Shown here piece after piece: positions 1 to 64,000 of a stretch of 64,000 bases of DNA; within the stretch, counting starts at the first letter, position 1; each line of letters starts with the position of its first letter. Below the pieces are notes generated by a model, which worked only from the letters and a program-made list of their open reading frames with translations, was not told the DNA's origin and made no database searches. The position numbers were made by a program, and so were the translations under genes. The stretch lies in assembly GCF_000184705.1 (NCBI RefSeq), contig NC_014831.1, positions 1,178,001 through 1,242,000 on the forward strand, written 5' to 3'. Source of the stretch: Thermaerobacter marianensis DSM 12885 (GTDB taxonomy: Bacteria > Bacillota > Sulfobacillia > Thermaerobacterales > Thermaerobacteraceae).

Positions 1-996
1 CCCTTCCGCCTGGTGGCCCGCACGGAAAGGGAGGTCCGGCTGGAGGCTTTCCCGGGGTACTACCGCGGCCGGCCTTATCTGGACGCGGTGCAGCTGCTGG
101 CCGCCGGCCCGCGGAACCAGACCCTGGCGGCCTTCGCCGCCGGACAGCTGACCGCCGTCCGGCTGCTGCCCCACGAAGTCCGCGACCTGGCCGCCCGCGG
201 CTGGACCGGCCCCCAGTGGCCCATGGAGCTGCCGGCTACGGCGTGGATCGAGATCAACGCCGCCCGGGCGCCCCTGACCCATCCCGCGGCTCGCCGCGCC
301 CTGGCCTACGCCGTCGACCGCGAGACCCTGGTGGCGGGCCTGGCGCCCGGCGGGTACCGGCTGGCCGAAGGCTGGATCCCGCCGGGGCTGCCGGGTGCGG
401 CTGGGGAGCCGCTGCTGCCGCCCTACCGGGTGCTGGAGGCGCGGTCCCTGCTGCAGACGGCCGGTGTCCGGCCCGGCACGGCCTTGCGCTGGCTTCAGCC
501 TGGCGATCCCTTCTGGGCCGCGGTGGCGGGTCGCCTGGACTACCTGGTGGGCCGGTTGGGCATCGAGCTGGAGGTGGCCACGGTGGGGAGGGTCGACTTC
601 CCTCCGCCCGGCGGTGGCCGGGCCCCCTACCATCTGGCACCGCGGGCGACATGGGCAGAGTACCCCGATCCGGAGGCCGTCTTCCTGCCGTGGTTGAACC
701 CGCCGGTGCCGGCCCCGGACACCCCGGGCGCCCCGGACCCGGCCGGGGTGCCCGGCGACGCCGCCATCCGGCAGGCCCTGGGCCGGTTCCTGGCGGCGCA
801 AGGGCAGACCCGCGGGGAGGCGGCGGCCGCCCTTGAGCGCCGGCTCCTGGAGGCAGGAGCCGGCCTGCCCCTGTATCACCCTCGGGTTGTGTGGGCGGTG
901 CAGCCGGGCGTGCGCGGGTTCGTCCCCTCCCCCTTCCCTCAGGGGGCAGACCTCTGGGCGGTTTCCCTGGCCGCGGCCGCCCGCGCCGGGCGATGA
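1..996 (+). CDS. ABC-type peptide/nickel solute-binding protein (family 5), C-terminal part
   Basis: The reading frame is open from the first base, and the first residues (PFRLVART) continue a typical family 5 substrate-binding protein, so the gene begins upstream of the window. About 331 residues are visible. Features matching SBP_bac_5 are a YYRGRPYLD segment near residue 20, the stretch PAARRALAYAVDRETLVAGL, and a late segment ending in VRGFVPSPF, a common C-terminal pattern in oligopeptide-binding proteins. Such proteins capture peptides or related ligands outside the membrane for an ABC importer. The signal peptide would lie upstream and no permease or ATPase gene is in view. This gene is not part of the conserved dprA-topA neighbourhood. 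The ligand cannot be told. Confidence 0.75.
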   Translation, partial: PFRLVARTEREVRLEAFPGYYRGRPYLDAVQLLAAGPRNQTLAAFAAGQLTAVRLLPHEVRDLAARGWTGPQWPMELPATAWIEINAARAPLTHPAARRALAYAVDRETLVAGLAPGGYRLAEGWIPPGLPGAAGEPLLPPYRVLEARSLLQTAGVRPGTALRWLQPGDPFWAAVAGRLDYLVGRLGIELEVATVGRVDFPPPGGGRAPYHLAPRATWAEYPDPEAVFLPWLNPPVPAPDTPGAPDPAGVPGDAAIRQALGRFLAAQGQTRGEAAAALERRLLEAGAGLPLYHPRVVWAVQPGVRGFVPSPFPQGADLWAVSLAAAARAGR

Positions 997-1080
997 CGCG
1001 CTTGCCGCGGGCGGGGTGGGACAAGCCCTGGGGCCGCCGTAGCGGCTCTCCGGAAACGGTCCGCCCCGCGGCCCGACCCG

Positions 1081-1120
1081 TTGCCACCGCCCTGCGGTAG
1101 GCATATGGCATAGGCATATG
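1081..1120 (+). promoter_or_regulatory. Possible dprA promoter region with a 10-bp direct repeat
   Basis: TTGCCA at 1081-1086 is followed after 17 bases by TATGGC at 1104-1109, a weak sigma-A-like pair. The same spot holds two copies of TAGGCATATG at 1098-1107 and 1111-1120, with a 13-base period. It is one of the few AT-containing patches here. The -10 match is only three of six, so promoter function is tentative. Confidence 0.3.
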
Positions 1121-1136
1121 TCAGGAGGGATGCGGC

Positions 1137-2081
1137 GTGGAGGCCGCCCTGGCATGGATGGCCCTTCTCTCCCTCCCCGGCCTGGGACGCCAGCGGGTGC
1201 GCCGGCTGGCGGCGCGCCTGGGTGGGCCCGAGGCGGCCTGGCGGGCCCCGGAGGCCGAGTGGCTGGCCACGGAGGCCGCGCCGCCGGAGATCCTGACCCG
1301 GGCCGCGGCGGCCCGGAGCCGGGTGGACCCCCGTCGGCTGGCCGAGCGGGCGGCCGCGGCCGGCGTGAGCTGGCTGGCGTGGGAGGACCCCGGCTACCCT
1401 CGCCGCCTGCGGGCCACCCCCGATCCGCCCCTCATCCTCTATTACCGGGGCCGGATGCCGCGGGAAGACGTCCCGTGGGTGGCGGTGGTGGGCTCGCGGC
1501 GCGCCACGTCGTACGGGACGCAGGTGGCCTACCGGCTGGCCGCGGACATGGCGGCGGCCGGCTGGGTGGTGGCCTCCGGCCTGGCCATCGGCATCGACGC
1601 CGCCGCCCACCGCGGCGCCCTGGCGGCGGGCGGGCCGTCGGTGGCCGTGCTCGGGCACGGCCCGGACCGGGTCTACCCGGAAGAACACCGCGCCCTGATG
1701 GATCGGATGGCCGCCACGGGGTGGCTGGTCGCCGAATACCCGCCCGGTACCCCGGCGGAGGCTTTCCGGTTCCCCGAGCGCAACCGCATCCTGGCGGGGC
1801 TGTGCGACGGCGTGGTGGTGGTGGAGGCGGCGCCCCGCAGCGGCGCGCTGGTCACCGCCGACCTGGCCCTGGCCGCTGGCCGGGCCGTGATGGCCGTGCC
1901 GGGACCGGTGACGCGCCGGCAAGGGGAGGGTATCATGGAACTCCTGCGGGCAGGGGCACCGCCCGTCGCCACGTGGGAGGACGTGGCCGCCGTCCTGGGG
2001 GAGCACGGACCGGGCGCAGCGCCGGCGGCGCCGGGGCCGTCCGGAAACGGGGCCATTTCCGTTCGGGACGCCGAGAATTAG
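1137..2081 (+). CDS. dprA: DNA-processing protein DprA (Smf)
   Basis: A 314-residue protein with the Rossmann-like DprA fold that binds incoming single-stranded DNA and loads RecA during natural transformation. Visible motifs are an N-terminal helix-hairpin-helix-like segment (LPGLGRQRVRRL, about residue 13), AVVGSRRAT, SGLAIGIDAAAHRGAL, AVLGHGPDRVYP, FPERNRILAGL and the SGALVTA/AVPGP pair. GTG at 1137 is chosen because an AGGAGGGA ribosome-binding site lies seven bases upstream. The protein is short: the winged-helix domain many DprA proteins carry at the C-terminus is replaced by a Gly/Ala/Pro tail. It lies directly upstream of topA, as in Bacillus. Confidence 0.93.
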   Translation: MEAALAWMALLSLPGLGRQRVRRLAARLGGPEAAWRAPEAEWLATEAAPPEILTRAAAARSRVDPRRLAERAAAAGVSWLAWEDPGYPRRLRATPDPPLILYYRGRMPREDVPWVAVVGSRRATSYGTQVAYRLAADMAAAGWVVASGLAIGIDAAAHRGALAAGGPSVAVLGHGPDRVYPEEHRALMDRMAATGWLVAEYPPGTPAEAFRFPERNRILAGLCDGVVVVEAAPRSGALVTADLALAAGRAVMAVPGPVTRRQGEGIMELLRAGAPPVATWEDVAAVLGEHGPGAAPAAPGPSGNGAISVRDAEN

Positions 2082-2100
2082 CAGGATCTGCCAACCGTCG

Positions 2101-2130
2101 TTGCCGGTCGCCTGCCGCCAGTGCTACACT
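2101..2130 (+). promoter_or_regulatory. Sigma-A promoter with extended -10 for topA
   Basis: TTGCCG at 2101-2106, an 18-base spacer and TACACT at 2125-2130, with TG one base before the -10 (extended -10). It lies in the short dprA-topA gap, about 30 bases before the topA start. It matches the pattern of three other promoters in the window (rpsB, rimP, rpsO). Confidence 0.6.
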
Positions 2131-2167
2131 AAGTTGCAACGCGCCATGGCGCCGGAGCGTGATCCCA

Positions 2168-4300
2168 TTGCCGAAGACGCTCATCATCGTCGAGTCGCCG
2201 GCGAAGGCGAAGACGATCAAGAAATTCGTCGGGCGCGACTATACCGTCGAGGCCTCGATGGGCCACGTGCGCGACCTGCCCAAGAGCCAGCTGGGCGTCG
2301 ACGTGGACGATCACTTCACGCCCCACTACATCACCATCCGGGGCAAGGGCAAGCTCATCGAGCGCCTGCGCCAGCAGGCGCGCCAGGCCGACCGGGTGCT
2401 GCTGGCCACCGACCCGGACCGGGAAGGGGAGGCCATCTCCTGGCACCTGTGCCAGTTGCTTGAGATCCCCCAAGATTCCCCCTGCCGCATCGTCTTCCAC
2501 GAGATCACCCGGGACGCGGTGCGGCGGGCGCTGAAAGAACCGCGACCCATTGAGGAGAATCTGGTGGACGCCCAGCAGGCGCGCAGGGTGCTGGACCGGC
2601 TGGTGGGGTACAAGCTGAGCCCGCTGCTGTGGCGCAAGGTACGGCGCGGCCTCTCCGCGGGCCGCGTCCAGTCGGTGGCGGTGCGGCTCATCGTCGACCG
2701 CGAGGAAGAGATCGAAGCCTTCACGCCCCAGGAGTACTGGACCCTGGAAGCCGATCTCCAGCGGCGGGCCGGGGGCGAGGTCTTTACCGCCCGCTATCAC
2801 GGCGACGCGGAGGGCAAGAAGGATCTGCCGAACCGGGACGCGGTGGACCGCCTGCTGGCCGATCTGGAGGGCCGGTCTTTTACCGTCCTGGGCGTCGAGC
2901 GCAAGGAGCGGCGGCGGAACCCCGCGCCACCCTTCACCACCTCGACGCTGCAGCAGGAGGCCTCGCGCAAGCTGGGCTTCTCGGTCCGGCGCACCATGCG
3001 CATCGCCCAGGAACTGTACGAGGGCATCGAGCTGCGGGGCGAGGGAGCGGTGGGTCTCGTCACCTACATCCGCACCGACTCGACGCGCATCGCCGACCAG
3101 GCGCTGGACGAGGCGGCGGCCTACATTGCCGAGCGCTTCGGGCCGGAGTTCTCGGCGCCGCGCAAGCAGGCGGGCCGCCGTCAGGCCCAGGCCCAGGACG
3201 CCCACGAGGCGATCCGGCCCACCTCGGTGGCGCGGGAGCCCGACGCCATCAAGGACGACCTGACCCCGGACCAGTACAAGCTGTACCGGCTGATCTGGGA
3301 GCGGTTCGTCGCCAGCCAGATGGCCCCGGCGATCCTGGACACGGTCACCGTGGAGATCGGCGCCGGCCCCCACCGCTTCCGGGCCACCGGTTCTACCGTC
3401 AAGTTCCCGGGGTTCATGCAACTCTACGTCGAGGGCCGGGACGAGGGGACCGAAGGCGAGGGCGACGAGGGCGAGGGCATGCTGCCCGAGCTGGCGGAGG
3501 GCGACGCTCTCGACGTCCGGGCGCTGCGGCCGGAACAGCACTTCACCCAGCCGCCGCCCCGCTACACCGAGGCCATGCTGGTGCGGGCCCTGGAGGAGAA
3601 GGGTATCGGGCGGCCCAGCACCTATGCGCCGATCATCGAGACCATCCAGGAGCGGGGCTACGTGGTCAAGGAAGACCGCCGCTTCCGGCCGACGGAACTG
3701 GGCCGGGTGGTGACGGCCCTGCTCAAGGAGCACTTCCCGGACATCGTCGACGTGGAGTTCACCGCCCGCATGGAAGCGGACCTGGACCGCATCGAAGAAG
3801 GCGAGCGGAACTGGGAGGACGTGGTCCGCGACTTCTACGGCCCCTTCAGCGAGACGCTCAGCCGGGCCGAGCGGCAGATCCAGCGGGTGACCTTGCCCGT
3901 CGAGGAGACCGACGAGATCTGCGAGAAGTGCGGGCGGCGCATGGTGATCAAGCACGGGCGATACGGCCGCTTCCTGGCCTGCCCGGGCTTTCCCGAGTGC
4001 CGCAACACCAAGCCCCTGGTGGAGAAGACCGGCGCCCGCTGCCCGCGTTGCGGCGGCGAGATGGTGCAGCGCCGTTCCCGCAAGGGGCGGGTCTTCTACG
4101 GTTGCAGCAACTATCCCGAGTGCGACTTCACCACCTGGGACCGTCCGACGGCGGAGACGTGCCCCGAGTGCGGCACCTTCCTGGTAGAGAAGCGCTCCCG
4201 CCAGGGGGTGCGCCTGGTGTGCGCCAACCCCCAGTGCAACTACGAGCGCGAGGCCGCCGGGGAGACCGCCGGCGCCGGTGCCGGGTCGGGGAGGCGTTGA
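2168..4300 (+). CDS. topA: DNA topoisomerase I (type IA)
   Basis: A roughly 710-residue type IA topoisomerase that relaxes negative supercoils by nicking and passing one strand. The TOPRIM domain has [15 protein letters not shown] at the N-terminus and the metal-binding acids in DPDREGE (residues 82-88). The catalytic tyrosine is in TYIRTDS at about residue 300. Three C-terminal zinc ribbons follow, starting [14 protein letters not shown] and CPECGTF. The frame is open far upstream, but homology starts at [12 protein letters not shown] at 2168, with GGAG about ten bases upstream, fits best; GTG at 2159 is the alternative. The first codons of trmFO follow two bases after the stop. Confidence 0.95.
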
Positions 4301-4302
4301 GC

Positions 4303-5829
4303 ATGGCGACCCACGTGACCGTCATCGGCGGCGGCCTGGCGGGTAGCGAGGCCGCGTGGCAGGTGGCCCGCCGGGGCGTTCCCGTTCGCCTCTATGAGAT
4401 GCGGCCGGTGAAGTCCACGCCGGCCCACCACACGGGCAACCTGGCGGAACTGGTCTGCAGCAACTCCTTGCGGGGCGCCCAGCTGGACCAGGCGCCTGGA
4501 CTTTTAAAGGAAGAGATGCGCCGCCTTGGCAGCCTCATCATGGAGGCGGCCGATGCCAGTGCCATCCCGGCGGGCAGCGCGCTGGCCGTGGACCGGGAGG
4601 AGTTCTCCCGCCGGGTGACCGAGGCCATCGAAAACCACCCGCTGATCGAGGTGGTGCGGGAAGAGGTGACGGAACCGCCGGCGGAGGGGCCGGTGATCAT
4701 CGCCACGGGTCCGTTGACCTCCGACGCCCTGTCGGCGTGGATCCGTGCCTTCACGGGCGAGGAGTACCTGGCCTTCTTCGACGCGGCGGCGCCCATCGTC
4801 ACCTACGAGTCCCTGGACCTGTCCAAGCTCTTCCGCGCCTCCCGGTACGGCAAGGGCAGCGGCGACGACTACCTCAACAGCCCCATGACCCGGGAGGAGT
4901 ACGAGGCCTTCTGGAAGGCGCTGGTCGAGGCGGAGAAGCACGTGCCCCACGACTTCGAGCAGGGCTTGTTCTTCGAGGGCTGCCTGCCCATCGAGGAAAT
5001 GGCGCGGCGCGGTCCCGACACCCTGCGCTACGGGCCGCTGAAGCCGGTGGGCCTGGTCGACCCGCGGACGGGTCGGGAACCCTACGCCGTGGTCCAGCTG
5101 CGGCGTGACAACCGGTACGGCACGCTGTACAACCTGGTGGGGTTCCAGACCAGCCTCAAGTGGGGCGAGCAGAAGCGGGTCTTCCGCATGATCCCGGGCC
5201 TGGAGAACGCCGAGTTCGCCCGCTACGGGGTCATGCACCGCAACACCTTCATCTGCTCGCCCAAGATCCTGCACCCCACCATGCAGACCCGGAAGCGGCC
5301 CGACCTGTTCTTCGCCGGGCAGATCACGGGTGTCGAGGGGTACATCGAGTCGGCGGCCACGGGTATCGTGGCAGGGATCAACGCCGCCCGCCTGGTCCGC
5401 GGGGAGGAGCCGGTGGCCTTCCCGCCGGAGACGGCCCATGGCGCCCTGACCCGGTACATCACCGAGGCCCATCCCGACCACTTCCAGCCGATGAACATCG
5501 CCTTCGGCCTGCTGCCGCCGCTGGAGCGGCGGGTGCGGGATCCGCGGCGCCGCAAGCTGCTCATGGCCGAGCGGGCCCTGGCGGCCCTGGAACGGTTTGC
5601 CCCAGCCCGCCTGCCCGAGACGGCGCCGGGGGCGGTGCCGGCCGCCGTCGCGGCGACGGGGGCCGAGCCGGAGCGGGCGGCGGACCCGGATGCGGCGGTG
5701 GAACCAGCCGGGGCGGCCGATGCCACGTCGGCCTCGGCGGCCCGTGGGGCAACGGACCCGGCCGCCACGGACCACCGGCCGGCTCGGAACCGGGGCCCGG
5801 CCACGCCGGAACCCGTTTCGGGGCGGTGA
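4303..5829 (+). CDS. trmFO: FAD/folate-dependent tRNA (uracil-54-C5)-methyltransferase TrmFO
   Basis: TrmFO makes ribothymidine at position 54 of the tRNA T-loop, using methylene-tetrahydrofolate as carbon donor and FADH2 as reductant. The N-terminus has the dinucleotide-binding pattern [13 protein letters not shown]. Family signatures visible further on are [23 protein letters not shown], YDxxxPIV-like [36 protein letters not shown] and NIAFGLLPP. The product is about 508 residues against a usual 430-450; the surplus is a C-terminal Ala/Pro-rich tail of about 70 residues. ATG at 4303 is two bases after the topA stop, so the genes are probably co-transcribed. This is the gid gene of the topA-gid-codV cluster. 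Confidence 0.95.
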
Positions 5830-5832
5830 GCC

Positions 5833-6843
5833 GTGAGCGCCCGCGGCGCGCCTCAACCGGAAGGACCCGGCCGCCCGGAGGCCGGCGGCCCCCCGGCGGC
5901 CGACGTGGTGGAAGCCTACCTCGATCACCTGCGGCTGGAGCGCGGGCTGGCTGTGCGGACCCTGGAGGCGTATGCCGCCGACCTGGCGGGCTGGCTCGAC
6001 TTCCTGGGCCTCGAGCCACCGGTGGACGCCGCCACGCTGGGCCGGGTCACGGGCCGTGACCTCCGCCGCTGGCTCGCCCAACTGGACCAACGCGGCCTCC
6101 AGCGCAGCACAGTGGCCCGCAAGCTGGCGGCGGTGCGGGGGCTGTTTCGCTTCGCCGTCCGGGAGGGGTGGATCCCCGCCAGTCCCGCGGCCCGCCTGGG
6201 GACGCCCCGCGTCCGCCGCCGGTTGCCCCGGGTCTACACCCCGGAGGAGGCGCGGGCGCTCCTGGAGGCAGCGGGGGCCGGGACGGGGCCGGCGGCCTTG
6301 CGGAACCGGGCCCTGTTGGAACTGCTCTACGGCTGTGGCCTGCGGGTCGGCGAGCTCAGCGGCCTCGATCTGGACGACGTGGACTGGGAGGGAGGGTGGC
6401 TGCGGGTGTACGGCAAGGGGGGCAAGGAGCGGATCCTGCCCCTGGCCGGGCCCGTGGCCGCGGCCTTGCGGGCGTACGTGGAGGACGGCCGGCCGCACCT
6501 GGCCGCCGCCCGCGGTTCCCGGCCCTGCCCGCCCGGCGACCGGCAGGCCGTGTTCCTCAACCGGTGGGGCGGCCGCCTGTCCCCCCGCAGCATCCAGGCC
6601 ATCGTCCGGAAGGCCGGGGCGGTGGTGGCGCGGCTTGAGGCCCATCCCCACCTGCTGCGCCATACCTTCGCCACGCACCTGCTGGACGGCGGCGCCGGCC
6701 TGCGGGCGGTCCAGGAGCTCTTGGGACACGCCAGCCTGGCGGCGACCCAGATCTACACCCACGTCTCCCGGGCGCGACTCTGGGCGGTGTACCGGCAGGC
6801 CCACCCCCGGGCAAGGCGGTCGCCGGACCACGCGTCGCCTTGA
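5833..6843 (+). CDS. xerC: Tyrosine recombinase XerC (CodV-type)
   Basis: A 336-residue site-specific recombinase expected to resolve chromosome dimers at dif with a partner Xer protein. An N-terminal SAM-like DNA-binding domain ([23 protein letters not shown]) is followed by the catalytic domain with a complete active site: R171 in CGLRVGEL, K195 in YGKGGKER, H273 and R276 in HLLRHTF, H299 in LLGHAS and the nucleophile Y308 in QIYTH. The N-terminus is about 30 residues longer than usual and low in complexity. GTG at 5833 starts three bases after the trmFO stop. Its position before hslV identifies it as the codV orthologue. Confidence 0.93.
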
Positions 6844-6880
6844 CCGGGGACCGGACGGGAGCGGGGAAGGGGTGGACCCC

Positions 6881-7429
6881 ATGGCGCAGGGACCGGTCCG
6901 TTTCCACGGCACGACCGTCCTGGCGGTGCGCCGGGACGGCAAGGTGGCCATGGCCGGGGACGGCCAGGTCACCATGGAGCAACACATGGTGATGAAGCAC
7001 CGGGCTCGCAAGGTGCGGCGGCTCTACCACGGCCGGGTGCTGGCCGGCTTTGCGGGCAGCGTCGCCGATGCCGTCGCCCTGATGGAACGCTTCGAGGCCA
7101 AGCTGGAGGAGCACGCCGGCCAGCTGGTCCGGGCGGCGGTGGAACTGGCCAAGGACTGGCGCACCGACCGGCTGCTGCGGCGGCTGGAAGCCGTCATGGT
7201 GGTGGCCGACGCCGACCACGTGCTCTTGGTGTCCGGGTCGGGTGAGGTGCTGGAGCCCGATGACGGCATCGTGGCGGTGGGATCCGGCGCGGGCTTCGCC
7301 CTGGCGGCCGCCCGGGCCCTGGCGCGGCACACCAACCTGGACGCCGCCGCCATCTGCCGCGAGGCGATGCGGATCGCCGCCGAGCTCTGCGTATACACCA
7401 ACGATCAGCTCATCGTCGAGGAACTGTGA
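6881..7429 (+). CDS. hslV: ATP-dependent protease proteolytic subunit HslV (ClpQ/CodW)
   Basis: A 182-residue proteasome-like peptidase subunit that forms a double-hexameric chamber fed by the HslU ATPase. The sequence closely follows Clp[62 protein letters not shown]. The N-terminal nucleophile would be the first Thr of HGTT after propeptide removal (in Bacillus ClpQ the nucleophile is a Ser; here Thr is present). ATG at 6881 follows a GGGAAGGGG-type ribosome-binding site. hslU follows closely, forming the codV-clpQ-clpY arrangement. Confidence 0.95.
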
Positions 7430-7491
7430 CCGTTGCGGAGGACGGCCGCCGGCGGGGTGACCGTCGCCGGCTCCGGAGGGAGGGAACGCCC

Positions 7492-8949
7492 GTGGAACAG
7501 GGGGCCGCGCCGGGCGGGGCCACCGCGCCGGGCGGGGCGTGGGAGCCCGACCGGCTGACGCCGCGCCAGATCGTGGCGGAGCTGGACCGGTACATCGTGG
7601 GCCAGGCCGCGGCGAAGCGGGCCGTCGCCATCGCCCTGCGCAACCGCTGGCGCCGCCAGCAGCTGCCGCCCCAGCTGCGGGACGAGGTGGCGCCGAAGAA
7701 CATCCTGATGATCGGCCCCACGGGGGTGGGCAAGACGGAGATCGCCCGCCGCCTGGCCCGCCTGACGGGCGCGCCCTTCATCAAGGTGGAGGCGACCAAG
7801 TTCACCGAGGTGGGCTACGTCGGCCGGGATGTGGAGTCCATCATCCGCGATCTGGTGGAGACGGCCATCCGCATGGTGAAGGCCGAGCGCATGGCCACGG
7901 TGCAGGACCGGGCGCGGGCTGCCGCCGACGAGCGGCTGCTGGACGTCCTGGTACCGCCTCCCCGCCGGCGGGCCCAGCGCTTCTCGTCGCCCTGGGAGAT
8001 GCTGCTGGGCTCCCTGGGGGCGGCCCCGTCGCCGGCGGAGCCGGTTCGTCCGGAAGAGGAGGAGGACTGGCGGCGGCGGCGCCAGGAGGTCGCCGCCCGC
8101 CTGCGGGCCGGGGAGCTGGAAGACCAGGTGGTGGAGATCGAGGTCGAGGACCAGACCCCGCCCATGGTGGACATCCTGGGCGGTCCGGGCCTCGAGGAGA
8201 TGACCCTCAACGTCCAGGACCTGCTCAAAGACTGGCTGCCCCGGCGCAAGCGGCGGCGCCGGCTGCCGGTGCGGGAGGCCCGGGAGGTGCTGGCCCAGGA
8301 GGAAGCCCAGAAGCTCATCGACATGGACCAGGTGGTGGCCGAGGCCGTCCGCCGCACCGAGCAGGCGGGGATCGTCTTCATCGACGAGATCGACAAGATC
8401 GCCGGCCGGGAGCGGGGCCACGGCCCCGACGTCTCCCGCGAGGGCGTGCAGCGGGACATCCTGCCCATCGTCGAGGGGTCCACGGTCATGACCCGGCACG
8501 GGCCGGTGCGGACCGACCACATCCTCTTCATCGCGGCGGGGGCGTTCCACGTCGCCAAGCCTTCGGACCTGATCCCCGAGTTGCAGGGCCGCTTCCCCAT
8601 CCGGGTGGAGCTGCAGCCCCTGACCCGCGAGGACTTCAAGCGCATCCTGACCGAACCCGACAACGCCCTGCTGCGCCAGTACCAGGCGCTGCTGGCCACC
8701 GACGGCGTGGAGCTGGAGTTCACGCCCGACGCCGTCGACGAGCTGGCCGCCATGGCGGCCCGGGCCAACGAGCAGGCGGAGAACATCGGCGCCCGCCGGC
8801 TCCACACCCTGCTGGAACGGGTGCTGGAGCCGCTGGCCTTCGACGCCCCCGATGCCCTGCAGGGCAAGGTGGTGGTCGACGCCGCCTTCGTCCGGCAGCG
8901 GTTGGAAGGGGTCCTCAAGGACCAGGACCTCAGCCGCTACATCCTCTAG
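7492..8949 (+). CDS. hslU: ATP-dependent protease ATPase subunit HslU (ClpY/CodX)
   Basis: AAA+ unfoldase that recognises substrates and threads them into HslV. Walker [10 protein letters not shown] is at residues 75-83 and Walker [10 protein letters not shown] at about 294-302; the I-domain between them is rich in Arg and Glu. The last residues (LSRYIL) match the HslU C-terminal tail that docks into HslV. About 485 residues, slightly long because of a Gly/Ala-rich N-terminus. GTG at 7492 is preferred because GGAGGGAGGG lies seven bases before it. The frame also opens at GTG 7426, overlapping the hslV stop, but that start lacks a good ribosome-binding site. Confidence 0.95.
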
Positions 8950-9229
8950 CCGCCGCGAGCCCCGGCCAGTTCAAGCCGCCGGGCGGCGCCGGCCAACGGC
9001 ACACGGCCCGTTGCCCGTGCGTTGCCCCTGGCGAAGCGCCCACCGCGGGCAGCGCGGCCCGGGCACCGCGACGCACCGGCCGGCGGCGGGACCTGCGGCA
9101 GCAACCGGCTTGGGCGAACCGGCTGTCGAACCGGCCCCGCCCCGGGCGGCGCCCGCCGCCCGGCCCCCGGCGGCCAGGCGGCGGCTGCGGCCGGGCGACC
9201 CGCTGGCAAGACGAACCGTGTCGCAGAAG
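8950..9229 (+). other. Non-coding spacer after hslU, position where codY usually lies
   Basis: About 280 bases of GC-rich sequence with no convincing gene. Short open frames here have no start context or recognisable domains. In Bacillus and many Clostridia the gene codY sits between hslU and flgB; nothing in this stretch, in any frame, resembles its GAF or helix-turn-helix domains. Confidence 0.6.
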
Positions 9230-9266
9230 GGGACCCAAAAGCAGGACCGGGGTCCCAAAATTTTTG
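9230..9266 (+). terminator. Intrinsic terminator downstream of hslU
   Basis: GGGACCC at 9230-9236 pairs with GGGTCCC at 9250-9256, followed by CAAAATTTTTG with five T at 9261-9265. It probably ends the dprA/topA-hslU transcription unit and separates it from the flagellar leader. Confidence 0.7.
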
Positions 9267-9338
9267 TCGCGGATAGAAGGAATGACCAGGCCCTTGAAGA
9301 ATCATGTCGAGCAGCACGGGGCAAGAGGAAAAAACAAC

Positions 9339-9365
9339 TAAATAGGGTTCGGGGGTGGCCGGCGC
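9339..9365 (+). promoter_or_regulatory. Candidate sigma-D (sigma-28) type promoter for the flagellar operon
   Basis: TAAA at 9339-9342, a 15-base spacer, then GCCGGCGC from 9358. The Bacillus sigma-D consensus is TAAA-N15-GCCGATAT, so the first element, the spacing and the GCCG core agree while the last four bases do not. It lies between the hslU terminator and the riboswitch, where a promoter is needed. Only a moderate match. Confidence 0.35.
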
Positions 9366-9419
9366 CCCGTGCCCGCCGAAGCCTACCGTTCGGTTCGGGC
9401 CGGGCGTCTGGTCACCCCC

Positions 9420-9516
9420 CGCGGCAGCGACAAAGGCACCCCTGCCGAAAGGCAGGCTCGCAAAGTCACGGGTCTACGGTCCCGCTCCGGCGGGACTATG
9501 ACGGCCGGACTGCCGA
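9420..9516 (+). ncRNA. Cyclic-di-GMP class I (GEMM-I) riboswitch aptamer
   Basis: The sequence folds by eye into the GEMM-I three-way architecture. P1 is CGGCAG (9422-9427) with CTGCCG (9510-9515). Hairpin P2 is CCTGCC-GAAA-GGCAGG (9441-9456) with the conserved GAAA tetraloop. Hairpin P3 is GTCCCGC (9479-9485) with GCGGGAC (9490-9496), flanked by the tetraloop-receptor-like bases CTA and TATG. The conserved joining segments are visible as ACAAAGGCA (9430-9438), CGCAAAGTCACGGGTCTA (9459-9476) and TATGACGGCC (9498-9507). These align with the family pattern AGGGCAA / CGCAAAGCC / TATGRTAGCCGGG. It sits about 160 bases before flgB and is followed by an intrinsic terminator, so it probably controls read-through into the flagellar operon. 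Certain C. difficile flgB leaders carry the same class. Confidence 0.85.
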
Positions 9517-9563
9517 AGGCCGCGCGGTGGTTCTCGCGGCGGTTCTACCTTCGCCGTCGGGGT

Positions 9564-9606
9564 CCGCCCGTGGTGCCGTTGCGCGCTGCGGGCGGTTTGC
9601 TTTTAT
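9564..9606 (+). terminator. Intrinsic terminator between the riboswitch and flgB (expression platform)
   Basis: CCGCCCG at 9564-9570 pairs with CGGGCGG at 9589-9595 and is followed by TTTGCTTTTAT. Located 48 bases downstream of the aptamer and 70 bases before flgB, it is well placed to act as the riboswitch-controlled terminator. A smaller hairpin (CGGCG near 9537 with CGCCG near 9551) lies between aptamer and terminator. The antiterminator pairing was not resolved. Confidence 0.7.
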
Positions 9607-9675
9607 CGGCGGCCACCGGCTCCGGCCGGTGACCGGGGAGGCCCGGATGAGCCCGGGCCGGGGAGGTCGCAGCCC

Positions 9676-10146
9676 ATGTGGGGGGCCATCAACGATCGCC
9701 TGGCGGCCGGTCTCGAGGTGCTGGCCCTGCGCCAGCGCCTGCTGGCCCAGAACGTGGCCAACGCCGACACGCCGGGTTACAAGCGGTACGACGTGGACTT
9801 CGCCCGCGCCCTGGAGGAGCGGCTCGGTCCGCCCGCGACCGGTGCGGGGACCGGCGGCGCGCCAGCCGGTGGCCCGGCCGGGGCGCCGGCCACCGCGCCG
9901 GGTGGCCGGCTGGCCCTGGCCATCACCCATCCAAGGCACCTGAGCGGCAGGGCGGGGACGGGCGATCCCGCCCGGGCGGTCTACCGCGAGACGGTCACCG
10001 CCCTGCGCAACGACGGCAACAACGTGGACCTGGACGCCGAGATGGCCCGCCTGGCGGAAACCGGCCTGTACTACCAGGCCCTGGTCCGCCAGCTCTCCGA
10101 CCGCATCGCGCTGCTGCGGACGGTCATCGCCGAGGGGAGGCGGTAA
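9676..10146 (+). CDS. flgB: Flagellar basal body rod protein FlgB
   Basis: A proximal rod subunit, exported through the flagellar type III apparatus. The N-terminus has the rod signature LLAQNVANADTPGYKRYDVDF and the C-terminus has NDGNNVDLDAEMARLAETGLYYQALVRQLS, both typical of FlgB. It is 156 residues, a little longer than usual because of a Gly/Ala/Pro insertion around residues 55-80. ATG at 9676 follows GGGGAGGT by eight bases. It is the first gene of the flagellar operon, behind the cyclic-di-GMP riboswitch and its terminator. Confidence 0.95.
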   Translation: MWGAINDRLAAGLEVLALRQRLLAQNVANADTPGYKRYDVDFARALEERLGPPATGAGTGGAPAGGPAGAPATAPGGRLALAITHPRHLSGRAGTGDPARAVYRETVTALRNDGNNVDLDAEMARLAETGLYYQALVRQLSDRIALLRTVIAEGRR

Positions 10147-10149
10147 GCC

Positions 10150-10689
10150 GTGCTGGGCGGCGTCTTCAACACCTTCGACATCGCGGCCAGTGGCATGACG
10201 GCCCAGCGGCTGCGGCTCGACCTGATCGCCAGCAACCTGGCCAATGTGGATACGACCCGCACCGCCCAGGGCGGGCCGTACCGGCGCCTGGTGCCGGTCT
10301 TCCAGGAGCGGGTGCGGCCCTTCGCCGAGGTGCTCCGAGAGCGGGCAGCAGGTTTCGGGGGGATGTCGGGCAGCGCCGGCGGGGTCTCCGGGGCGGCGGG
10401 CTGGCAGACGGGAGGGCCGGCGGGGGGCGCCGGTCCGGCCCTGGGCGGGCCGGCTCTCGCCGGAGTCCAGGTGGCGGCGGTGGTCGCCGACCCCTCCCCG
10501 CCGCGGCTGGTGTACGACCCCGGTCATCCCGACGCGGGACCGGACGGGTACGTGGCCTACCCCAATGTGGACCCGCTGATGGAGATGGTCAACCTGCTGG
10601 CGGCCACCCGGGCCTACGAGGCGAACGTCGCGGTGTTCAGTGCCGCCCGGACCCTGGCCCTGCGGGCCCTGGAGATCGGCCGCGGCTGA
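10150..10689 (+). CDS. flgC: Flagellar basal body rod protein FlgC
   Basis: Rod subunit acting with FlgB and FliE. It has FNTFDIAASGMTAQRLRLDLIASNLANVDTT at the N-terminus and YPNVDPLMEMVNLLAATRAYEANVAVF at the C-terminus, the two conserved FlgC blocks that pair as coiled helices in the rod. 179 residues, with a Gly-rich insertion in the middle (about residues 65-110). GTG at 10150 is three bases after the flgB stop, indicating translational coupling. About 220 bases of gene-free GC-rich DNA follow before fliE. Confidence 0.95.
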   Translation: MLGGVFNTFDIAASGMTAQRLRLDLIASNLANVDTTRTAQGGPYRRLVPVFQERVRPFAEVLRERAAGFGGMSGSAGGVSGAAGWQTGGPAGGAGPALGGPALAGVQVAAVVADPSPPRLVYDPGHPDAGPDGYVAYPNVDPLMEMVNLLAATRAYEANVAVFSAARTLALRALEIGRG

Positions 10690-10907
10690 AAGCCGGTGAC
10701 GGGGGGACGGCGTCGTGGAAGAACGCGGCTCGCAGCCGTCCGCAGCAGCCGGTTCGCTGCAGGGCGGCCGTGGCAGCGGGTCGCCGGACTGGGGAAGGCG
10801 GTCGCCGGAGCGGGGAGGCCGGCCCGCGGCCCGCGGGCCGCAGGCCGAGGCCCGGGGTGGCGTGCGGATGAAGCCCATCGGCCCGTGAGGTAGAGGAGGG
10901 ACGGCCC

Positions 10908-11276
10908 GTGAGTCCATGGGGAGCGGTACCCACAGGGTGGACGAGTGCCGGGCCCGCCGGATGGGCGGGGATGCCCGGCGGTCCCGGGGGCGTCGGTGGC
11001 GCGGCCGGCGGCACGGCTCCCGGACGCGCGCCCGCCGGTTCGTCCGGCGGAGAGGGACCCAGCTTCTTGCAGGAGCTGGCCCGGGCCCTCCAGCAGCTCG
11101 AGGGCACGGCCGGCCAGGCCGACGCCATGGCCCAGCGGCTGTTGACGGGCGACGTCCAGGACCTGTCCCAGGTGATGGTGGCCACCGAGAAGGCGCGGCT
11201 CGCCATCGAGCTGGCGGTGCAGCTGCGCAACAAGGCGCTGGAGGCGTACCAGGAGATCATGCGCATGCCCGTCTGA
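10908..11276 (+). CDS. fliE: Flagellar hook-basal body protein FliE
   Basis: FliE joins the MS ring to the rod. The C-terminal half (FLQELARALQQLEGTAGQADAMAQRLLTGDV..., then DLSQVMVATEKARLAIELAVQLRNKALEAYQEIMRMPV) is the full FliE core. The first 45 residues are Gly/Pro-rich and unlike the usual short N-terminus. GTG at 10908 has GAGGAGGG eight bases upstream. Position between flgC and fliF is canonical. Confidence 0.95.
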   Translation: MSPWGAVPTGWTSAGPAGWAGMPGGPGGVGGAAGGTAPGRAPAGSSGGEGPSFLQELARALQQLEGTAGQADAMAQRLLTGDVQDLSQVMVATEKARLAIELAVQLRNKALEAYQEIMRMPV

Positions 11277-11349
11277 TGCGGGTGGACGGGTCCTCGTCAC
11301 GACGACGCGATGGCCGCGACGGTGACCGGCCGACCGTGACCATGGCGGG

Positions 11350-13038
11350 ATGGCCGTGACGGGGACGGAGGAGGCGGCCCAGGGTTCCATGCCGGTGACG
11401 CAATTGCGGCAGCTTCCCCTCCAATTCCTGGCCTGGTTCCGCCAGCTCAAACCGGCGGCCCGGTGGGTCGTGGTATCGGCCGCGGGCCTGGTCCTGGCCG
11501 GCCTGCTGGCGCTGATCCTGGTCGGCCGCGGGAACCCGCGGTGGGAACCGCTCTTCACTCGGCTGGACCCGGCCGACGCCGCCGCCATCGTCAGCCAGCT
11601 GGAGGAGAAGGGCGTGCCCTACCAGCTGGCCCAGGGCGGGCAGGCCATCCTGGTGCCCGGCACCGAGGTCGACCGGCTGCGCCTGGAGCTGGCCGCCCAG
11701 GGGCTGCCGCGCGAGGGCACGGTGGGCCTCGAGCTGATGGACTCGATACCCATGGGCGCCACCGAGTTCGAGCGGCAGGTGCAGTACGTGCGCGGCCTGC
11801 AGGGCGAACTGGCCCGGACCATCAGCCGGTTGGACGGGGTCGAGGCGGCCCGGGTGCACGTCGTCCTGCCGGAGGACAGCCCCTTCGTCGGCCAGCGGCG
11901 GCCGGCCACGGCGGCGGTGCTGGTCCAGCTCAAGCCCGGCGCCAGCCTCGCTCCCGAGCAGGTGCGGTCCATCATGCACCTGGTGGCCTCGGCGGTCGAG
12001 GGGCTGAAGCCCGAAGACGTGACGGTGGTGGACACGACGGGGCGGCTGCTCTCCGCCGAGGTGCCCCCCGAGGAGGGGCAGGGTGCCGTGGTCCAGGGGG
12101 ACCGCTTCGAGATCGAACGCCGTTTCGAACAGGAGCTGCAGCAGAGCCTCCAGACGCTGCTGGAACAGGTGCTGGGTCCGGGCAACGTGATCGCCCGGGT
12201 CAACGCCGAGCTCAACTTCGACCAGCAGGTCATCGAGCGGCACCTCTTCCAGCCGCCGGCCGACGGGGGCCAGGGCATCCTCCGGTCGATCCAGGAGCTC
12301 CAGGAGACCTTCACCGGGCAAGGCGTCCCCGTGGGCGTGCCCGGCGACAGCAACATTCCCACCTATCCCCAGCTGGTGGGTGGCACGGGCCAGTACCAGC
12401 GCACCGAGCGCACCGCCAACTACGAGATCAACGAGGTGGTCGACCGGGTGCAGGTGGCGCCCGGGGCGGTCCGGCGCCTCTCGGTGGCCGTGGTGGTCAA
12501 CGGCGACCTGACCCCCCAGCGCCAGCAGGCCCTGCAGCAGGCCGTGGCGGCCGCCATCGGCACCGACCCCCAGCGGCAGGACCAGGTGGAGGTCGTCGGC
12601 ATGCCCTTCGACACGTCGGTGGCCGACCGGCTGCAGCAGTCCCTGGACGAGGAGCGGCAGGCCCGCGAGCAAGCCCGGCGGATGGCGCTGCTGGCCGGCG
12701 CAGCGGTCCTGGCCCTGCTGGCCCTGGGGTTGCTGGTGGCGGTGTGGCGGCGGCGCCGGGCGGCCCGGCGGGCCGCGGCCGAAGCCCAGATGGGCGGCCT
12801 TGGGGTGCCCGTCCAGGGCATGCCGGGTGCCGGCGGTTTGCCCGGGGCCGTGCCCCCCGCCGCACCGGCGGGGGCGGGCGCGGTGGGCGGACCGGCCGCC
12901 GGTGCCGCGGCGGCCTGGGCCAACGGCCGGGCGGCCGACGCCGCGGCCTACGATCAGGTCGCCGAGCTGGTGAAGAACCAGCCGGAACACGTGGCGCAGG
13001 TGATCCGGAGCTGGCTGGCGGAGCGGTCGGGCAACTAG
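11350..13038 (+). CDS. fliF: Flagellar MS-ring protein FliF
   Basis: A 562-residue protein that forms the membrane-supramembrane ring. A first membrane segment lies at about residues 39-58 and a second at about 444-466, bracketing the periplasmic ring-building domains with YscJ/FliF features (EPLFTRLDPADAAAIVSQLEEKGVPYQL, LELMDSIPMGATEFERQVQYVRGLQGELARTI, ARVHVVLPEDSPF). The C-terminal cytoplasmic tail ends near ...PEHVAQVIRSWLAER, the FliG-binding end. The start is uncertain: ATG 11350 and GTG 11356 have weak ribosome-binding sites, and ATG 11389 has GGAGGAGG 14 bases upstream. Confidence 0.95.
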   Translation: MAVTGTEEAAQGSMPVTQLRQLPLQFLAWFRQLKPAARWVVVSAAGLVLAGLLALILVGRGNPRWEPLFTRLDPADAAAIVSQLEEKGVPYQLAQGGQAILVPGTEVDRLRLELAAQGLPREGTVGLELMDSIPMGATEFERQVQYVRGLQGELARTISRLDGVEAARVHVVLPEDSPFVGQRRPATAAVLVQLKPGASLAPEQVRSIMHLVASAVEGLKPEDVTVVDTTGRLLSAEVPPEEGQGAVVQGDRFEIERRFEQELQQSLQTLLEQVLGPGNVIARVNAELNFDQQVIERHLFQPPADGGQGILRSIQELQETFTGQGVPVGVPGDSNIPTYPQLVGGTGQYQRTERTANYEINEVVDRVQVAPGAVRRLSVAVVVNGDLTPQRQQALQQAVAAAIGTDPQRQDQVEVVGMPFDTSVADRLQQSLDEERQAREQARRMALLAGAAVLALLALGLLVAVWRRRRAARRAAAEAQMGGLGVPVQGMPGAGGLPGAVPPAAPAGAGAVGGPAAGAAAAWANGRAADAAAYDQVAELVKNQPEHVAQVIRSWLAERSGN

Positions 13039-13216
13039 GCCGCGGGTGGACTGCGGCCCGCCGGCCGCGCCGTCCCGACGCCCGCTCCGGGACGGGGAAG
13101 GTCGTGGGGGTCCGGCGGCACGGGCGCCGCCCGGACCCGGCCGGCCGGCGATCCCGGGCGGGCGGGCCGGAACGGGTGGCACCGGTGTACGGGGCCTGAG
13201 GGAGGAGGCGACGGCG

Positions 13217-14539
13217 GTGGCGGTACGACAGGGTGCGTTGAGGCGGGGCGGACCGGGCCGGGGTGGGAGCCTGGCGGTGCCGGGACCGGTTCCGCCGGGT
13301 ACCGGGACCCAGGGCCGGCCGGGCGTGCCCGGACCCGGGGCGGGAAGCCCGGGCCCCACGGGCGCCGAGGGGGGCGCCTTCCCAGGCGCGGCCGGCGGCG
13401 CCGCCGCACCCGGTGCCGTGACGGCGGTGGCGGGGGCTGCCGGCTCCGCCGGCGCCGCCGGAGCCGGTGCGGCGGCGGCCGGGACCGCCGGTTCGTCCGG
13501 CGGGGCGGGCTTGAGCGCGGCCGCCCGGGACGCGGTCCGGGACCTGTCCCCCCGGCGCAAGGCGGCGATCCTCATGATCTCCCTGGGACCGGAACTGGCC
13601 GCCCGGGTCTTCCGTTACCTGCGGGAGGACGAGATCGAGCAGCTGACCCTGGAGATCGCCAACACCGACCGCGTGTCGCCCGAGCAGCGGCAGGCGGTGT
13701 TGGAGGAATGCCGCGACCTCGCCCTGGCCCACGCCTACATCGCCCAGGGGGGCATCGACTACGCCCGCGAGCTCCTGGTGCAGGCTCTGGGCCACCAGCG
13801 GGCGGCCGAGGTCCTCAACCGGCTGACCGCCACCTTGCAGGTGCGGCCCTTCGAGTTCGTCCGCCGCGCCGATCCGCTCCAGATACTGAACTTCATCCAG
13901 CAGGAGCATCCGCAGACCATCGCCCTGATCCTGGCGTACCTGCACCCCGAGCAGGCGGCCGTGGTCCTGAGCGGGCTGCCGCCGGACCGCCGGGCCGACG
14001 TGGCCCGCCGCCTGGCCCTGATGGAGCGCACCTCGCCGGAGCTGATCCGCGAGGTGGAGCGGGTGCTGGAGCGCAAGCTCTCGTCGGTCCTGGGCGACGA
14101 GGGCACCGCCGCCGGCGGCCTGCAGGCGGTGGTGCAGGTGCTCAACAACGTGGACCGCGGCACCGAACGCAGCATCATGGAGGTCCTGGAGGTCACCGAC
14201 CCCGAGCTGGCCGAGGAGATCAAGAAGCGCATGTTCGTCTTCGAGGACATCGTGCTCCTGGACGACCGCTCCCTGCAGCGGGTGTTGCGGGAGGTGGACC
14301 TCAACGAGGACCTGCCCCTGGCCCTCAAGGCCGTCAGCGAGGACGTCAAGCAGAAGATCTTCCGCAACCTGTCCCAGCGGGCCGTGGAGATCCTGCAGGA
14401 GAACCTGTCGTACCTCGGGCCCGTGCGCCTCCGCGACGTGGAAGAGGCCCAGCAGAAGATCGTCAACATCATCCGCCGCCTGGAGGAAGAGGGCGAGATC
14501 GTGATCGCGCGGGGTGGCCAGGATGAAGTGGTCGTCTGA
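13217..14539 (+). CDS. fliG: Flagellar motor switch protein FliG, with long N-terminal extension
   Basis: FliG is the torque-generating rotor component that binds FliF and FliM and contacts the stator. From about residue 110, LSPRRKAAILMISLGPELAARVF starts the normal N-domain. The middle domain has FIQQEHPQTIALILAYL, and the C-domain has the charged torque helix (MFVFEDIVLLDDRSLQRVLREVD). GTG at 13217 has GGAGGAGG eight bases upstream, giving about 440 residues against the usual 330-340. The extra 105 residues are Gly/Ala/Pro only. If that start is right the extension would be placed at the FliF-binding face; an internal start near residue 95 cannot be excluded. Confidence 0.93.
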   Translation: MAVRQGALRRGGPGRGGSLAVPGPVPPGTGTQGRPGVPGPGAGSPGPTGAEGGAFPGAAGGAAAPGAVTAVAGAAGSAGAAGAGAAAAGTAGSSGGAGLSAAARDAVRDLSPRRKAAILMISLGPELAARVFRYLREDEIEQLTLEIANTDRVSPEQRQAVLEECRDLALAHAYIAQGGIDYARELLVQALGHQRAAEVLNRLTATLQVRPFEFVRRADPLQILNFIQQEHPQTIALILAYLHPEQAAVVLSGLPPDRRADVARRLALMERTSPELIREVERVLERKLSSVLGDEGTAAGGLQAVVQVLNNVDRGTERSIMEVLEVTDPELAEEIKKRMFVFEDIVLLDDRSLQRVLREVDLNEDLPLALKAVSEDVKQKIFRNLSQRAVEILQENLSYLGPVRLRDVEEAQQKIVNIIRRLEEEGEIVIARGGQDEVVV

Positions 14540-15680
14540 GGTGGAATGCGGTCCCGCCCCGGGCCGGCCGGGTGCAGGCGAGCCCGGCCCCGCCCGCCCG
14601 TGGGTACCCGCGACCCTGGACGGCACCGTCGTCCACGACGCCGTCCCGCTCCCCGGTGCGGAGGAACCCGGCGAAGGCCGTCCGGCCGGGGATCCGGCAC
14701 GGGGTCCCGCTGCGGCCCTCCGGCCCCGGGTATCCGGGCTGCGGCGCTGGGCCTGGCCGGCCCTGGCGGAAGGCACAGGCGGCCAGGTGCGGGTGGCCCG
14801 GGACCTGACCCCGGCCTGCCCGGCGGCGGGGGAGGGCGACCCCGCTGGCGGGCAGCGGCGGTTCCGCGGCACTTCGGCGGGTCCGAACCACACCTTGCCG
14901 GCTCGGCCGACTCCCAAAGGGCGCGCCGAGGGCGGCCCGGGCAGGGACCTGGCGGCGGACCGGCGGCGGGCCCGGCGCTGGCTGGCCCGGGCCCGGAAGG
15001 CTGCGGCCGCTCACTTGGCACGGGCTCGCCAGGAGGCCGAAGCCCTGCGCCGGCAAGCCTGGGAGGAAGGATGGGCCCAGGGGGAGGCGGCGGCCCGGGC
15101 TCGCTGGGAGGCCGCCTGCCGCGGGCTGGAGGAACAGTTGACCCGCCAGCGCGAGGCCCTGGAAGCCCGGTACCGGCAGCTCCTGGCCGCTTCCGCCGAG
15201 CCCCTGCTCGAGCTGGCCCTGGCCATTGCCCGGCGGGTGGCGGGCGACCACCTGGCCGCCGACGTCGCCAGCCTGCGGCGGCAGGTGGAGGACGCCCTGG
15301 CGCGCCTGGGCAGCGAGGGGGCCCGGGTGCTGGTTCATCCCGAGAGTCTCGCGCAGCTGGAGGGCACCGCACCTCTGGCAGCCGGCGTCCAGCTGGTGGC
15401 CGACCTGACCCTGGCCCCCGGCGACTTCCGGGTCGAGACGCCCCGCGGCCAGGTGGACGGCCGGGTGGCGGTGCAGGTGGAACGGCTGGGGAAGGCGTTG
15501 CGGGAGCAAGGGCTCGGCGTGGCCCCGGCCGCGACCGCGGTGCGGGTCCCGGGACCGGATGCGGGTTCAGCGCCGGCGGGGCCACCCGATCCGCAAGGAC
15601 CGGCCCCGGACGGGGAGGGGTCGCACCCGCACGGGGAGCCGGAAGCCGGCAGGGAAGGGAGGGAGTCGGCATGGCCGTGA
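14523..15680 (+). CDS. fliH: Flagellar export ATPase regulator FliH
   Basis: About 385 residues. After a disordered N-terminal third comes a long Ala/Arg/Glu-rich coiled coil (ARARQEAEALRRQAWEEGW, with the GxxxG-like WAQGEAA part). A C-terminal FliH/V-ATPase-E-like domain follows (LLELALAIARRVAGDHLAADVASLRRQVEDAL, RVLVHPESLAQLEG, DFRVETPRGQVDGRV). FliH holds the FliI ATPase at the export gate and C-ring. ATG at 14523 overlaps the end of fliG by 17 bases; GTG 14514 is an alternative. The tail overlaps the fliI start by ten bases. Confidence 0.85.
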   Translation: MKWSSEVECGPAPGRPGAGEPGPARPWVPATLDGTVVHDAVPLPGAEEPGEGRPAGDPARGPAAALRPRVSGLRRWAWPALAEGTGGQVRVARDLTPACPAAGEGDPAGGQRRFRGTSAGPNHTLPARPTPKGRAEGGPGRDLAADRRRARRWLARARKAAAAHLARARQEAEALRRQAWEEGWAQGEAAARARWEAACRGLEEQLTRQREALEARYRQLLAASAEPLLELALAIARRVAGDHLAADVASLRRQVEDALARLGSEGARVLVHPESLAQLEGTAPLAAGVQLVADLTLAPGDFRVETPRGQVDGRVAVQVERLGKALREQGLGVAPAATAVRVPGPDAGSAPAGPPDPQGPAPDGEGSHPHGEPEAGREGRESAWP

Positions 15681-17059
15681 CCGCGGCGGACCTGCAGGCG
15701 GCAGCCCCGCGCATGGACGAAGCGCTTCCGGACGGCCCGGACTCCCTCCTGGACTGGTCGCGGCTGCAGGCGGCGCTGGAAACCGCCGACCCCCGGCCGA
15801 CCCAGGGCTGGGTCGAGCAGGTGGTGGGCCTGGCGGTGGAGGCCCGGGGACCGGTGAGCTCCCTGGGGGAGCTCTGCTGGATCCACCGGGCCGGACTGCC
15901 GCCCGTGCCGGCCGAGGTGGTGGGATTCCGCGGCCCCCACACCCTGCTGATGCCCCTGGGCGACGCGCGGGCCATCCGGCCCGGCAGCCTGGTGGAAGCC
16001 ACGGGCCGCGGCTTCACCGTGGGCGTGGGCGAGGGCCTGCTGGGCCGCGTCCTGGACGGCCTGGGCCGGCCGCTGGACGGGCAGGGACCGGTGGCCGTGG
16101 AGGCGTGGTACCCCGCCGAAGGCGAGCCGCCGCCGCCGCTGGCCCGCCAGCCGATCCGCGAGCCCCTGCCCGTGGGCGTGCGGTCCATCGACGCCCTGCT
16201 GACCTGCGGCCGGGGCCAGCGGGTCGGCATCTTCGCCGGCAGCGGGGTGGGCAAGAGCACGCTCCTGGCCATGATGACCCGCCACACCGCCGCCGACGTG
16301 GTGGTGGTGGCCCTGATCGGCGAGCGGAACCGCGAAGTCCGCGACTTCGTGGACCACCACCTGGCGGGCAGCCGTCGCCGCACGGTGGTGGTGGCGGCCA
16401 CCGCCGACCGGCCCGCCCTGGTGCGGATCAAGGCCGCCCAGGTGGCCACGGCCATCGCCGAGTTCTTCCGCGACCGGGGCCGCCACGTGCTGCTGGTGAT
16501 GGACTCCGTCACCCGCTACGCCATGGCCCTGCGGGAGGTGGGGCTGGCCGTGGGCGAGCCGCCGGCCACCCGGGGCTACCCGCCGTCGGTCTTTGCGGCC
16601 CTGCCGCGGCTGCTGGAGCGGGCCGGGACCGGCCCCCGGGGCAGCATCACCGGGTTCTACACCGTGCTGGTGGACGGCGACGACTTGAACGAGCCCATCG
16701 CCGACGCGGTGCGGGGCACTCTGGACGGGCACATCGTCCTGTCGCGGCAACTGGCCGAGGAAGGGCAGTTCCCCGCGGTGGACGTCCTGGCCAGCGTCAG
16801 CCGGCTGATGCCCGAGCTGGTGGAACCGGCCCACTGGGCGGCCGCCCAGCGGTTGCGGCGGTGGCTGGGGGCGTACCGGGAGGCCCGGGATCTGCTGGAG
16901 ATCGGCGCCTACCAGCGAGGCAGCAACCCGGACGTGGACCGGGCCCTGGAGCGGATGCCGGCCATTCGCGCCTTCCTGACCCAAGGCCGCGACGAGGCGT
17001 CGCCCTTCGCCGAGGCCGTGGCCCGGTTGCAGGAGGTGGCCGGCGGTGCGGTGACCTAG
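15671..17059 (+). CDS. fliI: Flagellum-specific ATP synthase FliI
   Basis: Hexameric F1-beta-like ATPase of the flagellar type III export apparatus. Walker A GSGVGKST lies at about residues 194-201, with VALIGERNREVRDFV and VLLVMDSVTRYAMALREV (Walker B) after it, and DDLNEPIAD and IVLSRQLAEEGQFPAVDVLASVSRLMPEL further on, all FliI signatures. 462 residues, of usual length. ATG at 15671 overlaps fliH, so translation is probably coupled. Confidence 0.96.
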   Translation: MAVTAADLQAAAPRMDEALPDGPDSLLDWSRLQAALETADPRPTQGWVEQVVGLAVEARGPVSSLGELCWIHRAGLPPVPAEVVGFRGPHTLLMPLGDARAIRPGSLVEATGRGFTVGVGEGLLGRVLDGLGRPLDGQGPVAVEAWYPAEGEPPPPLARQPIREPLPVGVRSIDALLTCGRGQRVGIFAGSGVGKSTLLAMMTRHTAADVVVVALIGERNREVRDFVDHHLAGSRRRTVVVAATADRPALVRIKAAQVATAIAEFFRDRGRHVLLVMDSVTRYAMALREVGLAVGEPPATRGYPPSVFAALPRLLERAGTGPRGSITGFYTVLVDGDDLNEPIADAVRGTLDGHIVLSRQLAEEGQFPAVDVLASVSRLMPELVEPAHWAAAQRLRRWLGAYREARDLLEIGAYQRGSNPDVDRALERMPAIRAFLTQGRDEASPFAEAVARLQEVAGGAVT

Positions 17060-17267
17060 GTTCGATCCCGCGGACGGCGGGCCCCGACGGGCACGGGGGT
17101 TCGCCGGAGGAGACGGCCCAGCCCGTGACACGGGATGCCACGGGACGCGGGAGACCGGACCCGGGGCACAGGCCACGGGACGCCGGATGACCCGGCCCGG
17201 GGGACCCGGACCCCGGGACCAACCCCGGGGTGCGGGTCCGGCCCCCGGGCGGCGGAAGAGGTGGGGG

Positions 17268-17738
17268 ATGGCCATGGCAGGCAAGGAACCGTTCCGGTTG
17301 CAGCGGGTCTGGGACGTGCGGCGCCTTGAGGCCCTGACCCGGTTGGGAGAGTGGGGCCGCTGGCAGGCCCGGGCGGAACAGGCCCGCCGGGAGGCCTCCC
17401 GGCTGGAGGCCGACCGCCAGCGGGCGGCGGTGGATCTGACGGCCGTGGGTCCGGCCCGTACCGCTCTTGAGATGGCCGCCCGGTGGCGGGAGGTGGAGGC
17501 CCTGGGCCGGCGCATCCAGGTGGCCCAGGGCCGGGCCGAGGTCCTCCAGCGGGAGGCGGCGGAACGGCACCAGGCGGTCCTGGCCGCCCGGCGGGAAGAA
17601 CAGGCCTACCAGCGCCTCTACCAGCGGCACGAGGAGCGCCAGCGGCAGGAGTCCCTGCGGCGCGAACAGGCCCAGCTGGACGAGGTGGCAGGACGGCTGG
17701 CGGGAAGGAGGGACGGTCGTGGCCACGGCCCATGGTGA
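17268..17738 (+). CDS. fliJ: Flagellar export chaperone FliJ
   Basis: A 156-residue, almost wholly helical, Arg/Glu/Gln-rich protein starting FRLQRVWDVRRLEALTRLGEW, the usual FliJ opening, followed by a long coiled coil (ERHQAVLAARREEQAYQRLYQRHEERQ). FliJ is the central stalk of the export ATPase. ATG at 17268 follows an AGAGGTGGGGG stretch; ATG 17274 is equally possible. It lies between fliI and fliK as expected and overlaps the fliK start by 20 bases. Confidence 0.88.
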   Translation: MAMAGKEPFRLQRVWDVRRLEALTRLGEWGRWQARAEQARREASRLEADRQRAAVDLTAVGPARTALEMAARWREVEALGRRIQVAQGRAEVLQREAAERHQAVLAARREEQAYQRLYQRHEERQRQESLRREQAQLDEVAGRLAGRRDGRGHGPW

Positions 17739-19701
17739 TGGGAGACCGGTCGGGGTGGGGGTGGGATCCGGGATGGCGGCCCGACGGCTGGCAACCCCGG
17801 CGGCATTGGAAGCCCGCCAGACCGCGGTACGGGGCGGCCAAGGGAGCCCCGCCCAGGCCGGTGCCGCGGAGTTCTTCACCGTCCTGCTTACCCAGGTTCA
17901 GCAGACCTGGGCGGAAGGATGGAGTACACGGCAGGGCCTCGTCGTCGCCGACAGGGCCGGGGATGGGTGGGATCCACGCCCCTCGGAGGCGACTGCCGGG
18001 CGGGAATCGGCACGCGGCCGGGACGAGCCGGGTTCCTGGACCTGGGCGGCGGCCCTGGCGGGAACGGTCGGCTCCCCTGCGGCGGCCCACCTGCCCCTGC
18101 CCGGTGCGGGCGCAGGCGGGCAGGGGGACCGGACCGCCTCGCCCGGCGTACCGCCGGAGCGTGTTACGGACAGCCGGGCCGCCGGGCAGGCAGGCCAGGA
18201 CGCGGTCACCTCCTCGTCCCGCCGCCCGGATCAAGGCGACGGTGCGGACGCCGGACCGGGCGACGTCCGGGGAGACGAACCCGCCGTCCGGGGCGGCGGC
18301 CGGGATCTTGACGGCACCGGGCGACTCCCGTCCGATGCAGCGGAAGATCCCGCAGGTGCCGCCCGCCCGCCCGGCGGCCACACGGGCCGTGACCCCGGCG
18401 GGGCCGGTGCCCCGGCGACCGGGGCGGGAGATCACCGGGGTCCGGCCGGATCCGCGGCAGCGACATCGGGCTCTTCTGGCGCCGCGGGGGGCGCGGCCGG
18501 GACGGGCCCCGGCGAGCCCGGCACCCCGGGGACGACGGCGCGGCAGGCCACCGCCTCAGGCCGTCACGCCGGGGTCACCGTACCGGTCCCCGAAGTTGCC
18601 CCACCGGCCGCCGCACCGGCCGGTACGGCGGGGGCTCCGGCCATGGCAGGGGTGGCGTCGGGTGGGACGGAGGTGACCCGGGCAGCCCCCGCTGCCGGCA
18701 TGGAGATGCCGCCGGCGCCGCCGGCGCCGGCGGCCCCGGCGACTGCGTCGCCGGAGGGACCGGGGGCGGGCGACGCCGGCAGGAGCACGGCAGGCGCAGC
18801 CGTCGGCGATGGGCCGGCACCGCCCGGAGCGGGGAGCGTTCCGGGGTCGGAGCCCGGGGGCCGGCCATTGCTGGGCGCGGCAAACACCGGCATCGCCACC
18901 GTGCCCGGCATGGTGCCGGCAGCCGGGGCCGGCTCATCCCCCGTCCCTGGGACCCCCGGCCGGGAGGGGGGCGGTGGGATGGGGACGGGTGCCGGCGGTG
19001 CCGCCGCTGCCGCCGGTACCGCCGGACCCGGTGGGGTGAGCAGCCCTCCGCTGGCGGGTTCTACTGCTGCGATTCGTGCTGCCGCCACGGTGCCGGGCGA
19101 GGCGGTCGGGGCGACCGGATCCGGAGGCGGCACCCAGGGGATGAGCAACCCGGTGCCGGGTCTGGCATCGGCCGGGGCGGGTGGCCCGGCCGCCATCGGC
19201 GTCGGGCCAGGTGGGCCGCCGGCCGGGGGACCCGCCGCCGACGCCGCCCGCTGGACCGCAGCGGTGGCCCAGTGGATCGACAGCCTGGAGTGGCACCGGG
19301 CGGGCGATCGGCATGTGCTGCGACTTCAGCTGACGCCGGCCCACCTGGGGCCCCTCCACGTGGAGGTGCTGGGGGACGGGAGCTCGCTGGCCGCACGGAT
19401 CACCGTGTTCCATCCCGATACCCTGGCGCTGGTCCACCGGCACCTCGACGACCTGCGCCAGGCCTTGGTGGCCCGGGGTTACCAGTTGACCGGCCTTGAG
19501 GTGGGGTTGGGCGGGCCGGGCGGCCAGCCCGGGCAACCCGGAGCCGGGGGATCCGGCGGATACCCCACCCCGCCGTGGAGGGGCGGCGGCCCTTGGACGG
19601 AGGATCCCGCTTCCCCAGCCCGGGCCGGAGCCGGACGGCGGGCGGAAGGAGGCCGCCGCCCGCAGGTGCCTGGGGCAGGGCGCCTGGACGTGAGGATCTA
19701 G
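17719..19701 (+). CDS. fliK: Flagellar hook-length control protein FliK
   Basis: About 660 residues, of which roughly 480 are an Ala/Gly/Pro-rich ruler region with no fold visible. The C-terminal hook-length domain (about residues 515-600) has WIDSLEWHRAGDRHVLRLQL, TPAHLGPLHVEVLGDGSSL, ARITVFHPDTLALVHRHLDDL and LVARGYQLTGLEV, matching Flg_hook, which switches export specificity when the hook is finished. GTG at 17719 has AAGGAGGG six bases upstream. The start overlaps fliJ. Confidence 0.9.
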   Translation: MATAHGDGRPVGVGVGSGMAARRLATPAALEARQTAVRGGQGSPAQAGAAEFFTVLLTQVQQTWAEGWSTRQGLVVADRAGDGWDPRPSEATAGRESARGRDEPGSWTWAAALAGTVGSPAAAHLPLPGAGAGGQGDRTASPGVPPERVTDSRAAGQAGQDAVTSSSRRPDQGDGADAGPGDVRGDEPAVRGGGRDLDGTGRLPSDAAEDPAGAARPPGGHTGRDPGGAGAPATGAGDHRGPAGSAAATSGSSGAAGGAAGTGPGEPGTPGTTARQATASGRHAGVTVPVPEVAPPAAAPAGTAGAPAMAGVASGGTEVTRAAPAAGMEMPPAPPAPAAPATASPEGPGAGDAGRSTAGAAVGDGPAPPGAGSVPGSEPGGRPLLGAANTGIATVPGMVPAAGAGSSPVPGTPGREGGGGMGTGAGGAAAAAGTAGPGGVSSPPLAGSTAAIRAAATVPGEAVGATGSGGGTQGMSNPVPGLASAGAGGPAAIGVGPGGPPAGGPAADAARWTAAVAQWIDSLEWHRAGDRHVLRLQLTPAHLGPLHVEVLGDGSSLAARITVFHPDTLALVHRHLDDLRQALVARGYQLTGLEVGLGGPGGQPGQPGAGGSGGYPTPPWRGGGPWTEDPASPARAGAGRRAEGGRRPQVPGAGRLDVRI

Positions 19702-19774
19702 CGCGCTGGGGCACGGCGGGCACGAAGTGGGCAGGTCGCAAGGCAGCCGGCATGTGGGCAAGGAGGTGTTCGCG

Positions 19775-20326
19775 ATGGACGGGACAGCCGCGGTGACCTA
19801 TCGCACGGCCGTGTCTGGGCCTTCCCCGGCCGCCGCCCCCTCCGTCCCGGCGACGGGGACCGCGGAGGGGACCGGCGCCGCCGCCGGGACCCCCGCGACA
19901 GGCGGAACCGCCGGTGTGAACGGGACCCGGGCAGCCGGCTCCAACCCGGGCGGCGGGGCGGCGGCAGGCCCGGGAGGACTGGGCCCCGACGCCTTCTTCC
20001 GGCTGCTGGCTGCCCAGCTGCGGTACCAGGATCCCCTGCAACCCCTTCAGGACACGGCCTTCGTGGCCCAGCTGGCCCAGCTCACCCAGCTGGAAGAGAC
20101 CCGGGCCCTGCGGGCGACGGTGAGCGGCCTGGCCGCCCTACCCCTCCTGGGCCGGGCGGTGGCGGTGACCACCGCCGACGGCGAGCAGCAGGGGACGGTG
20201 ACGGGCGTGCGGCTCGATCCCGCCGCACCCGGGCTCATCATCGACGGCCGGCCCGTGGCCTGGGCCGATGTCCTCGGACTGCGGCTGGTGGATCCGGTGC
20301 CGGCGGGCGGTGACCCGCCGGCGTGA
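19775..20326 (+). CDS. flgD: Flagellar hook assembly (capping) protein FlgD
   Basis: The hook cap protein that guides FlgE assembly. The conserved N-terminal export and cap block is GLGPDAFFRLLAAQLRYQDPLQPLQDTAFVAQLAQLTQLEE, preceded by a 65-residue low-complexity leader. A short C-terminal part (LLGRAVAVTTADGEQQGTVTGVRLDPAAPGLIIDG) resembles the FlgD tail of Firmicutes. ATG at 19775 has a perfect AAGGAGGT site seven bases upstream. 183 residues. Confidence 0.93.
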   Translation: MDGTAAVTYRTAVSGPSPAAAPSVPATGTAEGTGAAAGTPATGGTAGVNGTRAAGSNPGGGAAAGPGGLGPDAFFRLLAAQLRYQDPLQPLQDTAFVAQLAQLTQLEETRALRATVSGLAALPLLGRAVAVTTADGEQQGTVTGVRLDPAAPGLIIDGRPVAWADVLGLRLVDPVPAGGDPPA

Positions 20327-20430
20327 TGGGCACGACGCGCAGGGACGACGGACGGGCGCGAGTTGGCTTCCGCGCCACGCAGGGTGGGCACAGCACGACC
20401 GGGGGATGACCCGAGGGAGGGTGAGGCGCC

Positions 20431-21651
20431 ATGATGCGCTCCCTGTACGCCGGCATCTCGGGGCTGCAGAACCACCAGCTCCGGATGGACGTCATCGGCA
20501 ACAACATCGCCAACGTGAACACCGTGGGCTTCAAGTCAAGCCGCGTCACCTTCAAGGAGCTCTTCAACCAGACCTTGCGGGGGGCGGCGGCACCCGCCGG
20601 GCCCACCCGCGGCGGGACGAACCCGATCCAGATCGGCCTCGGCACCGCCCTGGCCGGCATCGACGTCATCCACCAGCCGGGCAACCCCCAGGTGACGGGG
20701 GTGGCCACGGACCTGGCGATCCAGGGCGACGGGTTCTTCGTGCTGCAGGACGCCGCGGGCGGGTATGCCTACACCCGGGCGGGCGACTTCCGCCTGGACG
20801 CCGCGGGGTACCTGGTCAATGCCGACGGCCTGCGGGTCCTGGGCTGGCAGGCGCAGGGCGGGGTCCTTCCGGCCCGTGACGCCGTCAACCTGGGCCCGAT
20901 CCGGGTGCCCGTCGACATGTTCGTCCCGGCCCAGGCCAGCAGCCGGGTGACCTGGTCCAGCAACCTGGACGCGACCACTCCCACCAACACCCCCCTGACC
21001 CGGGCCGTGGACGTCTACGATTCGCTCGGCAACGCGCATACCCTGATCTTCACCTTCACCCGGACGGGTTCCAACCAGTGGAGCTGGCAGGCGGAGGACG
21101 CCGCCAACCCGGGCACGTCCCTGGGCCAGGGCACCCTCACGTTCGGCAATAGCGGCCTGCTGACGGCGGGGAACACCGGCACCGTTAGCTTCACCCCGAC
21201 GGGCGCCGCGACCATCAACCTCCAGGTCGACTTTTCGGGCCTGACCCAATATGCCGCGCCCTCGACGCTGGAGGGGACGGCCGACGGCTACCCCGCCGGC
21301 GAGCTGACCTCCTTCGCCATCGACACCTCGGGTACCATCACCGGGACCTTCTCCAACGGGACGACCCAGCCCATCGCCCAGGTGGCCCTGGCCTCCTTCG
21401 CCAACCCGGCCGGCCTGCTGCGGGACGGCAACCTCTACTGGGAGTCCAACAACTCCGGGGTTGCCCGGATCGGGGTGGCGGGGACCGGGGGCCGGGGCGC
21501 CTTGACCCCGGGAGCCCTGGAGATGTCCAATGTCGACCTGTCCCGGGAGTTCGTGGACATGATCGTGACCCAGCGCGGCTTCCAGGCCAACTCCCGGGTG
21601 ATCACCACCTCCGACGAGATGTTGCAGGAGCTGGTGAACCTCAAGCGGTGA
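20431..21651 (+). CDS. flgE: Flagellar hook protein FlgE
   Basis: A 406-residue hook subunit. The N-terminal rod/hook signature is RSLYAGISGLQNHQLRMDVIGNNIANVNTVGFKSSRVTFKE. The middle hook domains have DLAIQGDGFFVL and YTRAGDFRLDAAGYLV, and the C-terminus has GALEMSNVDLSREFVDMIVTQRGFQANSRVITTSDEMLQELVNLKR, the usual terminal helix. ATG at 20431 follows a GGGAGGGTGAGG site. Unlike its neighbours it has few low-complexity insertions, as expected for a tightly packed tube protein. Confidence 0.96.
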   Translation: MMRSLYAGISGLQNHQLRMDVIGNNIANVNTVGFKSSRVTFKELFNQTLRGAAAPAGPTRGGTNPIQIGLGTALAGIDVIHQPGNPQVTGVATDLAIQGDGFFVLQDAAGGYAYTRAGDFRLDAAGYLVNADGLRVLGWQAQGGVLPARDAVNLGPIRVPVDMFVPAQASSRVTWSSNLDATTPTNTPLTRAVDVYDSLGNAHTLIFTFTRTGSNQWSWQAEDAANPGTSLGQGTLTFGNSGLLTAGNTGTVSFTPTGAATINLQVDFSGLTQYAAPSTLEGTADGYPAGELTSFAIDTSGTITGTFSNGTTQPIAQVALASFANPAGLLRDGNLYWESNNSGVARIGVAGTGGRGALTPGALEMSNVDLSREFVDMIVTQRGFQANSRVITTSDEMLQELVNLKR

Positions 21652-21770
21652 TCTCCCGGAACACCCCGCACCCGGCACACGCGGGTGGCGGGTAGGTGAG
21701 ACCCTGGGCAGTGCCGGTTCCGGCGGGCCGGGACGGACCCGGGGATCGGGGACGGGAGGGAGGCCGGGTG

Positions 21771-22076
21771 GTGCCGGTGACCCGCCTTGACGGCCGGGAA
21801 CTGGTGGTCAACGCAGAACTCATCGAGACCCTGGAGGCTACGCCCGACACCGTCATCACCCTGACCACCGGCCGGCGGCTGGTGGTGCGGGAACCGGTGG
21901 AGGAGATCGTCCGGCGGGTGGTGACCTACCGGCGGCGGGTGCTGGCCGGCGGGCGACGGCCAGGGAACCCGGGCCGGTCCTGGCGGGCCACCCCGGTCGC
22001 TGCGGGAGGGGCGGAAGAGCCGACGGCGGAGCCGGGCCGTCATCCCACCGGTCGTGAGGACGGTGACGCGGGTTGA
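21771..22076 (+). CDS. swrD: Swarming motility protein SwrD / FlbD family
   Basis: About 101 residues. The first 60 match the small FlbD family exactly in pattern (VTRLDGRELVVNAELIETLEATPDTVITLTTGRRLVVREPVEEIVRRVV). In Bacillus the protein promotes motor torque through an unclear route. The last 40 residues are an unrelated Gly/Pro-rich tail. GTG at 21771 lies seven bases after GGGAGGGAGG; GTG 21768 is possible. The stop overlaps the TTG start of fliL. The place between flgE and fliL is the standard one. Confidence 0.88.
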   Translation: MPVTRLDGRELVVNAELIETLEATPDTVITLTTGRRLVVREPVEEIVRRVVTYRRRVLAGGRRPGNPGRSWRATPVAAGGAEEPTAEPGRHPTGREDGDAG

Positions 22077-22612
22077 GAGGCAAGCTGAAGCTCGTGCTGG
22101 CGATCGTCGTCACCGCCGCCGTGGCGGCGTTGGGAACCTGGCTGGCGGTGGGCCGGGCGGGCGGTGGCTCGCCCCCGCCGCCGGAACCGGTCGACGTGGC
22201 ACTGGACCCCTTCACCACCAACCTGCGGGACGGCCGGGTGGTCCAGGTGAGCCTGGTGCTGCGGGTGGCGGGGGCCGAGGCGGCCAAAGCCCTCGAGACC
22301 AAGCACGGGGCCGACGTCCGCCACCAGGTGTACCGGGTCCTGCGGGGGATGACGGCGGCCGACCTGGCGGGGACGGCGGGCATGGACCGCCTGCGGCAGG
22401 CGGTCTGGCAGGCCCTGGCCGCGCCGGCGGCACCGGCGGCGGAGAACGAGACCGGTTCGGCGGGCGGTGGCGCCCAGGCCCCCGGTGCGGGGGCCGGTTC
22501 CTCCGGCACCGGGGCCGGCGAGGCGGCCGGCGCATCCGGCGGCGGAACCGGCGGCGCCGGGCTGGGGCTGCCCGTACTGGAAGTGCTGATCACGGACCTC
22601 ATCGTCCAGTGA
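22073..22612 (+). CDS. fliL: Flagellar basal body-associated protein FliL
   Basis: A 179-residue membrane protein with one N-terminal membrane segment (residues about 5-27) and an outer FliL domain: DVALDPFTTNLRDGRVVQVSLVLRV, and the end LEVLITDLIVQ. FliL rings support the stator units. A Gly/Ala-rich insertion of about 45 residues interrupts the domain before the last strand. The start is TTG at 22073, overlapping the swrD stop by four bases. Confidence 0.88.
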   Translation: MRGKLKLVLAIVVTAAVAALGTWLAVGRAGGGSPPPPEPVDVALDPFTTNLRDGRVVQVSLVLRVAGAEAAKALETKHGADVRHQVYRVLRGMTAADLAGTAGMDRLRQAVWQALAAPAAPAAENETGSAGGGAQAPGAGAGSSGTGAGEAAGASGGGTGGAGLGLPVLEVLITDLIVQ

Positions 22613-22633
22613 GCGCGGGAGGAGGGCCGGCGG

Positions 22634-23602
22634 GTGAACCAGGGGACAGCGCGAAAGGGCGGGCGGCGGTCGCCGGTGATCCGGCTTTACGATTTCCGGC
22701 GCCCGGACAAGTTCTCCAAGGAACAGCTGCGCACCCTGGCCATGATCCACGAGAACGTGGCGCGGCTGGCCACCGGGTTCCTCTCCGGCCAGCTCCGCAC
22801 CGTGGTAGAGGTCGACGTCCTGGAGGTGGAGGAGACCACCTACGGCGAGTTCATCACCGGCCTCGCCAACCCCACGGTGGTGGCCGTGTTCAACCTGCCG
22901 CCCCTGGAGAGCAGCGCCGTCATGGACCTCGAACCGTCCATCGCCTTCCCCATGGTCGACCGGCTCTTCGGCGGGCCGGGCACCGGGGCGGCGGCGGGCC
23001 GCGGGCTGACGGAGATCGAGACGGTGGTCATGCGGGTGATCCTCCAGGGGCTCCTCGGCGCCGTGGCCGAGGGTTGGGGGCAGCTGGTCCAGGTCCAAGG
23101 CGAGCTGGTGACCGTGGCGGCGAACCCCCTGTTCGTCCAGGTGCAGCCGCCCAACGAGATCGCCGTGCGGGTGGTCATGGCCGTCCGCTTCGGCCAGCAG
23201 GAGGGCGCCTGGCGGCTTTGCCTGCCCTACCCGCTCCTGGAGCCGGTCCTGCCGCGGCTGGCGGTGCACCAGTACTACGCGCGGGAGACCAAGAGCCACG
23301 CCCGGTCCCGCGAGCGCTGGGAGGAGGGCCTGCGCCACGTGCCCCTACCCGTCACCGTGGTCCTCGGACGAACGCGGCTCACGGTACGGGAGCTGCTGGC
23401 CCTGGAACCCGGGCAGGTGCTGCGGCTGGATACCCGGGCCGGGGGGCTCGTGGACGTTCTGGTGGCAGGCCGGCCCAAGTTCCGGGGCTTGCCGGGAAGG
23501 GCAGGGCCCCGGCTGGCGGTGCAGGTGGTGGAACGGGTGGCGGAGGAGGAGCAGGGCCATGGGCACCGGCGAATGGGAGATGTTGTCACAAGAGGAGATT
23601 GA
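22634..23602 (+). CDS. fliM: Flagellar motor switch protein FliM lacking the N-terminal CheY-binding peptide
   Basis: A C-ring protein. The body is normal Fli[31 protein letters not shown], a CheC-like middle domain ([25 protein letters not shown]), and a C-terminal SpoA domain ([24 protein letters not shown]). The usual N-terminal peptide of pattern LSQxEIDALL, which binds phospho-CheY, is absent: only 15 residues precede the body. The fliL stop codon lies in the same frame just upstream, so no earlier start can supply it. GTG at 22634 has GGAGGAGGG seven bases upstream. 322 residues. Confidence 0.93.
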
Positions 23603-24422
23603 CGCCCTGTTGCGCAGCCTGGCCGAAGAAGGCGGGCAAGGAGCGGCGGGCGAGGGCGCAGCGGGCGCCACGTCCGGCGAGGCGGGTCGCGCCGGGAACG
23701 ATCCGGCGGCCGCCGCCACGACCGCCGCGGACCAGTCGGCTCCGGCTCCGGGGGACGATCCGGGCGGGCAGGGATCCCGCGGCCCCGGCCGCGGAGCCGG
23801 TGCGGCCGGGGCTGGGACCGGGTCCGGGGGGCCGTCCGCCGGGGCTGGGCAGGCAACGGGCCCCGGCGCCCGTAGCACGGCAGGTGCCGCGGATGCCACC
23901 GGCGCGGGCGGGTCCGGCGGAGCAGGCGGGGATGTCGAGCAGCGGGCGGGGTCGTCCGGAACCACCGGCGGGGTGGGCGCGGGCACCTCTCCGGCCGGCG
24001 CCCCGGCGACCGGCTCCGGGCAGGCGGCCACCGCCGGCGAGCCCGCCCTCCGCTGGGAGCCGGGCCCGGGGTTCACGGCCGGGGCCGCCTTCCGCCCCTT
24101 TCCCGGTGCGGAGGGGACGGCAGCCGCCGGCCCCGCGGGTGGCGACGGGGCCGGCCCGTCCCGCGGTACCCTGGACCTGGTGCTCGACGTCCCCCTGCAG
24201 CTCACCGTGGAGCTGGGGCAGACCCAGCGGACGGTGCGGGAGATCCTCGAGATGGCTCCCGGCACGGTGGTCGAGCTCGACCGCCTGGCCGGGGAACCGG
24301 TGGACCTGCTGGTCAACGGCCGGCTCATCGCCCGGGGCGAGGTGGTGGTGATCGATGAGAACTTCGGCATCCGCATCACCGACATCGTCAGCCCTGGCGA
24401 GCGCCTCCGCCGGCTCCGCTGA
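23559..24422 (+). CDS. fliN: Flagellar motor switch protein FliN (FliY-like N-terminal peptide)
   Basis: A C-ring component of 287 residues. The N-terminus is [17 protein letters not shown], the CheY/phosphatase-type peptide normally found on FliM and FliY. A 160-residue Gly/Ala/Pro linker follows, then a C-terminal SpoA domain ([65 protein letters not shown]). The CheC-like phosphatase domain that defines Bacillus FliY is missing; the linker takes its place. ATG at 23559 has GGAGGAGGAG seven bases upstream and overlaps fliM by 44 bases. Confidence 0.92.
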
Positions 24423-24510
24423 CGGGGCCGGCGATCCCGCAGGCGAGGCCTGCGCCATCCGCCATCCGGAGGGCGGCGCGGGCGGGGCCGGCCCGCGGGA
24501 GGAGGCCGTG

Positions 24511-24888
24511 GTGGTGGTCCTCGACCCCGCTGCCTACACCCGCCGGCAGGTGCGGGCCCAGCTGGCTCCCTTGGGATGCACCGTGGTGGAGCTGGCGGGC
24601 ACCGAGGACGGAGCCCATGTGGCCCGCCAGGTGGCCCGGGCCCGGGTGCTGGTGGTGGAACCGGCGCCCTACGGCAGCCGGGCCGAGGCGTGGCTCCGGG
24701 AGCTGCGGGCTGCCAACCCCCAGGCCGCCCTGGTGGTCTGCACGGCGCTGACGACCCGGGCGGCGGTGGTGGCCTACCGGCGGGCGGGGGCCGCCGACGT
24801 GGTGGCCAAGCCGTGGGAGCCGGGCCGGCTGCAGGAGGCGGTGGCGGCCGCGTTGGCCACGGCCGGCCCGGGCGCGGGGACGACATGA
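24511..24888 (+). CDS. CheY-like pseudo-receiver domain protein (phospho-acceptor Asp replaced by Glu)
   Basis: About 125 residues aligning over the full length of CheY, and in cheY's usual place between fliY/fliN and fliO. Equivalents are LDPAAYTRRQV (family VDDAAFMR), VLVVEPAPYG (family VTMDITMP), VVCTALTT (switch Thr) and GAADVVAKPW (conserved Lys). One of the two pocket acids is Pro, and the phospho-acceptor Asp is Glu (codon 24658-24660), so phosphorylation as in CheY is not expected; Glu could mimic the active state. GTG at 24511 or 24514 suits the GGGAGGAGG site. The frame is also open to ATG 24355. Confidence 0.72.
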   Translation: MVVLDPAAYTRRQVRAQLAPLGCTVVELAGTEDGAHVARQVARARVLVVEPAPYGSRAEAWLRELRAANPQAALVVCTALTTRAAVVAYRRAGAADVVAKPWEPGRLQEAVAAALATAGPGAGTT

Positions 24889-24946
24889 CGGCCCACCCGC
24901 CGGGCGACCGGCCCCGGGCCGGCGGGCGGCCGGCCCGGGGCCGTAT

Positions 24947-24956
24947 GGGGGGGGGG
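24947..24956 (+). repeat. Run of ten G at the 5' end of fliO
   Basis: Ten consecutive G between ATG 24945 and GTG 24959. An ATG at 24885, which overlaps the preceding stop as ATGA, reads into this run in a different frame from fliO; one extra G would join them. Confidence 0.9.
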
Positions 24957-24958
24957 CG

Positions 24959-25327
24959 GTGGCGGGCCGGATCTGGCCGGTGGCCAGACGGCGGGCGGCG
25001 GGGCGGGGGCCGGTCGCCGGCCGGCGGCGGGCCGGCCGATGGGGAGACCGGGGGGACGGGGGAGCCTTTTGGACCAGTCTGATCCAGTTCTTGCTCGCTT
25101 CCTTGCTCGTCATCGCCGCCGCCGCCTGGGGGAGCCGCGCCCTGGGGCGCTGGCTGCGCCCGCGCCCGGCCCCGGATGGCCTGCAGATCCGGTCGGCGGT
25201 CTCCCTGGGCGGCCGGCGGATGCTGTGCGTGGTCCGCTGGCACGGCGACGACCTCCTGCTGGGGGTCACCGACCACGGGGTGAGCCTCCTGGACCGGCGC
25301 CCGGCCCGGGGGGATGAACCGGCATGA
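24959..25327 (+). CDS. fliO: Flagellar biosynthesis protein FliO
   Basis: About 122 residues with one membrane segment (SLIQFLLASLLVIAAAAWG) and a small cytoplasmic domain of FliO pattern (LQIRSAVSLGGRRMLCVVRWHGDDLLLGVTDHGVSLL). FliO helps assemble the FliP ring of the export gate. The first 38 residues are Arg/Gly-rich and unconvincing. The start is unsettled: GTG 24959 follows a G10 run, and GTG 24980 is another choice. ATG 24885, which overlaps the previous stop in ATGA style, is out of frame by one base. The end overlaps the fliP start by four bases. Confidence 0.78.
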   Translation: MAGRIWPVARRRAAGRGPVAGRRRAGRWGDRGDGGAFWTSLIQFLLASLLVIAAAAWGSRALGRWLRPRPAPDGLQIRSAVSLGGRRMLCVVRWHGDDLLLGVTDHGVSLLDRRPARGDEPA

Positions 25328-26007
25328 TCCCCCAGGTCAACGTCACCCTGCAGCCGGCGACCGGGCCCGAGGGGCTGGGCGTCGCCCTGCAGATCCTGCT
25401 GCTCCTGACGGTGCTGTCCCTGGCCCCGGCCATTCTGATCATGATGACGGGGTTCACCCGGATCGTGGTGGCCCTGTCGTTCCTGCGCAGCGCCCTGGGC
25501 ACCCAGCAGGCTCCGCCCAACCAGGTGCTGGTGGGTCTGGCCCTTTTCCTCACCGTGTTCGTCATGGCACCGGTCTGGCAGCAGGTCTACCAGGACGCCT
25601 GGGTCCCCTACCGGGACGGGCAGATCGGTCAGGTGGAGGCGCTGCAGCGGGCCCAGCAGCCCGTGCGGGAGTTCATGTTCCGCTACACCCGCGAGCGGGA
25701 CCTGGCCCTGTTCCTGGAGCTGTCGGGCCGGGGCCCCGTGGAATCCCGGGACCAGGTGCCGACCTACGTGCTGATCCCGGCCTTCGCCATCAGCGAGCTG
25801 AAGACGGCCTTTCAGATCGGGTTCATCCTGTACGTGCCGTTCCTGGTCATCGACATGGTGGTGGCTAGCACCCTGATGTCCATGGGCATGCTGATGGTTC
25901 CGCCCATGCTGGTCTCCTTACCTTTTAAGATCCTCCTGTTCGTCCTGGTGGATGGGTGGAACCTGGTGGTGCGGTCGCTGCTGGCCTCCTTCGGCGCAGG
26001 GACCTAG
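25324..26007 (+). CDS. fliP: Flagellar type III export gate protein FliP
   Basis: A 227-residue integral membrane protein with four predicted membrane segments. Family signatures are [36 protein letters not shown]-type sequence near residue 25-60, [73 protein letters not shown]. No cleavable signal peptide is seen, and the region before the first membrane segment is short. ATG at 25324 overlaps fliO. Confidence 0.96.
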   Translation: [227 protein letters not shown]

Positions 26008-26163
26008 ACCCGCCCCGGGGGCTCCATGCCCCTCCGGGGGGCCTGGTCCCGCCGGGTGGGGCCGCCGAGCTGGGACGCACCGGCCGGCGGGCGGCGGCCG
26101 TATGGCGGGCGAGGAGCCGGTGGGCGGAGCGGGCCGGGCACAAAGGACGAGGAGGCGGGCGGG

Positions 26164-26433
26164 ATGACGGATGCCATGGTGCTGACGGTGGGACGGGAGG
26201 CCCTGTGGACCGGATTGCTGGTGGCGGCACCCGTCCTGGTGCTGACGGTGCTGGTGGGCGTGGTCGTCAGCGTCCTGCAGGCCGCGACCCAGGTGACGGA
26301 GCAGACCCTGGTCTTCGTCCCCAAGATCCTGGCAGCGGCCGCGGCCCTGCTGCTCTTCGGGCCGTGGATGCTGGCCACCCTAGTGCGGTACACGGTCCAG
26401 CTGTATCAGTCCATCCCGGGCGTGCTGGGGTGA
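26164..26433 (+). CDS. fliQ: Flagellar type III export gate protein FliQ
   Basis: An 89-residue protein with two membrane segments (LVAAPVLVLTVLVGVVVSVLQ and a second near ILAAAAALLLFGPWMLATL), with the conserved QAATQVTEQTLVFVPKI joining them. ATG at 26164 has GAGGAGG eight bases upstream. About 155 bases of gene-free DNA separate it from fliP, unusual for this tightly packed group. Confidence 0.95.
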   Translation: MTDAMVLTVGREALWTGLLVAAPVLVLTVLVGVVVSVLQAATQVTEQTLVFVPKILAAAAALLLFGPWMLATLVRYTVQLYQSIPGVLG

Positions 26434-26537
26434 AAGGGGCAACGGGCTGGACCGGGCCCCACGGGAACGGCGCAACCGGGCGTCCACGCGCCGGGTGACG
26501 ACCGGGCCCGGCCCACGGGCCACGGAGGTGGGGAAGG

Positions 26538-27311
26538 GTGGACTTGGCGGCCATCGCCACCACGGAACTGAACCGGTTCCTGCTCTGCCTGGCCCGGACC
26601 AGCGGCCTGGTGGTGGCCTCACCGGTCTTCGGCGGGGGGCTGGTGCCGGCGCCCGCCCGCGCCTTCCTGGCCGTCCTTCTGGCGCTGAGCATCTTCCCCC
26701 TGATGCCGCCGGTGTCGCCGCCGGCGACGGTGCTGGGCTACGGCGGAGCCTTGCTGGCCGAGGTGGCCGTCGGCCTGGCCCTGGGGCTGGTGACGGCCCT
26801 GGTGTTCGCCGCCGTGCAGCTGGCCGGCCAGCTCCTCGATCTGTCCACGGGCTTCGGCCTGAGCGGCGTGTTCGACCCCGTTTCGAGCCAGTCCATGCCG
26901 GTGCTGGGACACTTCCTCTACCTGGTCATGTGGGCGATGCTGCTGGCCACCGACGGCCACCACCTGATCCTGCGGGCCCTGGCCGAGAGCTACCGCCGCG
27001 TTCCCCCGGGCGGGGCGGGCCTGGCCGCCGGTGCCCCGGTGGTGCTGGACCTGGCGGGGTGGATGTTCGCCACCGGGCTGATGCTCAGCCTGCCCGTGCT
27101 GGCCGTCCTGGTGGCGGTGATGGTGGCGCTGGGTCTGGTGTCCCGGGCGGTACCCCAGTTCAACGTGTTCATCACGGGTCTGCCGGTCCAGGTGGCGGTG
27201 ACCCTGGTCGCCCTGCTGGCGGGCCTGCCCGCCCTGGCCGCGGCCATGACGGGCCTGGTGCAGCCCATGGGCGAGGCCCTCGGTCGCATCGTGGAGGCGA
27301 TGGCGCGGTGA
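26538..27311 (+). CDS. fliR: Flagellar type III export gate protein FliR
   Basis: A 257-residue protein with about six membrane segments. Family patterns include LCLARTSGLVVASPVFGGGLVPAPARAFLAV at the N-terminus, the central GQLLDLSTGFGLSGVFDPVSSQSMPVLGHFLYL, and the C-terminal VPQFNVFITGLPVQVAVTL. FliR completes the FliP5-FliQ4-FliR1 export gate. GTG at 26538 follows GGAGGTGGGG. The stop overlaps an open frame into flhB. Confidence 0.95.
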   Translation: MDLAAIATTELNRFLLCLARTSGLVVASPVFGGGLVPAPARAFLAVLLALSIFPLMPPVSPPATVLGYGGALLAEVAVGLALGLVTALVFAAVQLAGQLLDLSTGFGLSGVFDPVSSQSMPVLGHFLYLVMWAMLLATDGHHLILRALAESYRRVPPGGAGLAAGAPVVLDLAGWMFATGLMLSLPVLAVLVAVMVALGLVSRAVPQFNVFITGLPVQVAVTLVALLAGLPALAAAMTGLVQPMGEALGRIVEAMAR

Positions 27312-27493
27312 CGCCTCAGGAGTGCGTTGCAGGCCGTCCGGTCCCGCCAGGCGGTGCGGGTGGGCCGGTTGGGGGCAGCGGGACGGGACGTGATGGGACG
27401 GTCCGTTCCGGGAGGGGGCGTTCCGCGACGACTGGCGCCGTCGCAGGGCGCTCGGGGACCGGCGGCGGCGCGACCGGCCGCACCGGGTTCCGG

Positions 27494-28741
27494 ATGAACC
27501 TGCAGCTCTTCGCCGGCGAGCGGGTGCTGCCGCCCTCCCCGCGCCGGCTGCGGGAGGCCCGGCGCCGGGGCGAGGTGGCCCGCAGCGCCGACCTCACGGC
27601 CGCCCTGCTGCTTCTGGCGGCGGCCGCCCTGGCCGGTGTCCTGGTGCCGGCGGCCGCCCGGGAGGTGGCCCGCCTGACCCGCCACCTCTGGAGCACCCTG
27701 CCGGCGGGGGTCCCGGGCGACTGGACCGTGGCCGACGCGGCGGGCCTGGGAAGGGTGGCCCTGCTGGCCACCCTGGCGGCCGCCGCCCCCCTGGCCCTGG
27801 TGGGATGGGCCGTGTCGGCGGGAGCCGGGTTCGTCCAGACCGGCGGGCTGTTCCAGATCGGTTTGGTGGCGCCGCGGTGGGAGCGGATCAACCCGCTGGC
27901 CGGGCTGCAGCGGCTGGTATCGCGGCGGGCCCTGGTGGAACTGCTCAAGGCACCGGTCAAGCTGGCCGTCCTGGTGGCGGTGCTGGGCCCGGCCCTGGTT
28001 CAGGCCGCCGGGCAGCTGCTGGCGGCCACGGGGACCCCGGCGGAAGCCCTGCTGCCCGCGGCGGCCCGGGCGGTGCACGGCCTCATGTGGCGCGGCGCCC
28101 TGGCCTATCTGGTGGTGGCCCTGGCCGACTACGCCTACCAGTGGTGGGAGCACCAGCAGTCCCTGCGGATGACGGTCCAGGAGTGGAAGCAGGACCAGAA
28201 GGAAGCCGAGGGCGACCCCGTCCTGCGCCAGCGGCTGCGGCAGCGGCAGCGCCAGCTGGCCCGCCGCCGGATGCTGCAGGAGGTGCCCCGGGTCGACGTG
28301 GTGGTGACCAACCCCACCCACGTGGCGGTGGCCCTGCGGTACGACCCGGCCCGCATGGGGGCGCCCGTGGTGGTGGCCAAGGGCCTGGGCGTCCTGGCCC
28401 TGCGGATCCGCGCGGTGGCGGAGGCCCACGGCGTGCCCGTGATGGAAGAACCGGCCCTGGCCCGGGCCCTGTACAAGGCCGTCGAGGTGGGCCAGGAGAT
28501 CCCGCCGGCTCTCTACGTCGCCGTGGCCGAGGTGCTGGCCTTCGTCTGGCGGCTTCGGGGCTACGGTGCCGGCGAGACCGGCGGTCCGGACGGCGGGCGC
28601 CCTGGCGGCCGGGTCGTGCCGCCCGCGGGACCGGTGGCTCGGGTGCCGGCGGGTTCCAGCCGGTCGTCCCGGAACGGCGCCGGGGCCGGGAGCGCGGCCC
28701 ACGCCCAGCCGGCCCGCTCCGGTACGGGGGAGGTGAGGTAG
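27494..28741 (+). CDS. flhB: Flagellar export gate protein FlhB
   Basis: FlhB sets export substrate specificity by self-cleavage. It begins NLQLFAGERVLPPSPRRLREARRRGEVARSADL, has four membrane segments, and carries the intact autocleavage site NPTH at residues 273-276. The C-terminal cytoplasmic domain follows (AKGLGVLALRIRAVAEAHGVPVMEEPALARALY). About 415 residues with a 60-residue Ser/Gly-rich tail. ATG at 27494 matches the family start; the frame also opens at GTG 27308, overlapping the fliR stop, which would add 62 low-complexity residues. Confidence 0.94.
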   Translation: MNLQLFAGERVLPPSPRRLREARRRGEVARSADLTAALLLLAAAALAGVLVPAAAREVARLTRHLWSTLPAGVPGDWTVADAAGLGRVALLATLAAAAPLALVGWAVSAGAGFVQTGGLFQIGLVAPRWERINPLAGLQRLVSRRALVELLKAPVKLAVLVAVLGPALVQAAGQLLAATGTPAEALLPAAARAVHGLMWRGALAYLVVALADYAYQWWEHQQSLRMTVQEWKQDQKEAEGDPVLRQRLRQRQRQLARRRMLQEVPRVDVVVTNPTHVAVALRYDPARMGAPVVVAKGLGVLALRIRAVAEAHGVPVMEEPALARALYKAVEVGQEIPPALYVAVAEVLAFVWRLRGYGAGETGGPDGGRPGGRVVPPAGPVARVPAGSSRSSRNGAGAGSAAHAQPARSGTGEVR

Positions 28742-28742
28742 G

Positions 28743-30827
28743 ATGGCGCGGCCGCTGACGGGGAAGAACCCGAACCTGGCGGCGGCGGGGCGCTGGCTGG
28801 CCGGGTCGGCCGACGCGGTGGTGGCAGCCTTCGTGGTGGTCATCGTGGGCATGATGGTGGTCCCGCTGCCCACCGCCCTGCTGGACGTGCTGATCGCGGC
28901 CAACCTGACCTTCGCCCTGGTCGTGCTGCTGATGACCATGTACACCCAGGAGCCGCTGGAGATCGCCGTCTTCCCGTCGCTGCTCCTGCTGGCGACCCTG
29001 TTCCGGCTGGCGCTCAACGTCTCGTCCACCCGGCTGATCCTGCTGCAGGGGGACGCGGGGGCCATCATCCGCCAGTTCGGCCACTTCGTGGTGGGCGGCG
29101 ACCTGGTGGTGGGCCTGGTGGTGTTCCTCATCCTGGTGGTGATCCAGTTCGTCGTCATCACCCGGGGTGCCGAGCGGGTCGCCGAGGTGGCCGCCCGGTT
29201 TACCCTGGACGCCCTGCCCGGCAAGCAGATGAGCATCGACGCCGACCTCTCGGCCGGGCTCATCGACGAGCAGGAGGCCCGGGCGCGGCGCCAGCGCATC
29301 GCTCGGGAGGCCGATTTCTACGGCGCCATGGACGGTGCCAGCAAGTTCGTCAAGGGCGATGCCATCGCCGGCGTGATCATCACCGCCATCAACCTGGTGG
29401 GCGGGGTGCTGATCGGGGTGCTGCGGGACGGACGTCCTGTGGCGGAGGCACTGCAGGTCTACTCCCTGCTCACGGTGGGCGACGGCCTGGTGTCCCAGAT
29501 CCCCGCCCTGCTGCTGGCCACGGCGACGGGCATCGTGGTCACGCGGGCGGCCGGTGACGACCACCTGGGCGGCGACCTGCGGCGGCAGGTCTTCTCCAAC
29601 CCGCGGGTGCTGGCCGTGGCGGCGGTCTTTCTCTCCCTGCTGGCCTTGGTGCCGGGGTTGCCCAAGGTCCCCTTCTTCGTGCTGGCGGGGGTGGCGGCGG
29701 CGGGGGCCTGGGGGCTGCAGCAGCAGGCCCGGCGCCGGGCGGAGGAAGAGGCCGCCCGGGCTCGGGAGGAGGCGGCGGCGGCCCGGGCTGAGCCCGAGCC
29801 CGTGACGGTGGCGCCGGTGGACCCCATCGAGATCGAGCTGGGGTACGGTCTGCTCCCTCTGGCCGACGAGTCGCGGGGCGGGGACCTTTTGGCCCGCATC
29901 GCCGCCATCCGCCGGCAGATGGCCCAGGACCTGGGGGTGGTGGTGCCGCTGGTGCGGGTCCGGGACAACGTGATGCTGGACAGCCGGACCTACGTCATCC
30001 GCCTGCGCGGTGCCGAAGTGGGGCGCGGCGAGCTTTTGCCCGACCATTACCTGGCCATGGCCACGGGCCTGGAGACGGAGCCGGTGGAGGGCATCGAGAC
30101 CACCGAGCCGGCCTTCGGCCTGCCGGCCCGGTGGATCCCCGCAGCCAGCCGGCAGCGGGCCGAGCTGGCCGGCTACACGGTGGTGGACCCGGCCTCGGTG
30201 CTGGCCACCCACCTGTCGGAGCTGCTGCGCCAGAACGCCTACCGCCTGCTGACCCGCCAGGACACCCGGCAGCTACTGGATGGGCTGCGCCAGGTGGCCC
30301 CCGCCCTGGTGGACGAGCTGCAGCAGCACCTGAGCCTGGGCGAGATCCAGAAGGTGCTGCAGAACCTGCTGCGGGAGGGCGTGGCCATCCGCGACCTGGT
30401 GACCATCGGCGAGGCCCTGGCCGATCAGGCGCCCGTGACCCGGGATGCCGACCTGCTCACCGAGTTCGTCCGGCACCGGCTGGCGGCCCAGATCTCCGAG
30501 TCCCTGCCCGTCCGGGACGGGAAGTTGCGGGTCCTGACCCTCGATCCGGCGGCCGAGCAGGTCATCCGCGAATCCCTGCAGCAAACGCCCGGGGGCAGTC
30601 ACCCCGCCGTACCCGCCGACTGGCTGGGCCGGCTGCTGCGGGCCGCCCAGGCCGAGGTCCGTCGGGTGGCCGCCCAGGGCATCGAGCCCGTGGTCCTGTG
30701 CGCGCCGGTGATCCGATTGCACCTCTACCGGCTGCTGGAGGCGGCGGTACCCCAGCTGGTGGTGGTCTCTTATAACGAGCTGGTGCCCCACCTGCAGGTG
30801 GAGACGGTAGGGGTGATCCGGCCGTGA
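28743..30827 (+). CDS. flhA: Flagellar export gate protein FlhA
   Basis: A 694-residue protein with eight membrane segments in the first half. The FHIPEP region includes ITRGAERVAEVAARFTLDALPGKQMSIDADL, SAGLIDEQEARARRQRI, ADFYGAMDGASKFVKGDAIAGVIITAIN and VYSLLTVGDGLVSQIPALLLATATGI. The cytoplasmic docking domain starts at about residue 355 after an Ala/Glu-rich linker. ATG at 28743 has GGGGGAGGTGAGG just upstream. Its stop overlaps the flhF start. Confidence 0.97.
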   Translation: MARPLTGKNPNLAAAGRWLAGSADAVVAAFVVVIVGMMVVPLPTALLDVLIAANLTFALVVLLMTMYTQEPLEIAVFPSLLLLATLFRLALNVSSTRLILLQGDAGAIIRQFGHFVVGGDLVVGLVVFLILVVIQFVVITRGAERVAEVAARFTLDALPGKQMSIDADLSAGLIDEQEARARRQRIAREADFYGAMDGASKFVKGDAIAGVIITAINLVGGVLIGVLRDGRPVAEALQVYSLLTVGDGLVSQIPALLLATATGIVVTRAAGDDHLGGDLRRQVFSNPRVLAVAAVFLSLLALVPGLPKVPFFVLAGVAAAGAWGLQQQARRRAEEEAARAREEAAAARAEPEPVTVAPVDPIEIELGYGLLPLADESRGGDLLARIAAIRRQMAQDLGVVVPLVRVRDNVMLDSRTYVIRLRGAEVGRGELLPDHYLAMATGLETEPVEGIETTEPAFGLPARWIPAASRQRAELAGYTVVDPASVLATHLSELLRQNAYRLLTRQDTRQLLDGLRQVAPALVDELQQHLSLGEIQKVLQNLLREGVAIRDLVTIGEALADQAPVTRDADLLTEFVRHRLAAQISESLPVRDGKLRVLTLDPAAEQVIRESLQQTPGGSHPAVPADWLGRLLRAAQAEVRRVAAQGIEPVVLCAPVIRLHLYRLLEAAVPQLVVVSYNELVPHLQVETVGVIRP

Positions 30828-32179
30828 AGATCAAGCGCTTCCGGGCTCCGGACATGCGCACGGCCCTGGAGATGGTGCGGGCGGAGATGGGCCGGGATGC
30901 CGTGATCCTGCAGTCACGGCCCGTACGGGCCCGGGGATGGCGGGGCTGGCTGGGACGGGGCCGGCGTTGGGTGGAGGTGACGGCCGCCTGGGATGGGGAA
31001 GGGCCGCCAGCAAGGGCGGCGGAGGCGAAGGGCTCGGTCCCCGCGGGCGGACGGGGAGCCGCCGGGGCGCCGGAGCCGGCGGGCTGGGACGGGCCGGCCC
31101 CAGCGGCGCTGCCCACGGCGGCCGGGACGGCGCCGGCCGCGGCCCGGCGCCTGGACGTGGCGGTGGGCGACGGGCCGCTGGTGCCGCCGGTGGTCCCCCC
31201 GCCCAGGGCCGGCGGTGCAGGGGGACCCGAGCCGGCGCTCCCCGGCGTTGCGGAGCGTCGGGCACAGGACCCCGGGACCTCCTGGGCGCGGGCACCGGGC
31301 GGGGAGGCAGGGGGTTCCGGGGCCGTGGCGGCGGTGGCGCCCACGGCGCCGCCCCTGCCGCCACGGCCCGCTGCGCCGCCGCACCAGCCCGCCCACCGCA
31401 TGCCCCTCGCCGACTCTCCCTGGGCCGAGCCGGCCGCAGCTGCGGCCGGAGCTCCGGGCAACCTGACGGCGCGGCAGCCCACCCTGCCGCCGCCCGCACC
31501 GCCCCTGGCGGGCACGGTGGCGGTGGTCGGGCCCACAGGGGCCGGCAAGACCACCGTGGTGGCCAGCCTGGCCGCCCGCGCCCTCCTGGACGAGGGGCGG
31601 GAGGTGGCCCTGCTGGCCGCCGACACCTACCGGCTGGGCGCGACGTCTGCCTTGTCGGCGTATGCCGACCTGCTGGGCGTGCCTCTGGAGGTGGCCTACG
31701 CCCCCGGGGAGGTGGCGGCGTGGGCGGGAGTCCGGCCGGGCGGGGCTGACCACCGGCCGGAAGAGGCGACCCGGCGGCCGGACAGGGTGGCCCTGGTAGA
31801 TACGGCCGGGCGCAACCTGCTCCTTCCCGAAGTGGCGGCCGAACTGGCGGCCCTGGTGCAGGCGGCCCGGCCGGACCGGGTGCTGCTGGTTCTTCCGGCG
31901 ACGCTGGCGCCCGCCGAGGCGGCCGCCCTGGTGGGTGTGGGGCGCCGGTTGGGGGTGACGGACCTGGTGCTGACCAAGCTGGACGAGTGCCTCGATCCCA
32001 GGGCCGCCCTGGCCCGGGCCGCCCGCTGGGGCCTGCCCCTGGCGCTGGTGGGCGTCGGCCAGCGGGTACCCGACGATCTTTTGCCCGGCACCCCGGAGGC
32101 CCTGGAACCGTGGCTGGCGGGAGCTGCCGTGCCGGAAGGAGGGTCGGTCCATGGCGATGCCGGGGCCCGGTCCGGCTGA
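30824..32179 (+). CDS. flhF: Flagellar SRP-like GTPase FlhF
   Basis: FlhF is an SRP-family GTPase that sets flagellar position and number. The N-terminal B domain (KIKRFRAPDMRTALEMVRAEMGRDAVILQSRPV) is followed by a 170-residue disordered linker and the NG domain. G1 GPTGAGKT is at residues 236-243, then ADTYRLGATSAL, LVDTAGRN (G3) and LTKLDE (G4). GTG at 30824 overlaps the flhA stop as GTGA. 451 residues. The G domain contains a small insertion before DTAGR. Confidence 0.93.
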   Translation: MKIKRFRAPDMRTALEMVRAEMGRDAVILQSRPVRARGWRGWLGRGRRWVEVTAAWDGEGPPARAAEAKGSVPAGGRGAAGAPEPAGWDGPAPAALPTAAGTAPAAARRLDVAVGDGPLVPPVVPPPRAGGAGGPEPALPGVAERRAQDPGTSWARAPGGEAGGSGAVAAVAPTAPPLPPRPAAPPHQPAHRMPLADSPWAEPAAAAAGAPGNLTARQPTLPPPAPPLAGTVAVVGPTGAGKTTVVASLAARALLDEGREVALLAADTYRLGATSALSAYADLLGVPLEVAYAPGEVAAWAGVRPGGADHRPEEATRRPDRVALVDTAGRNLLLPEVAAELAALVQAARPDRVLLVLPATLAPAEAAALVGVGRRLGVTDLVLTKLDECLDPRAALARAARWGLPLALVGVGQRVPDDLLPGTPEALEPWLAGAAVPEGGSVHGDAGARSG

Positions 32180-33062
32180 GCGGGCGCGGGCGGTGCTGGT
32201 GGCCAGCGGCAAGGGCGGGGTCGGCAAGAGCAACTTGAGCCTCAACCTGGCCATCGCCGCCCGGCAGCTGGACCGGCGCGTCCTGTTGCTGGATGCGGAC
32301 GTTGGGCTGGGCAACGCCGAGATCCTGGCCGGGGTCACCGCGCCGCGGCACCTGGGCGATGTCCTGCTGGGCCGCTGCACCCTGGACGAGGCGGTGGTCG
32401 CCGGGCCGGCGGGCGTGGACCTGCTGGCCGGGGGTCACGGGATCGTGGACTTGCCTCCGGTGGACGGTCTCCGCTGGCGCCACGTGCTGGGGCAGGTGGC
32501 GCGGTTCGGGTGGGACCTGGTGGTCATCGACGGCGGCGCCGGCGTGGGCGGGGCGGTACGGCCCCAGCTGCTGGCCGCCCGGGAGGTCCTGGTGGTCACC
32601 ACGCCCGAGCCCACCGCCCTGGCCGACGCCTACGCCGTGATCAAGCTGGTGACGGGGCGCGACCCCGGCTCGGCGCCGCGGCTCTGGGTGGCGGTGAACC
32701 AGGTGCGGAGCCGGACCGAGGGCCAGGCGGCCTTCGACCGCCTGGCGGGGGTCTGCCGGCGGTTCCTGGGCGTGGACCTGCGGTGCCTGGGGCTGGTGCC
32801 CTTCGACCCCCAGCTGCGGGAAGCGGTGCACCGCCAGGTGCCGCTGCTCCTGGCCGCGCCCCACAGCCCCGCCGCCCGGGCGGTGACGGCCATGGCCCGG
32901 CAGCTCTTGGGCGTGCCGACTCCGGCCACCGGAGGCCTTCTGGCGTACCTGACCCGGTTGTGGCCGGGGCGGCCGGCACGGGTCGGCAACGCCGGCCCGG
33001 CGGCCGCCGACTCGCCGGGGTCCGGCGGCGCGGCGGCCCGGACCGGGAGAGGACCGGTCTAA
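32151..33062 (+). CDS. flhG: MinD-like ATPase FlhG (YlxH)
   Basis: Partner of FlhF; a MinD/ParA-type ATPase controlling flagellar number. The deviant Walker A ASGKGGVGKSN lies at about residues 18-28, followed by LLLDADVGLGNAEIL and VVIDGGAGVGG (usually DTGAG; here D-G-G-A-G), and VTTPEPTALADAYAVIK. 303 residues. ATG at 32151 overlaps flhF by 29 bases. In most Bacillota cheB follows; here the next gene is a PilZ protein. Confidence 0.93.
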   Translation: MAMPGPGPAERARAVLVASGKGGVGKSNLSLNLAIAARQLDRRVLLLDADVGLGNAEILAGVTAPRHLGDVLLGRCTLDEAVVAGPAGVDLLAGGHGIVDLPPVDGLRWRHVLGQVARFGWDLVVIDGGAGVGGAVRPQLLAAREVLVVTTPEPTALADAYAVIKLVTGRDPGSAPRLWVAVNQVRSRTEGQAAFDRLAGVCRRFLGVDLRCLGLVPFDPQLREAVHRQVPLLLAAPHSPAARAVTAMARQLLGVPTPATGGLLAYLTRLWPGRPARVGNAGPAAADSPGSGGAAARTGRGPV

Positions 33063-33120
33063 ACCAGGGAGAGGCCGCAACCGCCGCCGGGGCGGCGGGC
33101 GGGATGGGGGGACGGGGGAG

Positions 33121-33783
33121 ATGGGCGACGTGGAGTCCTTGCCCCTGGTGGTCAACCAGACCGTCGAGCTTTCCTTCGTGGGCGATCCGCCTGCCGGCTG
33201 GGCGGAGGGACCCTACCGCACCCACGTCCTGGACGTGGGTCCGAACGGCGTGGTCCTCGCCCTGCCCATGGCCCGGCAGCGCTGGGTGGTGCCGCGGCCG
33301 GGGCAGGCGGTCAGGGTCGTCTACCGCGACCCCCGGGACCCGCAGGCGGATCGCGGGGTGTACAGCTTCGTCACCGTGGTGGTCGACGCGCGGGTGGCGC
33401 CCGAACCCGAGCTGGTCGTCGCCCTGCCCCAGCGGGTCGAGCGGGTGCAGCGGCGCCACTGGGTGCGCCTCGACCTGCGCTTGCCCGTCCGGCTGGAGCG
33501 ACGCACCGACCCGCCCCAGGTCCTGACCGGCCGTACCCTGGACGTCAGTGGCGGGGGCGCCCGGGTGGTGGTGTCCGGAACCGTGGCGACGGGCGAGCTG
33601 GTGCGGGTCGAGGTGGAGTTCCCGGGGTGGCGGGCGCGGGCGACGGCCCGGGTGGTGCGGGTCGAATCGGGCGACGAGCCCGTGGCCGGCCTGGAATTCG
33701 TGGAGATCGACCCGCGGGTGCAGGACCGCATCGCCGGGTTCATCCTGGCGGAGCAGGCGCGGCGCCGGTGGCTGCTGGGGTAG
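33121..33783 (+). CDS. YcgR-like flagellar brake protein with PilZ domain
   Basis: A 220-residue cytoplasmic protein of two domains: an N-terminal YcgR/YpfA-like beta domain (NQTVELSFVGDPPAG... to about residue 100) and a C-terminal PilZ domain. The cyclic-di-GMP binding motifs are intact: RxxxR as R112-HWV-R116 and DxSxxG as D141-V-S143-GG-G146. Proteins of this type bind cyclic-di-GMP and slow or stop flagellar rotation. ATG at 33121 follows GGGGGGACGGGGG. It sits where cheB/A/W/C/D usually lie, between flhG and sigD, so it is likely part of the flagellar operon. Confidence 0.88.
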   Translation: MGDVESLPLVVNQTVELSFVGDPPAGWAEGPYRTHVLDVGPNGVVLALPMARQRWVVPRPGQAVRVVYRDPRDPQADRGVYSFVTVVVDARVAPEPELVVALPQRVERVQRRHWVRLDLRLPVRLERRTDPPQVLTGRTLDVSGGGARVVVSGTVATGELVRVEVEFPGWRARATARVVRVESGDEPVAGLEFVEIDPRVQDRIAGFILAEQARRRWLLG

Positions 33784-33843
33784 CTCCCGGCCCAGCCGCC
33801 GGCCGGGGACGGCAGGGTGAGAAGCCGGAAGGGGGGAGGCAGG

Positions 33844-34629
33844 GTGTCCGCGGAACTGAAGCAGCGGGCGGACCGGGCGGAACTGTGGCGGCGGTACCGG
33901 ACGACGGCCGATCCCGAGAGCTGGGAGGCGCTGATCCGGGAGCACCTGCCCCTGGTCCGGTACCTGGCGGGGCGGATGATCATCCACCTGCCGCCCCAGG
34001 TGGAGCTGGACGACCTGATCAGCTACGGCATCTTTGGGCTGATGGAGGCCATCAGGCGGTACGACCCGGCCCGCGGCGTCAAGTTCGAGACCTACGCCTA
34101 CACCCGCATCCGCGGCGCCATGCTGGACGGGCTCCGGGCCATGGACTGGGTGCCCCAAACCCTGCGCCGCCGGGCCCGGGACGTCGAGGCCTGCTACCGC
34201 CGGTTGGAGAACCGGCTGGGACGGCCGGCGAACGACGACGAGGTGGCCGCCGAGCTGGGCCTCAAGCCCGAGGAGTTCGCCGGCCTGCTCCAGGAGCTGG
34301 CCCGCACCACCGTGGTCTCCCTGGACGACGTCCTGCCCAGCGACTCCGACGACCCGGCGGCCGTCCTCGACCGGCTGGCCGATCCCGGGGCCACGGACCC
34401 GCTGCAGGCGGCCACCCTGGCCGACCTGCGCCGGCGCCTGGCCGACGCCCTGGCAGGGCTGCCCGAGCGGGAGCGGCTGGTGGTGAGCCTGTACTATTAT
34501 GAAGGCTTGACGGTCAAGGAGATCGCCGAGGTCATGGGGGTCAGCCCGTCCCGGGTCTCCCAGCTCCACACCCGGGCCATCCTGCGGCTGCGGGCGCGGC
34601 TGGGCGCGGAGGAGGAGGGTGGGCCGTGA
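33844..34629 (+). CDS. fliA: RNA polymerase sigma factor for flagellar operon, SigD/FliA
   Basis: A 261-residue group 3 sigma factor. Region 2 has HLPLVRYLAGRM, DDLISYGIFGLMEAIRRYDPARGVKFETYAYTRIRGAMLD, then DWVPQTLRRRARD. Region 3 has RPANDDEVAAELGL. Region 4 has LPERERLVVSLYYYEGLTVKEIAEVMGVSPSRVSQLHTRAILRLR. It directs transcription of late flagellar genes and perhaps this operon itself. GTG at 33844 lies after GGGGGGAGG. The stop overlaps the next gene as GTGA. Confidence 0.95.
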   Translation: MSAELKQRADRAELWRRYRTTADPESWEALIREHLPLVRYLAGRMIIHLPPQVELDDLISYGIFGLMEAIRRYDPARGVKFETYAYTRIRGAMLDGLRAMDWVPQTLRRRARDVEACYRRLENRLGRPANDDEVAAELGLKPEEFAGLLQELARTTVVSLDDVLPSDSDDPAAVLDRLADPGATDPLQAATLADLRRRLADALAGLPERERLVVSLYYYEGLTVKEIAEVMGVSPSRVSQLHTRAILRLRARLGAEEEGGP

Positions 34630-35033
34630 GCATCGGCGGGCTCGACGGGCCCCATGCCCTCCAGTCGGCGGCCGAGGCCCAGCGCCTCCAGCGGCTGGGG
34701 GCCGAGGCCGCCCGCGGGGAAGAGCAGGCCCAACGGTTTGCCGGGTTGCTGGAAGAGGTGCGGCGGCAGCAGCGGGTGGCGGGCCCCGGGGCGGCAGCCG
34801 ACGCCCGCCGGAGCGGCAGGGGCGACGAGAGCGGGCCCCAGGCCGGCCGGGAAACCCCGGACGAACCGGTGGCACCGTTGGGCGGCGATGGCCGCCGGCG
34901 CGGGCGGGGCCGGGCCGGCGGCGGCCGCGAGGGCCACGGGCAGGATGGAAGCACCGGCCCCGCACCGCCAGGGCGCGGTCCGGTCCCGGAAGACCTGCCT
35001 GTCAAGGGGCGGCACCTGGACCGGACGGTGTAG
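34626..35033 (+). CDS. Small unknown protein downstream of sigD
   Basis: 135 residues, not recognised. The first 50 (LDGPHALQSAAEAQRLQRLGAEAARGEEQAQRFAGLLEE) form a likely amphipathic helix or coiled coil rich in Ala, Gln and Arg. The remainder is a charged, Gly/Arg-rich disordered tail. The start GTG overlaps the sigD stop (GTGA), so it is probably translated with sigD. Several Clostridia have a short helical unknown gene at this place, and the N-terminal pattern is reminiscent of it, but no function can be named. Confidence 0.55.
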   Translation: MSIGGLDGPHALQSAAEAQRLQRLGAEAARGEEQAQRFAGLLEEVRRQQRVAGPGAAADARRSGRGDESGPQAGRETPDEPVAPLGGDGRRRGRGRAGGGREGHGQDGSTGPAPPGRGPVPEDLPVKGRHLDRTV

Positions 35034-35085
35034 GGCGGGCGCGCCCGGCCTGCCGTCCCCCACCCCCGCATACCGGTGGACAAGG

Positions 35086-35102
35086 CTGGCATACTATGCC
35101 AG
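35086..35102 (+). promoter_or_regulatory. Perfect 8+1+8 inverted repeat before the membrane protein gene
   Basis: CTGGCATA (35086-35093), one centre base, TATGCCAG (35095-35102). It lies in the 83-base gap between two genes and is AT-richer than its surroundings. It may be an operator or a small hairpin. ATG 35096 lies inside it, which argues against that start for the next gene. Confidence 0.45.
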
Positions 35103-35116
35103 GCGGGGGTGAGGAT

Positions 35117-35716
35117 GTGCGGGGCTTCTGGCTCGGCTTTGCCTGCGGGTTGCTGGTGGCCGTCCTGGTGGCGGGCGCCGGGGTCCAGCAGCTGGTGCAG
35201 CGCGGCCTGACGGTGGAGGTCGCCGGGGCGCCGCTGGCGGCGGCCGCGGAGGCGGGCGTGGCGGAGGCCGTCGCCCGCCGGTTGCCGGCCATGGTCGCCC
35301 CCCTGCGGGAGCAACTGCCCGCCGCCATCGCCGCCCGGCTGGCCGCCCGGCTGCGGGAGGCCGGCATCAGCGTCTACGGCATCCGCCTGGAGCTGCCGCC
35401 GGACGCGGCGGCGGCCCTGGAGAACCAGCTTCGGGAGGAACTGACCCGCCAGCTGGACGCCGAGCTGGACCCTCAGCGGCTGGCCGCCGCAGCCGGGCCG
35501 TGGAGCCGCCGGCTGGGCCGGGAGCTGGTGGACGCGCTGGCCACCCGCCTGGCCCAGCAGCCCGTGCCGGTTCGTCCAGTGGACCGGCTGCCCCTGGCCA
35601 TCCCGGTCTACATCCGCCTGAACACCGCGGGCCAGCCCGCCTTCGGCGCCGCCGGTTCCGCCCGCTCTGAGGACTTGCAGGTGCGATCCCACCCGGTGGA
35701 CCCGCACCGCCCGTAG
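35117..35716 (+). CDS. Single-pass membrane protein of unknown function at the swrB position
   Basis: About 199 residues: one N-terminal membrane segment (GFWLGFACGLLVAVLVAGAGV) and then a helical, Ala/Leu/Arg-rich domain (EAVARRLPAMVAPLREQLPAAIAARLAARLREAGI, ENQLREELTRQLDAELDPQRLAAAAGPW). It ends with a short segment containing LAIPVYIRLN. In Bacillus the gene between sigD and rpsB is swrB, also an N-terminally anchored protein needed for flagellar assembly. The similarity here is of place and topology, not of recognised sequence. GTG at 35117 is chosen over ATG 35096, which lies inside a palindrome; neither has an ideal ribosome-binding site. Confidence 0.6.
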   Translation: MRGFWLGFACGLLVAVLVAGAGVQQLVQRGLTVEVAGAPLAAAAEAGVAEAVARRLPAMVAPLREQLPAAIAARLAARLREAGISVYGIRLELPPDAAAALENQLREELTRQLDAELDPQRLAAAAGPWSRRLGRELVDALATRLAQQPVPVRPVDRLPLAIPVYIRLNTAGQPAFGAAGSARSEDLQVRSHPVDPHRP

Positions 35717-35851
35717 GGTACCATCCCGCCGGAGGACGATCCCGCCGGCCTGGCGCAAGCCCCACGCGCCCTCCCACCACCCGGGGGACGCTGCCGTGCA
35801 GCCGGCGGCGGGGCGTTGCCGTGCCCTGCCGGCGCCGCTGGCGGGCTTGCG

Positions 35852-35880
35852 TTGGCGCGCCGGAAACCCTGTGATATACT
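35852..35880 (+). promoter_or_regulatory. Sigma-A promoter with extended -10 for rpsB-tsf
   Basis: TTGGCG at 35852-35857, a 17-base spacer and TATACT at 35875-35880, preceded by TG one base upstream. It is the clearest promoter in the region and gives a long leader of about 280 bases before rpsB. Confidence 0.75.
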
Positions 35881-35886
35881 ACCGAA

Positions 35887-36167
35887 CGGCTCGCGCCCGG
35901 CCGCGGGTCCTTTCGCGACCCGACCGACCCTTCCGTGCGGCCCGGTTGGGACCTTTCCTTTAAGTAGGGGCCACGGAGGGGCCCCAAGGCCGTCAAGGGT
36001 CCAAGGCCGGGCGGCCAAGGCCCGGCGGGCGCGGGCACATCGCACGTCCCCGGAGGATCGCGGCGGTGCCGGCCGTTGCGCAGCGGGCGCGCTGGTTCTG
36101 CGGTCCCGCGCCGGTTCCGCGATCCGCTGAAGGGGGCGGAGGAAGAACCGCTGAGGAGGTGAGGCCG
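35887..36167 (+). other. rpsB 5' leader with hairpins
   Basis: About 280 bases without a gene. Two hairpins are visible: CGGGTC (35904-35909) with GACCCG (35917-35922), and GGGGCC (35967-35972) with GGCCCC (35980-35985). The leader could carry feedback control by S2, as known for rpsB leaders in some other bacteria, but no known motif was recognised. It ends in a very strong AGGAGGTGA ribosome-binding site. Confidence 0.45.
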
Positions 36168-36869
<702 letters not shown>

Positions 36870-36979
36870 GGCGGCTGCCCGAGACGGGGGACGAACCGGC
36901 CGCGGTGCCCGGCGTGGCAGCTCGCCGGGCACCGCCCATCGCATCACTGGAAGGCAAGCGCGCAGGAAGGAGGCCCTCC

Positions 36980-37576
36980 ATGGCGGTCAGCGCGAAACAG
37001 GTGGCGGAATTGCGGGCGCGTACGGGCGCCGGCATGATGGACTGCAAGAAGGCGCTGGAGGAAGCCGGCGGGGACCTGGAGAAGGCGGCGGAGCTGCTGC
37101 GAGAATGGGGCATGGCCGCCGCGGCCAAGAAGGCCGGCCGGGAGACGGCCGAGGGCCTGGTCCACGCCTACATCCACGGCCAGGGCCGCATCGGCGTGCT
37201 CATCGAGGTCAACTGCGAGACGGACTTCGTGGCGGCCACCGATGACTTCCGCCAGCTGGTCCACGAGCTGGCCATGCAGGTGGCGGCCACGGCACCCCAG
37301 TACGTGCGCCGCGAAGACGTGCCCGCCGACGTGGTGGAGCGGGAGCGCGAGCTCTTGCGGCGCCAGGCGGAGGCCGAGGGCAAGCCGGCGCACATCGTGG
37401 ACAAGATCGTCGAGGGCCGGCTGGACAAGTTCTTCAGCCAGGTCTGCCTGGAGGAGCAGCCCTACATCCGCGACGACTCCGTCACCGTGGGCGACCTGGT
37501 CAAGCAGGCCATCGCCAAGCTGGGCGAGAACATCCGCGTGCGGCGCTTCGTACGCTTCGAGCTGGGTGGCGCCTAA
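36980..37576 (+). CDS. tsf: Translation elongation factor Ts
   Basis: Guanine nucleotide exchange factor for EF-Tu, 198 residues, the short form typical of many thermophiles and high-GC lineages. The N-terminal UBA-like domain has [29 protein letters not shown], followed by [28 protein letters not shown] and a single core domain ending [24 protein letters not shown] at 36980 has GGAAGGAGG six bases upstream. Confidence 0.97.
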
Positions 37577-37667
37577 GGCCGGGGCCGCCGCCGGCGCCGG
37601 CGGGGGACACGCCGGCGCCGGATGGGCCCGGTGGCGGACGACTCGCGTAGCAGAAAGGTCGGGGAGC

Positions 37668-38513
37668 GTGGAGCGCAGCGGTACCGAGGGCCATCCAACC
37701 CACGGCGTCCGGGGCCGGACTGCGGAGGCGGCGGCGGGGGGCGGGACGGACGCGGCGCCGGGCGGCGCCACCGGCGGGGCGGGCAACGGGCTGCCGCGCC
37801 CCCGCTACCGGCGGGTGATGCTCAAGCTGTCGGGGGAAATGCTGGCCGGCGGCGGCTACGGCATCGACCCCGAGGTGGTCGACTCCATCGCCCGCCAGGT
37901 GCGGGAGGTGGTCGACCTGGGGGTCCAGGTGGCCATCGTCGTGGGCGGCGGCAACATCTGGCGGGGGGTGCAGGGCAGCGCCAAGGGCATCGACCGGGCC
38001 ACGTCGGACTACATGGGCATGCTGGCCACGGTGATCAACGCCCTGGCGCTTCAGGACGCCCTGGAGAAGCACGGCGTCGACACCCGGGTGCAGACGGCCA
38101 TCGAGATGAAGGAGATCGCCGAGCCCTACATCCGGCGGCGGGCCATCCGCCACCTGGAGAAGGGGCGGGTGGTGATCTTCGCCGCCGGGACGGGCAACCC
38201 GTACTTCTCCACCGACACCACGGCGGCGCTGCGGGCGGCGGAGATCGAGGCGGAGATCTTCTTCAAGGCGACCAAGGAAGACGGCGTCTACGACGCCGAC
38301 CCGCGCCTGGACCCCAACGCGCGCAAGATCGACGAGATCGACTACATGGAAATGCTCAACCGCGGCCTGCGGGTCATGGATTCCACGGCCACGTCCCTGT
38401 GCATGGAGAACAACATTCCCATCCGGGTGTTTGACCTCAGCGTCCCCGGCAACATCCGCCGGGCCGTTCTGGGCGAGAACATCGGTACATACGTCAGGGG
38501 GGATCCCCGGTGA
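37668..38513 (+). CDS. pyrH: UMP kinase
   Basis: An amino-acid-kinase-fold UMP kinase making UDP. Signatures: [84 protein letters not shown] and [20 protein letters not shown]. The frame starts at GTG 37668, which gives a 45-residue Gly/Ala-rich N-terminal extension before the kinase core. GTG 37818, inside the first core strand, is probably too late. The stop overlaps the frr start. Confidence 0.94.
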
Positions 38514-39064
38514 TCGAGGACGTCCTCCGCCAGGCCCGGGAACGCATGGAGGCCCGGGTGGAGAACTTCCGGCGGGAGCTGGCCGCGGTGCGGGCGGGCC
38601 GGGCCACCCCCGCCCTCCTGGAGAAGATCCGCGTCGACTACTACGGGACGCCCACGCCCATCCACCAGCTGGCCACCATCACCGCCCCCGAGCCCCGGAT
38701 GCTGGTGGTCCAGCCCTGGGACAAGAGCGTGATGGGCGAGATCGAGAAGGCCATTGCCAAGTCCGACCTGGGCGTCAACCCGTCCAGCGACGGCCAGGTG
38801 ATCCGCATCGTCCTGCCGCCGCTGACGGAGGAGACCCGCAACGAGCTGGTCAAGCGGGTGCGGAAGATGGCCGAGGAGGAGCGGGTGGCCGTCCGCAACG
38901 TGCGCCGCCAGGCCAACGACGACTTGAAGGAACTGGAGGACCAGGGCTTCTCGGAAGACGAGATCCGCCGTGCCCAGGAGAAGGTCCAGGAGCTGACGGA
39001 CCGCACCATCGCCCGCATCGACGAGCTCCTGGCCGCGAAGGAGAAGGAGATTCGCGAGGTGTGA
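38510..39064 (+). CDS. frr: Ribosome recycling factor
   Basis: A 184-residue factor that splits post-termination ribosomes together with EF-G. It has [72 protein letters not shown], and the C-terminal helix with [36 protein letters not shown] at 38510 overlaps the pyrH stop (GTGA). The end overlaps the next gene in the same way. Confidence 0.97.
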
Positions 39065-39549
39065 CGCCGCTCGGCGATCTGGTCGGCCTGCCCCTGGCGG
39101 AAGCGCGCCGGCGCTTGGCCGGGGCAGGTCTTTCCGTTGAAGTGGCGGTGATCGCCGCCCCGGAGGAAGCGGCCCGCCGCCGGGCGCGTCAGGTGGGCCC
39201 GCGGCGGACCTTGTGGCGGGTGGTCCGGGCGGAATGGGTGGGCCCGGCGGCGGGCGGCGGGGCCGCTGCGAACCCGTCCGGTCCCGGGTCGGAGGGGCCG
39301 GACGGGGAGGCCGGTGCGGACGGGGCCGCCGGCACGGCCCGGCCGCAGTGGGGGGGCCGGGACGAACCGGCCGGAGCCGCCGCGCCCGGGGCGGGAACCC
39401 CCGGCCCGGCCACCGTACGGCTGGTGGTGGCCGCCTTTCCGCTGCCGCCCCTGCCGCGGGGGGAACTGGAGGCCGCCCTGGGCGGTGCGGCGGGCGACAG
39501 CTGGGGGCCGCCCACGGGGCCGGAGCGTGGCGGGCCGGAGGATGCGTGA
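39061..39549 (+). CDS. Small PASTA-like domain protein of unknown function
   Basis: 162 residues. The N-terminus ([28 protein letters not shown]) matches the PASTA repeat pattern, which in kinases and penicillin-binding proteins senses cell-wall precursors. A low-complexity stretch and the segment [23 protein letters not shown] follow. There is no signal peptide or membrane segment, so the domain would be cytoplasmic, unlike normal PASTA proteins. GTG at 39061 overlaps the frr stop as GTGA. It lies between frr and uppS, which are usually adjacent, next to lipid-carrier genes. The function is unknown. Confidence 0.6.
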
Positions 39550-39604
39550 GGACCGGCGGCCCCCGCGCGACAACCGGCAGCCGCCGGCGAAGGAGAGGGA
39601 GCCG

Positions 39605-40675
39605 GTGACCGATCCCGTTGCGCAGCAGGGCCGGTCGGAGCCGCGACCGGAGGAGGCGGACCTGCACCGGCGGGTGGAGCGGGTCCGGGCCATGGGCCGG
39701 ATGCCGCGGCACGTGGCCATCATCATGGACGGCAACGGCCGCTGGGCCCAGCGCCGGGGCTGGCCGCGGGTGGCCGGCCACCGCGCCGGGGTGCAGAGCG
39801 TGCGGGAGATCGTGCGCTTTGCCGGCGACATCGGCCTCGAGGTCCTGACCCTGTACGCCTTCTCCACCGAGAACTGGCGGCGCCCGCCGGCGGAGGTCCG
39901 GGCCCTGATGGGCCTGCTGGTGGAACACATCCGCCGCGACCTGGACGAGCTGCACCGCAACGGGGTCCAGATCCGCGTCATCGGCGATCCGGAGGGCCTG
40001 CCGCCCCTGCCGCGGCGGGAGGTGCTGCGGGCCGTGGAGACCACGCGGCACAACCGCCGGATGATCCTGGTCCTGGCGCTGAACTACGGCGCCCGCTGGG
40101 AGCTGGCGCGGGCGGCGCGCCAGCTGGCGGCCCGGGCTGCTCGCGGCGAGCTGGATCCCGAGGCCATCGACGAGGCGATGCTGGGTTCGCAGCTGCAGAC
40201 GGCCGGCCTGCCCGATCCGGACCTGCTGATCCGTCCCAGCGGCGAGTGGCGGATCTCCAACTTCCTGCTCTGGCAGATCGCCTACAGCGAGCTTTGGTTC
40301 ACGCCCGTGGCCTGGCCGGACTTCCGCCCCGTGCACCTGGTGGAGGCCATCGAGGACTACGCCCGCCGCGAGCGGCGCTTCGGTGGCCTGGGCGCCGGCG
40401 GGGTGGCCGGGACCCAGGCGACAGGGGTTCCCCGCGGCGGCGAGGCCGGGGCGGACCGGGACGGCTGTGGTGCACGGGAGTCCGGGGCCGCCGGCGGGAT
40501 GGCCGCCGCCGGCGCGCCGCCGGGAAGCGGCGCGGCCGCAGGCGCGGGCGGACTCGGGGCGACGGCGGCGGCGCGGGGCGGCGCCGGCAACGACCGGGAG
40601 CCGGCGCCGCCTGCCGGTGACGGGACGGGCCGGTGGCGCACCCCGCCGGGTGGGGGCGCGGGCGGCCCATGCTGA
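39605..40675 (+). CDS. uppS: Isoprenyl transferase (undecaprenyl diphosphate synthase)
   Basis: A cis-prenyltransferase that builds the C55 lipid carrier for cell-wall synthesis. Signatures: RHVAIIMDGNGRWAQRRG with the catalytic Asp at residue 42, GHRAGVQSVREIV, LTLYAFSTENWRRP, LNYGARWEL, and the C-terminal PDLLIRPSGEWRISNFLLWQIAYSELWFTPVAWPDF. GTG at 39605 follows GGAGAGGGAG. The product is about 356 residues, about 95 longer than usual; the surplus is a Gly/Ala-rich C-terminal tail. The stop overlaps the cdsA start. Confidence 0.95.
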   Translation: MTDPVAQQGRSEPRPEEADLHRRVERVRAMGRMPRHVAIIMDGNGRWAQRRGWPRVAGHRAGVQSVREIVRFAGDIGLEVLTLYAFSTENWRRPPAEVRALMGLLVEHIRRDLDELHRNGVQIRVIGDPEGLPPLPRREVLRAVETTRHNRRMILVLALNYGARWELARAARQLAARAARGELDPEAIDEAMLGSQLQTAGLPDPDLLIRPSGEWRISNFLLWQIAYSELWFTPVAWPDFRPVHLVEAIEDYARRERRFGGLGAGGVAGTQATGVPRGGEAGADRDGCGARESGAAGGMAAAGAPPGSGAAAGAGGLGATAAARGGAGNDREPAPPAGDGTGRWRTPPGGGAGGPC

Positions 40676-41850
40676 AGACCCGGGTGATCACGGCGGCGGT
40701 CCTCTTGCCGCCCGTGCTGGCGGCCATCGTCCTGGGCGGACCGGTGCTGGCGGCGCTGCTGGTCGTCGCGGGCTTCCTGGCGGGATGGGAGGCGGCGGGC
40801 CTCCTGGCGGCGGGTTGGACCGGGCCCGCTGCTGCGCCCCGGGCCGGCGGGCCGGACCCGGCCGGCATGGGGATCGGCCATCAGGGTGCCCCGGGGCGGG
40901 AGGCCCGGGCCGGAGGTGCCGCGGGGCCGGGCGCCAGGTCCCAGGCCGGGGTGGGGCGACGGGCGGCTCCGGGCGGCACCGCGCAGGGGGCGGGGCCGGG
41001 CGGGCTCGGGTTGGGCGCCGTACGGGCGGCCTGCGCGGCCGGCGGCGCGCTGCCGGTGCTGGCCCTGGCGCTGCTGCCATGGCCGCCCGCGGCGGCCATG
41101 GCAGCAGCGGCCGTGGCCGCGGGGGTGCTGGCGGCGGCCGCGGGGGCGGCCGCCGCCAGCACCCCCGCGGGAGCCCGCCCAGGCACCCCCGCGGCAGCCC
41201 GCTCAGGAGCCGCCGCTGGGGCCTCAGCGGACGCCCCGCCGGGAGCCCTGGCGGGAACCCGTACCGGAACCCCGGGGGACGGCCCTCCGGGAACCCCAAC
41301 GGGAGCCGCCCCGGCAACGTCGCCGGCAACCCCCGCAAGGGACCCGGCCGGGCCCCGGCGCGTGCCGGCGGCCCTGGCGGCGGCCGGCGTCGCCCTGGGG
41401 GTCGCCCTGTGGGTCGGCCTGCCCCTGGCCTGCGCCCTGCGGCTGCGGCAGGCGGGGATCGCCTGGCTGTTGGTGCCCCTGGTGATCCTCTGGGTACAGG
41501 ACACGGCCGCCTTCTTCACGGGGCGGGTCTTCGGGCGGCGGCCCCTGGCCCCCCGCATCTCGCCCCGCAAGACCTGGGAGGGGGCGGCAGGGGGCCTGAT
41601 GGCCGCGCTGGCCGCGGCCGCCGGCCTGGCCGGGTTCCTCCCCGTACCGGCGGCGGCCCTGGTGCCGGCGGCGGCCGCCGTGGCGGTGGCGGGCCAGCTG
41701 GGCGACCTGTGGGAGTCGTGGTGGAAGCGGCGGGCCGGGCTCAAGGACTCGGGTGCGCTGTTGCCCGGCCACGGCGGGATGCTGGACCGCCTGGACAGCC
41801 TGCTGCCGGCCCTGGTGCTCTTCGCGGCGTGGACGCGGCCCTGGCGGTGA
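40669..41850 (+). CDS. cdsA: Phosphatidate cytidylyltransferase with low-complexity insertions
   Basis: An integral membrane enzyme making CDP-diacylglycerol for phospholipid synthesis. The C-terminal CdsA signature is complete: LKDSGALLPGHGGMLDRLDSL. Several membrane segments are visible at both ends, and ILWVQDTAAFFTGRVFGRRPLAPRISPRKTWEG is typical. About 393 residues against the usual 260-280. Two Gly/Ala/Pro-rich insertions (about residues 50-105 and 160-225) account for the extra length; the second is built of degenerate short repeats. ATG at 40669 overlaps the uppS stop. Confidence 0.92.
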   Translation: MLKTRVITAAVLLPPVLAAIVLGGPVLAALLVVAGFLAGWEAAGLLAAGWTGPAAAPRAGGPDPAGMGIGHQGAPGREARAGGAAGPGARSQAGVGRRAAPGGTAQGAGPGGLGLGAVRAACAAGGALPVLALALLPWPPAAAMAAAAVAAGVLAAAAGAAAASTPAGARPGTPAAARSGAAAGASADAPPGALAGTRTGTPGDGPPGTPTGAAPATSPATPARDPAGPRRVPAALAAAGVALGVALWVGLPLACALRLRQAGIAWLLVPLVILWVQDTAAFFTGRVFGRRPLAPRISPRKTWEGAAGGLMAALAAAAGLAGFLPVPAAALVPAAAAVAVAGQLGDLWESWWKRRAGLKDSGALLPGHGGMLDRLDSLLPALVLFAAWTRPWR

Positions 41851-41971
41851 GGGCGACGAGCCCGGGTTCGGCCGGGAACGCCGCCGTCCCGCGGCCGGTG
41901 GCCAGGACCGCCGCCGGCGGCGGGTTCTCCCGTCCCGGGCGGCCGGCATGCCACAGCGACGGAGGGACGTC

Positions 41972-43159
41972 ATGGCAGACCGGGAAACGGGCGTGGTCAT
42001 CCTGGGCAGCACCGGCTCCATCGGGCGCCAGGCGGCCGAGGTGATCGCCCGCATGCCGGGCCGGCTGCGGGCCGTGGCCCTGGCCGCCGGCCGCGACGGG
42101 GCGCGGCTGCTGGAGCAGGTGCGGCGGCTGCGGCCCGAGGCCGTCGCCCTGGAAGACCCCGAGGCCGGCCGGGCGTGGCGCCCGGCCCTGGAACGGGAAG
42201 GGGTCAAGGTGCTGGTGGGGCCGGGGGCGGCGGAGGAACTGGCCGCATGGCCGGGGGCCACGCGGGTGCTCTCCGCCATCACCGGGGCCGCCGGGCTGCG
42301 GCCGACCCTGGCGGCGCTGCGGGCCGGCCGCGACGTGGCCCTGGCCAACAAGGAGTCCCTGGTGGCCGCCGGCGCCCTGGTGACCCGCCAGGCGGCGGCG
42401 GCGGGCGTGCGGATCATCCCCGTGGACAGCGAGCACTCCGCCCTCTTCCAATGCCTGCAGGGCCGCTCACCCGACGAAGTGGAGCGCCTGGTCCTGACGG
42501 CATCCGGGGGCCCCTTCCGCGGCTGGCCCGCCGAGGCCCTGCATCGGGTGACGCCCGAGCAGGCCGTCCGCCACCCCAACTGGTCCATGGGCGCCAAGAT
42601 CAGCGTCGACTCCGCCACCCTGATGAACAAGGGCCTGGAGGTCATCGAGGCCCGCTGGCTCTTCGGGCTGCCGGCCTCGCGCATCGGCGTGGTGGTCCAT
42701 CCCCAGAGCGTGGTCCACGGCCTGGTGGAACTGGCCGACGGCGCCACGGTGGCGGTGCTGGCCCCGCCCGACATGCGCCAGCCGATCCAGTACGCCCTGT
42801 GTTATCCTGAACGTGGACCCCGGCTGGTGGAGCGCTTGGATCTCGCCGCCGTGGGCAAGCTGACCTTTGAAGAACCCGACACCCGCACCTTCCCGTGCCT
42901 GGACCTGGCGTACCGGGCGCTGGAGGCGGGCGGCACGGCGCCGGCCGTCCTCAACGCCGCCAACGAGGAAGCGGTGGCGGCCTTCCTGGCCGGCCGGCTT
43001 TCCTTCCCGGGCATCGCCGAGACGGTGGCGGCGGTGCTGGCCGCCCACCGGCCGCGGCCCGTCACCGGCCTGGACGACGTCTTGGAGGCCGACGCCTGGG
43101 CCCGGGACCAGGCGCGGGCGCGGGTGGCGGCCGGCGCGCCGGGGCCGGGCTTGCGATGA
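41972..43159 (+). CDS. dxr: 1-deoxy-D-xylulose 5-phosphate reductoisomerase
   Basis: The second enzyme of the MEP isoprenoid pathway, making 2-C-methyl-erythritol 4-phosphate with NADPH. The N-terminal nucleotide site is VVILGSTGSIGRQAAEV. LANKESLV, the metal-binding VDSEHSALFQ (D152, E154), LTASGGPFR, HPNWSMGAKISVDSATLMNKGLEVIEA and VHPQSVVHG follow. 395 residues. ATG at 41972 has GGAGGG five bases upstream. A later MEP-pathway gene, ispG, lies two genes downstream. Confidence 0.97.
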   Translation: MADRETGVVILGSTGSIGRQAAEVIARMPGRLRAVALAAGRDGARLLEQVRRLRPEAVALEDPEAGRAWRPALEREGVKVLVGPGAAEELAAWPGATRVLSAITGAAGLRPTLAALRAGRDVALANKESLVAAGALVTRQAAAAGVRIIPVDSEHSALFQCLQGRSPDEVERLVLTASGGPFRGWPAEALHRVTPEQAVRHPNWSMGAKISVDSATLMNKGLEVIEARWLFGLPASRIGVVVHPQSVVHGLVELADGATVAVLAPPDMRQPIQYALCYPERGPRLVERLDLAAVGKLTFEEPDTRTFPCLDLAYRALEAGGTAPAVLNAANEEAVAAFLAGRLSFPGIAETVAAVLAAHRPRPVTGLDDVLEADAWARDQARARVAAGAPGPGLR

Positions 43160-43287
43160 GGCGGGACACCCGGCCGCGGCAAGGGCGGCTGGGGCGCCCG
43201 GATCGGGCGGGCGGCGCCCCCGGCCGGCGCGGCCGGATCGGTGGCCCCCGGCGGACCGCCATGGGGCCAGGCAGGTGATCCCCTTTG

Positions 43288-44322
43288 GTGGTAGTCTGGA
43301 CCATCGCCGTGTTCGCGCTGCTGATCGTGATCCACGAGCTGGGTCACTTCTGGGCGGCCAAGCGCAGCGGCGTGCTGGTGCATGAATTCGCCCTCGGGTT
43401 CGGGCCGCGGCTGGCCTACGTCCGCCGCGGTGAGACGGAGTACAGCCTGCGGCTGTTGCCGCTGGGCGGGTTCGTCCGCATGGCGGGGATGCAGCCCGAC
43501 GAAGAGGGCCTGGAGGACGTCCCGCCGCCGCGCCGCTTCCTGGGCCGGCCCCTGGGCGACCGCCTGAAGATCATCGCGGCCGGGCCCGTGATGAACGTGG
43601 TCCTGGCCGTCGTCCTCTTCACCCTGGTCTTCGCGGTCATCGGCGTGCCCGTGGCGCGGCCCGTGGTGGGCGAGGTGGTGGCGGGCTACCCCGCCGCGGA
43701 GGCGGGCCTGCGGCCCGGCGACCGCATCGTCGCCATCGACGGCCAGCCCGTGGAGTCCTGGGAGCAGGTGGTGGAGGGCATCCAGGGCGCGGGCCAGCGG
43801 CCGGTGGAGATCACCGTCCGGCGCGGAGAGGCGACGCTCACCGTCCGCGTCACGCCCCGGCCCGATCCCCAAAGGCCCGGCGTGGGCGTCGTGGGCATCC
43901 GGCCCCAGGTGGAGACGGCCCGCACCGGCGTGGTGGAGGCCGTCGTCCGGGGGGCCCAGGCCACCTACCAGGTGGCGGCCGGGTTCGTCCTGGCCCTGGT
44001 GCACCTGATCACGGGGCAGGGCGGCTTCGACATCATCGGCCCGGTGGGCATCGGCCGGCAGATCGGCGAGGCGGCGCGGGTGGGCCTGAGCCAAGTGGTG
44101 CTGCTGGCGGCCGTGCTGTCGGCCAACCTGGCGCTGGTCAACCTCTTGCCCATCCCGGCCCTGGACGGCGGGCGGCTGCTGTTCCTGGCGGTGGAGGCCG
44201 TCCGCGGCCGTCCCGTCGACCCCGAGCAGGAGAACCTGATCCACTTCGTCGGCTTCGCCCTGCTGATGCTGCTGGCCATCGTCATCACGTACCGGGACCT
44301 GCTGCGCCTGAACGCATCCTGA
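43288..44322 (+). CDS. rseP: Site-2 intramembrane metalloprotease RseP/RasP
   Basis: A membrane zinc protease that cleaves anti-sigma factors and remnant signal peptides within the membrane. The HELGH zinc motif is in the first membrane segment (about residues 16-20), the LDG motif is in PALDGGRLLFL, and a PDZ domain lies between (VVGEVVAGYPAAEAGLRPGDRIVAIDGQPV). 344-345 residues with four membrane segments. GTG at 43288 or TTG at 43285 could start; an AGGTGA site lies ten bases upstream. Confidence 0.95.
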   Translation: MVVWTIAVFALLIVIHELGHFWAAKRSGVLVHEFALGFGPRLAYVRRGETEYSLRLLPLGGFVRMAGMQPDEEGLEDVPPPRRFLGRPLGDRLKIIAAGPVMNVVLAVVLFTLVFAVIGVPVARPVVGEVVAGYPAAEAGLRPGDRIVAIDGQPVESWEQVVEGIQGAGQRPVEITVRRGEATLTVRVTPRPDPQRPGVGVVGIRPQVETARTGVVEAVVRGAQATYQVAAGFVLALVHLITGQGGFDIIGPVGIGRQIGEAARVGLSQVVLLAAVLSANLALVNLLPIPALDGGRLLFLAVEAVRGRPVDPEQENLIHFVGFALLMLLAIVITYRDLLRLNAS

Positions 44323-44505
44323 ATCTGGCGCTGCCATGCGCCGGGCGTGGCCATCCACCGCGCCCGGCCGGCCCTGCGCCCGGGAGGCTGGCGGACCCGA
44401 AGGAGGGCAGAACGGGTCGGGCCGGTGGCGGGGGGCCTGCTTGCGTCGGATGGCCGCGGGCGCCCGCCGCGCCACCGCCCGTGATGCTTCCGGAGGAAGG
44501 AGCCC

Positions 44506-45765
44506 ATGATGGAGATCGGCCCCAAGCCACGCCGCCGCACGCCCACCGTGTGGGTGGGGCCCGTGCCCATCGGCGGCGATCATCCCGTGGTCGTCCAGTC
44601 CATGACCAACACCGACACGGCCGACGCCGACGCCACCGCCGCCCAGGTGATCGAGCTGGCCCGGGCGGGCAGCGAGCTGGTGCGGATCACCGTCAACCGG
44701 GAGGAAGCCGCCGCCGCGGTGCCGCGCATCGTGGAGAAGGTCCGGGCGGCCGGCTACGCCACGCCCCTGGTGGGCGACTTCCACTACAACGGCCACGTCC
44801 TGCTGACGCGCTACCCCGAGTGCGCCCGCGCCCTGGACAAGTACCGGATCAACCCGGGCAACGTGGGCACCCGGCAGAAGGACCGCAACTTCGCCCAGAT
44901 CATCGAGGTGGCCCTCAAGTACGACAAGCCCGTCCGCATCGGCGTGAACTGGGGCTCGCTGGACCAGGCGCTGCTGACCGAGCTCATGGATGCCAACGCG
45001 CGCCGGCCCCGGCCCCGCAGCGCCCGGGAAGTGCTGCTGGAGGCCATGGTGGAGAGCGCCCTGCGGTCGGCCCGCCTGGCGGAAGAACTCGGCATGCCCC
45101 ACGACCGCATCATCCTCAGCGCCAAGGTCTCCGAGGTCCAGGACCTGATCGCCGTCTACCGGGAGCTGGCCGCCCGCTGCGACTACCCCCTGCACCTGGG
45201 CCTGACCGAAGCCGGCATGGGGATGAAGGGCATCGTGGCCACCACGGCGGGGCTGGCGGTGCTCCTGCAGGAGGGCATCGGCGACACCATCCGCGTCTCC
45301 CTGACCCCGACCCCCGGCGGCGACCGGGCGGAGGAGGTGCGGGTGGCCCAGCAGATCCTCCAGTCCCTGGGCTTGCGTTCCTTCATGCCCCAGGTCAGCT
45401 CCTGCCCGGGCTGCGGCCGCACCACCAGCACCTTCTTCCAGGAGATGGCGCGGGACGTGCAGGCCTACATCCAGCGGCGCATGCCGGAATGGCGGAAGCG
45501 GTGCCCGGGCGTCGAGAACCTCAAGGTGGCCGTGATGGGCTGCGTGGTCAACGGGCCCGGCGAGAGCCGGCACGCCGACATCGGCATCTCCCTGCCCGGC
45601 ACCTTCGAGGAGCCGACCGCGCCGGTCTTCGTCGACGGCGAGAAGTACACCACCCTGCGCGGCGACGACATCGTGCCCCGCTTCCTGGAGATCCTCGAGG
45701 ACTACGTGGCCCGGCGCTTCGGGGGCCGCCGGGACGCGGGCGACCGCCGCCCTCCGGGGGCGTGA
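44506..45765 (+). CDS. ispG: 4-hydroxy-3-methylbut-2-enyl diphosphate synthase (flavodoxin/ferredoxin)
   Basis: A [4Fe-4S] enzyme of the MEP pathway. It has [60 protein letters not shown] and the cluster cysteines in SSCPGCGRT and [10 protein letters not shown]. About 418 residues. ATG at 44506 or 44509 follows GGAGGAAGGAG. Its placement between rseP and proS is common in Clostridia and keeps it in the same operon as dxr. Confidence 0.97.
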
Positions 45766-45902
45766 AGCGCCCGTCGAATCTTGTCCCGCCCCTTGGGACA
45801 TGGTAGGAATAAGAGGAGAAAGGTGGCAGGACAGGCCCCGGGGCGCTCGGCCGGAGGGTCCCCAAGACCGAACCCGGCCGTCGCCGCGGGGGGTCGCAGA
45901 CG

Positions 45903-45939
45903 CCGGCCTTTCGTCCGACGCGGGCGAAAGGCCTTTTTG
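45903..45939 (+). terminator. Intrinsic terminator in the ispG-proS gap (attenuator or operon end)
   Basis: GGCCTTTCG at 45905-45913 pairs perfectly with CGAAAGGCC at 45925-45933 and is followed by TTTTT at 45934-45938. It lies 52 bases before the proS start. It either ends the dxr-rseP-ispG unit or attenuates proS. No T-box sequence (TGGNACCGCG-type) was found in the leader. Confidence 0.8.
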
Positions 45940-45990
45940 ACGCCCCCATGGGATGAACGAGCAAACGGAACGGACGGGGAGGCGGAACCC

Positions 45991-47751
45991 ATGCGGTGGA
46001 GCCGGCTGCTGATCCCCACCCTGCGGGACGACCCGGCCGAGGCGGAGATCGCCAGCCACCGCCTGATGCTGCGGGCGGGGCTGATCCGACGGGTGACGGC
46101 GGGGATCTACGAGTGGCTGCCCCTGGGGCGGCGGGCGGTGGCCAAGGTGGAGGCCATCGTCCGGGAGGAGATGAACCGCAAGGGCGGCCTGGAAGTCGGG
46201 CTGCCCATCGTCCAGCCGGCGGAGCTGTGGCGGGAGACGGGGCGCTGGGCGGAGTACGGCGAGGAGATGTGGCGGCTCAAAGACCGGCACGGCCGCGAGT
46301 ACTGCCTGGGCCCGACCCACGAGGAGATCATCACCGACCTGGTGCGGGCCACCGTCAGCTCCTACCGGCAGCTGCCGCTTTTGCTCTATCAGATCCAGAA
46401 CAAGTACCGGGACGAGATCCGGCCGCGCTTCGGCGTGATGCGGGCGCGGGAGTTCGTCATGAAGGACGCCTACTCCTTCGACGTGGACGCCGAGGGGCTG
46501 GAGCGCAGCTACCAGGCCATGGACGATGCCTACCGCCGCATCTTCAGCCGCTGCGGCCTGGTCTTCCGCGCCGTGGCGGCCGACCCGGGGGCCATCGGCG
46601 GCTCGGGCACCCACGAGTTCATGGCCCTGGCGGACTATGGCGAGGCGCTGATCGTATACTGTGATGCCTGCGGCTATGCCGCCAACGTGGAGAAGGCCAC
46701 CAGCCGCCTGGCCCCGCCCGTCGAGGAGGCGCCGCGGCCCCTGGAGAAGCGGCCGACGCCGGGCCTGCGGACCATCGCCCAGCTGGCCGAAGCCGAGGGG
46801 ATCCCGCCGGAGCGGCAGATCAAGATCCTCTTCTACTGGGCGATCTACGAGGGGCGGGACCCACAGCTGGTGGCCGCCCTGGTGCGGGGCGACCGCGAGC
46901 TCAACGAGGTCAAGCTCAAGAACGCCACCGGTGCCCTGGAGGTGCGCATGGCCTCCCGGGAAGAGGTGCTCCAGGTGGCCGGCGCGCCCACGGGCTCGGC
47001 GGGCCCCGTGGGCCTGCAGGGCGTGCCGGTGCTGGCCGACGAGGAGGTCATGGCGCTGCGCAACACCGCCTGCGGCGCCAACGAGGAAGGGTACCACTAC
47101 TTCAACGTGAACCCGGGCCGGGACTTCACCCCCGATCGGGTGACGGACCTGCGCCTGGTGGGGCCGGGCGACTCCTGCCCCGACTGCGGCGCGCCCATGG
47201 CGTCGGCGCGGGGCATCGAGGTCGGCCAGATCTTCAAGCTGTGGACCAAGTACAGCGAGGCCCTGGGCTGCACCTTCAAGGACGCCGACGGCCGGGAGCG
47301 GCCCATGGTGATGGGCTGCTACGGCATCGGGGTCACCCGCACGGTGGCGGCGGTCATCGAGCAGCACCACGACGAGAAGGGCATCATCTGGCCCATGTCC
47401 GTGGCGCCGTTCCACGCCGTGGTGGTGCCGGTCAACTACAATGAACCCGACCAGCGGCAGGCGGCGGAGCGGATCTATGGCCAGCTGGTGGAGGCCGGCG
47501 TGGAGGCCGTGCTGGACGACCGCGACGAGCGGCCCGGGGTGAAGTTCAACGACGCCGACCTGATCGGCTTCCCGCTGCGGGTCACCGTGGGACCCCGCGG
47601 CTTGGCCGAGGGCAAGGTGGAGATCGTCGACCGAGCCACGGGCCAGGCGGATCCCGTGCCGGTGGAACATGCAGCGGCCGAGGTGGCGCGGCGCGTGCGG
47701 GCCGCCCTGGACGAGCTGAACCGGCGCGACGGCTCCGTGGGCAAGCGCTGA
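45991..47751 (+). CDS. proS: Prolyl-tRNA synthetase (bacterial type, with editing insertion)
   Basis: A class II synthetase of 586 residues. The N-terminal catalytic part has [38 protein letters not shown] (motif 2 region) and [29 protein letters not shown]. The INS editing domain spans about residues 225-400 (including [35 protein letters not shown]). Motif 3 is [14 protein letters not shown], and a C-terminal anticodon-binding domain has FHAVVVPVN and [29 protein letters not shown] at 45991 follows GGGGAGGCGG. polC, the usual next gene, is absent. Confidence 0.97.
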
Positions 47752-48068
47752 CGGCTGCCGCGGACCGGCTGGGTGCCCGTGCCCGGGGTGCCGGCCGGGA
47801 CCCCCGGCGGCATGGCGCATGGCCCCGCGCAGCCGGGTTGGAGCGGATGGGTGCCCGGGTTGGCTGCCGGTACGGGCGCCCGCGGGCCGCGCCCGTGCCG
47901 GCCGCGCCTGCGGAACCTGGCGTTCAGGGGTCTTTCGTTGACGGACCGCCGGACAGGGGACCGCCGGATGGCGCCCCGACGGGAGGGCGGGCCGGGCGGT
48001 GGCGACATCGCCGCCGGCCCGCTTCGCGTCTTCCATTCGCACCCTCGGTGGAAGAAGGGAGAAGGACG
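47752..48068 (+). other. Gene-free interval between proS and the DUF4010 gene
   Basis: About 317 bases of GC-rich DNA. Open frames run through it but have no domain, start context or codon signal of their own. No T-tract terminator or convincing promoter is seen. Confidence 0.5.
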
Positions 48069-49340
48069 GTGCGCCCGGAGGCCACCTTGCTGGATCTGCA
48101 GAATCTCGCCCTGTCCCTGGCCCTGGGCCTGCTGGTGGGGCTGGAGCGCCACCGGGCCGGCAAGGAGCTGGGCATGCGCACCTTTGCCTTCACCGCGCTG
48201 GCCGGCACCCTGGCCGCCTCCACGGACCCGGCCTACCGGCTGCCCTTCATGCTGGTGGTGCTGGGGTTCACGGCCCTGGTCGTCCTGATCAACAGCTGGC
48301 AGAACCTGCGGGCCGGGGAGAGCGTGGAGATCACCACCTCGGTGGCCCTGCTGCTGACCGCCCTCAACGGCATCCTGGTGGGGCGCGGGCAGATCTTCAC
48401 CCCGGTGGCCGCCACCATCCTGATGCTGCTGCTCCTGGCCTGGAAGGAAGAGCTGGTGGGCTGGACCGAGCTGATCTCCCGGGACGAGCTCCACGCGGCG
48501 ATCTACCTGGGCGTGATCAGCTTCGTCATCCTGCCCGTGCTGCCCCGGGAACCCGTGGACCCGTGGGGCCTGTTCGACCTGCGCCGGGTCTGGCTCATGG
48601 TGGTGCTGATCTCCGCCATCGGCTTCGCCAACTACGTGCTGCTGCGGGTCTACGGCGCGCGGGGTGTGACCTACACGGGCTTCCTCGGCGGGCTCGTCAA
48701 CAGCACCGCCACGGTGGCGGAGATGGCGCTCAAGGTGGGGGAAAACCCGCCCTTGGAGCGGTTCGCCTTTCGCGGGGTCATGCTGGCCAAGGCGGCCATG
48801 TTCGTCCGCAACGGGCTGATCCTGGGCCTCTTCGCCCCCGCGGCGCTGCCCTACGGGCTCCTGCCCGTGGGTCTCATGCTGGCCCTGGCCCTGTTCCTGG
48901 CGGTGCAGGCTCGGGTTCCCTCGGGGGAGGAGACGCCGGCGGTGCGGCTGTCGTCGCCCTTTTCCTTGCGGGCGGCCCTGGAGTTCGGCCTGGTGTTCCT
49001 GGTGCTGAACGTCATCGCCACCCTGGGCCAGCGCTACCTGGGGGCCGCGGGGTTCTACGTCGTCAGCTTCGTGGGGGGCATGGTCTCCAGCGCCTCCAGC
49101 GCGGCAACCGCCGCCAACCTGGCCGCCCAGGGCCGCATCGCGCCGGCGCAGGCGGCCTACTGCACCGTCCTGGCCTCCCTGGCCAGCGCGGTGATCCTCG
49201 TGCCCATCGTCCACCGGGCGGCGCGGCGCACGGGGCTGGGGCGGCGCATCCTGCTGACCATCGCCTGGATGCTGGTGGCGGGCGGGGTGGGGATGGTCCT
49301 GAACCCGGTGTTCCTGGCCCTGGCGGGCCTGCGGCCGTAG
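48069..49340 (+). CDS. MgtC/SapB-like and DUF4010 membrane protein
   Basis: A 423-residue multi-pass membrane protein with about a dozen hydrophobic segments. The N-terminus is MgtC-like (LALSLALGLLVGLERHRAGKELGMRTFAFTALAGTLAA), and the C-terminal half matches DUF4010 (YTGFLGGLVNSTATVAEMAL, FYVVSFVGGMVSSASSAATAANLAAQGRI, ILVPIVHRA). Transport has been proposed for the family but the substrate is not known. GTG at 48069 has GAAGGGAGAAGG just upstream. It occupies the place of polC between proS and rimP, and so is probably a lineage-specific insertion. Confidence 0.78.
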   Translation: MRPEATLLDLQNLALSLALGLLVGLERHRAGKELGMRTFAFTALAGTLAASTDPAYRLPFMLVVLGFTALVVLINSWQNLRAGESVEITTSVALLLTALNGILVGRGQIFTPVAATILMLLLLAWKEELVGWTELISRDELHAAIYLGVISFVILPVLPREPVDPWGLFDLRRVWLMVVLISAIGFANYVLLRVYGARGVTYTGFLGGLVNSTATVAEMALKVGENPPLERFAFRGVMLAKAAMFVRNGLILGLFAPAALPYGLLPVGLMLALALFLAVQARVPSGEETPAVRLSSPFSLRAALEFGLVFLVLNVIATLGQRYLGAAGFYVVSFVGGMVSSASSAATAANLAAQGRIAPAQAAYCTVLASLASAVILVPIVHRAARRTGLGRRILLTIAWMLVAGGVGMVLNPVFLALAGLRP

Positions 49341-49461
49341 CCCGGGCGGGCTCGGGCTGCCGCCCGGGTGGCGGCCGGTCCGGGTCACCGGATGCGGGGG
49401 ATGCCTGCGCCGGCCCGGGCGCCGTCCGGGTGGCGGGGCGTCGCGCCGGGGCCCGGTTTCC

Positions 49462-49490
49462 TTGCCGGCCCCTGGGCCCTGTGGTATACT
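49462..49490 (+). promoter_or_regulatory. Sigma-A promoter with extended -10 for the rimP-nusA-infB operon
   Basis: TTGCCG at 49462-49467, a 17-base spacer and TATACT at 49485-49490, with TG one base before. The bases CCCTGTG just before the -10 are the same as in the rpsB promoter. Confidence 0.78.
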
Positions 49491-49496
49491 GGCGCC

Positions 49497-49680
49497 AAGG
49501 TAGCGCCCCCAGGGCGCTGGTCTTGCTTCTGGGCAGGTGCGCCCGGCCGGAGGCCGGCCCGGGCGCCCGTTGCGGAGCCCGGCGGAAGGCCGCAAGGCGG
49601 CCGGTGCGTCCCGCCGGGCGGTGCCGCCAACCAGCGTTGGTCCCGGAAGAGTGGGTTCCGCGCCCACTCTTTTCGATCGT
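49497..49680 (+). ncRNA. Structured leader RNA with attenuator-like terminator before rimP
   Basis: A nested helix is visible: GCCCGGCGG (49577-49585) with CCGCCGGGC (49611-49619), enclosing GGCCGC (49588-49593) with GCGGCC (49597-49602). It is followed by an intrinsic terminator, AAGAGTGGG (49647-49655) with CCCACTCTT (49663-49671), ending in TTTT. About 200 bases then remain before rimP. In Bacillus the equivalent operon is controlled by NusA-dependent termination in its leader; the arrangement here suggests the same kind of feedback. No exact known RNA family was recognised. Confidence 0.65.
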
Positions 49681-49878
49681 TATGGGGCGATGTCGCGTCG
49701 CGACGGGGCGACCCCATGGGGCATCCATGGGGGCGGTCCCCCTCGCATCCATGGGAGCAGACTCCGCCGCGCGGGCCGCCGTACCGCCCGGCCAGGTGGT
49801 GGGGCGGGCGGCAGGGAACGCCCGGCGGGCCCTTGCGGCAGGCCGTCGGTGGGAGATCGTCCGCGGGGAGGCGACGAG

Positions 49879-50340
49879 GTGAGCCATCGCAAGGTCGAGG
49901 CGGCCGTGGAAGCCGTGGCCGCGCCCCTGGCGGAGGCCCGGGGGCTGGTGCTGCTGGACGTGGCGTACCGGCGCGAGGGACGCCGCTGGTTCCTCCAGTG
50001 CGTCGTGGACCGTCCGGGCGGCGTGACCATGGACGAGTGCGCCGCCTTCAGCCAGGCCCTCGATCCCGTGCTGGCAGGGGTGGAGGGCCTGGATGAGGAC
50101 GTGGTCGTGGAGGTCATGTCACCCGGGCTCGACCGCACCCTGCGCAACGATCGGGAGTTCGACTGGTTCCGGGGGCGGGAGGTGGAGGTGGCCACCTTCC
50201 GGCCCGTGGAGGGCCGCCGCCGATTCGTCGGCCGCCTGGAAGGGCTCGAGGACGGCGACGTGGTGATCACCGACGAGGAGGGCGCCCACCGCATCCCCCG
50301 GGACGCGGTGGCCAAGGCCCAGCTGTACGTGCGCATCTGA
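49879..50340 (+). CDS. rimP: Ribosome maturation factor RimP
   Basis: A 153-residue protein for 30S subunit maturation. It has EAVAAPLAEARGLVLLDVAYRREGRRWFLQCVVDRPGGVTMDECAAFSQALDPVL, VEVMSPGLDRTLRNDREFDWFRGREVEV and a C-terminal SH3-like part (GRLEGLEDGDVVITDEEG). GTG at 49879 has GGGGAGG seven bases upstream. First gene of the rimP-nusA-ylxR-ylxQ-infB group. Confidence 0.95.
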   Translation: MSHRKVEAAVEAVAAPLAEARGLVLLDVAYRREGRRWFLQCVVDRPGGVTMDECAAFSQALDPVLAGVEGLDEDVVVEVMSPGLDRTLRNDREFDWFRGREVEVATFRPVEGRRRFVGRLEGLEDGDVVITDEEGAHRIPRDAVAKAQLYVRI

Positions 50341-50544
50341 CGCGGGTGCTGCGGCGCAGCGGCGCCTGCCGCGGCCGGGCCGGTGACGGCGGTGCCGCCG
50401 CAGGCGGGCCGCCGAGCACGGCGGAGGCGGGCCGCAGGTACGCGGCCCGGTCGGGCCGGTTCGACCGGCGAGACGTCACCCGCGGGCGGTCCCCGGCCAG
50501 GGCGAGGGGTCCGGTGTCAGGGGAAAGGAGGCGGCTGGCCGCCC

Positions 50545-52005
50545 ATGAACGTGGAGTTCATCGAGGCGCTGGAAGACCTGGAGCGCCAGAAAGGCATCGA
50601 CAAGGATACCCTGCTGGAGGCCATCGAAGCGGCGCTGGTGGCCGCCTTTCGCCGCCACTTCGGCACGGCCCAGAACGTGGCGGTGCGGATCGACCGGGAG
50701 TCGGGAGAGATCCGGGTGGTGGCCCGGCGCGACGTGGTGGAGGAGGTGCAGGACCCCTCCACCCAGATCAGCTTGGCCGAGGCCCGCGAGATCGACCCGC
50801 GGTACCAGGTGGGTGACGTGGTCGAGCAGGAGGTCACGCCCCGGGACTTCGGCCGGATCGCCGCCCAGACCGCCAAGCAGGTGGTCCTCCAGCGGATCCG
50901 GGAGGCCGAGCGCGACCTCATCTACGAAGAGTTCATCGCCCGGGAGGGCGACATCATCACCGGCGTGGTCCAGCGGGTGCAGGGGCGCAACGTCTTCGTC
51001 GATCTGGGGCGGACGGAGACGGTCCTCTTCCCGTCGGAGCAGATCCCCGGCGAGCGGTACCGTCCCGGTGACCGCATCAAGGTCTACATCGTCGAGGTGC
51101 GCAAGACGCCCAAGGGGCCGCAGATCCTGATCTCCCGCAGCCACCCCAACCTGATCAAGCGGCTCTTCGAGCTGGAGGTGCCGGAGATCCACGACGGCAT
51201 CGTGGAGATCAAGGAAGCGGTGCGGGAACCGGGGGTGCGGGCCAAGGTGGCCGTGGACACCCGGGACGAGCGGGTCGACCCCGTGGGTGCCTGCGTCGGG
51301 CCCCGGGGCGTCCGCGTCCAGGCGGTGGTCGCGGAGCTGCGGGGCGAGCGCATCGACGTCATCCGCTGGGCGGAAGAACCGGAACAGTTCGTCGCCAACG
51401 CCCTGTCGCCGGCCAAGGTGACCCGGGTGATCCTGGAGCCCGAGACCCGGGTGGCCCGGGTCATCGTGCCCGACCACCAGCTCTCCCTGGCCATCGGCAA
51501 GGAGGGGCAGAACGCCCGGCTGGCGGCACGCCTGACGGGCTGGAAGATCGACATCCACGCCGAGTCCCAGGCCCAGGAGCTGCTGGCGCGGGCCGACGAG
51601 TGGGACATCGACGCCGTGCTGGCCGGCGTCGGCCGGGAGGAGGGCGGCGAGGCCGGGGCCGGCGACGGCCTGGACGACCTCTTCGCACCGGGGGCCTTCG
51701 ACCGGGCTCGGGAGGAGGCCGAAGCCGGCGGCTGGGACCCCTGGCAAGAGGAACCGGCCGCCGACGGCGGCGCGGCCTACGGCGAGGACGGCAACCAGGC
51801 CTACGGCGAGGGCGGGGACGACGAAGCCTTCGGCGAGGGTGCCGGTGCGGGCGATGCCGAGGGTGAATGGGGCGACGAGGACGGCCGGGATGCCGAGGAT
51901 GACGAAGGGTACGCAGGCGCCGAAGGCGACGACGAAGGGGAGCCGGCGGACGACGGGTTCGAGGGCGGCGGCCGCCCCGGCCCGGCCGGTCGCGGAGCGA
52001 GGTGA
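50545..52005 (+). CDS. nusA: Transcription termination/antitermination factor NusA
   Basis: About 486 residues. The RNA-polymerase-binding N-domain (residues 1-130) is followed by an S1 domain (GDIITGVVQRVQGRNVFVDLGRTETVLFPSEQIPGERYRPGDRI) and two KH domains (VAVDTRDERVDPVGACVGPRGVRVQAVVAEL and VIVPDHQLSLAIGKEGQNARLAARLTGW). The last 130 residues are an unusual Asp/Glu/Gly-rich acidic tail not found in Bacillus NusA. ATG at 50545 follows AAAGGAGG. Confidence 0.96.
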   Translation: MNVEFIEALEDLERQKGIDKDTLLEAIEAALVAAFRRHFGTAQNVAVRIDRESGEIRVVARRDVVEEVQDPSTQISLAEAREIDPRYQVGDVVEQEVTPRDFGRIAAQTAKQVVLQRIREAERDLIYEEFIAREGDIITGVVQRVQGRNVFVDLGRTETVLFPSEQIPGERYRPGDRIKVYIVEVRKTPKGPQILISRSHPNLIKRLFELEVPEIHDGIVEIKEAVREPGVRAKVAVDTRDERVDPVGACVGPRGVRVQAVVAELRGERIDVIRWAEEPEQFVANALSPAKVTRVILEPETRVARVIVPDHQLSLAIGKEGQNARLAARLTGWKIDIHAESQAQELLARADEWDIDAVLAGVGREEGGEAGAGDGLDDLFAPGAFDRAREEAEAGGWDPWQEEPAADGGAAYGEDGNQAYGEGGDDEAFGEGAGAGDAEGEWGDEDGRDAEDDEGYAGAEGDDEGEPADDGFEGGGRPGPAGRGAR

Positions 52006-52011
52006 GCCGCC

Positions 52012-52308
52012 GTGCCGCGACACGTTCCCCAGCGCACCTGCATCGGTTGCCGGACGACCCGGCCCAAGCGGGAGCTCTTGCGGGTCGTCCGGACGCCCGA
52101 AGGCGAGGTGCTGTTCGATCCCACGGGCCGCAAGGCGGGGCGCGGCGCGTACCTGTGCCCCGACCCCCAGTGCCTGGACCGGGCCCTGCGGGCGCGGGAG
52201 CTGGGACGGGCGCTGAAGACGGAGCTGGACGGCGAGACGGTGGAGGCACTGCGGCGCCAGCTGGCGGCGCTGGTGATGGGGGCGGATGCCGGTGGCGGCG
52301 AAAGGTGA
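52012..52308 (+). CDS. ylxR: YlxR family RNA-binding protein (RnpM)
   Basis: 98 residues with the conserved start VPQRTCIGCRTTRPKRELLRVVRTPEGEVLFDPTGRKAGRGAYLCPDPQCL, containing the YlxR cysteines and the GRGAYxC signature. Family members bind RNA, and in Bacillus the protein is reported to modulate RNase P. GTG at 52012 follows an AGGTGAG site left by the nusA stop. It overlaps the next gene by 23 bases. Confidence 0.93.
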   Translation: MPRHVPQRTCIGCRTTRPKRELLRVVRTPEGEVLFDPTGRKAGRGAYLCPDPQCLDRALRARELGRALKTELDGETVEALRRQLAALVMGADAGGGER

Positions 52309-52628
52309 CCCCAGGGGGCTGCTGGGTCTGGCCCGCAAGGCCGGACGGCTGGCCGCCGGCGATCACGCGGCGCGGCACGCCCTGCAGGACGGCCGGGCGG
52401 CCCTGGTGGTGGTGGCGGAAGACGCCGGTGCCGCCTGCCGGCGGCGGTTCGCCCACCTGACGGCCCGGGAGGCGGTGCCGATGGTGGTCTGGGGCCGCAA
52501 GGCCGAGCTGGGCGTGCTGACGGGGCGTCCCCAGTGCGCGGTGCTGGCGGTGACGGACAAGGGACTGGCGGCTGCCCTGCGGGAGCGACTTTCCGCCGGG
52601 GCCGGAGGAACGGGCGCAGAATCGGGGG

Positions 52629-56127
<3,499 letters not shown>

Positions 56128-56229
56128 GGTCCGGACGTGGCCGGGCGGCGCGGCGGACTTGCCGGGCGGCGCGGTGAACCCCGGCCGGCGGCGCCGCCCG
56201 GCACGGGGTCGCCGCCCGGGGGTGGTGGC

Positions 56230-56517
56230 ATGGCGGCCTTCGTCGGACTCTGCCGGGTCACCCTGGCGGTGCCCGGCAGCACCTCCCTGAAGGACAAGCG
56301 GCGGGTGTTGCGCAGCATCCTCGACCGGCTGCGCCAGCGGTATGCCCTGGCCGTGGCGGAAGTAGGGTCGCAGGATGCCTGGCAGCGGGCGGACATCGCC
56401 TTCGCCTGCGTCAGCAGCGAGGCAGGGCGCTGTGAGGCGATCCTGGCCGAGTGCGTCCGCTGGCTGGAGACCCGGTCCGACATCGAGCTGCTGGAGGTCG
56501 ACACCGAGATCCTTTGA
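56230..56517 (+). CDS. ylxP: DUF503 family protein YlxP
   Basis: A 95-residue protein of the DUF503 family: VGLCRVTLAVPGSTSLKDKRRVLRSILDRLRQRYALAVAEVGSQDAWQRADIAFACVSSEA. Its place between infB and rbfA is conserved in Bacillota. The biochemical role is not established; a role in ribosome maturation is suggested only by context. ATG at 56230 has a weak GGGGGTGGTGG site. Confidence 0.9.
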   Translation: MAAFVGLCRVTLAVPGSTSLKDKRRVLRSILDRLRQRYALAVAEVGSQDAWQRADIAFACVSSEAGRCEAILAECVRWLETRSDIELLEVDTEIL

Positions 56518-56527
56518 GGTGATGGGC

Positions 56528-57061
56528 GTGTCGGTGAAGCGGCGCGAGCGGGTCGCCGAGGCGATCCGGGAAGCGCTGGCGGAGATCCTCCGCCGGGTGA
56601 AGGACCCGCGGGTGGGCATGGCCGGCGTCACCAGCGTCGAGCTGTCCCCCGACATGCGCCATGCCCGGGTGCGCATCAGCGTGATCGGCGATGACGAGAC
56701 CCGCCGCCGGACCATGGAGGGACTCGAGCGCGCCCGCGGCTTCATCCGCTCCGAGCTGGGGCGGGCCATTCGCCTTCGCCATGTGCCGGAGCTGGACTTC
56801 CGCCTGGACGAATCCGCCGCCTACAGCGTGCGCATCGCCCAGTTGCTGCGGGAGATCCGGGCCCGCGAGGGCGGGTCCGCCGGGGCCGGGGCCGGCGGGG
56901 ACGAACCGGCCCGGCCCCAACCCGGCTCGCCGGCCTCCCCGGCCCTGGAGGCCCCAGAGAGCCGGCCGGGTGATGCCGGGGGTGTCGCTGGGCCTGCCGA
57001 GGCGGCGGGCCGTGACCCGGCGGAGGGGGCCAGCGGCGAAGGAGAAGAGGGGGCGCGTTGA
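56528..57061 (+). CDS. rbfA: Ribosome-binding factor A
   Basis: RbfA binds free 30S subunits and helps mature the 16S rRNA 5' end. Core: VKRRERVAEAIREALAEILRRVKDPRVGMAGVTSVELSPDMRHARVRISVIGDDETRRRTMEGLERARGFIRSELGRAIRLRHVPELDFRLDESAAYSVRI. GTG at 56528 is preferred because GAGGTGA ends just before it; ATG 56522 overlaps that site. The last 55 residues are an acidic Gly/Ala/Pro tail. The stop overlaps the nrnA start region. Confidence 0.94.
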   Translation: MSVKRRERVAEAIREALAEILRRVKDPRVGMAGVTSVELSPDMRHARVRISVIGDDETRRRTMEGLERARGFIRSELGRAIRLRHVPELDFRLDESAAYSVRIAQLLREIRAREGGSAGAGAGGDEPARPQPGSPASPALEAPESRPGDAGGVAGPAEAAGRDPAEGASGEGEEGAR

Positions 57062-58191
57062 TGGTCGGTGAAAAGGACGGCATGGCCAGGGCGGACGCGC
57101 CCGGCGGCGGGGTGCCGGCCGGGGGGCCGGCGGAGGACGGGGAGTTCGCTCAGGTGGTCAAGACCCTTCAGGCCGGGCGCCGCTTCGCCCTGTTCCTCCA
57201 CCTGTCGCCCGACGGCGACAGCATCGGCTCGACCCTGGCGCTGGGCCTCGCCCTGGAACGCCTGGGTAAGCGGACCGTCTGGGTGGGCGCCGACCTGCCC
57301 GGCGACGCGTACCGCTTCCTGCCGGCCAGCGACCGGTTCCGTCTCTGGAACGAGGTGGAGGAGGACTGGTCCCAGTACGACGCGGCCGTCCTGCTGGACT
57401 GCGCCGATCTGGACCGGGTGGGTCCCGCCCGGGCGGCCATCGAGCGCATCGGCCGGGTCGTCAACGTGGACCATCACCCCTCCAACCGGCGATACGGGGA
57501 CGTGAACTACGTCGAGCCCGGCGCGGCGGCGGTGGGGGAGATCACCGCCCGCCTGATCGACGCCCTGGGCGTGCCCCTGGACACCGCCATGGCGTACGGC
57601 CTCTACACGGCGATCCTCACGGACACCGGCTCCTTCCAGTACGAGAACACCCGGCCCGGAACCCTGCGGCTGGCGGCGCGGCTACTGGAACTGGGGGTGG
57701 AGCCCCAGCGGGTGTCCCAGTCGATCTTCGACCAGCGGCCGCTCAGGGTGTTGCGCCTGTTGCGGGAAGCCCTGGGCACCCTGGAGGTGGGCGCGGGCGG
57801 CCGGCTGGCGTGGATGACCGTCTCCCGCGCCATGATGGACAGGGTGGGGGCCCACCGCGGGGACACCGAGGGCTTCGTCAACTACCCGCGCTCCCTGGCG
57901 GGCGTCGAGGTCGCCCTGCTCTTCGTGGAGGAGCCGGACGGGCGGGTGCGGATCAGCTGGCGCTCCAACCGCGAGGTGGACGTCAGCCGGCTGGCGGCCC
58001 GCTTCGGCGGCGGCGGCCACGCCCGGGCGGCGGGTTGCACGCTGGCCGGGCCGCTGGAGAAGGCCCGGGTTCAGGTGCTGCAGGACGTGGCCCGTTACCT
58101 GGAAGAACAGGCCACCGAAGCTGCCGGCCCCAGCCCGGGCCCGGGCGGGCCGGGGCCGGGGCCCTGGGGCGGCGGGGAGGGCCCCTCGTGA
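57061..58191 (+). CDS. nrnA: DHH-family oligoribonuclease / pAp phosphatase (NrnA type)
   Basis: A bifunctional nanoRNase and 3'-phosphoadenosine 5'-phosphatase. DHH domain: FALFLHLSPDGDSIGSTLALGLAL, AAVLLDCADLDRVGP, NVDHHPSNRRYGDVNYVEPGAAA, and YTAILTDTGSFQYENTRPGTLRLAARLLE. The DHHA1 domain ends RFGGGGHARAAGCTL. About 376 residues. ATG at 57061 touches the rbfA stop. Its place between rbfA and truB is usual in Bacillota. Such enzymes also clear pGpG-type dinucleotides in some bacteria, a possible though unproven link to cyclic-di-GMP turnover. Confidence 0.93.
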   Translation: MVGEKDGMARADAPGGGVPAGGPAEDGEFAQVVKTLQAGRRFALFLHLSPDGDSIGSTLALGLALERLGKRTVWVGADLPGDAYRFLPASDRFRLWNEVEEDWSQYDAAVLLDCADLDRVGPARAAIERIGRVVNVDHHPSNRRYGDVNYVEPGAAAVGEITARLIDALGVPLDTAMAYGLYTAILTDTGSFQYENTRPGTLRLAARLLELGVEPQRVSQSIFDQRPLRVLRLLREALGTLEVGAGGRLAWMTVSRAMMDRVGAHRGDTEGFVNYPRSLAGVEVALLFVEEPDGRVRISWRSNREVDVSRLAARFGGGGHARAAGCTLAGPLEKARVQVLQDVARYLEEQATEAAGPSPGPGGPGPGPWGGGEGPS

Positions 58192-59273
58192 CGGCCGGTC
58201 CGTCCAGGGCGCATGGTCGTCGCGGCCGCGCCGGCGGCCCACCGCCCGGCGCCGAGGTGGACGGCGTCCTGCCCGTCCTCAAGCCGCCGGGCATGACCTC
58301 CCATGACGTGGTCGACGCCTGCCGCCGCCTCTTCGGGCTGCGCCGGGTGGGCCACGCGGGGACCCTGGATCCGGCGGCGGCGGGGGTCCTGCTGGTGTGC
58401 CTGGGCCCGGCCACGCGGCTGGCCGAGTACCTGGGCGAAGCCGCCAAGGCGTACCGCGCCGAGATCTGGCTGGGCGTGGGGACGGACAGCCACGACAGCG
58501 AGGGACGGTTGGAGGCCTGGCGGGGTGAGGCGGCGGGGAGCGGGGCCGGCCCGGCGCCGGGAACCCGCCCGGCCGCGGACACCGGGCCGGCAGCCGGCCC
58601 GGGACCCGGCCCGGACGAGGCGCGGATCCGCCAGGCGCTGGCGCGGCGGACCGGACCCCAGCTGCAGGTGCCGCCGGCGGTCTCGGCGGTGCGGCAGGAC
58701 GGGGAGCGGGCGTACCGGCGCCACCGCCAGGGCGAGGCCGTGCACCTCGAGCCGCGGCCGGTGACGATCTACCGCCTGGACCTGGTGGCCTTCTGGCCCG
58801 GCCCCTATCCGCGGCTGCTGGTGGACGTGGTCTGCAGCAAGGGAACCTACGTGCGGGCCCTGGCCCGCGACCTGGGCGCGGACCTGGGCTGCCCGGCCAC
58901 CCTGGTGGCACTGGTGCGCACGGCCCAGGGGCCCTTCGGACTGGGCGGGGCCGTCACCCTGGAAGACCTGGCCCGGGCGGTGGCGGCAGGGCAGGGGCCG
59001 TCCCGGGTGATCCCGCCGGCCCGGGCCCTGGCCCACCTGCCGGCCTGGGTGCTGGACCAAGGCGAGGCGGCCCGGGTCGCCCACGGCGGCCGGCCGCGTC
59101 CGCGCACCCGCCCTTGGGACCAGCCGCCGGGCCCCGGCGCGGGCGCTGCCGCCCCGGCCCGGGTGCGCCTCCTCGACGGGGCGGGACGGCTGCTGGCCGT
59201 GGGGCGGCTGGAGAAGGCCGGCGGGGGCTGGCAGGCGGTGCCCGAAAAGGTGCTGGCGCCGGCCTCGCGCTAG
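58188..59273 (+). CDS. truB: tRNA pseudouridine-55 synthase TruB
   Basis: Makes pseudouridine 55 in the tRNA T-loop. DGVLPVLKPPGMTSHDVVDACRRLFGLRRVGHAGTLDPAAAGVLLVCLG holds the catalytic Asp at residue 61. YRAEIWLGVGTDSHDSEGRLE, VPPAVSAVRQDGERAYRRHRQGE and VVCSKGTYVRALARDLGADLGCPATLVALVRTAQGPF follow. About 361 residues with a Gly/Pro insertion near residue 120-145 and an extended C-terminus. GTG at 58188 overlaps the nrnA stop and follows GGGGAGGG. With TrmFO (U54), both T-loop modification genes are in this window. Confidence 0.95.
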   Translation: MTAGPSRAHGRRGRAGGPPPGAEVDGVLPVLKPPGMTSHDVVDACRRLFGLRRVGHAGTLDPAAAGVLLVCLGPATRLAEYLGEAAKAYRAEIWLGVGTDSHDSEGRLEAWRGEAAGSGAGPAPGTRPAADTGPAAGPGPGPDEARIRQALARRTGPQLQVPPAVSAVRQDGERAYRRHRQGEAVHLEPRPVTIYRLDLVAFWPGPYPRLLVDVVCSKGTYVRALARDLGADLGCPATLVALVRTAQGPFGLGGAVTLEDLARAVAAGQGPSRVIPPARALAHLPAWVLDQGEAARVAHGGRPRPRTRPWDQPPGPGAGAAAPARVRLLDGAGRLLAVGRLEKAGGGWQAVPEKVLAPASR

Positions 59274-59520
59274 GACACCGGGTGGCCCCGGCGGGCGGTT
59301 GCGGCCCGGCGGCCCGCACCTGGGGGACCGCATCCCCCGGCGGGCGTGGCAAGGAGCTTCCACCGTTCCCGCCGGCCCGTGCCCCTGCCCGGTCCGCGCG
59401 GGCCGGCGGGAACGGTGGCGCCGGCGGTCCACGTGGGTGGCGGCCGGTGGCCGGCGGCCGCCGGGGTCGTGGCGGTGCCGGGCGCTGCCGGGCCGGCGAG
59501 ACGCTGCTAGGAGAGTGGGC

Positions 59521-60504
59521 ATGGAGGTCATCTACGGGATCGAGAACTGGCGCGGGTCCCAGCCGGCGTGCGTCGCCGTCGGCACCTTCGACGGCGTCCA
59601 CCGGGGCCACCAGGCCCTGCTCCGTGGAGCGGTGGCCGCCGCCCACGCCCAGCAGGCGGTGGCGGTGGCACTCACCTTCGATCCCCACCCGCTGGCGGTC
59701 CTGGCACCCGACCGGGTGCCCCTCCTGCTGGGCACCCTGGAGGATCGCCTGGCGCTGTTTGCCGCCGCGGGCATCGACCGGGCCCTGGTGATGCGGTTCG
59801 ACCGTCACCTGGCCCAGACGTCGGCGGAGGACTTCGCCCGCGGGGTGCTGGCGGAACGCCTGCAGGCGCGCGCCGTGTTCGTCGGGTATAATTTCCGATT
59901 CGGGCGGGGCGGCGCGGGGACGCCCGAGGACCTGGAGCGCTGGGGCAGCCGGTGGGGTTTCTGGACCCACGTGGTGCCGCCGGTGCGGGTCGGGAACCAG
60001 GTGGTGTCCAGCAGCCGCGTCCGTGCCCTGCTGGAGGCGGGCCAGGTGGAGGCGGCGGCCGAAGCCCTGGGCCGGCTGTATTCCGTGGCGGGCCGGGTCG
60101 TCCGGGGCGAGGGGCGCGGGGCGGGCCTCGGCTTCCCCACGGCCAACCTGGAGCTGGCGGCGAACCTGGTCCTGCCGGCGCCGGGGGTCTACGCCGTCTG
60201 GGTGCGGCACGGTGACGCGCTGCGCCCCGGGGTGGCCAACCTGGGCCGGCGGCCCACCTTCGGCGGGGGCGAGTTGCGCCTGGAGGTCCACCTGCTGGAC
60301 GGAGCGGCCGACCTTTACGGGCAGGTGCTGCGGGTCGGCTTCGCCCGGCGCCTGCGGGAGGAGCGCCGCTTCGCCGGCCCCGAGGAGCTGGTCAGCCAGA
60401 TCCGGCGGGACGTGGAGGCCGCCCGGGACGCCCTGGGGCAGCCGCCGGTGGCCGACCCCCTGCTGGTGCCGCCCGGCCAGGCCGGCTCCGGTACCCCCGG
60501 GTGA
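59521..60504 (+). CDS. ribF: Bifunctional riboflavin kinase / FAD synthetase
   Basis: Converts riboflavin to FMN and FAD. The N-terminal nucleotidyltransferase domain has [33 protein letters not shown] and [16 protein letters not shown]. The C-terminal flavokinase domain starts near [25 protein letters not shown] and contains GVYAVWV and [13 protein letters not shown]. 327 residues. ATG at 59521 has AGGAGAG six bases upstream. A 247-base gene-free gap separates it from truB. Confidence 0.96.
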
Positions 60505-60564
60505 CGGGTCGGGAGCCGGCAGGCGAGGCGCCCGCCGGGGGCAGGGACCGTGCCCGGACGCCGT

Positions 60565-60594
60565 TTGCCAAGGCCGGCGGCGCGCTGTTACAAT
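60565..60594 (+). promoter_or_regulatory. Sigma-A promoter with extended -10 for rpsO
   Basis: TTGCCA at 60565-60570, an 18-base spacer and TACAAT at 60589-60594, with TG one base before the -10. It leaves a leader of about 135 bases before rpsO, long enough for the S15 feedback known in several bacteria; no specific motif was recognised. Confidence 0.7.
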
Positions 60595-60734
60595 CTTTTC
60601 GACCTTTTCACGGCCGGGCGCGGACCGGCGCCCGGACCGGGCCCGCGGCGGCGATCCCCCGGCGAGGCCGGCCGTTCCTCCGGCGGCGGCCTGGCCGGGC
60701 GGGGATGCCGGGGCCCCAAGAAGGAGGAGCGGTC

Positions 60735-61004
60735 ATGGCCCTGAGCCAGGAGCGGAAGCAGCAGCTGATCAAGGAGTTTGCCCAGCACGAGCACGACACC
60801 GGATCGCCTGAGGTGCAGGTGGCCATCCTCACCGAGCGCATCAACGAGCTGACCGAGCACCTGCGCCGCCACAAGAAGGACCACCACTCGCGCCGCGGCC
60901 TGCTCAAGATGGTGGGCAAGCGCCGCCGCCTGCTGCAGTACCTGAAGAGCCGCGACGCAGAGCGGTACCAGGCCGTGATCACACGCCTGGGCCTCAGGCG
61001 GTGA
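60735..61004 (+). CDS. rpsO: 30S ribosomal protein S15
   Basis: An 89-residue small-subunit primary binding protein. It reads [87 protein letters not shown], i.e. the full S15 consensus including DTGSPEVQ and the KDHHSRRGL block. ATG at 60735 has AAGGAGGAG six bases upstream. Followed by pnp, the usual order. Confidence 0.97.
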
Positions 61005-61013
61005 GTTTGCCGG

Positions 61014-61044
61014 CAAGAGCGGGCGCCCGCCCGCTCTTGTCCTT
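61014..61044 (+). terminator. Hairpin between rpsO and pnp
   Basis: CAAGAGCGGGC (61014-61024) pairs perfectly with GCCCGCTCTTG (61029-61039) around a four-base loop. The following TCCTTTG is a poor T-tract, so it may be a partial terminator or an RNA processing site. In E. coli a stem-loop upstream of pnp is cut by RNase III as part of PNPase autoregulation. Confidence 0.6.
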
Positions 61045-61068
61045 TGTCTGGAGGGAGGGCCAGAAGGC

Positions 61069-63327
<2,259 letters not shown>

Positions 63328-63352
63328 GCTCGTCGCGCCGGGACGAACGTTC

Positions 63353-63383
63353 AAGCTTCCCCTTGACGGGAAGCTTTTTCTTT
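63353..63383 (+). terminator. Intrinsic terminator after pnp
   Basis: AAGCTTCCC (63353-63361) pairs with GGGAAGCTT (63368-63376), followed by TTTTTCTTT. A textbook terminator closing the rpsO-pnp unit. Confidence 0.9.
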
Positions 63384-63407
63384 GCCGCATGGTGTGTGCC
63401 GCATGGT
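63383..63407 (+). repeat. Short direct repeat upstream of the M16 peptidase gene
   Basis: TGCCGCATGGT at 63383-63393 and again at 63397-63407 (14-base period), directly after the pnp terminator. It may be a protein-binding site or chance. Confidence 0.4.
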
Positions 63408-63486
63408 CTGTCGCGTGATCGCGTTCGCCGTTGCGCCGGAGGGGGCGGGGGACGCCCCGGGGGCCGGTGGGGAAGGAGGGCCTGGC

Positions 63487-64000
63487 ATGGAAGGAACCCA
63501 GGGACAGGTGCGGGGAACGGCGGGGACGCCGGGCACGGTGTACCGCATCACCGCGCTGCCCAACGGCCTGCGGGTGGTGAGCGAGACGGTGCCGGGCGTG
63601 CGCTCGGTGACGGTGGGCGTCTGGTTCCGCACCGGATCCCGGGACGAACCGGACGAGCATGCGGGCATCGCCCACCTGCTGGAGCACATGGCGTTCAAGG
63701 GCACCCAGACCCGCAGCGCCCGGGAGCTGGCCGAGCTGGTCGACCGGGTGGGCGGGCAGATGAACGCATACACCTCCAAGGAGGACACGTCCTTCTACAT
63801 CCGGGTCCTGGACGACCACTTCGGCCTGGCCATGGAGGTCCTGGCCGACATGCTGCTGCGGCCGCGCTTCGACCCCGGTGACCTGGAGAAGGAGAAGCGC
63901 GTGATCCTGGAAGAGCTCAAGATGTACGAGGACGATCCCGAAGACGTGGTCCAGGACATGGCGGTGCAGATCCTCTGGCCGGGCCATCCGCTGGGCCGGC
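63487..64000 (+). CDS. M16-family zinc peptidase (MlpA/YmxG type), N-terminal part
   Basis: The first 171 residues of an insulinase-like peptidase; the gene runs off the window. YRITALPNGLRVVSETVPGVRSVTVGVWFRTGSRDEPDEHAGIAHLLEHMAFKGT carries the inverted zinc motif HLLEH (H63, E66, H67). The downstream EEL (VILEELKMYEDDP) supplies the third ligand. ATG at 63487 has AAGGAGGG six bases upstream. The place after pnp is that of mlpA in Bacillus, with the polysaccharide deacetylase gene ylxY usually between them missing here. Confidence 0.94.
   Translation, partial: MEGTQGQVRGTAGTPGTVYRITALPNGLRVVSETVPGVRSVTVGVWFRTGSRDEPDEHAGIAHLLEHMAFKGTQTRSARELAELVDRVGGQMNAYTSKEDTSFYIRVLDDHFGLAMEVLADMLLRPRFDPGDLEKEKRVILEELKMYEDDPEDVVQDMAVQILWPGHPLGR

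Follow-up and report, generated by a model that had tools for sequence, protein, structure and literature searches.

A predicted CheY-type pseudo-receiver encoded between fliN and fliO in the flagellar operon of Thermaerobacter marianensis

Gene content of the flagellar operon

The genome of T. marianensis DSM 12885 is a single contig of 2,844,696 bp, and the window analyzed here (the whole stretch of 64,000 nucleotides) contains a flagellar operon at positions 22073-34629. The gene order is fliL, fliM, fliN, a gene for a CheY-like protein, fliO, fliP and, further downstream, flhG, a YcgR-like gene and a sigma factor gene. The genes between fliP and flhG (fliQ, fliR, flhB, flhA and flhF) were assigned from the list of open reading frames. 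The following features surround the CheY-like gene:

22634..23602, + strand: fliM (Pfam/NCBIfam); on inspection, N-terminus without an EIDALL-type CheY-binding peptide
23559..24422, + strand: fliN/fliY-type gene; N-terminal [10 protein letters not shown], low-complexity linker, FliN domain
24500..24505, + strand: AGGAGG, likely ribosome-binding site 5' of a GTG triplet (sequence)
24508..24888, + strand: predicted CheY-type pseudo-receiver gene, 126 aa from GTG 24508 (translation, alignment, AlphaFold, PDB fold matches)
24959..25327, + strand: fliO (Pfam)
25324..26007, + strand: fliP, conserved in 131 of 151 genomes of the class

The linker of the FliN protein is long, of low complexity and rich in Gly, Ala, Pro and Thr. 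The best NCBIfam match of this protein is FliY, and a search for a CheC phosphatase domain in it found none. A YcgR-type PilZ protein, probably a c-di-GMP flagellar brake, is encoded between flhG and the sigma factor gene (33121-33783).

The start codon of the CheY-like gene is ambiguous, with three consecutive GTG codons (24508, 24511 and 24514) being equally possible; the ORF ends at 24888. The Pfam receiver model PF00072 scored 29 bits, below its cut-off of 30.2, and automatic annotation may therefore miss the gene. Profile comparisons matched the protein to CheY (E 5e-32), with 1TMY and 4IGA as the best PDB profile matches. The sequence-only reading of this DNA had described a full-length receiver-like protein, and structure prediction and alignment bore this out. 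The AlphaFold model, for which the alignment input consisted of rows from related loci only, is a complete (beta-alpha)5 receiver with a mean pLDDT of 90. In a Foldseek search this model matched best to receivers, among them T. maritima CheY in complex with the FliM N-terminus (4IGA). The protein contains 13 Arg, 1 Lys and 3 Asp residues (D6, D34 and D97). Conservation at the same place in relatives, a GC3 of 0.94, dN/dS values below 1 and the full fold show that the ORF is more than a chance reading frame.

Catalytic and switch residues

Alignment placed the key receiver positions as follows (residues are counted from GTG 24508):

24523..24528, + strand: Asp6-Pro7 (codons 24523-24525 and 24526-24528), replacing the Asp-Asp metal-binding pair
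24658..24660, + strand: Glu51 (GAA) at the phospho-acceptor position, directly after beta3 in the model
24742..24744, + strand: Thr79, the retained switch Thr/Ser
24799..24801, + strand: Val98, where CheY has Tyr/Phe (K-3, Y-T coupling)
24808..24810, + strand: Lys101, the retained conserved Lys

Instead of the canonical CheY quintet (DD, D, T/S, K), the protein has DP and Glu51, together with T79 and K101. Translation and alignment thus agree with every residue named in the sequence-only reading, i.e. Glu at the acceptor, Pro at one pocket acid and the kept Thr and Lys. No other conserved Asp occupies the phosphorylation site, as D6, D34 and D97 all align elsewhere. A further loss that had gone unnoticed is that of the aromatic residue of canonical CheY at K-3, which is replaced by Val98. 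Aligned to CheYs and to receivers of other kinds, the protein has also lost the MPxMDG loop and has Trp at K+2. Since DD2, the phospho-Asp and the aromatic switch residue are all lost, the protein would neither take up phosphate from CheA nor undergo Y-T switching. By sequence and by fold it is a receiver whose key phosphotransfer residues (phospho-Asp and DD2) are replaced, which makes it a predicted stand-alone pseudo-receiver (aspartate-less receiver), incapable of being phosphorylated.

Canonical CheY proteins of T. marianensis

Two che clusters are present elsewhere in the genome, near 2.25 and 2.53 Mb. Each encodes CheA, CheW, an MCP, a CheC-type protein and a canonical CheY, and both CheA proteins carry all of P1-P5 (P1, P2, dimerisation, ATPase and CheW domains). 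Chemotaxis signalling is probably carried by these two CheYs. The Bacillus che genes lie downstream of flhG in the operon that also contains cheY. In T. marianensis no che genes follow flhG in the flagellar operon, which would fit a cheY left behind as signalling moved to the che clusters.

A further response regulator of this genome (C1:964497-964829), in which Thr-Gly stands at the DD position and the conserved Lys is missing, is likely another pseudo-receiver. The flagellar gene set and the two chemotaxis gene sets look complete despite the description of the species as non-motile (PMC3035304). Because no flagella were seen in T. marianensis (PMC3035304), any motor role of the CheY-like protein is put forward here as a prediction.

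Distribution of receivers at the fliN-fliO place

Three other Thermaerobacter species likewise have the gene between fliN and fliO (67-74% identity), and Glu at the acceptor position, the conservation of which in relatives the sequence-only reading had left to be checked, is fixed in all four species. The sister genus (G004) also carries the gene at this place (59% identity), with the Asp-Pro pair but with Asp at the acceptor site. No stops or frameshifts were found in the gene across the four species and the sister genus. On the simplest order of events, the metal-binding acid was probably lost before the change from Asp to Glu. However, G005, which belongs to the same order as G004, combines Asp-Pro with Glu, so a reversal to Asp in G004 is also possible.

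The class was scanned for receivers in 154 genomes. A receiver is present in 11 of 49 fliN-fliO/P regions, the remaining 38 having none. With the T. marianensis window, G062 and G017 added, 14 of 52 fliN-fliO gaps contain a receiver. Three of these 14 are intact (G018, G040 and G017), DD2 is lost in 11, and Glu occupies the acceptor position in six, G005 and G016 among them. The DD pair is replaced by DP in five Thermaerobacteraceae and G005, by DY in G016, by DN in G020, and by ER or EQ in G032, G050 and G062; the last four genomes keep the acceptor Asp. Wherever the fli-operon receiver is degenerate, the genome encodes an intact CheY at another site.

Among the CheY-type matches not located beside fli genes, one of 33 aligned sequences (in G007) is degenerate. 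Counted by family, degeneration affects 5 of 8 at the fli operon vs 1 of 20 elsewhere (Fisher p about 0.003, a rough value given that the families are not fully independent). The G007 receiver (C56:13903-14229, minus strand) has Asp-His for DD and Lys at the acceptor position, and does not adjoin fliN.

A canonical CheY is also encoded beside fliN in a Bacillota MAG (locus L121). This, together with the intact CheYs of G018, G040 and G017, indicates that the place is ancestral, and the earlier view that the gene lies in the normal place of cheY, with FliM/FliN upstream and FliO/FliP downstream, holds. In the phylogenetic tree, a single branch, whose support (91/77) is not firm, separates the ten most degenerate sequences from the rest. 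A tree with all fli-operon receivers grouped was not rejected (p-AU 0.25; the branches are long), so degenerate and intact receivers at this place may represent one lineage. A pattern search of genome contigs returned only generic receivers, L121 among them, with the pattern falling on the common GAxDFVxK motif; a phylum-wide profile search listed mostly ordinary CheYs, and no plasmid match to the gene was found.

Selection on the CheY-like gene

Pairwise dN/dS values (NG86; 118 codons for the CheY-like gene) were calculated within Thermaerobacter. The CheY-like gene gave 0.30-0.45, compared to 0.11-0.15 for the che-cluster CheYs, 0.14-0.25 for FliO and 0.02-0.06 for the FliN C-terminal domain; its values are thus 2-4 times those of the che-cluster CheYs. 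The most conserved part of the gene is:

24733..24816, + strand: beta4-alpha4-beta5 segment (VVC...KPW), dN/dS 0-0.16 within the genus

In CheY, the beta4-alpha4-beta5 face is the one that binds the FliM peptide. Constraint is weakest in alpha2-beta3-alpha3 around the old phospho-pocket (0.55-0.71). These segment values are trends, as the segments are short and synonymous sites are partly saturated. The gene is under purifying selection, and the trend within it is that the old phospho-pocket drifts while the switch-peptide face is held.

FliN as a candidate partner

The EIDALL-type N-terminal peptide is missing from FliM in Thermaerobacter, the sister genus and G005, while FliN carries EIDALL. 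FliN is therefore the likely docking site for CheY as well as for the CheY-like protein, which plausibly binds the EIDALL peptide at the FliN N-terminus. The idea that loss of the FliM peptide drives receiver decay was rejected, because over the class as a whole the two do not track each other; FliM still has a peptide in G032 and G020.

Possible origin and function of the CheY-like protein

The explanation that we favor, and consider probable, is that the gene is the ancestral cheY of a fla/che operon, which has lost signalling and is kept as a phosphorylation-independent C-ring binding protein. We infer its history, partner and effect as follows. The cheY of a Bacillus-type fla/che operon would have been freed by the CheYs of the che clusters. 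The fli-operon copy would have lost the second metal-binding acid first, after which, in Thermaerobacter, Glu replaced the acceptor Asp and Val the aromatic switch residue, abolishing phosphate uptake from CheA and the Y-T coupling switch. What was retained would be a small binding protein produced along with the C-ring, its conserved alpha4-beta5 face docking on a C-ring partner, for which the FliN EIDALL peptide is the best candidate. Its effect could be either competition with CheY-P or holding of the FliN tail. The repeated decay at the fliN-fliO place, in genomes whose other CheY is intact, argues for this explanation; the dN/dS, higher than that of the che-cluster CheYs as in a gene on its way out, argues against it, as do the non-motile description of the species, the uncertain grouping of degenerate with intact fli-operon receivers in the tree and the FliM peptide that does not track receiver decay.

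That same rate, two to four times the che-cluster value, is what would be expected of a dispensable paralog drifting to loss, kept by translational coupling and having no role of its own. The absence of a receiver from most regions of the class (38/49), the weak start signals and the non-motile description of the host point the same way. We nevertheless consider such a remnant unlikely, since neither the sister genus nor any of the four Thermaerobacter species has a broken reading frame, the beta4-alpha4-beta5 segment is strongly constrained, the fold is full-length and confident, and the EPAPxG motif is invariant in the genus. Less probable still is the proposal of the sequence-only reading that Glu locks the protein in an active-like state. 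Glu would here mimic aspartyl phosphate and hold a CheY-P-like conformation, constitutively biasing the motor. The fixation of Glu in the genus, its recurrence in G005 and G016 and the retained Thr and Lys, which could bond with it, are compatible with such a lock, and Asp-to-Glu changes activate NtrC and other receivers (PMC12632262, PMC4395418). However, with Pro at DD2 and Val in place of the Y-T aromatic residue the usual activation path is broken, and in the sister genus this same degenerate pocket still contains Asp. In G020, G032, G050 and G062 DD2 is lost and Asp kept, hence the loss of phosphorylation would be independent of Glu. For CheY itself, an Asp-to-Glu change is by itself insufficient for constitutive activity (PMC4395418, citing Bourret 1990), and the Trp at K+2 lies outside the activating residues Ala, Ile, Leu and Val (PMC12632262). 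In addition, Caulobacter CleD with its acceptor residue changed to Ala (allele E70A) is still functional (PMC5677366). These points led us to set the lock aside as improbable.

Regulation by a small molecule, e.g. c-di-GMP, in place of phosphorylation would liken the protein to the Cle proteins, motor ligands that resemble CheY and act independently of phosphorylation (PMC5677366). The nearby gene for a YcgR-like PilZ protein (33121-33783) and the Arg-rich composition of the CheY-like protein would fit, but the CheY-like protein has neither a C-terminal Arg-rich extension nor the [YF]xGPx[RK]R motif (its tail is AGPGAGTT), and nearly all Cle ARR sequences come from Alphaproteobacteria (PMC5677366). 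We regard this kind of control as very improbable.

To return to the favored phosphorylation-independent binding protein, the sequence-only reading had also proposed a structural C-ring ligand rather than a signal-responsive one. Its first half is plausible, given selection on beta4-alpha4-beta5 and the FliN EIDALL peptide; its second half stands as far as signalling by phosphorylation is concerned, since DD2, the phospho-Asp and the aromatic residue are lost and intact CheYs are present elsewhere. A broader version, in which the fli-operon CheY of several lineages independently became a permanent, phosphorylation-insensitive part of the C-ring on the FliN peptide with a second CheY signalling, appears doubtful. 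If true, it would describe a built-in CheY subunit of the flagellar switch.

Comparison with known systems

The protein shares with canonical CheY (T. maritima, 1TMY and 4IGA) the fold, length, single domain and place in a fla/che operon, but it is without the phospho-acceptor, one metal-binding acid, the Tyr/Phe switch and the MPxMDG loop. The Caulobacter proteins CleA and CleD are CheY-like and bind a motor peptide without phosphorylation, docking on the LSQxEIDxLL peptide of FliM (PMC5677366). The T. marianensis protein would share this independence of phosphorylation, but it does not have the Arg-rich c-di-GMP-binding tail with the [YF]xGPx[RK]R signature, and its candidate partner is FliN instead of FliM.

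It most resembles the pseudo-receivers or aspartate-less receivers, as described in PMC12632262 and PMC4395418, in its fold, the loss of DD2 and phospho-Asp, the retention of DD1, Thr and Lys, and the presence of Glu, which is the commonest residue at the acceptor position of aspartate-less receivers (26%; PMC4395418). It differs in being a stand-alone CheY-type protein encoded between fliN and fliO, a case not found in the sections consulted of these two papers. The protein is an unstudied case of a known protein kind, the workings of which are poorly known outside plants (PMC12632262). Repeated decay at one place, intact homologues in relatives and intact paralogs provide a small, clean comparison set, with which it can be tested whether a CheY can turn into a phosphorylation-independent motor ligand and whether Glu is relevant to this. 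Binding to FliN, if true, would add a stand-alone receiver to the composition of the C-ring.
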